DNA from: Bdellovibrionales bacterium
GTDB lineage: Bacteria; Bdellovibrionota; Bdellovibrionia; Bdellovibrionales; UBA1609
Length of the DNA stretch: 64,000 nt
NCBI GenBank assembly: GCA_023301025.1
Contig: JALZUR010000015.1
Location: forward strand, 1 to 64,000
Direction: 5' to 3'
Shown here: positions 1 through 64,000 of the stretch, in pieces
How positions within the stretch are numbered: position 1 is the stretch's first letter
How the letters are laid out: each line of letters begins with the position of its first letter
Notes under the pieces: generated by a model
What the model saw: only the letters and a program-made list of their open reading frames with translations
Told to the model about the DNA's origin: nothing
The model's database searches: none
Made by a program: the position numbers and the translations under genes

Positions 1-132
1 AAGAAAGCTACGAAGAAGAAAGCTACTAAAAAGAAGTCTACTAAGAAAAAAGCTACTAAAAAGAAGACTACTAAAAGAAAAGCTGCAAAAAGAAAGCCTG
101 CTAAGAAGAAAACTACTCGTAGAAAGAAGTAA
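1..132 (+). CDS. C-terminal part of a histone H1-like Lys/Ala/Thr-rich DNA-binding protein (5' truncated by window)
   Basis: Frame 1 reads KKATKKKATKKKSTKKKATKKKTTKRKAAKRKPAKKKTTRRKK* with stop at 130-132. Confidence 0.75.
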   Translation, partial: KKATKKKATKKKSTKKKATKKKTTKRKAAKRKPAKKKTTRRKK

Positions 133-171
133 GAGCTTTTTTTCTCAAGAATTAAAATTATTTCGTTTTGG

Positions 172-202
172 AAGCCCAGTTTATGCTGGGCTTTCTTTTT
201 TG
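172..202 (+). terminator. Rho-independent terminator of the histone-like gene
   Basis: aagcccag-ttatg-ctgggctt hairpin followed by T-rich run. Confidence 0.75.
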
Positions 203-299
203 AATCAAATCGATGTCTTTAAGTCTTATGGACTTGCCCCTAAAATTAATTAGTGTTTTAAGATCTAATACTTAAATTTAATCAATCTATGGAGAATTT

Positions 300-1253
300 A
301 TGTCTGAAAAGATATTTAAAAGAAAAAAAATTGCAGTCATTGGGGCAGGTTTTGTCGGTTCGACTTGTGCTCATTGGGCAGCACAAAAAGAACTTGGTGA
401 TGTTATTTTATTAGATATAAATGAAGGTTCAGCTAAAGGAAAAGCCTTAGATCTTTTTGAAGCTGCTCCAGTTGAAGGCTTTGACAGTAATGTGACGGGG
501 ACTTCAAGTTACAGTGATATTGCTGGTTCGGACATTGTCATCATTACAGCGGGACTTCCAAGAAAACCAGGGATGAGTAGGGATGATCTGCTGGATACAA
601 ATGCTAAAATAATGAAGTCCGTGTGTGAGGGTGTTAAAGAGAATGCTCCAGAATCTATAGTGATTATTGTTTCTAATCCACTAGACGCCATGACTTACAT
701 TGCTCATAAAACTCTTGGCTTTCCAACCAATAGAGTGATCGGTATGGCTGGTATTTTAGACAGTGCTAGATTTAGGGCTTTTCTAGCAGAAGAAACTGGC
801 TGCAGTGTTAAAGACATCCAGGCTTTTGTATTAGGAGGGCATGGAGATACAATGGTTCCTATGCCTAGACATTGTACAATTGGAGGTGTTCCATTAACTG
901 AAATGATCTCGCAAGAGCGCATTGATAAAATTGTTGAAAGAACACGTAAGGGTGGTGCTGAGATAGTTGGGCATTTAAAAACAGGTTCTGCATATTATGC
1001 GCCCTCAAGAAGTGCTGTTGAAATGGCAGAAGCTATTTTAAAAGATCAGAATAGAGTTTTACCATGCGCAGCTTACTTAGATGGCGAATATGGATATGAA
1101 AAACTTTTTGTTGGTGTTTTATGTCAATTAAATGGACGTGGAATGGATAAGGTTTTTACATTAAAACTAAACGATGAAGAAAAAGCAGGTCTTGCAAATT
1201 CGGTAGAAGCTGTAAAAGGCCTAATGGCAGACTTAGAAAAGTTAGGATATTAA
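300..1253 (+). CDS. mdh: Malate dehydrogenase
   Basis: [18 protein letters not shown] Rossmann motif, [26 protein letters not shown] active-site motif; next to sucCD. Confidence 0.95.
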
Positions 1254-1257
1254 AATT

Positions 1258-2427
1258 ATGAACATTCATGAGTATCAAGCAAAAAGTATTTTTAAAAATT
1301 ATAAAATTCCAGTTCTAGAAGGTGTAATGGTCACTTCTGAAGATGAAGTGGATGCAGCTTTAAATAAATTAGACACCAGTCTTTGGGTTGTGAAAGCTCA
1401 AATACATGCGGGTGGAAGAGGTAAAGCTGGTGGAGTTAAACTTGCTAAGACTAAAGACCAGGTTAAGCCACTTGTTAAAGAACTTCTTGGAAAAACTTTA
1501 GTTACACATCAAACAGGTCCAGAAGGTAAAGAAGTTCAACGCGTTTACATAGAGTCTGGATGTGACATAAAAAAAGAGTATTACTTTGCTCTATTAGTTG
1601 ATCGCGCTTGTAGCAGTGTTTCAATGATTGCAAGCTCTGAGGGCGGGGTCGATATTGAAGAGGTCGCTGACAATCGTCCAGAAAAAATCATAACCCTCTC
1701 TATTGACCCTTCAGTTGGGCTTACTGCATTTAAAGCAAGAGAAGCTGCATTTGCTATGGGTTTTGAAGAAAAGGTCGCTATCAAAGCCTCAACAGTGTTT
1801 ATGAAGCTTTACCAAGTATTTATGGATAAAGACTGTTCTATGGTTGAAATAAACCCTTTAGTTGAAACAAATGACGGTCAAGTTGTAGCTCTTGATGCAA
1901 AGGTTAACTTTGATTCTAATGCTTTATACAGACATCCTGATGTTGTTGAGTTAAGAGATTTTTCTGAAGAAGACCCTTCTGAAACAGAAGCTCAAAACCA
2001 TGACCTAGCTTTTATTAAGTTAGATGGAAATATTGGCTGTTTAGTAAACGGTGCCGGTCTAGCAATGTCTACGATGGATATTATAAAGCTATATGGCGGT
2101 AATCCTGCAAACTTTTTAGATGTCGGTGGTGGTGCTGACAAAAAAAAGGTTACAGAGGCTTTTAAAATTATTTTAAAAGATCCGGGTGTAAAGGCTATAT
2201 TGGTTAATATTTTTGGTGGCATCATGAAGTGCGATATTATTGCAGAGGGTGTAGTAGCAGCTTCAAAAGATTTAGGCCTAAACGTTCCACTTGTAGTTAG
2301 ACTTGCTGGAACAAATGTAGAAAAAGGAAAAGAAATCCTTAAACAAAGTGGTTTAAATATTATACCTGCTGATACTTTAGCTGAAGCAGCAGACAAAGTT
2401 GTTAATTCTGTAAAAGGAGAGTCTTAA
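1258..2427 (+). CDS. sucC: Succinyl-CoA synthetase beta subunit
   Basis: [19 protein letters not shown] start, ATP-grasp, [15 protein letters not shown] motif. Confidence 0.97.
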
Positions 2428-3296
2428 TGTCTATTCTTGTCGATAAAAATACTAAAGTTATTTGCCAAGGGATCACAGGGTCTCAAGGTTCATTTCACAC
2501 AAGCCAAGCTATTGAGTATGGCACAAATATGGTTGGCGGCGTAACACCAGGAAAAGGTGGACAAACGCATCTTGATTTGCCTGTTTTTAACACTGTTAAA
2601 GAAGCAAAAGAAGCTACAGGTTGTAATGCTTCAGTTATCTATGTTCCTCCTGCCTTCGCTGCAGATTCAATAATGGAAGCAGTTGATGCAGAACTTGATC
2701 TTGTTGTTTGTATCACAGAAGGGATTCCTGTTCTTGATATGGTTCGAGCAAAAGAATACTTAAAAGGTAAAAAGACCAGACTTATTGGGCCAAACTGTCC
2801 AGGTGTTATAACTCCTGACCAGTGTAAAATTGGTATTATGCCGGGTTACATTCATAAAACTGGAAATGTTGGTGTGGTTTCTAAATCAGGAACTCTGACG
2901 TACGAAGCTGTTGCGCAGCTTAGTGCAGTTGGTCTTGGTCAATCAACATGTGTTGGTATTGGTGGTGATCCAGTGAATGGTACAGATTTTATTGATGTGC
3001 TTAAAATGTTTCAAGACGATAAAAACACGGAAGCCGTTATTATGATTGGTGAAATTGGTGGGACAGCTGAAGAAGAAGCTGCAGAGTATATTAAAGCTAA
3101 TTTTACAAAACCAATTGCAGCATTTATTGCGGGCTCTACTGCCCCTGCCGGTAAGAGGATGGGACACGCTGGCGCAATAGTTAGTGGTGGTAAAGGAACA
3201 GCCGAGGCCAAATTTGCGGCTTTAAGCGATGCAGGTTGTAAAATTGCTCGAAGCCCTGCTGATATGGGTAAAACAATTAAAGAGGCTTTAGGTTAA
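2427..3296 (+). CDS. sucD: Succinyl-CoA synthetase alpha subunit
   Basis: [46 protein letters not shown] phospho-His motif; TAATG overlap with sucC. Confidence 0.97.
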
Positions 3297-3356
3297 AATT
3301 ATTTTTGAAATTATAATTTTATACTCATTTTTATATCTAATTTAAGGAGAATTATC

Positions 3357-3776
3357 TTGGAACAAACATTCAGTATCATAAAACCAAATGCTGTTAAAAA
3401 AAACTCAATAGGTGAAATCGTTTCTATTTTTGAAAAGAACAACCTTAAAATTGCAGCGTCAAAGCTGACTCATCTAACAAAATCTAAGTGTGAGGAGTTT
3501 TATGCTGAACACAAAGAACGTCCTTTTTTTGGAGAGCTTGTTGAGTTCATGACTTCCGGCCCTGTGGTGCTTATGGTTTTATCAGGAGAAGGTGCTGTAG
3601 CAAAAAATAGAGAAATCATGGGTGCAACAAATCCTGAAGAAGCAGCTGAAGGAACTATCAGGAAACTTTATGGTGATAGCTTAGGTGAAAATGCCGTTCA
3701 TGGAAGTGACTCTCCCGAGAGTGCTGATCGTGAAATCTCACTTTTCTTTGAAAAAGCTGAAATAGTTAACGTTTAA
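3357..3776 (+). CDS. ndk: Nucleoside diphosphate kinase
   Basis: [46 protein letters not shown] active site. Confidence 0.96.
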
Positions 3777-3781
3777 TACGT

Positions 3782-3817
3782 TACAAGGGCTTCAATGAGT
3801 TGAATTCCTTGTTTTTC
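3782..3817 (+). terminator. Rho-independent terminator downstream of ndk
   Basis: ACAAGGgCTTCAA-tgag-TTGAAttCCTTGT hairpin followed by TTTTC. Confidence 0.6.
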
Positions 3818-3834
3818 TTATTTAGGATGAACAT

Positions 3835-4644
3835 GTGAAATATTTATCCTTTATTCTATTATTAGTATTCTTTTCTAGCTGTGCCTCCAATAAAAAGATC
3901 AATGGTCAAAATATTGGTGTAAAAAAACAGTCAAAAATTGAAGCCCTGAACGAGAAAGCTGATCTTTATATTTCAATTGGAGACAACTTAGTTAATAGAT
4001 CAAAAGTTGCCAGGGCCACTGAAAATTATAAACGCGCTATTAAACTTACGCCAAATAATTATGAGGCACATTTTAAATTAGGTCGTCTTCTTTTGAAAAG
4101 AGGCTTTTTTAAAGAGGGCCTAGCGTCAATCAATAAGGCCGTAAAAATTAACAAAAACTATACAGAAGCCTACACATTTTTAGCGTATTATTTTTATAAA
4201 AGAAATAGAATTAAACTTGCAAAAAGGTTTGTTGATAAAGCCTCGGAAGATTTAATTTACTACAATCAAGAAAAAATTTGGGCTTTAAAACTTAAGGTTT
4301 ATAAAATGCTGTCTTTAAAAGATCAGATTAATGAAGTGGCGCTAAAAGCTTTTTCTACTATTCCCATGTCTTGTAGCAACAGAGTAAGTATTGCTTTGGA
4401 TCTGACTCAAATGAATTTTAAAAGACCAGCCTTAAAATCAATCAAACAGGCTTCAATGTTTTGTAAAACAAAGAAACAAAAATTAAAACTCTCCTACGTA
4501 AAGGGTTATGTGTATTACAAAAAAGGCGAATATGCTGTGGCTAAAGAACTTTTATTAAAAGTTTTAGCTATTGATAATTCACTTAACGACTTAGTACCAA
4601 ATCTTTTACTGAGCATAGATAAAAAAATGGAGTCATCTAACTGA
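3835..4644 (+). CDS. TPR-repeat lipoprotein
   Basis: Lipobox-like LLVFFSSC, TPR-type repeats (NYKRAIKLTPNNYEAHFKLGRLLL). Confidence 0.75.
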   Translation: MKYLSFILLLVFFSSCASNKKINGQNIGVKKQSKIEALNEKADLYISIGDNLVNRSKVARATENYKRAIKLTPNNYEAHFKLGRLLLKRGFFKEGLASINKAVKINKNYTEAYTFLAYYFYKRNRIKLAKRFVDKASEDLIYYNQEKIWALKLKVYKMLSLKDQINEVALKAFSTIPMSCSNRVSIALDLTQMNFKRPALKSIKQASMFCKTKKQKLKLSYVKGYVYYKKGEYAVAKELLLKVLAIDNSLNDLVPNLLLSIDKKMESSN

Positions 4645-5594
4645 TGGATTTTGGCGATAGATTAAAAAGTGGTAGAGAAAGTAAAGGCTTAACCTTACAA
4701 CAGGTTTCTAGAGAACTTAAAATCAACTTAAACATATTAAAAAAAGTTGAAAATTCAGATGCTGGTGGACTGCCAAACGCGACATCAACCAAAGGTTTTA
4801 TAAGATCATACGCGCAACACATCAGCATCGATTCAACTCCTTTAATAGATAGCTATTTAGAAAAGCTAGAAAGTGAAAGTAAAAATAAATCAGTTCAGAA
4901 CTCTGTTTTAAATGAAGCGAATGAGCCAGCGCCTTTTTTTCTAAGTGTATTTATACAAAAAAAAGTTTTACCAGTTTTAGTTTTGGCTTTAGTACTTGGT
5001 TTGGGATATTTCTCTTATAATTACTTAGATGAAATTGAAGATCTTTTTTCTAAAACTAATTTAACCGATAGTATTAGTAGTGATACTGCATTAGATGATG
5101 AGCCTGATACTGAAACAATAATTTCTGAAGCTCAAGACATAAGACTTAAAGACGTTAAAGTATTAACGGCCAAATCAAGCGAACAAAAAATTGAGGAAAG
5201 TTCAGTTGAAAAAGAAGAAGTTAGCGCTTCTGCAGAAAAAAATAATTTAAATAAAAAAGTAGAAGAGAAATCTGACCAGAGCAATGCTGCTGCTAATATA
5301 TCTGAAGCAACAGATACAGCTGATGCAATGAAGAAAGAAAATCATATTGAGGCCAAACTTGTTATTGAACCTCTTTCAGAAAGTTATGCTTATTATAAAG
5401 ATCAAAACTCTGACAAAGTATTAACTTTAAAGTTACAGCCTACTGTAAAAAGAGTTCTTAAATTTACCACAGCTGAAATTACTTTTGCTGATGCTGGTGC
5501 TGTAAGCTTAATTCTTAACGGAAAAGACATTGGCTCTCCAGGAGTTTTTGCAGAGAGAAAAACAATTAAATTTCCTTCATTAGAAGGTTTATGA
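4644..5594 (+). CDS. RodZ-like protein: N-terminal HTH, TM helix, periplasmic DUF4115-like tail
   Basis: GDRLKSGRESKGLTLQQVSRELKIN HTH, TM near aa 109-127, C-terminal RodZ-like segment. Confidence 0.75.
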   Translation: MDFGDRLKSGRESKGLTLQQVSRELKINLNILKKVENSDAGGLPNATSTKGFIRSYAQHISIDSTPLIDSYLEKLESESKNKSVQNSVLNEANEPAPFFLSVFIQKKVLPVLVLALVLGLGYFSYNYLDEIEDLFSKTNLTDSISSDTALDDEPDTETIISEAQDIRLKDVKVLTAKSSEQKIEESSVEKEEVSASAEKNNLNKKVEEKSDQSNAAANISEATDTADAMKKENHIEAKLVIEPLSESYAYYKDQNSDKVLTLKLQPTVKRVLKFTTAEITFADAGAVSLILNGKDIGSPGVFAERKTIKFPSLEGL

Positions 5595-6784
5595 AGTTTT
5601 ATTACTACTTGTTAGTAATACTTTTTTTATATCTGATAAGTGGCCTGTACTATTCAAATTTAGATTCAAATATAGTTGTGCAGAACACAGCACTCTCTTT
5701 TGATGAAACGCCAGAATTTTATGACTATTCAGGTGTCTTAAATGTCCACTCAAGAAAAAGTACTGGTAGTGCTTCAATTCAAGATATAATCAAAGTTGCA
5801 AATGACACAGACTTAGATTTTATCATTTTTAATGAAGAGTCGCCTTTAGGTCGTAAAGAGCCACCATCTATTAATTATGGAGGCTTGTCTGTTTTTTATG
5901 GACTAGAACTTCCTTATAAGAATACTTCAATCTTATATGTAGATCCTGAGAATAATAAAACGTTTACGACAAACTCTGAGATACAAATCTTTCTTTCAGA
6001 TTATTTTGTTAATGGTGGTGATGAATTTGTAGTTCTAGCACACCCTGAACGATTGGGTTATGAGTGGAAAGAAGATGTTCCAGATAAAATTACGGGTATA
6101 GAAATTTTAAATTTAAGAGAAGTTTGGAGAACCGCTTGGAATAGTAATAAATTTCTTTTCTTAAAGGCCTTAGTTTTTTATCCTTTTAATTCGGATTTAT
6201 TCTTTTTAAATATTTATTCTGATGCATCAGTTTCTAGAGACCTTTGGGATAAATGGAATTTAGGACAAGCTGTTTTTGGCTATTTAGGATCTGATGTGAA
6301 TTCTAAATTAAGATTAGGTGAAAAATTTATTAGATTCCCAAGCTATAAATCTATTTTTAAGATGGCTAAAAATCATATAGTTGTTAACGAAGAACTTACA
6401 TCTTTACAAAAAGATAAACTGATCTTTAAAGCACTCGCAGAGGGAAGTAGTTATTTTTCAATTGATATCTTTGGTAACCCCTCTGGTTTTATTTTTTATG
6501 CTTTAACAAATTCAAATAAAAAACTTTTAATGGGATCAAGTGTTCAAAAAGATAAGGTAAAAGAGTTAGCTGTTAACCTACCAAAAACAAAGGTAGAGAC
6601 AAAAGTACTTTTATTTAAAGATTCTAAACTTTTAAAAAAGAGTGATAGAGAGTTTAAACTTAATAACATACAGGCTGGCGTTTATAGAGTTGAAGTACAT
6701 CTTGAAAAAAAAAGTTTTCTTTTTAGTAAAAAGAAATGGGTTCCTTGGGTTATTTCAAATGCTATTACAGTTACGGAACCTTAA
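5591..6784 (+). CDS. Membrane-anchored PHP-domain-like protein
   Basis: LNVHSRKSTGSASIQDIIKVANDTDLDFIIFNEE and VVLAHPERLGYEWKEDVPDKITGIEILNLREVWR resemble PHP-superfamily proteins; N-terminal TM. Confidence 0.6.
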   Translation: MKFYYYLLVILFLYLISGLYYSNLDSNIVVQNTALSFDETPEFYDYSGVLNVHSRKSTGSASIQDIIKVANDTDLDFIIFNEESPLGRKEPPSINYGGLSVFYGLELPYKNTSILYVDPENNKTFTTNSEIQIFLSDYFVNGGDEFVVLAHPERLGYEWKEDVPDKITGIEILNLREVWRTAWNSNKFLFLKALVFYPFNSDLFFLNIYSDASVSRDLWDKWNLGQAVFGYLGSDVNSKLRLGEKFIRFPSYKSIFKMAKNHIVVNEELTSLQKDKLIFKALAEGSSYFSIDIFGNPSGFIFYALTNSNKKLLMGSSVQKDKVKELAVNLPKTKVETKVLLFKDSKLLKKSDREFKLNNIQAGVYRVEVHLEKKSFLFSKKKWVPWVISNAITVTEP

Positions 6785-7067
6785 TCTCGATATTTTGTTC
6801 TAAGGGCCAACACTGGCATGATAGTCTTTCGTTATCTAAAAAGTTTCTTTCTTCTGCTCTTTCTTTTTCAAGTGGCGTACGTTCAGAGACTTTCCCTTTA
6901 ACAACGATCACTCTGCAGGTAGTGCAAATACCTTCACCGCCACAAGAGAATGGTACTGGTATTTTAAAAGATCTAAGTGCTTTTAGTAACGTCCATGTTT
7001 TTAGAGCAGTCTTCTTTAAAATTGCCTCATCATAATGCACCACATAAGAAGTCCTGGATTTAAACAT
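6771..7067 (-). CDS. 2Fe-2S ferredoxin-like protein
   Basis: CGGEGICTTCRVIVVKGKVSE...RLSCQC plant-type [2Fe-2S] motif; ATG at 7067 chosen (MFKSRTSYVV) with a plausible RBS. Confidence 0.85.
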   Translation of the reverse strand: MFKSRTSYVVHYDEAILKKTALKTWTLLKALRSFKIPVPFSCGGEGICTTCRVIVVKGKVSERTPLEKERAEERNFLDNERLSCQCWPLEQNIEIKVP

Positions 7068-7102
7068 TTGTCTCCTTTTAAAAATAAACGTAATCTCAGA
7101 GT

Positions 7103-7708
7103 ATGAACTATATCGCATTTGACCTTGAAACAACGGGAACATTAGCCGGTATCGATAGAATTGTCGAAATTGGGGCTGTCCGATTTGTTAAAGGTGAACC
7201 TCAAGATATATTTTCAACACTGGTTGATCCGCAAATACCTATACCAGAGGGTGCCTCAAGAGTAAATGGCATCACGGACGACATGGTTACTGGGAAACCG
7301 AAGATTGATGAGTTTTTAGAGTCCTTTACAAAATTTTGTGGAGGTGATCCTTTGGTTGCGCATAATGCTAGTTTTGATTTTAATTTTTTGTTAAATGATT
7401 ATAAAAAATATGAAGAGCTTGCTCCTTCGGGCTTCGTTTTTGACACTTTGTCTTTAGCAAGACGAACGGTCCCAGGACTAAGCAATTATCGTTTGGCTAC
7501 CGTGGCAGGTCATCTTGGTTGTAAATTTGGTATTCTGCATAGAGCTTTTGAGGATGCTGAACTTTGTGGAATGGTTTTTGCCAAACTATTACAAAAGGCG
7601 AACATTGAAACTTATATTGATAGAAAAGTTATAGAACAGCTTCAAGGTAAGTCTTCTTTAAAGTTCCCTTATATTCAAAAATCCGAAGAGCAACTGACAT
7701 TAATATAA
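7103..7708 (+). CDS. DnaQ-like 3'-5' exonuclease (DNA pol III epsilon family)
   Basis: FDLETTG ExoI, HNASFDFNFL ExoII, HRAFEDAELC ExoIII motifs. Confidence 0.9.
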   Translation: MNYIAFDLETTGTLAGIDRIVEIGAVRFVKGEPQDIFSTLVDPQIPIPEGASRVNGITDDMVTGKPKIDEFLESFTKFCGGDPLVAHNASFDFNFLLNDYKKYEELAPSGFVFDTLSLARRTVPGLSNYRLATVAGHLGCKFGILHRAFEDAELCGMVFAKLLQKANIETYIDRKVIEQLQGKSSLKFPYIQKSEEQLTLI

Positions 7709-7758
7709 ATACTAGTTTTTTTAAAATTTATTAAAAGCATCAACATATTTTAAATAAA

Positions 7759-9423
7759 CTATTTTAATTTAAATCGAAAGTTGTGCGCTAAAGGCATTTG
7801 ACGTCCTCTTCCAAAGCTGTGTTTTGATACTCTTATTATTGGAGAAGCTTGCCATCTTTTGAATTCACTTTGGAAGCTCTTGTTCAAAACCCATTTTTCG
7901 AGTTCATTTTTTGCAGATTTTTGATTTGTGATAACGTTAGTAATGGCTTTATCAAGTTTGTCATAAGATGGTAGACTGTCAGAATCTTTTTGATTTGGCC
8001 TTAACTCTGCACTTGGCTCTCTATTAATAATTTCAATAGGAAAACTATTCTTAAATTTTTTTCTATACCATGAACATAAATCGAAGACTTCTGTTTTTAG
8101 TAGATCACCTATAGGCATTAAAGCGCCACATTGATCACCATAAAGTGTGCTGTAGCCAACGCATAATTCTGATTTATTCGATGTTGCTAATAGCAAAGAA
8201 TTATCTTGGTTTGAATAAGTCATTAAAAATAACCCTCTAAGTCTTGCTTGAAGATTTTCATGCATTAGGCCAAAACTACTTTTATCAAATATGCTTTCAT
8301 AATTTCTTAAAACACTTTTATAAGTGTCTTTAAAATCTAGAGTTTTTATTTTTGATGAATGTCCTGATACAAGCTTCTTTGCAAGTTTTAAGCTTAAAGA
8401 GCTACTATGTGGGCCAGGAAGTGCAATGGCTTGAACATTTTTTGTGCCTAATGCACGAACTGCAATAACATAAACGAGAGCTGAGTCGATGCCTCCACTT
8501 AGGCCTAAATGAGCTTTACTAAATCCAGTTTTCTTAAAGTACTCTTTAACAGAAAAAACCAAAGCATTGAAAAGCTCTTCATTTTTATTTGATTTTTTGT
8601 GTTTAATGAGTTTTGAGAGTTTTCCTTCGGTAAAGCTGACAGCTTCTTCAAAAGAAGGAAGTCTTTTAATTTCATTATCTTTTGGATTGATATGAAAAGA
8701 GCTACCATCAAATACAAGTTCATCTTGTGAACCTACCTGATTAACGTAGGTAAAACTACAGTTAAAATTTTTAGTAATCTCTTTTGCAATTTTAGTGCGA
8801 AGTTTAAATTTTTCTTTTGTGAAAGGGGAAGCGCTTATATTTATAAAATAGTCTATGTCGTTTTTTTTTGTAATTGTTTTTTTACTTTTGTTATTGAACA
8901 TTTTTGTAAGAGGATTACTTTCGTAATAATTCTTATTTTCATCAGCCCATATGTCTTCACAAATTGTAATAAAAAGTTTTTTTCCTTTAAGAGATATGCT
9001 GTTGTTTTTGAAGTTCCCACTCTTAAAAAATCTTTTTTCATAAAAAACTTTATAAGATGGTATTAAACTCTTATGAATTGTTTTTCTAATTTTATTATTT
9101 TGTATGAAAAAAGCTGAGTTGTATAAAAAATTTTTTTCTTTTGAAATTCCACCTACTATAATGCTTAAGTTTTTAGGTATGTTTTTAATAAGTTTTTTTA
9201 GATACTTATTTTGTTCTTTTAAAATCTCAGGTCTTTCCAAAAGATCAAATGGAGGATAACCCAATAAACTAAGTTCAGGAAAAACAATTAGGTCTGGTTT
9301 GAGATTTTCTTGGTGAGCTTTAGAAACTGTAGACTTACATGTGTCTAAAATCTTGTTACAATTGTATTCGAAATCACCTAATTTTGGATTTATTTGAGCA
9401 ATTACTATATTTAGCATCCTCAA
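7759..9423 (-). CDS. nadE: Glutamine-dependent NAD+ synthetase
   Basis: N-terminal nitrilase domain (FPELSLLGYPPFDLLE, ITICEDIW) and NAD synthase SGGIDSALV motif. Confidence 0.95.
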   Translation of the reverse strand: MRMLNIVIAQINPKLGDFEYNCNKILDTCKSTVSKAHQENLKPDLIVFPELSLLGYPPFDLLERPEILKEQNKYLKKLIKNIPKNLSIIVGGISKEKNFLYNSAFFIQNNKIRKTIHKSLIPSYKVFYEKRFFKSGNFKNNSISLKGKKLFITICEDIWADENKNYYESNPLTKMFNNKSKKTITKKNDIDYFINISASPFTKEKFKLRTKIAKEITKNFNCSFTYVNQVGSQDELVFDGSSFHINPKDNEIKRLPSFEEAVSFTEGKLSKLIKHKKSNKNEELFNALVFSVKEYFKKTGFSKAHLGLSGGIDSALVYVIAVRALGTKNVQAIALPGPHSSSLSLKLAKKLVSGHSSKIKTLDFKDTYKSVLRNYESIFDKSSFGLMHENLQARLRGLFLMTYSNQDNSLLLATSNKSELCVGYSTLYGDQCGALMPIGDLLKTEVFDLCSWYRKKFKNSFPIEIINREPSAELRPNQKDSDSLPSYDKLDKAITNVITNQKSAKNELEKWVLNKSFQSEFKRWQASPIIRVSKHSFGRGRQMPLAHNFRFKLK

Positions 9424-9441
9424 TAAATAGCATTAGAGTTT

Positions 9442-10356
9442 CTAATCAGTCCATCCTTTTCTTATACTGTTAAGCTGGCCTAATGTGAATAGACCAATCA
9501 TAAGTATAATAGCAATTATTAAAAACCATTTTGCCATCTTAATAAAAGAAAAGCCCTCATCATCTAAAGTGTCTGTATTCGCTTCAAGATCTTGTTTAGA
9601 CTTTTCAATGCTAAAACTAGAAATACGTCTTCTACCTTTACTTTCTTCATCTTCAATCTTTTTACTATTTGGCAAATTGTTTAAGTTTTTTTCATTTAAG
9701 ACCTTACTCTTTTTGGTAGTGAGAGTTGTCTTATTTTTGATTTGTTTTCCAACCTTTATTCTTCTAACAAGGACTAATTCATCACTGCTACCATCATTAA
9801 AAGAGAAGTTTGAGCCTCCTGAATCCTCATTATTTAGCTTAATTCTCTTTTTAGCATTTGTTATTTCACTTCCTGAGCTGTTATCCTGGCTGCCGCTACG
9901 ACCATCAACACTCCCTGTAGAATTTGAGTTTCTAAAACCAGTCCTGTCATTTGTGTTACTATTAGGTCTATTATTTGAAGTTGAGGCTTGATTGCTGTTA
10001 TCTGAAATAGAATTATTAGCACTAGAATTAGATGATTGGCCGCTGTTTAGTTCGCTCAAATCAAGACTTAAGGCGGCTGTTCCTCCGCATTTATCAAAGG
10101 CGATATCATATCTTTCACCAACACGAATCATACAGCCAACCATATTAAAGACCTTGTTTTTCATATAGTCTACTACTGGAACACCAACACCTCTAGCTAC
10201 AGCTGAAAGTATTGTTACAGTTAAAACTAATATTAAAAGGTATTCGATCAAGCCTTGTCCAATTTGAGTTTTTGAACCTAAAGTCCGAAATCTTATACCT
10301 ATGGAGTACTTTAATAAAAATTTTATAAGTCCACTTATAAATCTGTTAGCTCTCAT
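9442..10356 (-). CDS. Type IV pilin-like protein with Ser/Asn-rich low-complexity region and C-terminal TM
   Basis: Prepilin-like KTQIG|QGLIEYLLILVLTVTIL with Glu at +5; Ser/Asn repeats; C-terminal FLIIAIILMIGLFTLG. Confidence 0.65.
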   Translation of the reverse strand: MRANRFISGLIKFLLKYSIGIRFRTLGSKTQIGQGLIEYLLILVLTVTILSAVARGVGVPVVDYMKNKVFNMVGCMIRVGERYDIAFDKCGGTAALSLDLSELNSGQSSNSSANNSISDNSNQASTSNNRPNSNTNDRTGFRNSNSTGSVDGRSGSQDNSSGSEITNAKKRIKLNNEDSGGSNFSFNDGSSDELVLVRRIKVGKQIKNKTTLTTKKSKVLNEKNLNNLPNSKKIEDEESKGRRRISSFSIEKSKQDLEANTDTLDDEGFSFIKMAKWFLIIAIILMIGLFTLGQLNSIRKGWTD

Positions 10357-11359
10357 CTGTAAGAGCTATCGGTGGTTTTTAGTTATTCTTATAGCGCTCT
10401 TTTCTATGAAAGGCTTTACAGAAGATTTAAATTTTGAAAAATATTTAAAAGATAAAAAATTTAAAGAAATAGTGTCTTATTATGAAACAATTAAGAGCCC
10501 TCAAACCATAAAAGACTATGGCTATCTGGTTAAAGCCTACAAAAAGTTAAATAAAGTTGATAAGAGTATTTCGACCTTAGAAGAGGTTAATAAAAAGTAT
10601 AAAGATCTAGATGTTTTTAAAAGAGAATTAGCGAAAGCTTATGAAAAAAAATATGAAACATTCTACACGGAGAAGACCAAAGATCTTAAGAAAAGTTATT
10701 ATTTAAAAGCACTAAATATCCATGAAGAACTTAGATCAAAAAGACCTACAAAAATAAATTTTTATTCTTATATTAATTTTAATATGAGATATAAAAATTA
10801 TGATGAGATTGAAGTTCTTTTAGATGAGTACAAGACGAAATATAAATCAGATAAATTCTACTTTTCAACACTTTGTAGTCTTAAGTTTGAAAATAAATTG
10901 TATCAAGAGGCTTCAGAATTTTGTGTAAAAGTAAAAGATAAAGATGAACAGTCCTTTCTTTATTATGTGAAATCAAAAGAATTTGAAAAACAATTAAAAG
11001 GTGACAGTGAAAATTTGATTAAACAGTCAGGAAGATTTCCTGCGAGTTCATCTGTGAATTTTGAAATAGGAAAACGTCTTTTCTTAGAAGATAAATTCTT
11101 AGATAGCCTTACATATCTTGGAAAAGCTAGTAAGATAAGCCCAAGCGGTGAGATTTTTAGATTGATAGCCGAAAGCTACTTTGAATTAGAAAAGTATGTA
11201 GATTCATTAAAAAACTTTAGAAAAGCCTGTATGGTAGAGAAAAAATCAAAATCACATATTTTTAATAAGATAAGAGTTTTCTCAAAAAAAATACCAAAAG
11301 ACAATCCGATTCAAGAAAAGTTTATGTTAGAAGTTTCTCGCTGTAAGCATAGTCGTTAG
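10301..11359 (+). CDS. TPR-repeat exported protein
   Basis: N-terminal hydrophobic segment WFLVILIALFS then TPR-like repeats; 5' end overlaps 9442..10356. Confidence 0.65.
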   Translation: MEYFNKNFISPLINLLALICKSYRWFLVILIALFSMKGFTEDLNFEKYLKDKKFKEIVSYYETIKSPQTIKDYGYLVKAYKKLNKVDKSISTLEEVNKKYKDLDVFKRELAKAYEKKYETFYTEKTKDLKKSYYLKALNIHEELRSKRPTKINFYSYINFNMRYKNYDEIEVLLDEYKTKYKSDKFYFSTLCSLKFENKLYQEASEFCVKVKDKDEQSFLYYVKSKEFEKQLKGDSENLIKQSGRFPASSSVNFEIGKRLFLEDKFLDSLTYLGKASKISPSGEIFRLIAESYFELEKYVDSLKNFRKACMVEKKSKSHIFNKIRVFSKKIPKDNPIQEKFMLEVSRCKHSR

Positions 11360-11381
11360 CTTTAGCATTAAAGTGCATAGG

Positions 11382-11807
11382 TTAGATAAAGTCTAAATAC
11401 TGTTTAAGTTTGTCTCCAATTTTAATATCCGTATTATTGTTACTTGCGTGCATGATCCAAAATGAATGTCTAGAAAGGTCAAACACGGTGTTGTCATTGA
11501 GTAAGAGTTCATTTAATAAAACACAAAAATCTTTAAAGCTTTTTTCTTGTTTAAGTGAAAAATTCGTTTGTAGAGATGGTGTAAATAGTCCTAAAAGATA
11601 GTCTAAGAAATCATCGTGAACTTCAAGTAAACCGTTTGAGGGTTCAGACTCCATATCTTCATTGGGTGAAAGTTGGTAGATACCTTTAGCAGTTTTGCCA
11701 TCGGAAAAATCAAAGTAGACCCAGTCACCTTTAATTTTTTTTTCTACTGCTACTGATTTTTCAAAGGCATCTTTTATTTCTGAATCAATTATAATTAAAG
11801 ACTTCAT
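11382..11807 (-). CDS. Conserved hypothetical protein
   Basis: 141-aa ORF filling a gap; no family recognised. Confidence 0.55.
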   Translation of the reverse strand: MKSLIIIDSEIKDAFEKSVAVEKKIKGDWVYFDFSDGKTAKGIYQLSPNEDMESEPSNGLLEVHDDFLDYLLGLFTPSLQTNFSLKQEKSFKDFCVLLNELLLNDNTVFDLSRHSFWIMHASNNNTDIKIGDKLKQYLDFI

Positions 11808-11942
11808 ACACTTGAATTAGAGCTTTTGTTTTTTGAGGTCAACTCAGCATTTTCGTATACAAGCCATTTATGCATAAAAATAAAGCAAAAATTGGATACT
11901 AGCGGTTGAGAATTAGCTTTGGGTAATTGTTGTGTTCTAAAA

Positions 11943-12018
11943 TGGCTCAGGTGGAGAGGCTCGAACTCCCGACAAGGTGATTAACAGTCACCTGCTCTAC
12001 CAACTGAGCTACACCTGA
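11943..12018 (-). tRNA. tRNA-Asn (anticodon GTT)
   Basis: Reverse complement TCAGGTGTAGCTCAGTTGGTAGAGCAGGTGACTGTTAATCACCTTGTCGGGAGTTCGAGCCTCTCCACCTGAGCCA; cloverleaf with encoded CCA. Confidence 0.97.
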
Positions 12019-12047
12019 ACAATGTTTCAAGATCGAAACAAGAATTT

Positions 12048-12076
12048 AATAAAGCGTAAATCGATTTAATTGTCAA
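12048..12076 (-). promoter_or_regulatory. Sigma-70-type promoter for tRNA-Asn
   Basis: On the minus strand: TTGACA (12076-12071), 17 nt, TTTATT (12053-12048), about 30 nt upstream of the tRNA. Confidence 0.55.
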
Positions 12077-12084
12077 TTCAGAAA

Positions 12085-12258
12085 CTAACGTGATGCTGGA
12101 ATAGTCACATTAGGTCTTGTTGGCTTTTTTTTACTTAAAGAGCTCTGAAAGATTAAGATTGAAATTAAGGCAAAAGCCATCAAGGAGACTTTCATAAAGA
12201 CCGGAAAAAACTCAAATTTTTTCTTTTCAATTTGTGGTTCTATTTCTTCAACGTTCAT
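12085..12258 (-). CDS. Small single-TM membrane protein (57 aa), not in the supplied ORF track
   Basis: MNVEEIEPQIEKKKFEFFPVFMKVSLMAFALISILIFQSSLSKKKPTRPNVTIPASR*; RBS-like AAGGAA upstream. Confidence 0.6.
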   Translation of the reverse strand: MNVEEIEPQIEKKKFEFFPVFMKVSLMAFALISILIFQSSLSKKKPTRPNVTIPASR

Positions 12259-12338
12259 TCCTTTATTTATTCATAAGAAGTCAAATTGATCAAGTTGTGT
12301 GAGTTGTTATTTATCTTCTTATCTTTTAGAATTTTTAC

Positions 12339-13058
12339 ATGAAGTTTTTCTATCTTGTACTGGTTTCTTTTTATGCTTCTTTAGTTGGATTCTACTTTTG
12401 GGGTAAAGAGCATAGAGTTCAGTTTAATTACCCTTCAAAAACACTCTACCCTATTGTTGGTTTGGATGTGTCTCATCATCAAGGTGAAATTGATTGGTCA
12501 AAAATTGATGTTGATACATATAAATTTGTATACTTAAAAGCAACTGAAGGTCTTGATTTCAAAGATAAAAAATTTAAACACAACTATAATTTAGCTAAAA
12601 AAAGTGGGATTAAGGTTGGTGCATATCATTTCTGGTCTTTTTGTAAAGATCCTTTAAAGCAAATTGATAATATCATTGATACTGTACCTAAAAGTTCAGG
12701 TGATTTAGTTCCGGCTCTTGATATGGAGACTATTCAAAAGTGTAGCTTTACTAATATTGGCATTGAAGCGCAAACTATTGAAAGTCACTTAAAGATTGCC
12801 ATAAAAGAACTTAAACTCAGATTTGGCAAAGAGCCTGTTATTTACACTACGATGGATTTTATCAGCCAACATAAAAATATTCTAAACTCTTCTGCTGTTT
12901 ACTGGGTAAGGAGTTTAGTTGCGCCCCCATTTCTAAGTAATAAAGCGTGGGAGCTTTGGCAGTTTCATAACTCTGGAGATGTCTTAGGAATTGAAGGACC
13001 AGTGGACCTTAATGTTGTTAGAGAACCCTCTACACTTAAACTTCTAAGCCAGCCTTAA
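12339..13058 (+). CDS. GH25 family lysozyme/muramidase with N-terminal signal or anchor
   Basis: VGLDVSHHQGEIDWSKI, VYLKATEG, GAYHFW, PALDME motifs. Confidence 0.92.
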   Translation: MKFFYLVLVSFYASLVGFYFWGKEHRVQFNYPSKTLYPIVGLDVSHHQGEIDWSKIDVDTYKFVYLKATEGLDFKDKKFKHNYNLAKKSGIKVGAYHFWSFCKDPLKQIDNIIDTVPKSSGDLVPALDMETIQKCSFTNIGIEAQTIESHLKIAIKELKLRFGKEPVIYTTMDFISQHKNILNSSAVYWVRSLVAPPFLSNKAWELWQFHNSGDVLGIEGPVDLNVVREPSTLKLLSQP

Positions 13059-13070
13059 AGCCTCATCAAA

Positions 13071-13102
13071 ATTTACCTTCGAGCCTAGGCTTAAAGGTAA
13101 AT
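13071..13102. terminator. Hairpin between convergent genes (probable bidirectional terminator)
   Basis: ATTTACCTTcGAGCC-TA-GGCTTaAAGGTAAAT. Confidence 0.55.
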
Positions 13103-13129
13103 ACAAAGCAATCTAAACTTTGAGTAAAC

Positions 13130-13936
13130 TTAAAACTTAAACGACAGTTTTACGTTTAGGCGATTGATACCAAAATCAAAGTAGCTGTACTCAACACCTA
13201 AGCGTAGAATTGAAAGCTTAAACAAAGCCCCTGCAGAGAGTTTTGTTGCAATAAATTCTGAGTCATAGGCCACTTCAACTGGTATAATAAAACTTCTACT
13301 CTCAGCTCTCAAGTCAGTTGAACCTTGAATATGTCCCAAACTTAAGTAAGGCTCAAAAGCTGGTAGTGATAAACCTGCGAGTAGAGTTAGCTCAGTGTTA
13401 TTGATATTTATATCTGCTTCTTCAGTAGAGTCTTGGTAGTTAAAGTTAGCACTTCCGTAGGCCACTCTCATTGAAATTTTTAAAGGTGTAAGCTCTTCAA
13501 TAAGTGGAAGAATTTCAGTGATCTCCCACCTCAATGCAATAGCTGTATTAGAAATACCAAACCCTTCAAAATCAAAATTTGGAATATAATTTAACTCTAA
13601 ACCAATTCCAAAAGGCATGGAAAGACCCGCGACAATACCACCAGAAGGGATGTAGCTTAAATCTTGCTGATCTCCAGAAGAGTCATTATCCTCTATTTTT
13701 TGTTGAAGTTTAGGTGCTTCAGTTACTCCAACAATTAAACCAAGTTCTACACCCCAGAGTTTACCTAAAGAATCTCCTCCAGAGTTTTTAGTAAAAGAAA
13801 AAGCTGCACCAAACTCTTTACTGATGCCATCAAAGTCTTCTTGACTAAAGTTGTTTAAAAACAAACTTTCATCAAATTGAGCAAAAGCAGTGCTTGAGAA
13901 AAGTAGAAATATAGAAAAAATTAAACTGTGCTTCAT
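13130..13936 (-). CDS. Outer-membrane beta-barrel-like protein
   Basis: Signal peptide MKHSLIFSIFLLFSSTAFA, alternating amphipathic strands, terminal aromatic (LNVKLSFKF). Confidence 0.65.
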   Translation of the reverse strand: MKHSLIFSIFLLFSSTAFAQFDESLFLNNFSQEDFDGISKEFGAAFSFTKNSGGDSLGKLWGVELGLIVGVTEAPKLQQKIEDNDSSGDQQDLSYIPSGGIVAGLSMPFGIGLELNYIPNFDFEGFGISNTAIALRWEITEILPLIEELTPLKISMRVAYGSANFNYQDSTEEADININNTELTLLAGLSLPAFEPYLSLGHIQGSTDLRAESRSFIIPVEVAYDSEFIATKLSAGALFKLSILRLGVEYSYFDFGINRLNVKLSFKF

Positions 13937-13940
13937 AAAA

Positions 13941-14990
13941 TTATCCTTTTAGTATTTCTTGAGCTAAATTCTTGTGATCACTATGACCGATTAAATTTGT
14001 ATCAAAACTTTTTGATGGAAGTAGATCTTCAGGGTTCTCTTTGTGATTTAAAATATATGACAGTCTTTTTTCATCTAAATCAACATTATCATTTAAATAA
14101 GTTAAAGCCTCTTTTGCTTTTTCATGCCCGTGGCAAAATAACAGTTGGTGAAATCCTAGTTCATAAATTCTTAAAACAGACTCTTTAAAATCAAACTTAG
14201 TCATTGCACCCATTTCTAAATCATCTGAAATTATCAAAGCCCTACAGTTTAGCTGATCAAGTAAGATGTCTTTTATCCAAATCTCAGATAAAGGAACAGG
14301 GTATTTAGAGTCAACTTTCGGAAACATCAGATGGCCTGGCATAATAAAAGTTGGTTTGGCTCTTAAACTTTTTCGAAAAGCCTTAATATCAATAATGTCT
14401 TCATAGCTTCTATCATCAATTGGTAAATCTTCATGACTGTCGATAGCAGAGTATCCATGACCAGGAAAGTGCTTTACACATGTCATTACACCAGCTTTTG
14501 AAAAGCCCCTTATGACTGCTGAACCATAGTCACCTACTTGATCGGGATCACTCCCAAAAGCTCTATCACCAATGACATCATTTTTGACATTAAGAAGAGT
14601 ATCAACACAAGGAGAGAAATCCATATTGATACCAACAGACTTAAGCTCTTTACCCATAGCTAGAGCAAAGTCAAAAGCTTTGGCCGTGCTGTTTAGTTTG
14701 GGTAGGTTCACCATTGGTGGCCATACTGTAAAAGGATTTTTAAGTCTTTGAACTCTGCCACCTTCCATATCAATGCCAATGAAAGCAGGTTGCTTAAGGC
14801 CATTTTCAATACAAAGATTTTGAATGTCTGTATTAAGATTGTAGAGCTGCTCCGGTGATTCATAATTTCTTGTGAATAAAATCACGCCTCCAGGAGGGTG
14901 TTCTTTTATGAACTCTCTTTCTTCGGAACTTAAAGATGTACCTTTTAAACCAATCCAAATAAACTGTGCTAAACTCGTTTTTTTATTCAT
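13941..14990 (-). CDS. nagZ: Beta-N-acetylhexosaminidase (GH3)
   Basis: IDMEGGRVQRL, DFSPCVDTL, IGDRAFGSDP, KHFPGHG..DSH motifs. Confidence 0.93.
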   Translation of the reverse strand: MNKKTSLAQFIWIGLKGTSLSSEEREFIKEHPPGGVILFTRNYESPEQLYNLNTDIQNLCIENGLKQPAFIGIDMEGGRVQRLKNPFTVWPPMVNLPKLNSTAKAFDFALAMGKELKSVGINMDFSPCVDTLLNVKNDVIGDRAFGSDPDQVGDYGSAVIRGFSKAGVMTCVKHFPGHGYSAIDSHEDLPIDDRSYEDIIDIKAFRKSLRAKPTFIMPGHLMFPKVDSKYPVPLSEIWIKDILLDQLNCRALIISDDLEMGAMTKFDFKESVLRIYELGFHQLLFCHGHEKAKEALTYLNDNVDLDEKRLSYILNHKENPEDLLPSKSFDTNLIGHSDHKNLAQEILKG

Positions 14991-15011
14991 AATTTTCCTT
15001 AAACACTATTA

Positions 15012-15836
15012 TTAAATTACAGAGTTTTTCTTAGGGTCAAGCATCTGTTTTAACCCATCTCCTAGAAGATTAAAACCAAGAACTACTAAAACTATCGAAA
15101 TTCCTGGAAAAAAAGAAATGTGAAAGGCTTCTACCAAATAAAATTTACCACTGTTTAAAAGTGAGCCCCAAGTTGGAATATGTGCTGGGGCTCCCAAACC
15201 TAAAAAACTTAAGCCTGATTCAACAATAAGTGTTCCCGCAAGTGAAAAAGTGGATTGTACGAGTAAGAGTCCAGTTAGATTTGGTATTATATGTTTAAAT
15301 AAAATTCTAAAATCTGAAGAACCAATTGATCTTGCAGATGAAATATAATCAAGCTCTTTTAAATGAAGCACTTCCCCTCTGACAAGTCTTGCAAAGCCTG
15401 TCCAACTTGTTAAAGACAAAGCGAATACAAGGTTTAAAAGAGAAGGACCAAGAACACAAACAAGGGTTAAGGCTAAAAGAAAGCCTGGAAAAGAGTAGAA
15501 TAGATCTAGCAGTCTCATCATTGTTTCATCTACTTTTTTACCGTAGTAACCAGAAATTGATCCATATAAAGTTCCAATTATAAGGCCAATAAAGACAACG
15601 CTAAAGGCAATAAATAAAGACACTCTTGAACCAATCAAAACCTTTTTAAAAAGTTCAGCTCCAGTTTCATCCGTACCCATAAAGTGCGTAAAATTAGGGG
15701 AGATAAATTTTTGTGAGAGGTTAACTTGATTAGCTTCATCATAGCTGTACGTAAAGCTCCAAAAAGCAAAGCCAAAAAACAGAAGTATGAGCAAGGAACC
15801 GAAAACTAAAAAAATATTAATTTTATATTTTTTCAT
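15012..15836 (-). CDS. ABC transporter permease, DppC/OppC family
   Basis: GTDETGAELFKKVLIGSRVS, EAA loop ARSIGSSDFRILFKHIIPN, FLGLGAPAHIPTWG. Confidence 0.92.
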   Translation of the reverse strand: MKKYKINIFLVFGSLLILLFFGFAFWSFTYSYDEANQVNLSQKFISPNFTHFMGTDETGAELFKKVLIGSRVSLFIAFSVVFIGLIIGTLYGSISGYYGKKVDETMMRLLDLFYSFPGFLLALTLVCVLGPSLLNLVFALSLTSWTGFARLVRGEVLHLKELDYISSARSIGSSDFRILFKHIIPNLTGLLLVQSTFSLAGTLIVESGLSFLGLGAPAHIPTWGSLLNSGKFYLVEAFHISFFPGISIVLVVLGFNLLGDGLKQMLDPKKNSVI

Positions 15837-16753
15837 TATGAATGAATCCTTGGGTTGGCATAGGTGTAGAGTAAGTCTGTTAAAAAATTAATTACAACAT
15901 AGATAAAAGCGATAATTATAATACAAGCTTGAACGATCGGATAATCTCTTTGTTGTATAGCTTCAAACAAAAGAGTTCCAAGCCCAGGCCAATTAAATAT
16001 CGTTTCTGTAATAACAGTGCCAGTTAAAAGGCTACCTACTTGCAAACCCACAACTGTTATAATGGGTATGAGTGAGGCAAAAAGAGCGTGTTTAAAATAA
16101 AGTGTAAAGTTACTTATGCCTTTTGAGTAAGCTACTTTGATAAACTCTTGGGTGAGGGTTTCTTGTATAGAAGCCCTTGTGATTCTCATAAGTATTGCAC
16201 CTAAAGGAAGAGCTAAACTTAAACTGGGCAGTATAACGCTTGAAAAATTTTCGCGACCTCCAACGGGCAACACGTCAAAATAAATTGAGAACAGCCAAAT
16301 GAGCATGGGACCTAAGAAATAACCGGGAACAGACATTCCCAGCACACCAATGCTTGTAGATATAAAATCTAGTGGCTTATTTTTTGTAACTGCTGTGAGC
16401 ACGCCTGCAGGTATGCCCCAAAGACAAGAGAGTAGAACCGAATAAGCACTAAGCTCTAAAGTTGCGGGAAATCTTTGAATGATCATGTCTTTTACAGAAA
16501 GACCTGAAAGTAGAGAAAAACCAAAATCTAATCTTATAAGTCCAGTTAAAAAAACTAGATACTGCTTAAAGAGACTTTTGTTAAGTCCCATGGACTCTCT
16601 TAGTCGTTCTTTTTCTAATTCAGTTGCGAATTCACCTAAAAGTAAATCAGTGGGGTCTCCTGGGATCAGAGACATTAGCAGAAAGGTAACTGTGGCTACT
16701 AAAAAAAGTAGCGGGAAAAGCAGTATAAACCTTCTAAAAAAAACTTTAAGCAC
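15836..16753 (-). CDS. ABC transporter permease, DppB/OppB family
   Basis: LRESMGLNKSLFKQYLVFLTGLIRLDFGFSL, VAYSKGISNFTLYFKHALFASLIP, ETIFNWPGLGTLL. Confidence 0.92.
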   Translation of the reverse strand: MLKVFFRRFILLFPLLFLVATVTFLLMSLIPGDPTDLLLGEFATELEKERLRESMGLNKSLFKQYLVFLTGLIRLDFGFSLLSGLSVKDMIIQRFPATLELSAYSVLLSCLWGIPAGVLTAVTKNKPLDFISTSIGVLGMSVPGYFLGPMLIWLFSIYFDVLPVGGRENFSSVILPSLSLALPLGAILMRITRASIQETLTQEFIKVAYSKGISNFTLYFKHALFASLIPIITVVGLQVGSLLTGTVITETIFNWPGLGTLLFEAIQQRDYPIVQACIIIIAFIYVVINFLTDLLYTYANPRIHS

Positions 16754-16797
16754 TTTTAAATTCCTAGATCTGGTTATAGGGTTAAGTCAAATTTTAC

Positions 16798-16876
16798 TAA
16801 ACTGTAAGTTTATAAACTATAGGTTTATAAGTATTATTAAACTAGAAGTTTATCAGTCTTTCAAACTACAAGTTTG
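16798..16876. promoter_or_regulatory. Four palindromic operator-like repeats AAACTnnnAGTTT (one with GGTTT) between divergent permease and anmK genes
   Basis: AAACTGTAAGTTT 16799-16811; AAACTATAGGTTT 16814-16826; AAACTAGAAGTTT 16839-16851; AAACTACAAGTTT 16863-16875. Confidence 0.7.
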
Positions 16877-16914
16877 TTTTCTGCTAAAACATATATTGAA
16901 TTAAAGTGGGTTCT

Positions 16915-17973
16915 ATGAATGTTGTTGGAATAATGAGTGGCACAAGTTTAGATGGAGTAGATTTTGTTTTATGTGGTTTTAATGCACAAAAAACAATCTA
17001 TAAAGACCAAGCACATAAAAAATTTCCTAAAGTATTAAAACAAAACTTAGAAAGCTTAGCAGAGGGAAAGCTGTCTTTTAGAGAGGGTCAAAAGCTTCAC
17101 TTTGAACTTGGAAAGTTTTACTTTACAGCGCTTAAAAGTATTTTAAATACTAAAAAATGGTGCATTGATCTTATAGGACTTCATGGTCAAACTGTGTATC
17201 ATTTCCCACCTCTCGGAACGACTCAAATAGGAGAGCCCTCTTTTTTAAGAAAACTTGGAGTCCCAGTTGTAAGTGATTTTAGGTCAAAACTACTGACTTA
17301 CGGAACAGATGGAGCTCCTTTAGCTCCTATCTTTCATGATGAGATTTTAAAAAATAATAAAAGTTGGGGTTTTTTAAATTTAGGTGGAATGTCTAATTTA
17401 ACCACTAAATCACAGTCAAAGCCCTTGTTTGCCTCTGATTTTGGCCCTGCTAATATATTTTTGGATAAAGCTGTAAAAAAACTATTTAATAAAGAGTTTG
17501 ATAAAGACGGACAGAAAAGCTTAAAAGGCTTAGCCAATTTAAAAATTTTAGAATCATACGTAAAAGAAAATAGATTTTTTAACTTAAAACATCCTAAAAG
17601 CTGTGGCCGAGAAGAGTTTAGTGAAAAAGAATTCTTAAGGCTTATGAAAAAGATGAAAAACTTAGATAAGTACGATATTTTAGCAACTTTTTGTGAGATT
17701 TCACTCTATCCGATACTTAAGTACCTAAAGAAAAATCCTGTAAAAAAACTTATTGTTTCAGGCGGTGGGGCTAAAAATAAATATTTTATTTCAAGGCTTA
17801 AAGAAGAGCTACAAATCAATGTTTGCACCAGTGACTCTATTGGATGGCCAACAGAGTCTGTAGAAGGGGCAGCTTTCGCACTACTAGCGTACAAAAAGTA
17901 CATTAAAAAAGAAGTTAACCTCGAGTACTTAGGTTTAAAAGAACCTTTAAGTCCACTGGGTCGAATGGATTAA
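16915..17973 (+). CDS. anmK: Anhydro-N-acetylmuramic acid kinase
   Basis: VGIMSGTSLDGVDFVL, GLHGQTVYH, NLGGMSNLT, SGGGAKN motifs; ATG at 16915 preferred over upstream GTG. Confidence 0.95.
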   Translation: MNVVGIMSGTSLDGVDFVLCGFNAQKTIYKDQAHKKFPKVLKQNLESLAEGKLSFREGQKLHFELGKFYFTALKSILNTKKWCIDLIGLHGQTVYHFPPLGTTQIGEPSFLRKLGVPVVSDFRSKLLTYGTDGAPLAPIFHDEILKNNKSWGFLNLGGMSNLTTKSQSKPLFASDFGPANIFLDKAVKKLFNKEFDKDGQKSLKGLANLKILESYVKENRFFNLKHPKSCGREEFSEKEFLRLMKKMKNLDKYDILATFCEISLYPILKYLKKNPVKKLIVSGGGAKNKYFISRLKEELQINVCTSDSIGWPTESVEGAAFALLAYKKYIKKEVNLEYLGLKEPLSPLGRMD

Positions 17974-18942
17974 AAGTTTATCATCAAAAGTTAAGCTTTC
18001 ACTTGTTAGCTCTTGATTTAAAGTTAGTTTTTCAAAAACAGCACTGTTTGATAATTTAACAGCTCTATCAATAGAGCAGGTGTCTGGAACGCAAACAAAG
18101 TCTTTCGGAAGATCTGATCTATAAGTGTTAAGTCCCCAATGGTTTTCATTTAAAAAAAGTTCAAGTTTTTGATCTAAATTTTTTTCTAAACCCCAATTTT
18201 TATGTGTTCTGTAAACAAAAGAGTTTTCTTTTTTAAGCTTTAAGTTTTGAGCCTCTTTTTTCATACAGGTGATAAAGTCTTTTTCATTTCCTGTCTCAGA
18301 CCAAACAACATCTTTAGGAGCATTATAGACAAAAACTTTATCCATAACCTCTGGTTTTAAGAGAAGGTCATCAAAAAGTTTAAAGGCCTTAGGTTCAATA
18401 TATTTAAAAACATCTCTGTTTAAAAGATAAAGACCAATAAAGTGAAGTGAATCATTGTCACGATTCAAACCTTTGAATCTAGAGTATGTGTCATAAGACA
18501 AACCGTTTAAGCCTGTCTTTTTATTACCAGTACCAATTAAAGTAACTAAGGCTTTTGATTTTAAATGAAGGTCCACAGCTTCATTTAGAAAATCAGTGTT
18601 TTCATAGCTAATGAAAGAATCTCCATTTAAAATCCAAAAATGTTCATCATCTAATTGTTTAGAGTTTTTTAAATGAATCAAAGAGCCGCCACTATCAAGA
18701 AGTTCTTTTTCAAAAAAAGCCTCAGTTTTAAAATAAGGTTTAATTGATTTCTCTAGCTCTTCAGGCAGATGATGACTGTTGTAAAAAAAATCACTAACAC
18801 CAAATTCTTTCAAAGCTGAAGTAGAGTATAAGACCTGTGGAATATTAAAAAAAGGCAATGCAGGCTTGGGACAAAAATGAGTTTGTGGTTTAAATCTTGT
18901 GCCTAAACCAGCACATAAAATAAAAGCTTTATCGATTTTCAT
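17947..18942 (-). CDS. murU: Sugar nucleotidyltransferase, MurU-like
   Basis: FILCAGLGTRFKPQTHFCPKPALPF nucleotidyltransferase signature; adjacent to AmgK-like and AnmK genes; longer than typical MurU. Confidence 0.75.
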   Translation of the reverse strand: MKIDKAFILCAGLGTRFKPQTHFCPKPALPFFNIPQVLYSTSALKEFGVSDFFYNSHHLPEELEKSIKPYFKTEAFFEKELLDSGGSLIHLKNSKQLDDEHFWILNGDSFISYENTDFLNEAVDLHLKSKALVTLIGTGNKKTGLNGLSYDTYSRFKGLNRDNDSLHFIGLYLLNRDVFKYIEPKAFKLFDDLLLKPEVMDKVFVYNAPKDVVWSETGNEKDFITCMKKEAQNLKLKKENSFVYRTHKNWGLEKNLDQKLELFLNENHWGLNTYRSDLPKDFVCVPDTCSIDRAVKLSNSAVFEKLTLNQELTSESLTFDDKLLIHSTQWT

Positions 18943-19855
18943 GATTCATCCAGAGATTAGACGTTTCGGTTATAAAATTTTTGAGAATTGGAAAGTCTTT
19001 GTCTTTTAAAAAATCTGTTAATGTAATAAAAGTTACATTTAAATACTGTAAATAGTCTGAATTCTGCTTTTCATTAAATTGGGCTGAAAAGCTGCCACTT
19101 GCCTTAAAAAGTCTTTGAATTGCTGTGATTTTATAAAGCTCTTCATCTAAAGCGTTCTGTGTTTTTTCAGAATAAAAGTTTTTAAGTTTTGTTTTTAAGT
19201 CTTTGTTTAAAGCAACATATGGATCTTCTATGAGACTTACCAGGTCATAAAGTTTTGGTCCGAGCCGAGCATCTTGAAAATCTATAAGGTAGAGTTCATT
19301 CTGATTTAGCATTATATTTTTAGAATGAAAGTCTCTATGGCAAGCGGGTTGGTCACTGGTAAGTATAGCGTCGCAAATTCTTTCAAACTCAGAAGAGATG
19401 TTATAAGTGTTTTTTTGATTTGTTAATTCTTTTAAATGTTCAAATGCAAAGTTTAGCTCCCATAAAAATTTCTCTTTTGTAAAGTAAGCTTCTGAAATTT
19501 TAAAATCAAAATTTGTATCTATTTTTTGAAAGCTACAAAGCATATCAACTGCTCGTTCATAGTTATTCTCATTGACCTGGTCGTATAGACAAAGATCACC
19601 TAAATCCTCTTGTATAATAATAGGAAAGTTAGAGTAAAATATATCAGGATTTTTAATATTATTTTTAGAAAGTAGATTTTGTATATTGATGAAGTTTTTG
19701 AAACCTGTTTGATCTTTATGATAATGGCATAAAATGAAACCGTTCTTAATCTCTCTAAAGTACTCTCTGTTGCTGGCGTCCCCTTTGAGTTTTAGAATTT
19801 CAAAATCATTAAGATTTGTGTAGGTATTTAGTGATTTTATTAGTAAAGCATCCAT
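18929..19855 (-). CDS. amgK: Aminoglycoside-phosphotransferase-fold sugar kinase, AmgK-like
   Basis: CHRDFHSKNIMLNQNELYLIDFQDARLGPKLYDLVSL catalytic motifs; overlaps the MurU-like gene. Confidence 0.78.
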   Translation of the reverse strand: MDALLIKSLNTYTNLNDFEILKLKGDASNREYFREIKNGFILCHYHKDQTGFKNFINIQNLLSKNNIKNPDIFYSNFPIIIQEDLGDLCLYDQVNENNYERAVDMLCSFQKIDTNFDFKISEAYFTKEKFLWELNFAFEHLKELTNQKNTYNISSEFERICDAILTSDQPACHRDFHSKNIMLNQNELYLIDFQDARLGPKLYDLVSLIEDPYVALNKDLKTKLKNFYSEKTQNALDEELYKITAIQRLFKASGSFSAQFNEKQNSDYLQYLNVTFITLTDFLKDKDFPILKNFITETSNLWMNHENR

Positions 19856-19900
19856 TTTTATAACTTATAATATAAATAAGAGGGATGAAAGTGGTCTTTT

Positions 19901-20641
19901 TTAGTTTATTTCAATTTTTTTATTCTTGATAACCTTTAAAAAGTATTTTTCTGAGATTAGCTCTTTTTCAATTTCTGTCTCACTCTTTTCAGACACCATC
20001 ATAAGAGAGTTTTTTCTAATAACAGATGGAAGCATAGAGTAAAGTGTTAAAGATACTCTTTGTGATTTATTAAGATTCATAAACTCATGAATGTATAAAA
20101 ATGAGTTTTTAAACTCTCTTAAATCTTTTAATGAAAAAGAATGCCCCTCACTTATCCATTCCGATAGATTTATAAAAGAGGTGTAATCACCCGTGTTAAA
20201 ATGATCCATAGCTAAGCTATAGGCTTGAAAAGGGTCGACACCGTAAATTGAACCAACTATTTTTGTGTTTGAGCTAATCAGCTGATCATCACTAGAGTAA
20301 GATTCTGTTGGTATAACTTTTATAAGAGTATCTATGGCTTTATTTAGAGTTTTTTCATCAATACTCTTACTGTTACTTAGTTGCACAAAGCCCCAGTCTG
20401 AAGACTGTGATTTTATGGGAATGTAAATAGAGCCTTCAAAAACTATAGATGTCTTGTTTTGAGTCAACTTTTTTAGAAGTTCGAAACGTGTTCCACCAGC
20501 TTCAAGTAAGGCCATCTTAGCATCAATCTTTAAAGAAGACTTTAGTGTGTTTATATACTCAGAAATAGAGGCATAAAACGGATGGCTCTGATATAAGCTT
20601 TGGCTAGTTTTTTTCCCATTGTGGCTCACAAGTTGTAGCAA
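19901..20641 (-). CDS. Hypothetical protein
   Basis: 246-aa ORF with no antisense competitor; no family recognised. Confidence 0.55.
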   Translation of the reverse strand: MLQLVSHNGKKTSQSLYQSHPFYASISEYINTLKSSLKIDAKMALLEAGGTRFELLKKLTQNKTSIVFEGSIYIPIKSQSSDWGFVQLSNSKSIDEKTLNKAIDTLIKVIPTESYSSDDQLISSNTKIVGSIYGVDPFQAYSLAMDHFNTGDYTSFINLSEWISEGHSFSLKDLREFKNSFLYIHEFMNLNKSQRVSLTLYSMLPSVIRKNSLMMVSEKSETEIEKELISEKYFLKVIKNKKIEIN

Positions 20642-20769
20642 ATTTAGTTCCTTTTAATAGTGTTATTTATTTAATACTTATAAAAGCTTTGAGATGTAAT
20701 TGAGTTTTAAAATTTTGAAAATTATCCGTCTATGACCATAGAATCGACACTAGGACTTGAAGAAAGTGC

Positions 20770-20792
20770 AAGACTTTAAAAAGATAAGTCTT
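20770..20792. repeat. Inverted repeat AAGACTT-N9-AAGTCTT upstream of the sigma-54 promoter
   Basis: Perfect 7-bp arms. Confidence 0.6.
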
Positions 20793-20821
20793 AATCGTTT
20801 TTTGTTAAAGAATGACAAAAA

Positions 20822-20837
20822 TTGGCACTTAAATTGC
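20822..20837 (+). promoter_or_regulatory. Sigma-54 (RpoN) -24/-12 promoter
   Basis: TTGGCACTTAAATTGC: GG-N10-GC spacing and TGGCAC-N5-TTGC match; 42 nt upstream of ATG 20879. Confidence 0.75.
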
Positions 20838-20878
20838 TTCATTAGGGTGTAATGAAGATAAATAAGGGGAGAACCAAA

Positions 20879-22423
20879 ATGAAGGCACCTAAACTGTATA
20901 ATAAATTAACAGGTGAACATATTTTAAAGACACTAGCATCTACAACAGCAGCTTTACTGCTAGTAGTTGCTAACAGTGCTAAGGCTTCTGAGCTATCAGA
21001 AGGAGCTCAGTCCCTAGAGGTTGCAAAGTACAATACATGTAGTGCCAATAAACAAGATGCCAACAGAATGGAGCAAGAGTTTATTAGAGCTTGCTCAAAT
21101 GCTGGTTTAGGTGGGAAGACATCTTGTATAGCAAAGCTTTCAGAATGTGACTCTTCAGACGGTGAAAGTAAATGTCCTGGCAAAGCCTTAACTGCAAAAA
21201 AGAGCAAACTTGAAAGTCTTAAAGAAAAGCTTTCAGCTATGCAAAACCAAATACAAGAGCTTAACGGATCTCAAGAAGAGTTGGTTGAACAAGCCATTTC
21301 ACTAAACAGAGCTAAAGCTGATAAACTAGAGCTTCTTGATCAAGCATTAGCAGAAGTCAATAGCAGCAGAACTCAAGCACAAGCTCAATTAAACACCGAT
21401 CTTCAAAAGTTAGAAATAGCAGTTGAAGGTGCAGGAGACCAGCTGTTAGTTTTAGAGCTTGGCTTAAGAGAGTTTGTACTTTCAAGATCTTCAGAGTGTG
21501 AGACAAGAGCAGAAACTTACAGAAGTACTATTTATAATAGATACGTAACTGCTGCTCGTAGTGGTAACATAAAATATTCACATGCATCTTTATTTGGACT
21601 TACAGGTATGTCTGTAAAAGAGCTTGTTCGAAAAAGAGCGAACAAAGAAATGAGTAAGTGTATGTCTTTAACTACAACTGTAGATTCTAAAACAAAAATT
21701 ACAGCTTACGGTGCTCGCTACCAATTAGAAAAAGATAAATTAAAGCTTCAAAGAAACACGTTAAGTAAATCTATTAAGCGCATGCAAGATCAAAAACGTC
21801 TTGTTAGAGAGGCTCATAAGCAAACTATGATCTCACTTTCTCGTGCAGAGACAGGGCAAATTTCAAAATATCAAAAAGAGGTTTTAGCCTTAAGCCAGCA
21901 AGGTGAATCTCTTCAAAGAAAAGAAAGCAGTGTTGTAGTTAGAACGACTGCATTAATTTTGGAAACTGGCAGTTTAAAAACTCAGATCTCTGATTTAGAG
22001 GGAGAGCTTTTGAGTGATTATGGTCAAGAGATACTAGCAGCTGATGAAGACGACGTTGAAGAGTTTTTAGAAGCTCAACAGGCTAAAGAATCATTATTAT
22101 CAGCTTTAAGACTTGCTGAAGATGGTGCTCAAAGATGTGGAGCTCAAAATTGGATCACAGCACTAAAAGAAAAGTTAGAAAGTGGATCAGTAGTAGCAGA
22201 TAACAGTTCAGTTGTAGATGAAGACAACAGTGAAGACAAAAGTGAAGATGAAATCGTTAGAACAGCAACTGATCTTTTAGAGTCAGACACTCAAAGTGCT
22301 GAATCTGAGATATTAACTGCAAGACAAGATCGCTTCAAAAGATCTAGAAACTTAGATTCTGAGCGTAAGAAAAGATTTGAAGACAGCATTGCACCAGCAG
22401 TAAGAGCTAAAACTACACGTTAA
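20879..22423 (+). CDS. Secreted coiled-coil protein
   Basis: Signal peptide region (TTAALLLVVANSAKA), extensive heptad-like coiled coil; RBS AGGGGAGA before ATG 20879. Confidence 0.75.
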   Translation: MKAPKLYNKLTGEHILKTLASTTAALLLVVANSAKASELSEGAQSLEVAKYNTCSANKQDANRMEQEFIRACSNAGLGGKTSCIAKLSECDSSDGESKCPGKALTAKKSKLESLKEKLSAMQNQIQELNGSQEELVEQAISLNRAKADKLELLDQALAEVNSSRTQAQAQLNTDLQKLEIAVEGAGDQLLVLELGLREFVLSRSSECETRAETYRSTIYNRYVTAARSGNIKYSHASLFGLTGMSVKELVRKRANKEMSKCMSLTTTVDSKTKITAYGARYQLEKDKLKLQRNTLSKSIKRMQDQKRLVREAHKQTMISLSRAETGQISKYQKEVLALSQQGESLQRKESSVVVRTTALILETGSLKTQISDLEGELLSDYGQEILAADEDDVEEFLEAQQAKESLLSALRLAEDGAQRCGAQNWITALKEKLESGSVVADNSSVVDEDNSEDKSEDEIVRTATDLLESDTQSAESEILTARQDRFKRSRNLDSERKKRFEDSIAPAVRAKTTR

Positions 22424-22512
22424 TTTATGAAACCTTGCTGCAATGTGAGGTTTAAAGTCTAAAAAAAACCCCAACATTTGATTGCCTAGACACTTATAAG
22501 TACCCTAGGCCT

Positions 22513-25275
22513 ATGAAAAAATTCTTAATACTCTCGTTTCTAGCTCTTTTTATTCTAGGTTCTGTAACCGCTCTATTTGCAGGAGCTTACATTTACATTA
22601 AGTACTCAAAAGGTCTGCCAGAAGTGAGCACGATCGAGGATTATGATCCTAAAAAAGTCTCTATGGTTTACGATAGAAATGGTGAGCTTATAGGACAGTT
22701 TTTTGATGTTGAAAAAAGACGTGTACGCTCAGAAGAAGATATTCCAAAATTTGTAGCTCAAGCTTTTATGGCAGCGGAAGATTCAGAGTTTTTCAACCAC
22801 AGTGGTATTAACTATACAGCCATATTAAGGGCCGCTATTAAAAACTTTATGGCAGGTCGAACAGTTCAAGGTGGTTCTACAATCACACAACAGGTTGTGA
22901 AAAAAATATTTCTATCTGATGAGCGATCAATTGAGAGAAAAATAAAAGAAGCTATTTTAGCAAAGCGATTAGAAAGAGCGTATTCAAAAGAAAAAATTTT
23001 AAATTTATATCTTAATCATATCTACTTAGGCGAAGGAGCTTATGGTGTCGAAGTTGCTGCGCAAACCTACTTTAGGAAACCAGTAGAAGAGTTAGAAGTT
23101 AAAGAGGCTGCACTGCTTGCAGGTTTAACCAATAGGCCTGGTAAAAACTCACCTCGCAAAAACCCTAAAGCTGCTAAACGGCGACAACTGTATGTGCTAG
23201 GTCGTATGGCTGAAGAAGGCTACATTACAAAAGAGCTTTCTGAAACTTCTGGGGAAGAGGATATAAAAGTTTATTTTCCCTCTAAATTAGAAAAAGATGC
23301 CCCATATTTTTTAGAGACTTTACGACAAGCGATCACAGAAAAAGTTGGGAACAAAGCACTTTTACAAGAGGGGCTTAAAATAACAACTTCGCTTGATCTT
23401 AAAGCACAACGAGCCGCTCAATCAGAGCTGAAAAAAGGTTTAAGAGAGCTTGATAAAAGACAAGGCTTTCGCGGACCTTTAAAAAAGATCAAAGAGCGAG
23501 AAGAGGTAGAAGAACTTTTATATCAAGTTAGAAATGATCAGATTAAAAAATTTAATCAATTTTTTACTGTAGACAAAAATGGTGATGTTATAGGAAAAAT
23601 AAAAGATCCTCTTAATTTGACTGTTTACAAAATAGGTTCGGAGACTGAGCTAAAACCTAATCTTCCTGATTATATCAAAAAAGGTGATATCCTAAAAGCT
23701 GTTGTCACTAAAGTCTCTGATAATGAAGGTTTGGTTTTTGTAAGGTTCGGTGAGCACAGAGGTGCTATTATCTTTGAATCAATGATGTGGGCGAGGCGAC
23801 CGAACCCGGATATTGTTTATAAATTTGATCAAATAAAAAAACCTTCATATGCTCTTAAAAAAGGTGATGTTATCTCTATTAAAATCATAAATGATAAAAT
23901 AGAAGATAAGACTGTTTTAAATACAAAAGCAGTTGAGTTTATTAAGAATCACGCTTTAGTAGAGCTAGAGCAGGAGCCTTTAGTACAAGGTGCTTTGCTT
24001 TCTTTTGATTTAAAGTCAGGTGATATCATTGCTATGGTAGGTGGGTATGATTTTGAAAAGAGCAAATACAATCGTACCTATCAAGCTTTAAGACAAACAG
24101 GCTCTTCATTTAAACCATTTGTGTATTCAGCGGCTTTAGATTATGGCTTTAATCCAGTTTCAGAAATTCTAGATGTACCCATGGTTTTTGAAGAAGAGGT
24201 TCCTATTGAGGAGAGTAAAGAGAATCTATCGTCTGATAAAGATCAAGTAGTAGAGATTAAAAAGTATAAACCTGCAAACCACTCAAAAGACTTTAGTGGT
24301 GAAGTTATATTTAGAGACGCACTTGTTAGATCTCTAAACGTTCCAACTTTGCAGGTTATAAATATTGTTAAAGTTCCTTGGGCTTTAACTTACGCGCAAA
24401 GGTTAGGAATTTTCTCTCCACTTAACAGCGATATAACATTGGCTCTTGGTTCGAGTGGACTCTCTCTTTATGAAATGACAAAAGCCTATTCTCACTTTGC
24501 ACGTTTGGGTAAAGAAATTATCCCTGTAATGGTTAGATCTGTAGAAAACCAAGAAGGTGAATCATTGCTAACTAACTACAGCTTTGATGAAAAGTTTTTT
24601 AAAGAGATTAAAAAATCTAGAGAGTCTTTTAATAAAAAAGTCGTAGAAGAAATGCGTTTTGGTGACCAAACAGAAGTTTTTCAATTGGCACAAAATGCTG
24701 AAGCAAAAGCAAAAAAAGCTAGTAGTAAAAGTGACAAAGATCCTAGCGAAGAGGTTAAGGTTACAGGTGTTGATTTAAACGAAGAGGCAAGACAGCTGAT
24801 CAGCCCTCAAACAGCCTATATTATGACAAATATTTTGTCGGACGTTATTTATGGGTCTCGAGGTACAGGTGCAAGAGCTAGAGACTTAAATCGCCCAGCA
24901 GCAGGCAAAACTGGCTCTACAAGTGATTATTTTGATGCTTGGTTTATGGGGTATACATCACAAATCGCAACAGGTGTTTGGGTGGGTTATGATCAAGAAA
25001 AAACTCTAGGCAGAGGAGAAGTAGGTGGACGTTCAGCGCTTCCCATTTGGACGGAATATATGAAAAAGGCTCACAAAGATCTACCTAAAGAGGACTTTAA
25101 AGTGCCCACTGGCATCACGTTTACTAATATTGATCTAGATACTGGAAAGCTTGTTGGGCCTAGAACCGAACGAGTGGCTAAACAGGCTTTTAGAGAAGAT
25201 TTTGCCCTTGATAAAGCAAACACTTTAGAGGAAACAGTAGATGAGCGGGATCTTTTTGAAGAAGATTTTGAATAA
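22513..25275 (+). CDS. mrcA: Penicillin-binding protein 1A (transglycosylase/transpeptidase)
   Basis: AAEDSEFFNHSGINYTAILRA, GGSTITQQVVKK, RQTGSSFKPFVYSAAL, KTGSTSDYFDAWFMGYT. Confidence 0.95.
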   Translation: MKKFLILSFLALFILGSVTALFAGAYIYIKYSKGLPEVSTIEDYDPKKVSMVYDRNGELIGQFFDVEKRRVRSEEDIPKFVAQAFMAAEDSEFFNHSGINYTAILRAAIKNFMAGRTVQGGSTITQQVVKKIFLSDERSIERKIKEAILAKRLERAYSKEKILNLYLNHIYLGEGAYGVEVAAQTYFRKPVEELEVKEAALLAGLTNRPGKNSPRKNPKAAKRRQLYVLGRMAEEGYITKELSETSGEEDIKVYFPSKLEKDAPYFLETLRQAITEKVGNKALLQEGLKITTSLDLKAQRAAQSELKKGLRELDKRQGFRGPLKKIKEREEVEELLYQVRNDQIKKFNQFFTVDKNGDVIGKIKDPLNLTVYKIGSETELKPNLPDYIKKGDILKAVVTKVSDNEGLVFVRFGEHRGAIIFESMMWARRPNPDIVYKFDQIKKPSYALKKGDVISIKIINDKIEDKTVLNTKAVEFIKNHALVELEQEPLVQGALLSFDLKSGDIIAMVGGYDFEKSKYNRTYQALRQTGSSFKPFVYSAALDYGFNPVSEILDVPMVFEEEVPIEESKENLSSDKDQVVEIKKYKPANHSKDFSGEVIFRDALVRSLNVPTLQVINIVKVPWALTYAQRLGIFSPLNSDITLALGSSGLSLYEMTKAYSHFARLGKEIIPVMVRSVENQEGESLLTNYSFDEKFFKEIKKSRESFNKKVVEEMRFGDQTEVFQLAQNAEAKAKKASSKSDKDPSEEVKVTGVDLNEEARQLISPQTAYIMTNILSDVIYGSRGTGARARDLNRPAAGKTGSTSDYFDAWFMGYTSQIATGVWVGYDQEKTLGRGEVGGRSALPIWTEYMKKAHKDLPKEDFKVPTGITFTNIDLDTGKLVGPRTERVAKQAFREDFALDKANTLEETVDERDLFEEDFE

Positions 25276-25317
25276 TATGTAGGTCGTGATAGTTTTCATA
25301 GCCTAAGAGTGTGGTCT

Positions 25318-28104
25318 ATGAAATCAATAAAACTATTTGGTGTAAAACAAAATAACTTAAAAAATTTAGATCTTGAAATTCCTTCAAGATCTTTTTCTGT
25401 TATTTGTGGTCCGAGTGGCTCAGGTAAAAGTTCTTTGGCTTTTGAAACTTTGTTTGCCGAAGGTCAAAGAAGGTATTTAGAGAGTCTTTCCAATTATGCC
25501 AAACAGTTTGTAGGGCAAGCCTCTAAGCCTTTATTAGATAGAGTAGAGAACATTTATCCTTCAATTGCTTTAGAACAAAAAAACCCTATTAAATCTTCAA
25601 GATCAACGGTGGGAACTCATAGTGAAATCTATGATTATTTAAGAGTTCTTTTTGCACGACTTGGTAAAATTTATTGTCCTGAGCATCAAACACTTATGAA
25701 AAATTATGATGCCTCTTCTTCATCAAAAGAAATTTTAAATAGCATGGTAGACAAAAGAGTTTACATACACACACCTTTAAAGTGGAAGACAAAAGCTGAG
25801 GGTAAAACATTAAGAGCAGAGCTTTTAAAATTGGGTTATACAAAAGTTCTTTGCACAAAGAAAAGTGAAGCCTTAGATGTTTTAAATTTAGATTCAAAAG
25901 ATCTACCTGCGAAGTCTAATCAACATTTTTTAGTAGTTGATAGACTGCAAGTTAATAAAGCTTCATCTGGCAGGATATTTGATGCTATAGCGCAAGCCTT
26001 TAAAGTTTCTGATCAACTTTATGCAATGCCTGTAGCGAGTGTTCTTACTGTAGAGGGTGAACATAAAAAATTTAAAAGACAGATCTCATGTAGTGAATGT
26101 GATGAAGTTTTTCCCAAACTTACACCTGATCTATTTTCATTTAACAATGCAATCGGTGCATGTGAAAATTGTCAAGGTTTTGGAAATACACTAAATCTAG
26201 ATAAAAAACTTGTTATTCCAAATGAGGAGTTAAGCCTTAATGAAGGAGCTATTCATCCTTTTTCAATGCCTTCAGGAAAATCTGATTTAAGAGATCTTAA
26301 GAAGTTTTGTAAAAAACATAAAATTGATTTGGATACACCTTGGAAAAAGCTAAGCAAACAAGACAGAGATGATATTTGGAGTGGTCTGGATGATTGGTAT
26401 GGTGTTGAAGGACTTTTTACTTATTTAGAACGCAAAAAATATAAAATGCATGTAAGAGTTTTTTTGAGTCGTTTTAAAAGCAGTCAACATTGTACAGTTT
26501 GTGAAGGTAAAAGACTTAACCGTATGATGGAGCAAGTTAAAGTCTCAAATCTTAGTATAAGTGAAGTCAGTAAATTCTCACTTATGGAGCTAGAGCTTTG
26601 GTTAAGAGAGTTAAAACTTAATAAAACTGATAAAGTACTAGTAAAAGAGATTCTTGATCAAATGATATCTAGGGTTAGTTTTTTAAACCAAATAGGCCTA
26701 ACGTATCTAACACTTTTAAGAGGGACTAAGACACTTTCAGGTGGAGAGTTTCAAAGATTAAATATTTCTAATCAAATTGGTACAGACCTTACAGACACAC
26801 TTTATGTTTTAGATGAGCCTACAATTGGTTTACACCCAAGAGATAACGACAAACTTATTGAAAAGCTTCATCAACTTCATAAAAACAACAATACAGTAGT
26901 TGTAGTTGAGCACGACCCTGAGGTGATAAAAAGTGCTGATTATGTCATAGAAATGGGCCCTGAAAGTGGTGTTAGAGGAGGTGAAGTTGTTTTTAAAGGA
27001 AGTCAGAAAAAATTTAAATCTTCAAAGAGTCAAACTTCAAAGTTTATATATAATCCTTTAAAAAAAGGTGTTTTTAAACTTGGAGATAAAACAATAAATA
27101 AAGATAAAGCCTTTGAATTTTTTGGTTGCAATGGTCACAATTTAAAAAATGTAGACTTCTCAGTTCCTTTAAATCAAATATCAGTAATTACTGGTGTTAG
27201 TGGTTCTGGTAAATCAAGTTTAGTCTCTCAAACTGTTTACCCAGCTCTTTTAAGAAAACTTCAGAGCAAGGCCTCAGGTTCAGAAGAGCTAGGCTATAAA
27301 AAATTTAAACTTCATAAAAATATAAAAGATATCGATTTTGTTAGTCAATCAAGAATTATGAAGTCCAGAAGGTCAATAGTATCTACATACGTTGGTTTGT
27401 ATGATCATATAAGAAAGCTTTTTGCTAAAGAAACACAGGCTCGAATTTTAGGGTTCGATGCTGGTTCGTTTAGTTTAAACACTCAAGGGGGAAGATGCCC
27501 GACATGTAAGGGACTTGGTTTTGAAGAAGTCGAAATGCTTTTTATGGATAATATAGAGCTTCCCTGTGAAACATGTGGAAGTAAGAAATTTACCAATGAA
27601 CTTTTGAGCGTTAAGTACAAAAATAAAAATATTAAAGAGGTCTTAGATCTAACTTGTGATGAAGCAGAAGATTTTTTTTCTGATCAGTTAAAAATTAGTA
27701 AAATACTAAAAAGTTTAAAAAACTTGAAACTTGATTACCTGTGTTTAGGGCAATCGTTGTCAACTTTAAGCGGGGGTGAGAGTCAAAGACTAAAGCTTTT
27801 AACTCACTTAACCTCTTCTAGTCTTAGTGGCTCTTTATTTATTTTTGATGAGCCTTCAACAGGGCTACATTTTAATGAGATTAAAGCTTTGATCGAAGTC
27901 TTTAGAAAATTAAAAGAGGGCGGTGCTACCATTGTAATTGTCGAACATAATTTAGATATTATGGCCTCTTCAGATTGGTTGATTGATGTAGGTCCTGAAG
28001 CTGGTGTTGAAGGTGGAAAACTCGTTCTTGAGGGAAAGCCCTTGAGTGTTGCAAAAAAATCTGGATATACTGCAGAGTATTTAAGAAAACATTTAGGAAT
28101 TTAG
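25318..28104 (+). CDS. uvrA: UvrA-family ABC ATPase (excinuclease ABC subunit A)
   Basis: GPSGSGKSSLAFETLFAEGQRRYLESLSNYAKQF, LSGGEFQRL, GRCPTCKGLGF zinc motif; start chosen at MKSIKLFG. Confidence 0.9.
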   Translation: MKSIKLFGVKQNNLKNLDLEIPSRSFSVICGPSGSGKSSLAFETLFAEGQRRYLESLSNYAKQFVGQASKPLLDRVENIYPSIALEQKNPIKSSRSTVGTHSEIYDYLRVLFARLGKIYCPEHQTLMKNYDASSSSKEILNSMVDKRVYIHTPLKWKTKAEGKTLRAELLKLGYTKVLCTKKSEALDVLNLDSKDLPAKSNQHFLVVDRLQVNKASSGRIFDAIAQAFKVSDQLYAMPVASVLTVEGEHKKFKRQISCSECDEVFPKLTPDLFSFNNAIGACENCQGFGNTLNLDKKLVIPNEELSLNEGAIHPFSMPSGKSDLRDLKKFCKKHKIDLDTPWKKLSKQDRDDIWSGLDDWYGVEGLFTYLERKKYKMHVRVFLSRFKSSQHCTVCEGKRLNRMMEQVKVSNLSISEVSKFSLMELELWLRELKLNKTDKVLVKEILDQMISRVSFLNQIGLTYLTLLRGTKTLSGGEFQRLNISNQIGTDLTDTLYVLDEPTIGLHPRDNDKLIEKLHQLHKNNNTVVVVEHDPEVIKSADYVIEMGPESGVRGGEVVFKGSQKKFKSSKSQTSKFIYNPLKKGVFKLGDKTINKDKAFEFFGCNGHNLKNVDFSVPLNQISVITGVSGSGKSSLVSQTVYPALLRKLQSKASGSEELGYKKFKLHKNIKDIDFVSQSRIMKSRRSIVSTYVGLYDHIRKLFAKETQARILGFDAGSFSLNTQGGRCPTCKGLGFEEVEMLFMDNIELPCETCGSKKFTNELLSVKYKNKNIKEVLDLTCDEAEDFFSDQLKISKILKSLKNLKLDYLCLGQSLSTLSGGESQRLKLLTHLTSSSLSGSLFIFDEPSTGLHFNEIKALIEVFRKLKEGGATIVIVEHNLDIMASSDWLIDVGPEAGVEGGKLVLEGKPLSVAKKSGYTAEYLRKHLGI

Positions 28105-28157
28105 TTTATTTAAATATAGCTTTAATTCTATAAAGCTTTATTTCATTGGAGAACAAC

Positions 28158-29960
28158 TTGAACTCAATTAAAATTTTACTCTCAGATTTAAAAGGACACA
28201 AATTATGGATGTTCTTTATTCTTTTGTGTGGAGCTTTATCTAGTGCGTTTAAGGCTATTACCATTGGTTTTGTAAAAATAATGGGAGACCTAATTTTTTC
28301 TGACACACAAAATATTCCATCAGATTTAGCAACAGAAAAGATGTCTTTTTTAACGCGGTTTTTAGACTCTATTCAGACACTTATTAATGTTGAACCTATT
28401 TTTTCTGCTGTGTTTTTTTTGGGTGTATTTTTTATTCTGGCCAATATTATGAGGTATATTTTTTCATTTAATATCAGGAGTTTGGCTGAGTTTAAATCTA
28501 TAACTATGAGAGAGAATCTCATGATGAGTTATCTCAATATGGATTCAAGTCTTAAGGCCAATCTCAGTGATGGCTCTGGTGGACTTATGAGTCGTATTTT
28601 AAACGATGTCCAGGTTTATCAACAAGGGCTTTCTAGACTAACAGATTTAATCAAAGAGCCCATGCTCGTTGTATTTGCTGCAAGCTGGCTATTTATGATC
28701 AATTACAAAATTGGTGCTTTTATATTTTTAGGACTTCCGCCAATATTTTATGTTTTAAAAAGAGTAACTTCAAGCCTTAGAAAGCACAGTAAACAAAGCC
28801 AAGAGACTATGGAGAAACTAACCATGACTTTAAAAGAAAGTCTGGATGGTGCAAGAGTAGTTCATTCTTTTAGTTTGCAGAATAAAATGCAGGAACGATT
28901 TAAGATCCAGACTAGAAGCTATTTTTCTACAATAAAAAAAATCATTTCTAGAGAAGAGGTTTCGGGTCCGATTATGGAGTCTATCTCTTCAATTGTTTTT
29001 TGTGCGACTCTTCTTTTACTTTACTTTCTTGCTAAGGATTCAAAGTTAAGCTCTGGCGACTTTTTTGCCATAATTGCAGCAATTGGTTTTTTATCAGACT
29101 CTGTGAGAAAAACTCAAGGTGCATTTGTTAGAATCCAACAAGCTGCGACTGCGAAAACTAGAATTAATCAACTCTTTTTAAAGATAAATAGTAAAAAACA
29201 AAAAACAATTTCTAATTATAAAAATTTTCCTGAAAATCTTAGTGCAATAGAGTTTAAAAATATTCACCTTACCATTGATGATAAACCTATTTTAAAAAAC
29301 ATTGATCTTAAAATTGATGCAGGTCAGACAGTTGCTTTAGTTGGTTCAAGTGGTTCTGGCAAAAGTAGTTTTTTAAATTTAATAGACATGTATATTAAAC
29401 CTTCTAAAGGCTCAGTACTTTTTGATAAAGTTGATTCAGGACAAATTTTGCAAAAAAGTCTTTGTTCTAAAATTGCCTTAGTTTCTCAAGATCCTTTTTT
29501 ATTTAATATGTCTGTTTTTGACAACTTAAAGCTTGTTAAGCCCGATTTGACTGAAGAAGAGGCTAATGAGGCTTTAAAATTGGCTAACGCTAATTTTATT
29601 TTTAATAGAAAAGATACGATTCACTCTATTGCAGGGGAGAGAGGGCTTAACTTTTCTGGTGGTGAGAGGCAACGTTTAAGTATTGCTAGAGCTATTATTA
29701 AGAATGCTCCAATTCTGTTGCTTGATGAAGCTACGAGTGCTTTAGATACTCAAAGTGAAAAAGAAGTTCAAAAAGGTTTAGACTCTTTAAAAAAAGGAAG
29801 AACCTGTTTTGTTGTTGCTCATAGAATTTCAACTATTGTTGATGCAGATTTAACTCTTGTTTTTGAAAACGGTGAGATCCTTCAGAAAGGAACTCATACA
29901 GAACTTGTAAAAAAAGAGGGTCTTTACTCTGACCTTTGTCGCATGCAGTACTTAAATTAG
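28158..29960 (+). CDS. ABC transporter, fused TM/ATPase, MsbA-like
   Basis: Walker A GSSGSGKSS, FSGGERQRLSIARAI, DEATSALD; TTG start at 28158 with GGAGA upstream. Confidence 0.9.
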   Translation: MNSIKILLSDLKGHKLWMFFILLCGALSSAFKAITIGFVKIMGDLIFSDTQNIPSDLATEKMSFLTRFLDSIQTLINVEPIFSAVFFLGVFFILANIMRYIFSFNIRSLAEFKSITMRENLMMSYLNMDSSLKANLSDGSGGLMSRILNDVQVYQQGLSRLTDLIKEPMLVVFAASWLFMINYKIGAFIFLGLPPIFYVLKRVTSSLRKHSKQSQETMEKLTMTLKESLDGARVVHSFSLQNKMQERFKIQTRSYFSTIKKIISREEVSGPIMESISSIVFCATLLLLYFLAKDSKLSSGDFFAIIAAIGFLSDSVRKTQGAFVRIQQAATAKTRINQLFLKINSKKQKTISNYKNFPENLSAIEFKNIHLTIDDKPILKNIDLKIDAGQTVALVGSSGSGKSSFLNLIDMYIKPSKGSVLFDKVDSGQILQKSLCSKIALVSQDPFLFNMSVFDNLKLVKPDLTEEEANEALKLANANFIFNRKDTIHSIAGERGLNFSGGERQRLSIARAIIKNAPILLLDEATSALDTQSEKEVQKGLDSLKKGRTCFVVAHRISTIVDADLTLVFENGEILQKGTHTELVKKEGLYSDLCRMQYLN

Positions 29961-30078
29961 TGACACAAGCCTAGTGTTCCTAAGTCCAGAAAATAATTTA
30001 ACTATAAAGATTGTCTAAAATTTTTACGATAAAAATATAGACATATTATTTTAAATTTAATTTTCGGAGTGATACAGT

Positions 30079-31632
30079 ATGATGAATTGGGATGAGTTTG
30101 AGCACATTCATGTTATTAAAAAGTTAAAAAACATAGTTGGTCAGTGGTGGAATGTCGATATTATCTTCACTGATGAAACTGGAGCACCTACATTTACAGG
30201 TGTCGACAAGCTTACATCTTTTAATCCAATGACTTCTCACATTTTTTCTCAAAATGACTTTGTTGTAGATTTTAAAAAGACAGTTAACGAAGCTATAAGT
30301 GACTTAAAAATTACTGATAAAAGATACACTGTTAAAAGTTGGACTAATTTAGGTACAGATCTAGTTGCTTTTCCTATAGTGATAGAAAATGACTTTATTG
30401 GTACAGTTGTAGCTTTCGGATTTGTTAAAGATAAAAAAGACTTTAATGAAGATCTTCTCAGAAAAAATCTTTCTACAATAGGCTTGGATAAAGATGTTGT
30501 TGAAGGTGCTGTTTCTAAAATCTCTTGTATTGAAGATAAAGATAAAGATCACTTTATTGAACTTGTAGAGCTTGTAGGACAAGAGATCATAACACTTCAT
30601 TTAGAGATTTCATCTCGTGAAGAGAGAATCAATGAGCTTAATAAAGAGCTTGGTGGTCGTTACAAATATGATCTTATGGTTGGAAAATCAAAAGTAATGC
30701 AGTCGGTTTACAGTTTACTTGATAAAATTAAACACTCTGAAACAACGGTACTTATCAATGGTGAAAATGGGACTGGTAAAGAACTCATTGCTAAATCTAT
30801 ACATTATAATTCTATTAGAAAAAATGGAACTTTTATAATTCAAAACTGTTCTGCATTTAATGATAACCTTTTAGAATCTGAACTTTTTGGTCATGCTAAA
30901 GGTTCATTTACAGGAGCAGTAAAAGAGAAAAAAGGCCTTTTTGAAAAAGCTCATAGAGGTACATTTTTCTTAGATGAGATTGGTGACACTTCCCCGCAAA
31001 TGCAGGTTAAGCTTCTTAGAGTTTTACAAGAAGGTACTTTTACACCAGTTGGTTCAACAGAACAAAAAAAGGTAGATGTAAGAATTTTAGCTGCAACTAA
31101 TAAAGACCTAAAAAAAATGGTTGATGAAGGCACTTTTAGAGAAGATCTTTATTATAGACTTAATGTTATCAATTTAGTTGTTCCTCCTCTAAGAGATAGA
31201 AGTGAAGATATTCCCTTACTTGTCGATTTTTTCATGAATGAAAGAAATAAAAAAAGTGGAAGTAAAAAGATACTGACAAAAACAGCTATGGAAAAGCTCT
31301 ACTCTTATGCGTGGCCTGGAAATGTTAGAGAGCTAAAAAATGAAATTGAAAGATTGGTAGTTTTAAGTGGAAATGATCATAAAATTACTCACGATATGCT
31401 ATCTGAAAAGTTGATTGCAAAGAGCAATCAACCAAGTAATCAGGGTTCACGAGTTCATGGTAAGTTAAAAGATGCTATAGAAGAGCTAGAAAAAGAAATG
31501 ATCCTAGAAGGCTTAAGAAGAACAGGTTGGAACAAATCAAGACTTGCAAAAGAACTTGGCATCAGTAGAGCTGGTTTGATAATGAAGGTTGATAAGTACA
31601 ATTTAGAAAAAAGAAAAGTAAGAGCCGAGTAA
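30079..31632 (+). CDS. Sigma-54-dependent transcriptional activator (N-terminal sensory domain, AAA+, Fis-type HTH)
   Basis: GENGTGKELIAKSIHYNS, ELFGHAKGSFTGA, WPGNVRELKNEIERL, C-terminal HTH. Confidence 0.95.
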   Translation: MMNWDEFEHIHVIKKLKNIVGQWWNVDIIFTDETGAPTFTGVDKLTSFNPMTSHIFSQNDFVVDFKKTVNEAISDLKITDKRYTVKSWTNLGTDLVAFPIVIENDFIGTVVAFGFVKDKKDFNEDLLRKNLSTIGLDKDVVEGAVSKISCIEDKDKDHFIELVELVGQEIITLHLEISSREERINELNKELGGRYKYDLMVGKSKVMQSVYSLLDKIKHSETTVLINGENGTGKELIAKSIHYNSIRKNGTFIIQNCSAFNDNLLESELFGHAKGSFTGAVKEKKGLFEKAHRGTFFLDEIGDTSPQMQVKLLRVLQEGTFTPVGSTEQKKVDVRILAATNKDLKKMVDEGTFREDLYYRLNVINLVVPPLRDRSEDIPLLVDFFMNERNKKSGSKKILTKTAMEKLYSYAWPGNVRELKNEIERLVVLSGNDHKITHDMLSEKLIAKSNQPSNQGSRVHGKLKDAIEELEKEMILEGLRRTGWNKSRLAKELGISRAGLIMKVDKYNLEKRKVRAE

Positions 31633-31700
31633 AAATCTCATAGCACAGTCTTGCCACTGCAATTACAAGTAATATAAGCTTGTCCTACCGGGGAGGCTTT

Positions 31701-33755
31701 ATGTCCTATTTATTTGCAATTATTTTAAGCTTTAGTTTTTTATCTATCAATGCTGGAGCTGTTTCTAAGAGCGATTTATCTGATCGCTCTTTTTATTTTG
31801 AAGGTTATTCTAATATTTTGGATACTAATGTTGTTAGTGCTTTAAGCTCTAGTGACATACCTGCAAGGCGTGAGTTTCCGGTAAACAAAGATATTAAACC
31901 ATGTGATGATTTTTATGCCTACACCTGCTCTAAAGTCATTGATACCTTTAAACTAAGAGAAGATCGAACTAGTCATACATTTTCATTTTCTGATTCAAGT
32001 GAGCGGCTCTTAGAGCAAAAAAAGAATTACCTTAAAAGCTTAGCAAGACAGCCTAAAAAGTCTAAAGGCGAAAAAGAACTTTCTGATGTTTTTTTGGCTT
32101 GTATAAATACAGATCAAAGGGCTCAAGATGAAAAAGAAAAAGTTAAAACTTTAAAAGAAGAGGTGATGGCTTTAAAAGATAAAGAGGTTTTTTTAAACTA
32201 TATTTCTAGTAGATACTTAGAAAATGAATACTCTTTTATGTGGTTTGGTGATGTTGTTAATCAAGACAACCCAAATATTAACGATATAGTTTTTGGTTTC
32301 GATGTACGAAATCTTCCAGAAAGAAGTTACTATGAAAATAAAAAGACCATTAAAGCCTATAAAAAATTAGTGAGTTCATTTTTTAAAGAGATTGGGTACA
32401 AAGATTCAAATGATAGAGCTGAAGCACTTGTTAATTTTGAAATAGGCTTTGATAAGATCTATCCTACACCACAAGAGTGGCGTGTTATTTGGACACAAAA
32501 AAACTATGCTTCAAGAAAAAAGCTTTTAAATGATTATAAGAATTTAAAGCTGCAGGCCTACTTTTCAAGTATATCAAAAAAAACTGCAGTTAGATTTAAT
32601 ACTCCCAAAATTTTTGAGTATGTTAACTCTTATTTTGAAAAAGAGAGTTTAGAAAATCTCAAAACTATCTTTTTATATAATGCTTTAAGCTCTTTAATGG
32701 ATGAGGGTTATAAAGAGTTTTACAACAGTAAATTTGCATTTAATAAAAAATATTTAGGCGGAGCAAACAAAAGACCTGTACTTACAGAAAGATGCACTCA
32801 GTATGTGATGTCTTCTTTTAGTAAAGAGCTTGATTATGAACTCTTCGCAAAAGTCTTTAAAGATTTTTCAAAAACAAAGTTTGTTGCTCTTGCAGAAAAA
32901 GTTAGGTCTGCTTTATTGGCAGAAATAAAAGAGAATACGTGGCTTAGTAAAGAGTCTAAAAAAAGTGCCCTTAAAAAAATGAAAACTGCAAAACTTAATC
33001 TTGTTAAGCCAGAAAGTAAAAAAGAATGGGACTTTTTAGAGCAAGCCAACTACTCACCTCTACATTATCTTGGTAACAATGAACTCAGAGGCAAGCTAAG
33101 AATAAAAAAGACTTTAAAGCTTATAAAAAAAGGACCTAATAAAGAAGCTTGGCATTATGGTCCACTTACAGTGAATGCTTACTACTATCAAAGAAGAAAT
33201 GCTTTTTATATGCTCGCAGGTATTTTACAGTACCCTTTTTATGATCAAACTTTGCCTGAGCACATAGGCTTAGGTGGAATTGGTATGGTTGTTGGTCATG
33301 AGCTTGGTCATGGCATTGATGACAAAGGCTCTAAGTATGACAGTAAGGGGCGATTAAAGCAGTGGATGACTGAAGCTGATTTAAAGAAGTTTGAAAAAAG
33401 AAGCGCAAGTCTTATTAAACAGTTTGATGATGCTGGTAACAATGGAACTTTAACTTTAGGTGAAAATATTGGAGACCTTGTTGGTTTAACTGCCTCTTAC
33501 AGAGCAGCTTTTGGAGATGGATCTAAGACACCTACAAAAAAGAAACAAGAGTTTTTCACTCAATACGGTAGATCATGGTGTGGGGTTATTCGTCCTGAAG
33601 CACGTAAGAAAAGGATCAAAACAGACTCTCACGCAAGTATGGAGCTTAGAGTAAATGAACAGGTAAAACACCAAAAGGGTTTTCATGAAGCCTTTGGATG
33701 TAAAGCTGGTGATAAGATGTTTCTAAGTGAAAAAGATAGAGTAAAAATCTGGTGA
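31701..33755 (+). CDS. M13 family (neprilysin/PepO-like) secreted metallopeptidase
   Basis: VVGHELGHGIDDKGSKYDSKGRL (HExxH), NAYYYQRRNAFYMLAGILQYPFYD, GENIGDLVGL; signal peptide; ATG at 31701 after GGGAGG. Confidence 0.92.
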   Translation: MSYLFAIILSFSFLSINAGAVSKSDLSDRSFYFEGYSNILDTNVVSALSSSDIPARREFPVNKDIKPCDDFYAYTCSKVIDTFKLREDRTSHTFSFSDSSERLLEQKKNYLKSLARQPKKSKGEKELSDVFLACINTDQRAQDEKEKVKTLKEEVMALKDKEVFLNYISSRYLENEYSFMWFGDVVNQDNPNINDIVFGFDVRNLPERSYYENKKTIKAYKKLVSSFFKEIGYKDSNDRAEALVNFEIGFDKIYPTPQEWRVIWTQKNYASRKKLLNDYKNLKLQAYFSSISKKTAVRFNTPKIFEYVNSYFEKESLENLKTIFLYNALSSLMDEGYKEFYNSKFAFNKKYLGGANKRPVLTERCTQYVMSSFSKELDYELFAKVFKDFSKTKFVALAEKVRSALLAEIKENTWLSKESKKSALKKMKTAKLNLVKPESKKEWDFLEQANYSPLHYLGNNELRGKLRIKKTLKLIKKGPNKEAWHYGPLTVNAYYYQRRNAFYMLAGILQYPFYDQTLPEHIGLGGIGMVVGHELGHGIDDKGSKYDSKGRLKQWMTEADLKKFEKRSASLIKQFDDAGNNGTLTLGENIGDLVGLTASYRAAFGDGSKTPTKKKQEFFTQYGRSWCGVIRPEARKKRIKTDSHASMELRVNEQVKHQKGFHEAFGCKAGDKMFLSEKDRVKIW

Positions 33756-33765
33756 TTTTAGTTTG

Positions 33766-33807
33766 AAGTTAAGATCTTTTGTAAACTAAGGATCTTAACT
33801 TTTTTTA
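33766..33807 (+). terminator. Rho-independent terminator after M13 peptidase
   Basis: AAGTTAAGATC-N14-GATCTTAACTT perfect 11-bp stem and T run. Confidence 0.85.
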
Positions 33808-33839
33808 ATTGTAATAAGACGTCAAAAATTAAAAAAAAA

Positions 33840-33991
33840 GCAAGCTTGTGATGATGCGTAAACCTCAGTTAAATAGGTGGGTGCCATTATAGATGCTTTA
33901 GGCTTTTCACTCTAAGGTGAACTTGCTCACCACATCCAGGGACAGCTCCCGAAAAAAAACTTATAGGGTTTACTTTCTCATACAAGCTTGC
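33840..33991 (+). ncRNA. Candidate structured RNA (6S-like architecture) or 5' leader upstream of xseA
   Basis: Long-range pairing GCAAGCTTGT (33840-33849)/ACAAGCTTGC (33982-33991), then GTAAACC (33858-33864)/GGTTTAC (33967-33973); internal GGTGGGT/GCTCACC, CTTTAG/CTAAGG and GGGACAGCTCCC hairpins; no ORF. Confidence 0.5.
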
Positions 33992-34084
33992 AGCTATCTG
34001 AATATATCATTTTAGAAGGCTCTAATAAAGACCTATTCTTGCTTAAAGCCAAAAAAGGTCCTAGGTTGGGCTGTGCCTAATCAA

Positions 34085-35461
34085 ATGGATCTATTCTCAT
34101 CTAAGCCTTCGAGTACTTCAAAACCACTCAGTGTTTCTGATTTAAATACGCAGATTAAATCTCAATTAGAGACCAAATTTGGAAGACTTTTAGTTAAGGC
34201 TGAGATTTCAAATTTTAAGGCTCATACTTCTGGACATTTCTACTTCACTTTAAAAGACTCTCAGTCTCAAATAAGTTCAGTGATGTTTAGAGGACAAACC
34301 TCTAAGCTAAACTTTAGACCAAAAGATGGTTTAGAGGTCTTAGTTAAGGGTAGGGTTAGTGTTTATTCACCAAGGGGCAACTACCAAATACTCTGTGAAA
34401 GTATGGAGCCCATTGGCTCTGGTGGATTAAAAGAACAGTTTGAGCAGCTTAAAAGAAAATTAAATGCTGAAGGTCTTTTTGATCAGGCTTCTAAAAAAAC
34501 ATTACCTTACCTTCCTTTTAAAATTGCTTTAGTTACAAGCCCTACTGGGGCTGCTGTTAGAGACATGCTTAATGTTTTAAGTCGAAAACACCCAGGTGCA
34601 GAACTTATAGTTGTTCCTGCAATGACTCAAGGGGTGGCAGCTGCAAAGTCATTGATTGAGTCTTTGGATTTAGCTTCTAAAATTAAAGATCTTGATGTCA
34701 TTCTTCTTGCAAGAGGTGGGGGCTCATTAGAAGATTTATTTTGTTTTAACGATGAGGCTTTAGCTAGAAAAATATTTTCTTTAAACGTTCCTGTAATCTC
34801 TGGCGTTGGTCATGAGATCGATTTCACAATAGCGGATTTTGTATCTGACTACAGAGCCCCAACACCATCAGTCGCTGCAGAAATTGTGTGTAAAAATATT
34901 GAAGAGATCAAAGAGAGATTTGAAGGTTCAAAAAGAAGACTTTACTTTAAACTAAAAAATGATTTTTCTTTTAGAAAACAAGCTTTAGGGCATTTTTCAA
35001 AGCGTCTTATTGATCCAAGAAAAAAGCTTGATGACAAACGTTTAAAAGTTGAAGATTTAAATCAGCGAGCTATAAGAGCTATTAAGAATAAAATAAATCA
35101 AAAAAGATCGCAATTGAGCAGTTATACAAATTCAGAGTCTGTAATTAAAAAAGAAATTTTAGTTCAAAAAAATAAAGTTGAGGCTCTAAATTTAAGGCTT
35201 ACAAAAACTTTTGATTATAACCAAAGAAATAAAGTTATGCGTTATGAAAACATGTGTTCAAAGCTTAGAGCACTAAGTCCATTTTCAATATTAGATAGAG
35301 GTTACTCAGTGGTTTACTCTGAATATGAAAATAAAATTATAAGATCAAACAAAGAGTTAAAAGCTGGAGATGAACTTAAAATAAGGTTTTCAAAAGGTTT
35401 TGTAAAAACAAATGTTACTAAAAGTTATGAGCTAGAGGAGGCAGGTAGTGGCAAAAGATAA
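34085..35461 (+). CDS. xseA: Exodeoxyribonuclease VII large subunit
   Basis: LSVSDLNTQIKSQLETKFGRLLVKAEISNFKAHTSGHFYFTLKD; ARGGGSLEDLFCFNDE; ATG 34085 preferred to GTG 34073. Confidence 0.96.
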   Translation: MDLFSSKPSSTSKPLSVSDLNTQIKSQLETKFGRLLVKAEISNFKAHTSGHFYFTLKDSQSQISSVMFRGQTSKLNFRPKDGLEVLVKGRVSVYSPRGNYQILCESMEPIGSGGLKEQFEQLKRKLNAEGLFDQASKKTLPYLPFKIALVTSPTGAAVRDMLNVLSRKHPGAELIVVPAMTQGVAAAKSLIESLDLASKIKDLDVILLARGGGSLEDLFCFNDEALARKIFSLNVPVISGVGHEIDFTIADFVSDYRAPTPSVAAEIVCKNIEEIKERFEGSKRRLYFKLKNDFSFRKQALGHFSKRLIDPRKKLDDKRLKVEDLNQRAIRAIKNKINQKRSQLSSYTNSESVIKKEILVQKNKVEALNLRLTKTFDYNQRNKVMRYENMCSKLRALSPFSILDRGYSVVYSEYENKIIRSNKELKAGDELKIRFSKGFVKTNVTKSYELEEAGSGKR

Positions 35462-35684
35462 TGTAAGCAAAGCTGAGAGCTTTGAAACAAAAATGAAAAG
35501 ACTTGAAGAGATTGTAAATAGTATGGAATCTTCTGATGTGGATTTAGAAGATTCTATAAAGTTTTTTGAAGAAGGTGTTGGTCTGTCAAAAGAGTGTCAA
35601 AGTTTATTAGATAAAGCTGAAGATAAAGTAAAGCTACTCACCAAAGATAGTTCAGGTGAAGTTAAAACTAAAGACTTTGAGTAA
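35448..35684 (+). CDS. xseB: Exodeoxyribonuclease VII small subunit
   Basis: FETKMKRLEEIVNSMESSDVDLEDSIKFFEEGVGLSKECQSLLDKAE. Confidence 0.95.
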   Translation: MAKDNVSKAESFETKMKRLEEIVNSMESSDVDLEDSIKFFEEGVGLSKECQSLLDKAEDKVKLLTKDSSGEVKTKDFE

Positions 35685-35704
35685 GGTATAAAATAAAATT
35701 TACT

Positions 35705-36523
35705 ATGGATTTTAAACGACGCTCTAAAGAGTACTTTTCTAAGCAGGCTAGCTTTAAAATTTTGCCGGCACGCTTTTATGATTCACTTGAATACAGTTTT
35801 TTTTCAGGTGGTAAAAGAGTGCGACCTAAGTGCATAGAACTTGTAGGTGGTTCATTAGAGATAGCTTCAAAAAAACTTTTCCCTATAGCATTCGCAATTG
35901 AACTTGTGCATACCTACTCGCTTGTTCATGATGATCTGCCTTCAATGGATGATGACACCTACAGAAGAGAAAAGCTTACTCACCATAAAAAATATGGTGA
36001 AGCTTCGGCTGTTTTAGCTGGGGATGCTTTATTGACATTAGCATTTCAGGTTCTTGCAGAGAATTATTCGGGTAATATTTTAAAGGCATTGGTGCAAGAG
36101 CTGTCTCATTGCTCTGGAGTACATGGTATGGTTGGAGGCCAAGTTTTAGATTGCCTAACTAAAGATAGGTCTCTTGAAATATTTGAATCTATACACTATT
36201 TAAAAACAGCAAAGCTTTTTGAATTTAGTTTTGTTTCTCCTGGTATTGTAAAAGGCTTATCTGATTTCGAACGATTTGAACTCAAATCAGTTGGAAAAAA
36301 CTTAGGTCTATTGTTTCAACTTCAAGATGATTTATTTGATGAAGATAAAAAAGATGAACGAGTTGAAGAGAACATTTTATCGATAGTATCAAAATCTGAA
36401 TTAAATAAAATGATTGATACAAAAAAGAATGAGATTGAGCAGTCTTTTGAAAAACTTAGATCATTAAAGAAAAAAGACAGATTGATTGAATTTATAGATG
36501 TGGTTTTTAAAAGGACTCACTAA
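35705..36523 (+). CDS. ispA: Polyprenyl (farnesyl/geranylgeranyl) diphosphate synthase
   Basis: GGKRVRP, HDDLPSMDDD (FARM), GKNLGLLFQLQDDLFD (SARM). Confidence 0.94.
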   Translation: MDFKRRSKEYFSKQASFKILPARFYDSLEYSFFSGGKRVRPKCIELVGGSLEIASKKLFPIAFAIELVHTYSLVHDDLPSMDDDTYRREKLTHHKKYGEASAVLAGDALLTLAFQVLAENYSGNILKALVQELSHCSGVHGMVGGQVLDCLTKDRSLEIFESIHYLKTAKLFEFSFVSPGIVKGLSDFERFELKSVGKNLGLLFQLQDDLFDEDKKDERVEENILSIVSKSELNKMIDTKKNEIEQSFEKLRSLKKKDRLIEFIDVVFKRTH

Positions 36524-37255
36524 ATGAGGCTTGATGTTTATTTAGTTAAAAATAACTTTTACCCAACAAGGGCTATTGCTCAGGAGTCTATAAAAAATGG
36601 ATGTGTTCAATTAAAGATTAATAATGCTTTCAAAATAGTGAAAAAACCTGGAATTCTAGTTGATGATTTTTGTGAGCTTTCGGTTAAAGAAGAGACTTTT
36701 TGGGTGTCTAGAGCTGCTAAAAAAATAGAATCTGCATTTTCACTTTTAGATTTAGACGTAAAAGATAAGTATGTTCTTGATTTAGGTCAATCTACTGGTG
36801 GGTTTACAGATTTTTTTTTAAATCAGGGAGCTTCAAAAGTTATAGGTGTTGATGTAGGCAAAGATCAACTTCATGAAAAACTTCGTGATGACCCAAGGGT
36901 TGAGTGTTTTGAAGGACATGATGCAAGAGATTTGAGTTTTTTAGATTCGCAAAAATTTGATTTTTTTTCAGTAGATCTTTCTTTTATCTCTCTTTTGAAA
37001 GTAGCTCCTGAGATTAAAAGATTTTTTGGTGAAGCATCAGTAGATGGTGTTTTTTTAGTTAAACCACAATTTGAAGTTGGCAAAGTCAACGTGGATAAAG
37101 GTGGAATTGTTAAGAAGTGGCAGGTTTTTATAGACTGTCAAAAAATGATTATAGAAGGTCTTGAAGGCATGGGATTTAGAGTGTTAAATTACATACCTTC
37201 ACAAATAAGGGGAAAAAATGGCAATCAAGAGTTTATTTGTCACGTTTGTACTTAG
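36524..37255 (+). CDS. tlyA: TlyA family rRNA methyltransferase/S4 domain protein
   Basis: RLDVYLVKNNFYPTRAIAQESIKNGCVQL S4 domain; VLDLGQSTGGFTDFFLNQGASKVIGVDVG SAM motif. Confidence 0.93.
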   Translation: MRLDVYLVKNNFYPTRAIAQESIKNGCVQLKINNAFKIVKKPGILVDDFCELSVKEETFWVSRAAKKIESAFSLLDLDVKDKYVLDLGQSTGGFTDFFLNQGASKVIGVDVGKDQLHEKLRDDPRVECFEGHDARDLSFLDSQKFDFFSVDLSFISLLKVAPEIKRFFGEASVDGVFLVKPQFEVGKVNVDKGGIVKKWQVFIDCQKMIIEGLEGMGFRVLNYIPSQIRGKNGNQEFICHVCT

Positions 37256-38165
37256 TGTATTTTTAACGTCATGTCTTCAAACACCAGGTATTGTGTTTAG
37301 AAAAAACCCAAATCAAAGATCAAACACTCAAATGGGACAATCAGATGTTGATGGGCCAAAAGTCGTAAGAATAAATGAGGTTAGCACTCACGATCAATCT
37401 AAACCTTTTCGTCCAAAACTAGGCTTAGTTTTAGGCCCAGGGCTTGCCTACTCTTTTGCTCATATTGGTGTTTTAAAAAAACTTATTGAAGCTAAGATTC
37501 CTGTGACAACAATTGTTGGCTTAGGTTGGTCAACCTTTTCTGCGATTGAATATGCAACCGAAGGTTCTGTTCATGGTCTTGAGTGGAGAGCGTCTAGATC
37601 TAAAGAGCTGCAAAGTTTATCAAATTTAAGTTTTTGGAAATCAAGTTTTGATGAAAAAAATATTCAAGATTTAAAAAAAGTGGCAAAAGCTATTTTAACA
37701 ACAGATCAAACACAAGATCATAAAAGTACTTTCTCTTGCTCACTGTACTCAAATAAAGTCTCAAAAATTGTATTTTCTAAACACAAAGGTTTTGAAGTGT
37801 GTGCTGCTGTTCCTCCTTTGTTTAATCCTGGTAAGTCCTACTCTCCATATATTATGGGATCTCGTGAGTCTTTAGCAGCGGCAAAAGACTTAGGAGCTGA
37901 AAAAGTGATTTATATAGATGTTCTTACTTCTGATGATTTGTGGAGAGATCAAAAAAACTCTATAAGCGGTTCGAGCTACTGGTACTGGGCTCTTGCTAAA
38001 GCTCAGTTGAAAGAAGATTTTCAGTTTTTTGACTATGTGCAAAGGGTCGATATGAACAGATCCGAAGGACTTTTAGACTTTTCAAAGGTTCTTAGCTTTG
38101 TTGGTCAAGGCGAGGTAGCAGGTGAAAAACTTGTTAGATTTTTAAAAAAAGAGTATCAGTATTAA
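37218..38165 (+). CDS. Patatin-like lipoprotein with degenerate catalytic residues
   Basis: Lipobox FLTSC; LVLGPGLAYSFAHIGVLKKLIEAKIPVTTIVG patatin fold signature; nucleophile-elbow region reads GLGWS. Confidence 0.75.
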   Translation: MAIKSLFVTFVLSVFLTSCLQTPGIVFRKNPNQRSNTQMGQSDVDGPKVVRINEVSTHDQSKPFRPKLGLVLGPGLAYSFAHIGVLKKLIEAKIPVTTIVGLGWSTFSAIEYATEGSVHGLEWRASRSKELQSLSNLSFWKSSFDEKNIQDLKKVAKAILTTDQTQDHKSTFSCSLYSNKVSKIVFSKHKGFEVCAAVPPLFNPGKSYSPYIMGSRESLAAAKDLGAEKVIYIDVLTSDDLWRDQKNSISGSSYWYWALAKAQLKEDFQFFDYVQRVDMNRSEGLLDFSKVLSFVGQGEVAGEKLVRFLKKEYQY

Positions 38166-38217
38166 AATATAACAATAACTAAAGCAGTAAGAAGTTATTA
38201 CATAAAGATAAGGAGCT

Positions 38218-39537
38218 TTGATGAGAAAGCCTTTAATAGACTCTAAGATTACAATGAACAGGCGAAAAAGCTTGGTTAAGTACGCTGAAAAAGATTCAGC
38301 ATTTATACTTTTTTCTGGTTCAGAGTGCACAAGAAATAATGATGCAAATTTTCCATTTAGAGTTCATAGTGATTTTTATTATCTCACTGGTTATGAAGAG
38401 TCTGAGAGTGTTGTTTTAATTAGGCCAGGTAAGTCTCCAGAAAGTGTGGCTTTTGTTAGAAAAAAAGACCCTTTACATGAAACTTGGGAAGGCTTTTTAT
38501 TCGGACCAGAAGGGGCTAAAGAACATTTTGGTTTTGATGAAGCCTACACCAATGATGTGCTTTTTGAAAAACTTTGTGAGTTTCTTGTTGATATTGAATC
38601 TGTTTACTACAGAATTGGTCTCAATGAAAAAAGAGATGCTGAAGTTTTTAAGATATTAAACAAGGTGCTTTTTTCTCGTGGTAGAAAAGGTAGTCCCTTA
38701 TCTAGAGTACTTGATCCAGAAGAAGTTTTAGGTCAAATGAGAAGGCGAAAAGATAAAACTGAAATTGAGCTTATGCGAAAGAGTGCTCAAATTGCTGCCT
38801 CTGCACATATTGAAGCCATGAGATCTATTAAACCAGGTATGAACGAAAGAGAAATTCAAGGTATTTTTTATCAAAAATCTTTATCACAGAATGCAAGAGA
38901 TGTGTCTTACGACTCTATTTGTGCTGGTGGAGATAATGCAACGACTCTTCACTACAATTCAAATGATCAAGAGCTAAAAGATGGAGATCTATTTTTAATA
39001 GATGCCGGTGCTGAGTACAATTATTATGCTTCTGACATAACTCGCACTTATCCTATTAATGGAAAGTTTAGTGAAGCGCAAAAAGAGGTGTATCAAGCTG
39101 TCTTAACTGTTCAAAAAAATATGATCAGTAAGGTAAAGCCAGGCGTGAGTTTTGAAGAGCTAAATGAAAAAGCTAACGAAGAACTCACCCAAGCCATGGT
39201 TGATATTGGACTTCTCAAGGGCAATGTAAGTGATTTAATAAAAGAAAAAAAATTTAAAAAGTACTACCCGCACAGTCTTGGTCATTATCTTGGATTAGAT
39301 GTACATGACACTGGTCCTTATATTTTAAATAAAGAGTCTCGCCCTTTTGATGAGGGAGTTGTTCTAACTATTGAACCTGGAATTTACGTACCTTTAAGTG
39401 ATGATGAAGCCCCTAAAAAGTTTTTAGGAATTGGAATACGAATTGAAGACGATGTTTTAGTTACAAGTGAAGGGTGTGAAGTTTTAAGTAGTGATGCGCC
39501 AAAAGAAGTAAATGATATAGAATCGATAATGAATTAA
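38218..39537 (+). CDS. pepP: Xaa-Pro aminopeptidase (M24B)
   Basis: N-terminal AMP_N domain; DAGAEYNYYASDITRTYP, HSLGHYLGLDVHDTG, LTIEPGIY. Confidence 0.93.
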   Translation: MMRKPLIDSKITMNRRKSLVKYAEKDSAFILFSGSECTRNNDANFPFRVHSDFYYLTGYEESESVVLIRPGKSPESVAFVRKKDPLHETWEGFLFGPEGAKEHFGFDEAYTNDVLFEKLCEFLVDIESVYYRIGLNEKRDAEVFKILNKVLFSRGRKGSPLSRVLDPEEVLGQMRRRKDKTEIELMRKSAQIAASAHIEAMRSIKPGMNEREIQGIFYQKSLSQNARDVSYDSICAGGDNATTLHYNSNDQELKDGDLFLIDAGAEYNYYASDITRTYPINGKFSEAQKEVYQAVLTVQKNMISKVKPGVSFEELNEKANEELTQAMVDIGLLKGNVSDLIKEKKFKKYYPHSLGHYLGLDVHDTGPYILNKESRPFDEGVVLTIEPGIYVPLSDDEAPKKFLGIGIRIEDDVLVTSEGCEVLSSDAPKEVNDIESIMN

Positions 39538-39546
39538 AATCTAGAT

Positions 39547-40311
39547 CTAAAGTTCAGGCGTATTTTGATTTATGTAATCAAAATAGTCCCAACTTTTTTC
39601 TTTAGCTAGTTTTAATGCTTTTATTTCTGAGTCATAAACTAATCCTGACGGGTCTGACCCATGCACTACAAGTTTTATATCAGAAGAGATTTCAATAAGT
39701 GGAACATCTGATGAAGTGTTTCCACTTACAAAAAAGGGCATTTTGCCATCTGTAACTTCTAAAAGTGCATCTACTTTCCCTTCAGCCCAAGATATTGGAT
39801 AGTGAATTTTATCTGTGATTACATCATCTTTATCAAGATAGGTTCTGATACCTATAATGTCTTCAGGTGGTATATCAAATTCAAGGGCAGCAGCTTCTAT
39901 GGTCCAGCTAATTGAGGCGGTTACAATTATAACTCTAACCCCTGATGCTTTTAAAAATTTAATAATTTCTTTTTGAGCTTCTACATAAACAGGTGGGTAT
40001 TCATTTTGGAACTGCGAAACTCTTTTTCTAAGCTCTGTTAGTTTTTCAGTCGCGAGTATCTGTCCCAGCCAGGTTAAGCCTTTCTCAATGCCTTGATCTT
40101 CAATCTTTTTATAGTCGTCCCAAGTGTATGTTTTTTTCTGTGGAAAGTAATTGTGCTTAATTTGAAAGTCAAAAAAATCACGCCCAACATCAGAAAACCA
40201 AAGCGTGCCATCAGCATCAAAAGCTGCAATTGGATTAGTTTTTGGGTTTTTTAGTGCTTTAGTGATTCGAGATTTTAAATTATTGATATAGTCTATTGGT
40301 GGATGATACAT
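39547..40311 (-). CDS. HAD-superfamily phosphatase (phosphoserine-phosphatase-like)
   Basis: AAFDADGTLWFSDVG motif I; VIIVTASISWTIEAAA motif II; FFVSGNTSSDVPLIEIS motif IV. Confidence 0.85.
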   Translation of the reverse strand: MYHPPIDYINNLKSRITKALKNPKTNPIAAFDADGTLWFSDVGRDFFDFQIKHNYFPQKKTYTWDDYKKIEDQGIEKGLTWLGQILATEKLTELRKRVSQFQNEYPPVYVEAQKEIIKFLKASGVRVIIVTASISWTIEAAALEFDIPPEDIIGIRTYLDKDDVITDKIHYPISWAEGKVDALLEVTDGKMPFFVSGNTSSDVPLIEISSDIKLVVHGSDPSGLVYDSEIKALKLAKEKSWDYFDYINQNTPEL

Positions 40312-40373
40312 ATTAGTATTGATAGTATTTTTAAGAAAAATTGCAATAGCTATTTAGATTTAAGGAGTATGGT

Positions 40374-42002
40374 GTGAATAAATTCTCATTTAAAGATAGA
40401 TCCAAGAATCTAAAAAGTATTAAAAGTGATTCTTACGATATTGTAGTTGTAGGTGGTGGTATTACTGGGGCTGGAGTTGCAAGAGAAGCTGCTCTTAGAG
40501 GTTTTAAGGTTTGTTTGCTCGAAAAATCTGATTTTTCAACAGGGGCCAGTTCAAAATCTAGTAAGCTTGCACATGGTGGATTAAGGTATCTTGAAAATTT
40601 TGAATTTGATTTAGTAGCTGAAGCTTTAAATGAAAGACAGCATCTTTTAAGAATGGCTACGCATATGGTGCGTCCTTTGTCTTTTTTAGTACCAATTTAT
40701 AAAGGTGATAGAGTTGGCTGGTGGAAGATGAAAGCTGGAATGCTTTTGTATGATCTCTTATGTGCTTTCAGAGCGCCAAAACTCCATACATCGTTAAATC
40801 CTAAAAAAGTTACAGCATCAAATTCTAATTTAAAAACAGAAGGTTTGAAAGGTGGCTTTGTTTATTCGGATGCTTATATGGATGATGATAGACTTGTTGT
40901 TGAAACTCTTAGATCGGTAAGTGATAAAATTGATGTGATCTCTTACTGTGAGGTTAAAACGGTTAAAATCAGTACTGATAAAAAAGAAGAAACTGAAACA
41001 AATGGGGGAGGAGTTGAACTAAGCTGTTATGACTCTATTGAAGATAACGAGTTTAAGCTTAAAGGCACCCATCTTATCTCTTGTGTTGGGCCTTGGACGG
41101 ATACTTTTGGAAAAATTGTCGATGACAGTTGGAAAGATAAGATGCGACCTTCCAAAGGTATACACTTATGTGTCAAAAAATCTCTTTTAGAACTAGAAAC
41201 TGCTATGGTTATGGCCGCTGATAAAAGTAAGAGAATTCTTTTTTGTATCCCAAGAAAAGACTTTGATATTATTGGAACAACTGACACGGATTACAATGAA
41301 GATTTAGATAAGGTAAGTTCAAATGATGATGATATCTCTTATGTTAAAAAAGTTTTATCAGAGTATTTTCCAAAAATTGATATCAAAGATAGTGATATAC
41401 TTTCCACTTATGCAGGAGTTAGACCTCTGATTCATGATGGTTCCTCAAATGAGAGCAAAGTGAGTAGAAATCATAGAGTTTTCAATGTAGATGATAAGCC
41501 TATTACTTTTATATCAGGGGGCAAGTACACAACTTATTTAAGTATGGCAATTCACGCTGTGGATAAAGCTGTTAAAAGTAATAAAAAATTAGTTTCTTCT
41601 GCAGAAAATATCCGATCTGAAAGGCGTAAACTTTTTGTTGGTATCAATACAAAAGAGAATCAAAATTTAGCTCTTAATAAAATTATGTCTTTAAATTTAG
41701 ATTGGAGTATAGATAACATTAATGATTTTGTAGATAATCATGGCGCTCAGTCTTATGAGTTTATTTCTGAAAACTTAAACAAAACTTATTTGCAAACAGA
41801 GGCAAGTGTTGCAATTGAATATTACTGTTGTGGACATCTTTTGGATTTTTACGAAAGACGAACATCATGGTCTCTTTCAAGACGATTTACTGATGAAGTA
41901 AATATCAAAGAAGTTGCTCTTGAGTTTAGAAATCAATTTGGCTGGACTGATAAAATTTTGAATCAAGAGATTGAAGTTTTACGAGCGTTCTTAAGAAGTT
42001 GA
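40374..42002 (+). CDS. glpD: FAD-dependent glycerol-3-phosphate dehydrogenase
   Basis: DIVVVGGGITGAGVAREAALRGFKVCLLEKSDFSTGASSKSSKLAHGGLRYLE. Confidence 0.94.
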   Translation: MNKFSFKDRSKNLKSIKSDSYDIVVVGGGITGAGVAREAALRGFKVCLLEKSDFSTGASSKSSKLAHGGLRYLENFEFDLVAEALNERQHLLRMATHMVRPLSFLVPIYKGDRVGWWKMKAGMLLYDLLCAFRAPKLHTSLNPKKVTASNSNLKTEGLKGGFVYSDAYMDDDRLVVETLRSVSDKIDVISYCEVKTVKISTDKKEETETNGGGVELSCYDSIEDNEFKLKGTHLISCVGPWTDTFGKIVDDSWKDKMRPSKGIHLCVKKSLLELETAMVMAADKSKRILFCIPRKDFDIIGTTDTDYNEDLDKVSSNDDDISYVKKVLSEYFPKIDIKDSDILSTYAGVRPLIHDGSSNESKVSRNHRVFNVDDKPITFISGGKYTTYLSMAIHAVDKAVKSNKKLVSSAENIRSERRKLFVGINTKENQNLALNKIMSLNLDWSIDNINDFVDNHGAQSYEFISENLNKTYLQTEASVAIEYYCCGHLLDFYERRTSWSLSRRFTDEVNIKEVALEFRNQFGWTDKILNQEIEVLRAFLRS

Positions 42003-42107
42003 CTCTGTAGTGACATAGGTGTGAAATGAAATTACAATTGTTTCAATTGAGTTAGATTTTTTACTGAATCGATTCCTTTTAAACAGTTTTATACTTAAGC
42101 TTTTTAA

Positions 42108-43163
<1,056 letters not shown>

Positions 43164-43170
43164 AGTTTTT

Positions 43171-43593
43171 ATGGACAGAGAAGAGGCTTTTATAAGAGCA
43201 GCAAAAGTACTTTTTTATGGCTCTTTAGACGAAGCCTTCTCTTTAAAAAAAGCTATACTCGTAGCACGAGAAAAATCAGATTTCGAACAGCTTAGGCTTA
43301 TACATAATCTCTTAGAAAAAAAACAAAACAATCAATTTAATTTCCATACTAAAAACCTTGAAGAGGGTCAGATACAAATAGCCAAAGGAATTAGGCTTGA
43401 GTATTGGCGTGAATTTAAGTTTAATTCTGTAGCTGAAGTTTTTTATCCGATTTTGTACAAGTGGATCGGTGATTTTAAGGATCATGATATTAAAAATCTT
43501 TTAAATCTATCTGGTGGAGCTATTCTAATGAGATACAATACTGGTGTCATAAGACTTGGTTCTTTTATTGTGAGAGAGGTATCTGGTGAATGA
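43171..43593 (+). CDS. Hypothetical protein
   Basis: 140-aa ORF tightly spaced after mreB. Confidence 0.7.
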   Translation: MDREEAFIRAAKVLFYGSLDEAFSLKKAILVAREKSDFEQLRLIHNLLEKKQNNQFNFHTKNLEEGQIQIAKGIRLEYWREFKFNSVAEVFYPILYKWIGDFKDHDIKNLLNLSGGAILMRYNTGVIRLGSFIVREVSGE

Positions 43594-43921
43594 TGAAAAG
43601 CTGATCTCTCAAAAAAAAATAAGTTCCTTCTTCTTTGAAAAAAAACTTTATCAGTATGCTACAAAATCATTAAATGAAAAAGACAGAGACTTGATGAAGT
43701 CTTTTTGTGAAAGTGAAGCTAAAGCAAAAAAGACTTTAGCCTCTGTCTTGATGAGTTTTGAGTATTTAGAAAAGCTTAAAGAAACAGAGATTAATAAAGA
43801 GTGGACAGAGCAAACAGTTTACAATGAGGTTAAAAAAGAAAATTTAACTAAATACTTAGTGATATCTTTTTTAGTACTTTTATTAATTGTTGTGTCTTAC
43901 TTAGCATACAAATTGATTTAA
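43586..43921 (+). CDS. Hypothetical protein with C-terminal TM anchor
   Basis: Overlaps previous ORF; C-terminal YLVISFLVLLLIVVSYLAYKLI. Confidence 0.7.
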   Translation: MNDEKLISQKKISSFFFEKKLYQYATKSLNEKDRDLMKSFCESEAKAKKTLASVLMSFEYLEKLKETEINKEWTEQTVYNEVKKENLTKYLVISFLVLLLIVVSYLAYKLI

Positions 43922-43941
43922 TCAGTAAGTGAGGTGACTAA

Positions 43942-45621
43942 ATGCAAAACAACACCTACAGTTTAAGACAGATTATCTTTGCTTGGATTTTAGTTTTTAA
44001 GATTTCTTTTTTTATCTTCATATACATTTTACTCTCAAAACTTTTTAGTCAGTATGTTGATAACTCTTCTTTTAAAGACTTAAGGTATTCAAAACTATTA
44101 ATCGAAAAAGAAGTAACTAAAGAAGAGATAAATCTTAAAAATAATCTATCAAGACATATAAATTCAAGAATGTTTACCTCTGCTTTAAAAGAGAAAAACG
44201 TTGAAAGTGTTTTAAAGTACATAAAAAATTGGAAGTCATTGGGACGACTTTACAGAATATCTTTGTTCAACAAAGAGGGCTTAAAAGTTTCATTAATAGA
44301 CTTAAACCCCATTTCTGACAATGCACTAATGTCTAACTCCTTAACTGCAAAACTAAAAGGGGGATATGAGGTTACAAAATATTATATAGAAAAAGAAAAT
44401 CTTTTTATTCAAGTTACAAGAAATATCTTGGATCAAGAAGGTCTATCTATAGGATATATACAAGAGTCTAAGCAGCTAGATTTAGGAAGAGTAAAAAGTA
44501 TTTTACCAGAGCAAACAAAATTTTTAGTATCTGACAACAGCAATATTTTTTCTATAAATGATACTTTAAGTGATAAATTTAAGAGAAAACTTTTAAATAT
44601 TAAGTCAGAGGCTTTTGAAATTTCGTCTGGAAAAGTTTTTTTTGATGGTTTAGTTTATAAAGTTGATGATCGTAATAATATTCTTATTCTAAAAGAAAAA
44701 CTTAAAAATATATTTTATCTCTCTTTTTATAAAAACTATTTACTATATTTTGTCATTTATATTCTATTAATCGGACTTATCTTTTATTTATCTTTTAATT
44801 ACACCGTAACTAAGCCTTTAGAAGATTTATGTTTGTATATAAAATCAAACTTTAAAGATAAGAAAACTTCTATGTCTCAGCTTAAAGAGATAAGAGAGAT
44901 TGAGAGTTTAGTACAAAGTAGGGTTGGCGAGTTTAATACAGTTATAAGTGAAGCTCATGCTGGTAAAAAACGAGATGTTAATATGATGGTTGCAAGTTTA
45001 GCCCATGAACTTAATAATGCCCTTTCTTATATTGGTGGAAATATTAGTTTTTTAGAAGACGAAATGAGTGAAAAAGAACCTGATAAAGAAGAGATAAATG
45101 AGTCACTTGTTGATATCAAAAGTGGTTTTGATAGCATGAAAAATATCGTATCTGATCTGAAAGTTTTTTCTTCGCAATCTGATTATAAGATAAAAAGTAT
45201 ATTTATTTCAGAAATATTTGATCAAATTAAAAAAGTTTTTAACAATATTGAAATTACTAATGAATTAGAAAATAGAAAGATTTCAGTTGATTCTGATAGG
45301 CTCTTTCAGGTTTTACAAAATATAATTCAAAACGCAAATCATGCAAAAGATAAAGATGAGATTTTAGTAAAAATAGCTGCTTATAAAGTCCCAAATGAAG
45401 ATTATATGTTCATTGATGTTTCTGACAATGGTCTTGGTGTACCAAAAAATATTCAAGATAAGATCTTTCAACCTTTTTTTACGACTAAAAAAAATAAAGG
45501 GGGTACAGGCTTAGGTCTTGCTTTATCTTTAGATATTATGATGGGCATGGAAGGAGACTTATTTCTAAAGGACTCTAGTGAACAGGGTAGTATTTTTTGT
45601 TTAAAAATTAAATTGGTTTAA
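43942..45621 (+). CDS. Membrane-bound sensor histidine kinase
   Basis: Two TMs, VASLAHELNNALSYIGGN H-box, DNGLGVPKNIQDKIFQPFFTTKKNKGGTGLGLALS HATPase. Confidence 0.92.
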   Translation: MQNNTYSLRQIIFAWILVFKISFFIFIYILLSKLFSQYVDNSSFKDLRYSKLLIEKEVTKEEINLKNNLSRHINSRMFTSALKEKNVESVLKYIKNWKSLGRLYRISLFNKEGLKVSLIDLNPISDNALMSNSLTAKLKGGYEVTKYYIEKENLFIQVTRNILDQEGLSIGYIQESKQLDLGRVKSILPEQTKFLVSDNSNIFSINDTLSDKFKRKLLNIKSEAFEISSGKVFFDGLVYKVDDRNNILILKEKLKNIFYLSFYKNYLLYFVIYILLIGLIFYLSFNYTVTKPLEDLCLYIKSNFKDKKTSMSQLKEIREIESLVQSRVGEFNTVISEAHAGKKRDVNMMVASLAHELNNALSYIGGNISFLEDEMSEKEPDKEEINESLVDIKSGFDSMKNIVSDLKVFSSQSDYKIKSIFISEIFDQIKKVFNNIEITNELENRKISVDSDRLFQVLQNIIQNANHAKDKDEILVKIAAYKVPNEDYMFIDVSDNGLGVPKNIQDKIFQPFFTTKKNKGGTGLGLALSLDIMMGMEGDLFLKDSSEQGSIFCLKIKLV

Positions 45622-45731
45622 TTGATAGAAAAAAGCTGACACAAAACCTGAAAGTTTTTTTAGTTGTTTTGTTAAACTCTAAAACAATAGTAAGTGTTTA
45701 AAATTAATACAAAAATGCCGATAGGTTAGCT

Positions 45732-46235
45732 ATGCGATCTAAAAACACAACGCTTGATATTATTTTTATCGTCATTTTTTCTATACTTGTTTTCTTTGGC
45801 GCTCTATTTATTTTTTTAGAAATAAAAGATCCATCTAATAAAAAAAAGGTTTCTGTTAGAAGCTTAGAGCGTGTCATGAATAAAAAAGTAAATAAAAGAA
45901 TTAGAAGTCTTGAAGGTAAGAAGGTTTTTTTTAAGAATAAAATTAGAAATGGTACTGATGTAGAGAATATGGAAAATGAAGGTGCTGTTAGTGCTGAATC
46001 ACAAAAAGATAACAGCTTTCAAATTTTTAAAAAAGATGAAGATTTTAATAAGGATCAAGGTGCTAAATCTGTGTTTGATGGTGTTTTAGAAGAAGCAAAT
46101 ATAGAAGCTCAGTCTTACCCTTCAAATGAATTAGAGTTTTATAAAAAAGAACTAATTGAAAGGGCTAGAGATGCTGGTTGGTATATCGAGTTAAACGATG
46201 ACCTTGAAGTGATAAAGCAAGAAAAAATAAACTAG
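45732..46235 (+). CDS. Hypothetical single-TM membrane protein
   Basis: N-terminal IIFIVIFSILVFFGALFIFLEI then charged tail. Confidence 0.65.
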   Translation: MRSKNTTLDIIFIVIFSILVFFGALFIFLEIKDPSNKKKVSVRSLERVMNKKVNKRIRSLEGKKVFFKNKIRNGTDVENMENEGAVSAESQKDNSFQIFKKDEDFNKDQGAKSVFDGVLEEANIEAQSYPSNELEFYKKELIERARDAGWYIELNDDLEVIKQEKIN

Positions 46236-46237
46236 CT

Positions 46238-46651
46238 TTAAAAAGCAATATTTGAATCTTTAAATGAGTAGTATCTATTTTTCGATATAATAATGTGATC
46301 GATTAAATCTATTCTCATTAATTTCGAAGCTTTAAACAGATCACATGTTATTTCTATATCTTTTTTTGAAGGTTTTGGGCATTCACTTGGATGTGAGTGA
46401 TAAAGAATGTAGCTATGAGCGTTTTGTTTTATAAGTGATTGAAAGATATCTCTTGGATGAAAAGTGCATTCATTAAGTGTTCCAATAAAGTGCCTGTTTA
46501 AGAATAGCGGTTTTTTCAGCGTGTTCAAAGATAGAGTCCACACCTCTTCTTTTTTATAAGAGATTGTATCTTTGATTAAAGAAAAGGCTATCTTACTTGA
46601 TGTGACTGACTTGTTTAGTTTGTGCATTTGCAAATTTAAATGCAAATGCAT
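46238..46651 (-). CDS. RadC/JAB (MPN) domain protein lacking the N-terminal HhH domain
   Basis: LYHSHPSECPKPSKKDIEITCDLFKASKLMRIDLIDHIIISKNRYYSFKD; JAMM H-x-H...S..D retained. Confidence 0.8.
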   Translation of the reverse strand: MHLHLNLQMHKLNKSVTSSKIAFSLIKDTISYKKEEVWTLSLNTLKKPLFLNRHFIGTLNECTFHPRDIFQSLIKQNAHSYILYHSHPSECPKPSKKDIEITCDLFKASKLMRIDLIDHIIISKNRYYSFKDSNIAF

Positions 46652-46675
46652 GTGCCTTAGGTAGGCTCGACAGAT

Positions 46676-47236
46676 TTAGTCTTGAGGTTCAAAATTTTTA
46701 TTATTCGGATTCGGCAGATTAGGAAGTATTTCCATGTACGGTTGAGTCTCACCATCAGTGAGAGTTTCAGTTTGCCCCATAAGCATAGCTGCTGAAGCAA
46801 CTCTTTTTTCTAAGGTCTGTCTGACCTCTTCAAAGGGAGTATCGCCTTTTTTACTTCCGCTAGAATTGGTAGGAAGATCAATTCTTTGTGGTTTTTGATT
46901 TTCATACTCTTCTAAAGGAAAAGCGCCTAATTTAGCTAAAAAAGCAGATATACTACTATTTTTGTGTTGAATGATTTCTCTAAGTGTCTTTAAAGGCGCA
47001 TACTGAGCTGACTTTTTTTCTGCTTCGAAGATGATTTGTGTTAAAGTAGCTGCTGTGATGTCGTTTTTTGATTTGTTATCAATAACAACAACATGTTCAT
47101 TTGAACGAACCATTTTGGCAATGTCATCTAAAGTGACGTAACAACTCTGTTGAGTGTCATAAAGCTTTCTATTTTGGTATCTTTTGACTATTTTCGGGCG
47201 CTGCTCGCTTTGATTAAGTTCGTCAGTGTGATTCAC
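46676..47236 (-). CDS. phaR: Polyhydroxyalkanoate synthesis repressor-like regulator
   Basis: VKRYQNRKLYDTQQSCYVTLDDIAKMVRS PHB-accumulation regulator DNA-binding domain. Confidence 0.9.
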   Translation of the reverse strand: MNHTDELNQSEQRPKIVKRYQNRKLYDTQQSCYVTLDDIAKMVRSNEHVVVIDNKSKNDITAATLTQIIFEAEKKSAQYAPLKTLREIIQHKNSSISAFLAKLGAFPLEEYENQKPQRIDLPTNSSGSKKGDTPFEEVRQTLEKRVASAAMLMGQTETLTDGETQPYMEILPNLPNPNNKNFEPQD

Positions 47237-47449
47237 AAGTCGTCCCTCCTACATCTTTATGTGTCATTTTAGACAGAGTGTCATACACAATTAAGGGTAC
47301 AATATATGTATGTTGGCTAGTGTCAAGAATCTAGGCAAATAAATCTATTTAAGTTTTTTAAGCCCTTAAAAACCAGTCTAATGGAGGGTTTAAGGTATAA
47401 TCTGCTGAAATTGCCTATATATAAGGTTGTTTTTTACCGATATTAAAAG

Positions 47450-49279
47450 GTGAGATTCATACTAAAAACTGGTTTTTTGACGCTACTTTTAGCCGCTTTT
47501 GTGGCCTGTAGCACTGCCCCTAAAAAAAGTACTGGATCTGAATTTTTGGGCAAAAATCAAAAAAAAACTCCTCAAATGAGTCTTGATTTTGTGTATCTAA
47601 AAGCCCAACTACTAACCTATAGCGGTGATTTAGATGAGGCAAAAAAACTTTTACAGACATTTCTAAATCAAGAAAATACTATTACTGATAAAGCGAGTGA
47701 CTCTTCTGCACTTAAGATAATGCTTGGTCGGATATTAGTTCAACAAGAAGAACACTTTGAGGCTAGTAAAATTTATGCTGGTTTGTTAGATGAGCATCCA
47801 GAAAATAAGACAGCTCTATCAGAAGTGGCTAAATTTTATTACGGCATCAAAAACTTTGATGCAGCATTAGAACTATATCAAAAATTGATAGTACTAGAGC
47901 CAGAAAATGAAAATCATCTAATTTATGCTGGTCTTGTATTTTATGAAAAGAACAATACAACGAAAGCAAAAAAGTACTTCTATACAATAACTAAAAAATT
48001 TCCAAAATCTTCACACCTTGGTCATTACTATCTTGGTCATTTAAAGCGTGAAGAGGGAAAAGCTGAAGCTTCATTGTGGCATTATAAAAAATGTGAAGCT
48101 GTTGCTCCTATAAGTTTTAGTGCATGTCATTTGGATCACGCCGATCTTTTACAAATTTTAGGACAAGAAGAAAAGGCGTATAAGTTACTTGAAGGGTATA
48201 CAAAGAAAAATTCTGATTACAGCATTCTTGAAAAGATGGTTCAGTTTTCTATTGAAAAACAAAACTTAGATCAGGCTTTAGTAAATCTCTTTGAGCAAGA
48301 AAAACTTAAACCAAAAGATTTAGAATTAAAAAGAAGAATAGGACATGCTTTACTTATGCAAGAAAGTGTACCTGAGGCTTTATCTAGGTTTGAGTTTGTT
48401 TCACAAGATAAACTTTCAAAAAATGAAGATCATTTTAATGTCTTAAGAATTTATAAAAGTTTAAAAAAAGATATAGAATTAAAATCTTTTTTAAACACTT
48501 TGACTAAAAATAGAGATTTGAATAGTAATTTTTTTATTGATCAAAGATACTACTTAGACAAAACAGATATAAATTTTACATCTATGTGTAAAAGTGTAAA
48601 GAAAAGCAATCGCTCTCATTGTTATCATGCTTTAGGTCTTTTTAGTTTAAGAGATCAAACTTACAAAAAAGCTAAAATATTTTTTAATAAATCACTTAAA
48701 TATAACAGTAAGAATTTTGAGTCTTTGTATATGCTCGGAAGAGTTAAGATCGAGTTTATGAGCCAATCAGAAAGTGGCGAAAAATTAATGTTAAAAGCTC
48801 TAAAAATAAAACCAGAATACTCGCAAGCACTTAACTATTTGTCCTACAATTGGGCGAAAAGAGATGTAAATTTGGAAAAATCTTTTGAGTTTTCCCAACG
48901 TGCATTAATGCAAGAGCCATTGAATGGACACTTTTTAGATACATTTGGTTATGTACTTTATCGAATGAAAGAGTATGAGAATGCACTTGGAGTGCTTAAA
49001 AAAGCTTCAAAAATATCTCCTGAAAATGCAGAAATTTATGAACACATTGCAGACACCTATGTTGGCTTAAGCTTTCCAAATAAAGCCATAGCTTTTTATG
49101 AACTTGCCTCTGAACTTATATCAGGTAAGAATCTTGAAAGACTTGGGAGTAAAATTGCAGATGTTAAAAAAACCTATCCAGAACGTTTTAAAGAATCTCC
49201 ATATAAAACTACTATTGGCACTAGTGATGATATTAAGCGCCCAACTAGGATGCCAGCAGCTATCAAAAAGGGAAAGTAG
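47450..49279 (+). CDS. TPR-repeat lipoprotein
   Basis: Lipobox LLAAFVAC; multiple TPRs. Confidence 0.8.
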   Translation: MRFILKTGFLTLLLAAFVACSTAPKKSTGSEFLGKNQKKTPQMSLDFVYLKAQLLTYSGDLDEAKKLLQTFLNQENTITDKASDSSALKIMLGRILVQQEEHFEASKIYAGLLDEHPENKTALSEVAKFYYGIKNFDAALELYQKLIVLEPENENHLIYAGLVFYEKNNTTKAKKYFYTITKKFPKSSHLGHYYLGHLKREEGKAEASLWHYKKCEAVAPISFSACHLDHADLLQILGQEEKAYKLLEGYTKKNSDYSILEKMVQFSIEKQNLDQALVNLFEQEKLKPKDLELKRRIGHALLMQESVPEALSRFEFVSQDKLSKNEDHFNVLRIYKSLKKDIELKSFLNTLTKNRDLNSNFFIDQRYYLDKTDINFTSMCKSVKKSNRSHCYHALGLFSLRDQTYKKAKIFFNKSLKYNSKNFESLYMLGRVKIEFMSQSESGEKLMLKALKIKPEYSQALNYLSYNWAKRDVNLEKSFEFSQRALMQEPLNGHFLDTFGYVLYRMKEYENALGVLKKASKISPENAEIYEHIADTYVGLSFPNKAIAFYELASELISGKNLERLGSKIADVKKTYPERFKESPYKTTIGTSDDIKRPTRMPAAIKKGK

Positions 49280-49796
49280 TGTGCAAAAGAATGGCCTTCA
49301 CTATTGGAGTGCAAAAATTGAGTTTATTAATAAATTAAAAAACAACAGGCAATCAGGTTTAGCTAAAATATATATTCAAGGTGAAGATCATTTAAGAATG
49401 GATATTATGGATCCTTTTGGATTTGTTAAAATTGGATCAGTAGTTGTTAATAAAAACCAAGCTAAGGTAAACTTTCTAAAGCAAACTCCCTACGAAGGTC
49501 CAGTCTATGATGAAATGCTTTCGGATATGCTTAAGGTAAATATTACTGTTAAAGACTTTTTTTCTCTTTTCACTCAAAATGATTTTTCTAAGAAAAATTG
49601 GAAATGTGATAAATCAAGCTCTGAAGCCCCACACTCTTGCACTCACCTAGACCAAGAGATAACTATATCTTGGTCTGGTTCTATGAAAAATGTTGGAGCT
49701 CTTTGTACTGTAAATCACAGTAGGGCTGATATTTCTTTAAAAGTAAAAGACTACAGACTGATAGAAGAAAAAAGAGATTCTCTTTTTAGCTTATAG
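49161..49796 (+). CDS. LolB/DUF4292-like lipoprotein or exported protein
   Basis: Internal ATG at 49161 gives MLKKPIQNVLKNLHIKLLLALVMILSAQLGC signal sequence; LRMDIMDPFGFVKIGSVVVN; 119-nt overlap with upstream gene. Confidence 0.7.
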   Translation: MLKKPIQNVLKNLHIKLLLALVMILSAQLGCQQLSKRESSVQKNGLHYWSAKIEFINKLKNNRQSGLAKIYIQGEDHLRMDIMDPFGFVKIGSVVVNKNQAKVNFLKQTPYEGPVYDEMLSDMLKVNITVKDFFSLFTQNDFSKKNWKCDKSSSEAPHSCTHLDQEITISWSGSMKNVGALCTVNHSRADISLKVKDYRLIEEKRDSLFSL

Positions 49797-49971
49797 ACTC
49801 AAAAATTTTAAAAAATTAAGAATCTAAAGCTAAAGAAACCTTAACAAAAAAATAGATTTTCTTTTTTAAAAAAAGAAAAAGCTTATTTATAATATAAATA
49901 TTATTCATCCTTGAATATTTGTAATTTTATAAATTAGTAGAGACAATCTATTTAGTGGAGGTATTGGTCTT

Positions 49972-52059
49972 ATGAGTCAAAAAACAGAAAAATCGCTAAA
50001 TCTAAAATCAATTATTGATAAGGTAGACAAGGTTAGAGGTGAGAGTGATCTAAGCTGGAGTGGCACGTTTTCAGAATATTTAAATATTGTTAAAACCAAT
50101 CCATCAGTCACAAGAAATGCATATCAAAGACTTTATGATCTTATTATTGGCTACGGAACTTCTGAATACATAGACGTAAAAAAGCATGTTATTCACTATA
50201 ACTTTTTTGATGATGAAGAAAATGGTGGTAAGGATGCAGTTTTTGGACTTGATATACCTTTGATGAAGCTTGTTAATGTCTTAAAATCTGCGGCCTTAGG
50301 TTATGGCACAGAAAAAAGAGTTATCTTACTTCATGGCCCAGTGGGTTCTGCAAAATCTACAATTTGCAGGAGAATAAAAAAAGGGGTTGAAGGCTACTCA
50401 AAAACTGATGAAGGATGTTTATATACGTTTGATTGGATAGATCCAAAAGGAGAGCATGAAGACATCTTTGGTGAAGGAGTTAAAGTTTTTCCAACACCTA
50501 TGAATGAAGAGCCTCTTTTACTTATGCCTCTTGATTACAGAACAGCTTTACAAGATGAAATCAATAAAGGTGCTAAAGGTAATTTTAGAGTTAAAATTCA
50601 AGGTGATATTTGCCCAGCCTCTAGATTTATTTTTAGTAAACTTATGGAAAAGTATGATCGTAATTTAGAAAAAGTTTTAGAGCATATAAAAGTAAAGCGA
50701 CTCGTTTTAAGTGAAGCTGATAGAATTGGGATTGGAACATTTCAGCCAAAAGATGAAAAAAATCAAGACTCAACGGAACTTACAGGTGATATCAACTACA
50801 GAAAAATTGCACAGTATGGCTCAGACTCTGATCCAAGAGCCTTTAACTTTGATGGCGAGTTTAATGTGGCAAACAGAGGAATCATTGAGTTCGTAGAAGT
50901 TTTAAAATTAGATGTGGCTTTTTTGTATGACCTTTTAGGTGCCTCACAGGAACACGTTGTTAAACCTAAAAAGTTTGCTCAAACACATATTGATGAAGTC
51001 ATTATCGGTCACACGAATGAACCTGAGTACAAAAGACTTCAAGATAATGAGTTTATGGAAGCTCTAAGAGATAGAACTGTAAAGATTGATATTCCGTACA
51101 TCACAAAGCTAAAGTATGAAACAAACATCTATAAAAAAGATTTTAACAGTAGAGTTTTAAGAGGTGTAAGTATTGCGCCTCATACGATCGAAGTAGCAGC
51201 TATGTTTGCTGTACTTACGCGGTTAGAAAAGCCAAAAAAAGCAAATCTTACACGCGTGCAGAAGATGAAGCTATACGATGGAAAGAGTCTTCCAAATTAT
51301 ACAGAAGACAATATTAAAGAGTTAAGAAAAGAAACTATAAGAGAAGGCTTAGAAGGGATCAGTCCAAGATATATTCAAGATAAGATTTCAAATGCAATTA
51401 TACAGGCTCAGCAAGTGAACAAAGGTTCAGTTAATCCGTTTATGGTGATTAATGAATTAGAGTCAGGTTTAAAAAATCACTCTTTAATTTCTAATGAAGA
51501 TTTAAAAGCAGATTATAGAGAACTTCTTGGTGTAGTAAAGCAAGAGTATGAAGAGATTATAAAAGGTGAAGTGCAAAGAGCAATTAGTGCGGATCAAGCA
51601 GCTCTCTCTAGGCTTTGTGGAAATTATATAGATAACGTTAAAGCATATACACAAAGAGAAAAAGTTAGAAATCAATTTACTGGTCAAGATGAAAATCCTG
51701 ATGAAAGGTTAATGCGCTCAATAGAAGAAAAAATTGATATTCCAGAATCTAGAAAAGATGATTTTAGACGTGAGATTATGAACTACATTGGTGCACTGTC
51801 GTTAGAAGGTAAAAACTTTGATTACAAAACTAATGAACGTCTTCATAAAGCATTAGAGTTAAAACTTTTTGAAGATCAAAAGGACAGTATCAAATTAACA
51901 TCTCTTGTAACGTCAGCAACTGATAAAGATACGCAAGAGAAGATTAATATAGTTAAGACTAGATTGATTAAAGATTATGGATATGACGATGTGTCAGCAA
52001 CAGACGTTCTTCATTATGTAGCAAGTATATTTGCTCGAGGTGACGTAAAGGATCAATAG
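49972..52059 (+). CDS. prkA: PrkA family serine protein kinase (YeaG-like)
   Basis: [33 protein letters not shown]-PrkA; C-terminal kinase-like domain; followed by YeaH and SpoVR genes. Confidence 0.95.
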
Positions 52060-52062
52060 ATC

Positions 52063-53148
52063 ATGAGTATTCTTGAAAATCATAAACGTTTTAAAGATAT
52101 AGTTAAGGGTAGAATCAGGGAAGATTTTAAAAAATTTGTCACACAAGATGAGATGATTGGTAAGTCTGAAAATGACTATGTTAAAATTCCTGTAAGCCGG
52201 ATTAAGCTTCCAAAATTTATTTATGGAGCTAAGAATCAAGGTGGTGTCGGTCAGGGTGAAGGCCAAGAAGGAAAAGAAGTTCCTTCTAAAGGTCAAAAAG
52301 CTGGCAATAGCCCTGGAGAACATCAAGTAGAAGTTGAAGTAGAAATTGATGAGCTTGCAGAAATTTTAGGAAAAGAACTTGAACTTCCTAGAATTGAACC
52401 AAAAGGAAAAAAGTTAGTATCTTCTGAGGACAAACGCTACACAAATATTTCTGATGTGGGGCCTTCAGGTCTAAGGCATTTTAAAAAAACGTATAAGGAA
52501 GCACTCAAAAGATCGATTGCCTCAGGTACGTACAATGCAAAAGATCCTATGATTGTTCCTATTAAAAAAGACTTTCGCTACAAAGCTTCAAAGCCAGTTT
52601 CAAAGCCAACAGCAAATGCGGTTGTGATTTATATAATGGATGTTTCTGGTTCTATGGGTGAGGAACAAAAAAAAATTGTTCGTATGGAAAGTTTTTGGAT
52701 AAATACGTGGTTAAAATTTAATTATAAAGGATTAGACACCCGATTTATAATTCACGATGCTTCTGCAAAGGAAGTAGATGAAGAAACTTTTTTTAGCACA
52801 AGTGAATCTGGTGGAACTTTAATATCTTCTGCTTATAAAAAAGCATTAGAGATAATTGATAAAGATTATCCTGTTAATGAGTGGAATATTTATATGTTTC
52901 ACTTTAGTGATGGGGATAACTGGAGCAGTGACGACACAAATCTTTGTAAAGATATTATAAAAAATGAATTTTTAAAAAAGATAAATCTTTTTGGCTATGG
53001 GCAAGTTGAAAGTAAGTACGGAAGCGGACAATTTATAAAAGATCTAAAAAAAGATTTTGAAGAGGAAGATGCAGTAGTTTGTAGCCCTATAAAAAGTAAA
53101 GATGAAATTGTTAGATCAATTAAAGATTTTTTAGGTAAAGGGAGATAA
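52063..53148 (+). CDS. YeaH/DUF444 family VWA-like protein
   Basis: VVIYIMDVSGSMGEEQKKIVRMESFWINTWLK MIDAS motif; gene order. Confidence 0.93.
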   Translation: MSILENHKRFKDIVKGRIREDFKKFVTQDEMIGKSENDYVKIPVSRIKLPKFIYGAKNQGGVGQGEGQEGKEVPSKGQKAGNSPGEHQVEVEVEIDELAEILGKELELPRIEPKGKKLVSSEDKRYTNISDVGPSGLRHFKKTYKEALKRSIASGTYNAKDPMIVPIKKDFRYKASKPVSKPTANAVVIYIMDVSGSMGEEQKKIVRMESFWINTWLKFNYKGLDTRFIIHDASAKEVDEETFFSTSESGGTLISSAYKKALEIIDKDYPVNEWNIYMFHFSDGDNWSSDDTNLCKDIIKNEFLKKINLFGYGQVESKYGSGQFIKDLKKDFEEEDAVVCSPIKSKDEIVRSIKDFLGKGR

Positions 53149-53149
53149 A

Positions 53150-54649
53150 ATGCTAAAACTGCCGCAAGAGTTAGTTGCTCAGCAAAAAAAGATTTCTAAA
53201 CTTGCTGCAAGTTTAGAGTTAGATTTTTATGACACAGTATTTGAAATGGTTACCTATAAAGAGATGAATCAAATTGCAGCCTTAGGTGGTTTTCCAGTGA
53301 GATATCCACATTGGAGATTTGGGATGGAGTATGATTCTATCTCTAAAAGTTACGAGTATGGTCTTTCTAAAATATATGAGCTAGTTATAAATAATGATCC
53401 TTGTTACGCTTATCTTTTAGAAGGAAATTCTTTTGTAGATCATAAATTAGTTATTGCTCATGTATATGGGCATTGCGATTTCTTTAAAAATAATAAATGG
53501 TTTTCAAAAACAAATAGAAAGATGATGGATCAAATGGCAAATCATGCCACACGTGTAAGGCGCTATATAGACTTACACGGTATTGAAAGAGTTGAGCGAT
53601 TTATTGACTGCTGTTTATCTTTAGAGAACTTAATAGACAGGCACAGTCCTTATGTTGATGAGCAAATTCAGATAGTCAGAAGTGAATCAGAAGAAAGTAA
53701 TGATAATGATAGAAAGAAAAATACAGATAAAGACTCTTCACCAAAAAGATATTTAGACTCTTATATAAAAAGTCTTGAAGTAAAAAATCCTGAGATTGAG
53801 AAGCCTATTGAGCTAACCAGAAAGACTCAGATTAACCCTGAAAAAGATGTACTTAAGTTTTTAATTCAAAATGCTCCATTAGAAGATTGGGAGCTTGATA
53901 TTATAAGTATAATTAGAAAAGAAGCGTATTACTTTGCTCCACAAGGTATGACTAAAATTATGAATGAGGGCTGGGCCTCTTATTGGCATGCTAAAATGAT
54001 GACTGAGCATATTTGTAATGACAACGAGATTATTGATTTCAGTGACACTCACAGTGGGACTATGGCTATGAAGCCTGATGGTTTTAACCCTTATAAAATT
54101 GGTATTGAGCTTATGCGAGATATTGAAATTAGGTGGAACAAGGGACAATTCGGGAAAGAGTGGAATGAGTGTGATAATTTAGATGCAAAAAAAAATTGGG
54201 ACAGAAAGCTTGATAAAGGTCGAGAAAAAATATTTGAAGTTAGGCGTGATTACAATGATGTGATGTTTATTGATCATTTTTTAACAGAAGAGTTTTGTGT
54301 TAAAAATAAATTTTTTGTATATCAGTTTAATAAAAAGACAAAAAAATTTGAAATTAATACTAGGGATTTTAAAGCTATTAAAAACAAACTTTTATTTCAG
54401 CTTACAAATTTTGGTCAACCAATTATACAAGTTGTAGATCATAACTTTGAAAATAGAGGAGAACTTTTGCTCACTCATCTATTTGAGGGTGTTGAACTTC
54501 AACCTGACTATATGAAGCAGACTATGACCCGTCTTTTTATGCTTTGGAAAAGACCTGTATGTTTAGCCACAGTCTTAGATAAAAGTCCTGCTCTTGTAAG
54601 TTACGATGGCACTGACTTTGTTCATAAAAATTTAGATCAAGCTGCTTGA
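53150..54649 (+). CDS. SpoVR family protein (YcgB-like)
   Basis: MTKIMNEGWASYWHAKMM; VTYKEMNQIAALGGFPVRYPHWRFGMEYD. Confidence 0.94.
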   Translation: MLKLPQELVAQQKKISKLAASLELDFYDTVFEMVTYKEMNQIAALGGFPVRYPHWRFGMEYDSISKSYEYGLSKIYELVINNDPCYAYLLEGNSFVDHKLVIAHVYGHCDFFKNNKWFSKTNRKMMDQMANHATRVRRYIDLHGIERVERFIDCCLSLENLIDRHSPYVDEQIQIVRSESEESNDNDRKKNTDKDSSPKRYLDSYIKSLEVKNPEIEKPIELTRKTQINPEKDVLKFLIQNAPLEDWELDIISIIRKEAYYFAPQGMTKIMNEGWASYWHAKMMTEHICNDNEIIDFSDTHSGTMAMKPDGFNPYKIGIELMRDIEIRWNKGQFGKEWNECDNLDAKKNWDRKLDKGREKIFEVRRDYNDVMFIDHFLTEEFCVKNKFFVYQFNKKTKKFEINTRDFKAIKNKLLFQLTNFGQPIIQVVDHNFENRGELLLTHLFEGVELQPDYMKQTMTRLFMLWKRPVCLATVLDKSPALVSYDGTDFVHKNLDQAA

Positions 54650-54660
54650 TCTAAATTTTT
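54626..54660 (+). terminator. Perfect 17-bp-arm inverted repeat overlapping the spoVR 3' end, terminator-like
   Basis: AAAAATTTAGATCAAGC-T-GCTTGATCTAAATTTTT. Confidence 0.8.
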
Positions 54661-54842
54661 AATTTTACTAGATACTCAATTCTACATATTTAACATTCCA
54701 ATAAATAAATCTCTAGCTTAATCATTCTGGACTAAAAGCCCAATCCATAGACTTTTGGTATGTTTTGATTTTTGAACCTTATAAACTTTTAGAATACTGT
54801 TTAAACTATTTTATGTTGATCATTGATTCGTGAGGTACGTTT

Positions 54843-57800
54843 ATGCGCTTTGAAAAATTATTTAAAATACTCTTAATAGCTGTTCTTTCTTTATCCACAG
54901 CAGCTTGTGTTATTGAAGATGTATCTGATGGTGCATCTTCTGGTTCTGATGATGGTGGAGCCGGTGGTGAAGATGATGGTAACTTTGTTTACGATGGTTG
55001 CATTAACGGACAAGGTGTTGGTACTCAGAGTATTCAAATAAACTATTTTTTCCCACCTGAAGCCAGTCGTGTTCGTATCAGAAGAAATGGTATTGAAATT
55101 GCTCAATTCTCTTCAGACAATCTTTTAACAAGTCATATTGATGATAATGGTCTTCGTGAAGGTGCTACTTACTTATATACGTGTGAGGCTTTTGTTGATG
55201 GTCTTTGGTCTGAAGGAACTGTTAGTTTACAACTTTCAACGCTAGCAGAAAATGCACCTTCTAATTTCAACGGTATTGATACAGCTACAGCACTTGACCC
55301 AAATACAGTTCAAGTTACATGGGTACCAACAATTTCTGATACTCCAGTTCCAGCTTTTTATTACGCTATATACTCTAATGTTGGAGACACCGTAGATTTT
55401 ACAGCTACTCCTAAAGGGACTGTTCTACAAGGAAGTCCTGCAGAATTTGATGTTACAGGTTTAGGTGATGAGTTAAGTTATGCCTTTGGTGTTAGAGCAT
55501 GTAGTGAAGGTGATGTTTGTGAGACTAATACAGTTCAAGAGTTAGTTTTTACACCTGACAGTGGTGCACCTACAACTCCTGGAGCAACACAAGCGGAACT
55601 TTTAAATGGTCGAATTGCAGTAACAGCACCTTGGACAGAAACTGACGGTGGATTACAAAGACGTTTTGTATTTGTACGAACTGGACCAGTTGGCGGAACT
55701 AACCTTGGCGATTACAGACTTGAAAGAACCTACTCTTTAACTGGAGAAGAACTTTTTTCACCTCCTACTGATTTAGAGATTCTTAATTTGGTGGAAGGCA
55801 ACACCTATCACATTATTGTTCAAGATGAAGATCCAAGTGGTCAAAGATCAACTGTCAGTCAATTTCAAACTATAGTTGTTGATGATATCACCCCTCCTGC
55901 TTTTGGTGGAATTACGAACATCACTCAAAGTACTCCAGCAGACACTACACTAAATGTAAGTTGGACAGCTATTGATACTGAAGCTGTCGACCCTATAAGT
56001 GGTGGTACATTTTATTCAATCTTAGCTTTAACGGATGCAACACCTATACTCGGGAATCCTTGTACTGCAGGTGATGAACTTGCAAGACTTAATGTTGCCG
56101 ACTTTACAGCAGGTGCTACAGCTAATCATGTACTAACAGGTTTGGCAGAAAGATCTTATTACAAGGTTTGTATCAAAGCCATAGATACTGTTGGTAACAT
56201 TTCTGTTAATGACAATTCTTTACAGGATAACACTTTAGATATCACTGCACCTGAGTTCTTTGGTTTAGAAACTATTACTTATGAAAACCAAGCAGCAACT
56301 TTAAGCTTATCTTGGAACCAAAGTACAACTCCAGATATTGAAGATTATAGAATTACGTTGTGGGTAAACCAAGCCACTCCTCCTGCTACGCCAGCAGTAC
56401 TTTTTAGAAGTCATGCTGATTTTGCTACAGGTACATCTATTGATGGTGGCGAATTTGTAATCAATGATAACGATGAAGTCTTTGCACTTGTTGAAGGTTG
56501 TGATGGAACAGAACCTCCTTTTGGAAATCAAAACTGTTCATCTATTGGAATCATCAGATCTGTAATTGTTCCTGATGTTACTCCACCACCAAATTTTGCA
56601 GGTATACGTGGACCTACTGAACTATCAAGTACAGTTGAAGGTTCTGTTGATGTTTTATGGTCGATGCCACCTGATTGGTCTGATTATCGTGGGTTTAGAG
56701 TATACAATGTTAACCCAGCAACGAATGAGCTTACATTACTCAGAACTTGTCCGTGCGTTGATTACGGCTGCTCAGATGAGATCACTCAGTGTACTGTTAA
56801 TGGACTAGATCCTTATAGAACTTATAGATTTCATGTTAGAGCTTATGATGACGAGAACAATGAAACTTTATATCTTCAACCAAATGTTAGTTTTGCAGAT
56901 AGAAGAGTTATTGATACAACTGCTCCTGCATTTGCTTCTAACTTAGCTGTTGGTGCATCACCTGATTTTGAATTGTCTTGGAGTGCTGCCGTAGACAATC
57001 AGTTTCCTACTGAGCCTGGGGCAGAAATTACGTATAGAATCTATCAAAACAATGGACCTTTTGATTTTACAGACCCTACACGACCTGATGGAAACTTAAA
57101 AACCGAGACTTTAGCTACTAACTTTATTGATAGTAATTTTGCAGAAGGTGAGACATTTTTCTATACAGTCTGTGCAGTGGACTCATCTGATAATGTAAGT
57201 TGTGATCAACTTACAAGATTCTTTACTGTTCCAGATGTTACAGATCCTGAAATCATAAATTTGACTACAGATAAAACTGTTAAGACAAGAGTCTGGGAAC
57301 TTAGTTGGACTATGAGTGACAACATCTCAGCCTTTGATGATCTAGCTGTTGAAATCAGAAGAAGGGTTTCAACTACAGGAGATCTTGCAACTTTAACTGA
57401 TCCTGTAATTTACACAGGTAATGGTGCTGATGTTTTAGTTTCAGGAAATGATTCCTCAACTTCTGTTGTGGCTTCACTTGATCCTTTATTCGGAGAACAG
57501 AATTTAAATCGTGATATCAATTACCTTGTTACTGTTAGGGATGAAGCTGGTAATACATCTAGTGCAAATATAGGTGTTGTAAGTAATAACTCTGTAACTA
57601 TAACAGATGTTAGTCCTGAGGTAGGGCCTATAGCTGGTGGACAGCTAGTAACAGTTTTTGGTACAGGGTTTTTAACGGCACTTGAAAGTGGTACAGGTTC
57701 AGATACAACTATTTTAATTTCAGGAAGAGCGTGTGTAGACGTTAATATCTTAAGTGATCGTTCTATGTATTGCACAACACCTGCAGTTACAGTTCCTGGT

Positions 57801-59618
57801 CAGGTTGAAGTTAGAGTGAGAGCACAAATTAACAATCCTGCAGATCCAAGTAATGCTTTATTTTCTGAAAATGCAACAAGTTCAGAGTATGCTTACAGCA
57901 CTACACCTGTTCTTTGCGATGATCCAGGAAGTTGGAATCCAAACTATGCAGCTGGTACGGGAACAGAAGTTGATCCTTATATTATTTGTGATGTCACACA
58001 TCTTAACCAAGCCAGAACCGATGCCCCTGGTGGAAACTTCTACATGCTAGGTCAAAGTATTGATTTAGCTGCAGAAACAAACTTTGCACCTCTTGGCGAT
58101 ACAACAAATGAATTTTCTGGTGGTTTTGATGGTGATGGAAAGCTTATTCTAAATTGGGCTTACACAGGGTCACAATCAAATATAGGCTTTTTTGGTCATG
58201 TAAATAATGACTTTACAATTAGGGATTTAGGTCTAGTAAATGTAAATATTGATGGAGCGCAGTCTGTTGGTGGACTGATTGGTTTGGCTGAAGGTGGGAC
58301 AAATAGATCAGGATCAATCAGTGGATCATTTGTAACAGGTGCAATTATTGGAGATGCTTTTGTTGGTGGACTTGTTGGTCGAAAGCAGGCAGATCATATA
58401 AACTTTAATGTTGTAAATTCTTACTTTATTGGAACAGTTGAGGCGGTAACTTCAACTGGTTATGCTGGTGGAATTTTTGGACTTACTGGAACAGCACTTG
58501 GTGGTAATTTTAACTCTGTATTTTCTGAAGGGACTATTACAGGAACTTCAAGAGTTGGGGGACTTTTTGGTAACCTTGGAGATAACAAACAGTTAATCAA
58601 CTCATTCTCACGTGCAACAGTTATTGCAACGGATACAAACTCTGGAGGCTTAGCCGCAGAAGTCGGTCCAGGTGCTTTGATTGAAAATTCATTTACTGAA
58701 AGTGGATCAGTAACTGGTGTAGACTCATCTGGTGGTTTAGTTGGAAGCTTAGAGGGAACTTTAAGGGATTCAGTTTCTGATATATCAGTTATATCGACTG
58801 GTAGACGAGCTGGTGGAGCAGTAGGTGTCGCAATTGATGCAACAATTGATACAGTGTCATCTCTTGCCGATCATACGTTTGATAGAACGTCTGGAGGTTT
58901 AGTTGGAGAACTTTTAAATTCTGATCTAATAAATTCTTTTTCTAGCGGAGCTATCACTTCAACTGCTGCTGAAGTTGGTGGATTGATTGGTAAAGTTACT
59001 GCTGGGGCAAACGAATCCTTACAGATTACAGATGCGTACTCTGATGCAAGCGTATCTTCAGGTTTAGGAAACTCTATTGGTGGTTTAATTGGTATCATTG
59101 AAGCACAAGGCAATAGTACTGTTGATATGAACGCTGTTTTTGCAACAGGTAACATTGGTGATGACTTTGCTTCTGCTACACAAAATTATGGCGGACTTTT
59201 TGGTGTTATTGATACACAGAGTGGATCAAATGTTAATGTACAAGACTGTTACTCTTCAGGACAGGTTTTGGCTGGATCAAATGTTGGTGGTTTGATGGGT
59301 GGATTTTTGCTGAACCTTGGAAATATAAGTCTTACTAGGTGCTATTCAGCAGCAGCTTTACTTGGAGGATCGACAAATAGAGGGGGTTTATTTGGAAACT
59401 CTGATACTCACATTACTGTAACTGATGTTCTATGGGATAGAGATGCGACCAATCAAGATTTTGCAGCTGGTTCTGGTATTTTTGGTGGATCGCCGATCAG
59501 TTATACAACACCTGAAATGCAAGATTTTTCAAATTCAGTTTATACAAATTTTGATTTTGTAACTATTTGGAGAGAACCAAATGGTGTGGGTTACCCTGAG
59601 CTTAGGTTTGCAAACTAA
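54843..59618 (+). CDS. Large surface lipoprotein with FN3-like, IPT/TIG-like and GLUG-repeat domains
   Basis: Lipobox LSTAAC; repeated FN3-like strands (LSWSAAVD..YRIYQN..FFYTVCAVDSSDN); VSPEVGPIAGGQLVTVFGTGF (IPT); repeated VGGLIG/VGGLVG/VGGLFG GLUG motifs near C-terminus. Confidence 0.85.
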   Translation: MRFEKLFKILLIAVLSLSTAACVIEDVSDGASSGSDDGGAGGEDDGNFVYDGCINGQGVGTQSIQINYFFPPEASRVRIRRNGIEIAQFSSDNLLTSHIDDNGLREGATYLYTCEAFVDGLWSEGTVSLQLSTLAENAPSNFNGIDTATALDPNTVQVTWVPTISDTPVPAFYYAIYSNVGDTVDFTATPKGTVLQGSPAEFDVTGLGDELSYAFGVRACSEGDVCETNTVQELVFTPDSGAPTTPGATQAELLNGRIAVTAPWTETDGGLQRRFVFVRTGPVGGTNLGDYRLERTYSLTGEELFSPPTDLEILNLVEGNTYHIIVQDEDPSGQRSTVSQFQTIVVDDITPPAFGGITNITQSTPADTTLNVSWTAIDTEAVDPISGGTFYSILALTDATPILGNPCTAGDELARLNVADFTAGATANHVLTGLAERSYYKVCIKAIDTVGNISVNDNSLQDNTLDITAPEFFGLETITYENQAATLSLSWNQSTTPDIEDYRITLWVNQATPPATPAVLFRSHADFATGTSIDGGEFVINDNDEVFALVEGCDGTEPPFGNQNCSSIGIIRSVIVPDVTPPPNFAGIRGPTELSSTVEGSVDVLWSMPPDWSDYRGFRVYNVNPATNELTLLRTCPCVDYGCSDEITQCTVNGLDPYRTYRFHVRAYDDENNETLYLQPNVSFADRRVIDTTAPAFASNLAVGASPDFELSWSAAVDNQFPTEPGAEITYRIYQNNGPFDFTDPTRPDGNLKTETLATNFIDSNFAEGETFFYTVCAVDSSDNVSCDQLTRFFTVPDVTDPEIINLTTDKTVKTRVWELSWTMSDNISAFDDLAVEIRRRVSTTGDLATLTDPVIYTGNGADVLVSGNDSSTSVVASLDPLFGEQNLNRDINYLVTVRDEAGNTSSANIGVVSNNSVTITDVSPEVGPIAGGQLVTVFGTGFLTALESGTGSDTTILISGRACVDVNILSDRSMYCTTPAVTVPGQVEVRVRAQINNPADPSNALFSENATSSEYAYSTTPVLCDDPGSWNPNYAAGTGTEVDPYIICDVTHLNQARTDAPGGNFYMLGQSIDLAAETNFAPLGDTTNEFSGGFDGDGKLILNWAYTGSQSNIGFFGHVNNDFTIRDLGLVNVNIDGAQSVGGLIGLAEGGTNRSGSISGSFVTGAIIGDAFVGGLVGRKQADHINFNVVNSYFIGTVEAVTSTGYAGGIFGLTGTALGGNFNSVFSEGTITGTSRVGGLFGNLGDNKQLINSFSRATVIATDTNSGGLAAEVGPGALIENSFTESGSVTGVDSSGGLVGSLEGTLRDSVSDISVISTGRRAGGAVGVAIDATIDTVSSLADHTFDRTSGGLVGELLNSDLINSFSSGAITSTAAEVGGLIGKVTAGANESLQITDAYSDASVSSGLGNSIGGLIGIIEAQGNSTVDMNAVFATGNIGDDFASATQNYGGLFGVIDTQSGSNVNVQDCYSSGQVLAGSNVGGLMGGFLLNLGNISLTRCYSAAALLGGSTNRGGLFGNSDTHITVTDVLWDRDATNQDFAAGSGIFGGSPISYTTPEMQDFSNSVYTNFDFVTIWREPNGVGYPELRFAN
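58250..59420 (+). repeat. GLUG-type imperfect repeats within the large surface protein
   Basis: SVGGLIGLAEG..FVGGLVGRKQ..RVGGLFGNLG..SSGGLVGSLEG..TSGGLVGELLN..EVGGLIGKV..SIGGLIGIIE..NYGGLFGVI..NVGGLMGGF. Confidence 0.75.
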
Positions 59619-59640
59619 ACTAATCCTTTGAATAGAATAA

Positions 59641-60309
59641 ATGAATAAAATAAAAATGATGGAGAGTAAAAAAATGACAGGTCTTAAAAAGATAAAACAA
59701 ACAGTTGTATGTGTTGCAGCTTTAGCAAGCATGAGTTGCAGTCTTCTACCTAAAAAAGGAGAAGTTGTTAAGATCAATTCAAATCCAAGTGCTGAAGTTA
59801 TATTGGGTGATGGCAGTCATGATATAGGTAACTCAATTGGTAGAACTCCTTTAGAGGTTAACTTTAGTGAAGTAGCAAAAGGAGAGCTTATTTACCTTAA
59901 GCTTGTATCTGATAAATATGAAGATTATCAGCTTATACTTCCTTCAGCCTGGAAGCAGGGTGAAGTAAATATTAAGCTTAGCAGAAAAGAAAATATTTTA
60001 CCTTCTGACGTTGAAGATAAAATGATTGAAAAGATGAAAAATCTTAATACTTCACAAATTCTTGGAGTGCTTCAAGTTCAAAAACAACTTCAGCAAGGTG
60101 ATTTTGGTAAAGCCTCTTCAGAAATTGTGAATTTAAAAAGATTAAGAGCACCAAGTGCTATTGTTAATCTACTTGATGGTAACTTAAGTTACTTAAAAGG
60201 TGATAAAAGAAGAGCGTTAAGTTTTTATAAAAGATCTTTTATTCAGTACAATAAAAACTATGAAGTTAAAGCATTAATAGAAAGATTAGAAAAACAGGTG
60301 GGAAACTAA
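59641..60309 (+). CDS. PEGA-domain lipoprotein with TPR-like C-terminus
   Basis: Lipobox LASMSC; VKINSNPSAEVILGDG..IGRTPLEVNFSEVAKGELIYLKLVSDKYEDYQL. Confidence 0.75.
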   Translation: MNKIKMMESKKMTGLKKIKQTVVCVAALASMSCSLLPKKGEVVKINSNPSAEVILGDGSHDIGNSIGRTPLEVNFSEVAKGELIYLKLVSDKYEDYQLILPSAWKQGEVNIKLSRKENILPSDVEDKMIEKMKNLNTSQILGVLQVQKQLQQGDFGKASSEIVNLKRLRAPSAIVNLLDGNLSYLKGDKRRALSFYKRSFIQYNKNYEVKALIERLEKQVGN

Positions 60310-60310
60310 T

Positions 60311-61099
60311 ATGAGAACTCTATCAGCCATTATTGGTGCACTATTAGCCGGAGCCATTATAACTCTAACATTCACATCTTCTGGTGTGGATATAAAGTTT
60401 TTCATAAACATTGTTGGACTTTGTATTGTTATTGGTGGAAGTCTTTCTGCAATATTTTTATCTTACTCTTTAAAAGATGTGATGAGAGTTTTTTCTGTTA
60501 TTTCTAGTATTTTTTTAAGAAAGAGTCAGAGTATGAATATGTTAGGTGAAAATCTAATGAAGTTTTCAGAAATATGCTCTAAAAAAGGTGTTCCTTCAGG
60601 TACAAAAGGAAAAATTCACTTTTTCTTAGATGATTGTCTTGTACTGATAAACGACGGTTATTCAGATAAAGAGATGAGAGAAATGCTAGAGCAAAGAATC
60701 ATGTCTACTTATGATGTTGAAAAGTATCAAATGGGTCTAGTCAGATCTATGTCAAAATACCCTCCAGCTTTTGGAATGATTGGAACAGTTGTTGGTCTTA
60801 TTGCATTGATGGCAAATATGGGTGGAGCTGATGTTGATATGGCAGAAATTGGTGGATATATGGCCATCGCCTTAACGACAACACTTTATGGTTTAATGAT
60901 TGCAAACTTTATCTTTAAGCCTATTTCTGACAACTTAGAGTTAGGCAGCAAAGAAAATCTAAAGACAAGACAACTCATTTTAGAAGCAGCTCTACTTATT
61001 AAAAATGGTGCATCCCTTTTAGTTATTCAAGATACAATAAACTCACTACTTCCTCCAAGAGAAAGAGTTAGTTATATAGGAGCTCAAAGTGCAGCGTAA
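60311..61099 (+). CDS. motA: MotA-type stator protein
   Basis: GGSLSAIFLSYSLKDVMRVF; YPPAFGMIGTVVGLIALMANMGG..IGGYMAIALTTTLYGLMIANFIFKPISDNLE. Confidence 0.9.
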   Translation: MRTLSAIIGALLAGAIITLTFTSSGVDIKFFINIVGLCIVIGGSLSAIFLSYSLKDVMRVFSVISSIFLRKSQSMNMLGENLMKFSEICSKKGVPSGTKGKIHFFLDDCLVLINDGYSDKEMREMLEQRIMSTYDVEKYQMGLVRSMSKYPPAFGMIGTVVGLIALMANMGGADVDMAEIGGYMAIALTTTLYGLMIANFIFKPISDNLELGSKENLKTRQLILEAALLIKNGASLLVIQDTINSLLPPRERVSYIGAQSAA

Positions 61100-61835
61100 T
61101 TCAGGACGATTAATGATCCCTGATGACGAAGAAGGGGGAGATGACAGTGGTGAATGGATCATGTCCTATGCCGATACTGTTACTCTTCTTTTATGTTTCT
61201 TTATTATATTTTTTGCTGAATTTAAAAAGAAATCAGAAAAAGATCTTCTTTTAGATTTAAGTAAAAATGTTAATCAAAGTGCTGATGAGTCAGACTCTGG
61301 AAGAAAGAAAGCAGAAACACTTTCTAAAATTGAGTCAGAGGTAAGATCTGAATTAGCACAGTTTGAAGTAAAAAAGTTAAAACTAGGTATTGTAAGGCGT
61401 AGAAAAGAGATTTTAGTTAGACTTTATGAAAGAGATTTTTTTCATATTGGAAGCTATTTGCTTAAAGATAATGGTAAAAATGTACTTAAAGTGGTTTCAA
61501 ATCTTTTAAGACCCCATCAAGATAAGATTATTTTAAGGGTTGAAGGGCACTCCGATAGTCTTGCAGTAAATCCGTTGTCTCCATATAAGACAAACTTAAA
61601 TTTAAGTTCTTTACGAGCATCTCAAGCTGCAAATGTTTTAATAGACAATGGTCTATATGAGAACAAGATTAGAGTACTAGGCTTTGGCTCAGCAAATAGA
61701 ATTGTAAATGATAGGCTTCCCGCAAGTGAGGGTGGCAAATACCTACCAAAAATGGGTCTCAAAAACAGACGAATTGAGATCCGAATTCAGACATTAGACG
61801 AGAACGCCGACAAATTCGTTAATGTTGGAGAATAG
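61089..61835 (+). CDS. motB: MotB-type stator protein with OmpA-like peptidoglycan-binding domain
   Basis: GEWIMSYADTVTLLLCFFIIFFAEF (conserved Asp retained); VEGHSDSLAVNPL..NLNLSSLRASQAANVLIDNG. Confidence 0.9.
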   Translation: MQRNSGRLMIPDDEEGGDDSGEWIMSYADTVTLLLCFFIIFFAEFKKKSEKDLLLDLSKNVNQSADESDSGRKKAETLSKIESEVRSELAQFEVKKLKLGIVRRRKEILVRLYERDFFHIGSYLLKDNGKNVLKVVSNLLRPHQDKIILRVEGHSDSLAVNPLSPYKTNLNLSSLRASQAANVLIDNGLYENKIRVLGFGSANRIVNDRLPASEGGKYLPKMGLKNRRIEIRIQTLDENADKFVNVGE

Positions 61836-61847
61836 TGGGGGTAAAAA

Positions 61848-63512
61848 TTGAAATCACTTAAGTACTTAGCTTTATTAGGTTTGTTTGTATCGGTGCAAGC
61901 ATTTGGTTTAAAGGCAGATATAAATACTGTTAAAGCTTATCATAACGATGAGATCAATCAGCTTTTAACGGACTATACACTAGAAGACAGTTTAAACATT
62001 CGTGTGGAACTAAAAAGAAAAGACACTAAGCTAACAGAGCAAGAGATTGTAAGTATTCCTGGTTTGTACCAAAAAACTGGAGAATTTTCTGAAGTTGATT
62101 TAGGAAAAGTTTTAAATTTATACGACAGAAAAATTGTTTTGATCCAAAAAAGACAAGTTTCTAACGAAGAGATGGATTTAGTAAAATCATCTTTAAAAGA
62201 CAGGCTCTACCTTCCAGAAGATGTTCAATACACTGTCTTAGACGACACTCCAAAGATACAAGAAGCTGTATCTAATATTTCAAATGATTTCTTTTTTGGA
62301 GCTTATGTAACTTTGATCAAAAAAGGTCAATTTTTATGGATTCTTATTTTTTCAATTGGTTTCATAATTGCTCTTTATGTACTTGCTAAAGTTTGGAAAG
62401 GAAAATCACAAGGTGCAGATGCTGGTGGTTCTTCAGAACTTTCAATGTCTGGTGGTGGATTAGAAGCATCTAATGATAAGATTTCTGATAAGAATGACGA
62501 TAATACACATGGTGCACAAGGTGGATTTACAGAGTCTGATTTAGAAACATTCAATTTTAAGTCACTTTGCTCAAATTTAACAGAGGCATATGCACAATCT
62601 CCTGGATCTACATCTCAAGTTTTATGGCAACAGATTCCTGATTTTAAATCTCAAATTCAATTTTATGAAATAATTAAGATACAAAAAGATATATCTGATA
62701 ATGTATATCAAATTTTAGATAGCATTTTTAGTTTTAAATCTAGATCAAATTCTGCTAGCAATCTTAGATCGCAAGGTTTTAGTAAGCACACGCTTTCTAA
62801 TATCTCTGTTGAATTAGCAAAAATTAAATTTTCTGATGTGCATAATGAACATGAAGAAGTTTTATCTGAAATATATCCAAACTGTGCAGATCATAAGTCT
62901 GAGCTCTATGAAAAAGGTTTGGAGACACATTATCTTGTTTTGTATAAAATTTTTAAAGATGATTTTATGAACTATCTATCTACAAGTAAGAATTCAAATA
63001 TTATGGATAAAGTTAATGATCTTTTAACTTTTGACCCATCATCTGATCATCCTGAGTCTTCAAAATATAAAGCTTTTGTTAGTTTCTTAAAAGAGAGTAA
63101 CTTTGGTGTTAAAGATAAGAGTCAAAAAACTGTAAATAATAAAGTTGTTCAGATGCTTTATAATCTTTCTGAAGATGATCTTTCTAATGTAAAAGCATTA
63201 AAAGAAAGTGATGAACTTAAATCACTAGTACCAAGACTGTCTTGGGTAAACAGTGAAGATTCAAATAGACTTAAATCATTTTTGACTAATCTTGATGGAC
63301 ATCAACTTAAACTTTTTCTTGATGAAGAGAGCACTTACAGCAGCGCGATTTCTGAATTAGATGATAGAACAAAGTTTAGATTGACTGAAAAAGCCTCAAA
63401 GGGTGATCAAGAAAAAATTGATTGGACGTCTTTAAGAGAAAAAATAAAACTGTTTTACAGTTATGAAAGCGACAAAGGTAACGAGCAACATTATGAGAAA
63501 AAAGCCAGTTAG
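61848..63512 (+). CDS. Exported single-pass membrane protein with large cytoplasmic helical domain, cotranscribed with motAB
   Basis: Signal peptide, periplasmic segment, TM WILIFSIGFIIALYVLAKVW, long C-terminal helical region. Confidence 0.75.
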   Translation: MKSLKYLALLGLFVSVQAFGLKADINTVKAYHNDEINQLLTDYTLEDSLNIRVELKRKDTKLTEQEIVSIPGLYQKTGEFSEVDLGKVLNLYDRKIVLIQKRQVSNEEMDLVKSSLKDRLYLPEDVQYTVLDDTPKIQEAVSNISNDFFFGAYVTLIKKGQFLWILIFSIGFIIALYVLAKVWKGKSQGADAGGSSELSMSGGGLEASNDKISDKNDDNTHGAQGGFTESDLETFNFKSLCSNLTEAYAQSPGSTSQVLWQQIPDFKSQIQFYEIIKIQKDISDNVYQILDSIFSFKSRSNSASNLRSQGFSKHTLSNISVELAKIKFSDVHNEHEEVLSEIYPNCADHKSELYEKGLETHYLVLYKIFKDDFMNYLSTSKNSNIMDKVNDLLTFDPSSDHPESSKYKAFVSFLKESNFGVKDKSQKTVNNKVVQMLYNLSEDDLSNVKALKESDELKSLVPRLSWVNSEDSNRLKSFLTNLDGHQLKLFLDEESTYSSAISELDDRTKFRLTEKASKGDQEKIDWTSLREKIKLFYSYESDKGNEQHYEKKAS

Positions 63513-64000
63513 TAGATTTTTATTTGTTATATTTTTAGGAACTTGCTTTTCGCTTCCGAGCTTAGCAAGTTCTTTGTCGTTGACTACAGCTCTACAGCAA
63601 GAAAACTTTGTCTCTGACAGCAATCAAGATGTATCAAGAACAGCTATTGGTGCTGTAGGTGCTGAATTTGAAATGAATGTTGATCATCATTGGTCTGCAG
63701 GTATCTTTGGTGGTGCACAAACAAGCATTATCTCTCAAGAAAACCTAAGTTTTGGTGTTGGTGGTTTTATAAACTATTACTTTAAAGGTAGTCCTATAAA
63801 ATCTGAGTTTAAAAACTCTTCATCTTATATTTCTGGGCTTAGCAGAACTTCTTTTTTTGGTGGTCTTGGTGTAGAGCAAAGATTTTTAAATTCTGAAAAT
63901 GTTAAAAGTGAAAGTGCTGGTGGTCCATTTTTAAGAGTGGGTGGGCGCTACATTTGGAATTCAAACTTATTCTTAAGTGCTAACTTAAAGTTTTTACTAG
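63493..64000 (+). CDS. Outer-membrane beta-barrel-like protein (3' truncated by window)
   Basis: ATG 63493, signal peptide RFLFVIFLGTCFSLPSLAS, amphipathic strands; open to the window end. Confidence 0.7.
   Translation, partial: MRKKPVSRFLFVIFLGTCFSLPSLASSLSLTTALQQENFVSDSNQDVSRTAIGAVGAEFEMNVDHHWSAGIFGGAQTSIISQENLSFGVGGFINYYFKGSPIKSEFKNSSSYISGLSRTSFFGGLGVEQRFLNSENVKSESAGGPFLRVGGRYIWNSNLFLSANLKFLL

Follow-up and report, generated by a model that had tools for sequence, protein, structure and literature searches.

A four-dyad, operator-like array between the divergent anmK and dppB-dppC-nagZ genes of a Bdellovibrionales bacterium

Genes around the array

In the window (the whole stretch of 64,000 nucleotides that was analysed), anmK and the cluster dppB-dppC-nagZ diverge from an intergenic region of 161 bp with a GC content of 25% (16754-16914), close to the length of 150 bp given by an earlier sequence-only reading of the same DNA. 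The genes on both sides of this region are the following.

13941..14990, minus strand: nagZ, beta-N-acetylhexosaminidase (profile match above the curated cut-off)
15012..15836, minus strand: dppC/nikC-type ABC permease (profile match)
15836..16753, minus strand: dppB/nikB-type ABC permease, with the same GTG start (16753) as its homologues in the relatives G002 and G031
16915..17973, plus strand: anmK, anhydro-N-acetylmuramic acid kinase (profile match with E 5.8e-78, score below the curated cut-off)
17947..18942, minus strand: murU-like nucleotidyltransferase, convergent with anmK (59 bits, below the cut-off; synteny)
18929..19855, minus strand: amgK-like sugar kinase (66 bits, below the cut-off; synteny)

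The curated cut-offs are those of NCBIfam; nagZ scores above its cut-off, and anmK, murU and amgK score below theirs. Profile searches confirmed the identities that had been proposed for the permease, anmK and the salvage cluster. The remark that no candidate regulator is adjacent also proved right, as the neighbouring genes at 11382-11807, 19901-20641 and 20852-22423 encode proteins without a DNA-binding domain in Pfam searches, even at E 1. Elsewhere in the window, a 6S RNA is located at 33838-33992 on the minus strand (Rfam RF00013, 68.6 bits).

Sequence and geometry of the array

The intergenic region carries four copies of a 15-bp dyad with the consensus TAAACTnnnAGTTTA. Direct reading and a motif scan agree on the positions that had been claimed for them, with starts 15, 25 and 24 bp apart.

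16798..16812, no strand: operator-like dyad 1, TAAACTGTAAGTTTA, with the 13-mer AAACTGTAAGTTT from 16799
16813..16827, no strand: operator-like dyad 2, TAAACTATAGGTTTA, one mismatch, with the 13-mer AAACTATAGGTTT from 16814
16838..16852, no strand: operator-like dyad 3, TAAACTAGAAGTTTA, with the 13-mer AAACTAGAAGTTT from 16839
16862..16876, no strand: operator-like dyad 4, CAAACTACAAGTTTG, with C..G ends and the 13-mer AAACTACAAGTTT from 16863

The description of each copy as a dyad with 5-bp arms and a 3-bp spacer holds perfectly for dyads 1, 3 and 4, whereas dyad 2 (AAACT ATA GGTTT) has a single mismatch between its arms. The symmetry reaches 15 bp, with an outer pair that is T...A in sites 1-3 and C...G in site 4. 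Across the four dyads 39 of 40 arm bases agree, whereas the spacers differ (GTA, ATA, AGA and ACA), as do the linkers between the dyads. Dyads 1 and 2 adjoin exactly, with 0 bp between them. No further dyads with up to 2 mismatches were found near the array, nor any site upstream of the adjacent murU-amgK pair.

Two opposed promoters overlapping the intergenic array were predicted.

16809..16837, plus strand: weak sigma70-like promoter predicted for anmK, TTTATA-17-TATTAT, start near 16844
16836..16864, minus strand: sigma70-like promoter for dppB predicted by weight matrix only, TTGAAA-17-TTTAAT, start near 16829

The candidate anmK promoter overlaps dyads 1 and 2, and its predicted start falls inside dyad 3; the candidate dppB promoter overlaps dyads 3 and 4. 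Both predictions are near chance level: the consensus scan for sigma70 sites found one site where 1.1 are expected by chance, so that the anmK promoter is to be taken as a prediction only, and the dppB promoter is absent from the output of that scan.

Clustering of the dyads compared with chance

As a single site, the motif occurs about as often as expected. In the window there are 16 matches with at most one mismatch against 13.4 expected, which is no enrichment. In the genome (2.03 Mb), the exact motif is rarer than its reversed control (26 versus 37), and the 15-mer with at most one mismatch occurs at background frequency (41 versus 37); most of the other copies that were inspected lie inside genes. 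The clustering, on the other hand, is far beyond chance. With a second-order Markov model, a cluster of three exact sites and one site with one mismatch in 80 bp is expected about 5e-8 times per 64 kb and about 1e-6 times per genome. In none of the 64-kb sequences that were simulated (0 of 40 and 0 of 100) did a dyad word with 5-bp arms that include a G or C occur three or more times exactly within 90 bp. The concern, raised in the sequence-only reading, that the motif might be randomly frequent in this AT-rich genome is thus justified for single sites but not for the cluster.

The two-site pattern AAACTNNNAGTTT-N1-31-AAACTNNNAGTTT was found only here among the 372 genomes of the phylum that were searched, and a short similarity in G009 was set aside as a single imperfect copy. 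The genome motif scan gave no other clear regulon member and no autoregulatory cluster. Apart from the array it yielded two clusters, both judged to be due to chance and rejected as regulon members: a weak pair of sites at C5:50244 that lies across a gene end and, near 63771-63993, matches within coding sequence.

Comparison with relatives

The occurrence of anmK in the order is patchy: at a threshold of E 1e-20 it was detected in 28 of 141 genomes, this one included, and not once in genus g30 (24 genomes). Upstream regions could be compared for the 25 anmK orthologues in which the sequence extends 170 bp or more ahead of the gene, all of them distant (31-45% identical) and mostly preceded by genes different from those found here. 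Within 300 bp upstream of these 25 orthologues, neither the array motif nor any repeated dyad was found. Absence of the motif from orthologous anmK genes had been named beforehand as an argument against an operator, and it refutes an ancestral, conserved one; a lineage-specific operator stays compatible with it, since the orthologues are so distant and mostly have other upstream genes. Among the genomes compared, the array is confined to this one and in that sense is lineage-specific.

The amgK-murU pair beside anmK is widely kept in relatives. In the syntenic relatives G002 and G031, dppB-dppC-nagZ also lies near anmK, with intervening genes: three genes in the direction of anmK, one of which is TadE/G-like according to Pfam, and one further gene ahead of dppB. 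These genes are absent here (window 16754-16914 versus 8615-13992 of L070 and 5880-11750 of L071), and homologues of them also precede anmK in other families (L041, L048, L049, L052 and L056). This suggests, as the most parsimonious course of events, that the lineage lost the intervening genes and thereby gained a directly shared divergent promoter. As the intervening genes are absent here, the promoter shared by anmK and dppB would be new.

Interpretation and alternative explanations

The best explanation, to which we give a probability of about 0.72, is that the four dyads together serve as the operator of a single dimeric DNA-binding regulator, which would block anmK and dppB-dppC-nagZ jointly. 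Several dyads in a divergent promoter are a kind of arrangement that is already well known. Both the statistics and the way in which the dyads are conserved, with the arms retained and the spacers and linkers free to vary, give good support to the multi-site operator proposed by the sequence-only reading.

The putative regulator would probably be a repressor, and the position of the array makes joint control of both arms plausible. We infer that each 15-bp dyad would accept one dimer. The array spans the part of the region that probably contains the two opposed promoters, with dyads 3 and 4 placed 25 and 24 bp further on. Bound at dyads 1 and 2, the regulator would cover the -35 element and the spacer of the predicted anmK promoter, and at dyad 3 the anmK start, while occupation of dyads 3 and 4 would cover the -10 and -35 elements of the predicted dppB promoter. 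This placement of the dyads over both predicted promoters would suit repression of both, with RNA polymerase being blocked at anmK and dppB-dppC-nagZ together. A recycling intermediate could release the repression; that this is anhMurNAc or a product thereof is a reasonable guess only.

In favour of an operator count the location of all four sites inside the 161-bp region between divergent recycling genes and the clustering of several copies of one dyad beyond chance, which is a feature of multi-site operators. Against it count the spacings between the dyad centres (15, 25 and 24 bp), which are not whole helical turns, as well as the lack of an array in the relatives that have an anmK orthologue, the absence of another clear regulon member or autoregulatory cluster from the genome, the chance-level promoter predictions, and the fact that no regulator could be assigned.

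A variant that overlaps with the operator reading is that the sites serve one promoter only, either that of anmK or that of dppB, or that they bind an activator instead of a repressor. This is possible, but we consider it rather doubtful. The two genes are far apart in the syntenic relatives and must use separate promoters there; here, the predicted promoters overlap. The sites, however, occupy the central part of the region and extend into both of these promoters, which makes an effect on one alone less natural.

It is improbable that the array arose by local tandem duplication or by drift of AT-rich, low-complexity DNA and is without function. The region is very AT-rich, and sites 1 and 3 share some of their left flank (80% over 25 nt), but the simulations never yielded such a family of dyads. 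Moreover, conserved arms between diverging spacers and linkers are the opposite of what the decay of a simple duplication would leave, and favour recognition by a protein. A mobile or dispersed repeat was rejected as well, since the region carrying the array is present once in the genome and its unit has no copies elsewhere.

Sigma54 enhancer-binding proteins often use multiple palindromic sites in divergent regions. An activator gene of this type, with a weak match to a PocR-like sensory domain, is located 13 kb away (30079-31632, plus strand), and G031 has a similar gene about 1.2 kb from amgK (L070 2862-4412). That its product or another such protein binds the dyads is nevertheless very unlikely: neither strand of the intergenic region contains a GG-N10-GC (-24/-12) promoter, for which reason sigma54 enhancer sites were rejected, and the DNA upstream of the activator gene itself carries no dyad. 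Least credible of all are RNA hairpins in leader transcripts, acting as a riboswitch or attenuator; in RNA, every dyad can fold into a hairpin of 5-6 bp, but this reading was rejected because the folding energies are unremarkable (z from 0 to -1.2) and no Rfam family matches the region, and neither predicted transcript would include all of the copies.

Known systems and candidate regulators

Among the closest known systems is the murR-murQP divergon of E. coli, where MurR, of the RpiR family, represses when MurNAc-6P is absent (PMC5061867). In both cases divergent genes for the recycling of cell-wall sugars share one intergenic region. The present locus, however, consists of anmK on one side and nagZ with a peptide-type transporter on the other, no RpiR protein was detected, and the divergon does not itself encode the regulator. 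The domain HTH_6 (PF01418) of the RpiR family, to which MurR belongs, gave no match in this genome, which is 97.5% complete, whereas 12 of 14 control genomes matched; a MurNAc divergon regulated by MurR was rejected on this ground.

To our knowledge, the on/off switching of anhydro-MurNAc salvage in bacteria without MurR has been little studied, and a full-text literature search that combined Bdellovibrio with peptidoglycan recycling and anmK returned no paper. A tentative and rather speculative scenario is that a dedicated recycling regulator, as yet undescribed, operates in this MurR-less lineage, that loss of the intervening, TadE/G-associated genes set anmK and dpp-nagZ head to head, and that the new shared promoter then acquired the four-site operator. 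The locus would in that case record how the loss of genes can create a shared promoter that joins two halves of a pathway. The array itself provides a short, defined bait for fishing out the putative regulator.

GntR proteins (PF00392) gave no match in the genome, although control genomes matched, so a GntR-family operator was rejected. The single TetR protein is encoded beside unrelated genes, and there is no array at its own locus. The operator of archaeal TrmB, TACT-N3-AGTA, precedes the genes for a sugar ABC transporter (PMC4158304) and has the inner core ACT-N3-AGT in common with the dyads, but the outer bases differ. In this genome TrmB gave no match above the cut-off and one weak match inside a ParB-like protein, and an operator of the TrmB type was rejected for lack of such a protein.

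Closest in geometry is the operator of the antitoxin MqsA, AACCT-N3-AGGTT (PMC4894380), which likewise has 5-bp arms and a 3-bp spacer and agrees in four of five arm bases; it differs in the third arm base, and the present locus has several sites. The boxes of restriction-modification controller (C) proteins are also inverted repeats with a GACT/AGTC core (PMC5282649), but the outer G/C of this core is A/T here, and restriction-modification genes are absent among the neighbours that were scanned. The genome encodes three HTH_3 proteins, and neither the array nor a cluster of sites was found at their own loci. Autoregulation is usual, though not obligatory. An operator of the HTH_3 type (XRE-, MqsA- or C-protein-like) is disfavoured, as none of these three proteins has a promoter of its own that carries the sites.

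As to their surroundings, one of the three HTH_3 proteins, a small one, precedes a Fic-domain-like protein (HPFPNGNGR, recognised by eye) at L072 389-1442, possibly an antitoxin-toxin type pair. The other two are encoded in similar small operons (L073 1465-2687 and L074 355-1683), each consisting of the HTH_3 protein, a helical regulator-like protein and a short, probably secreted protein.
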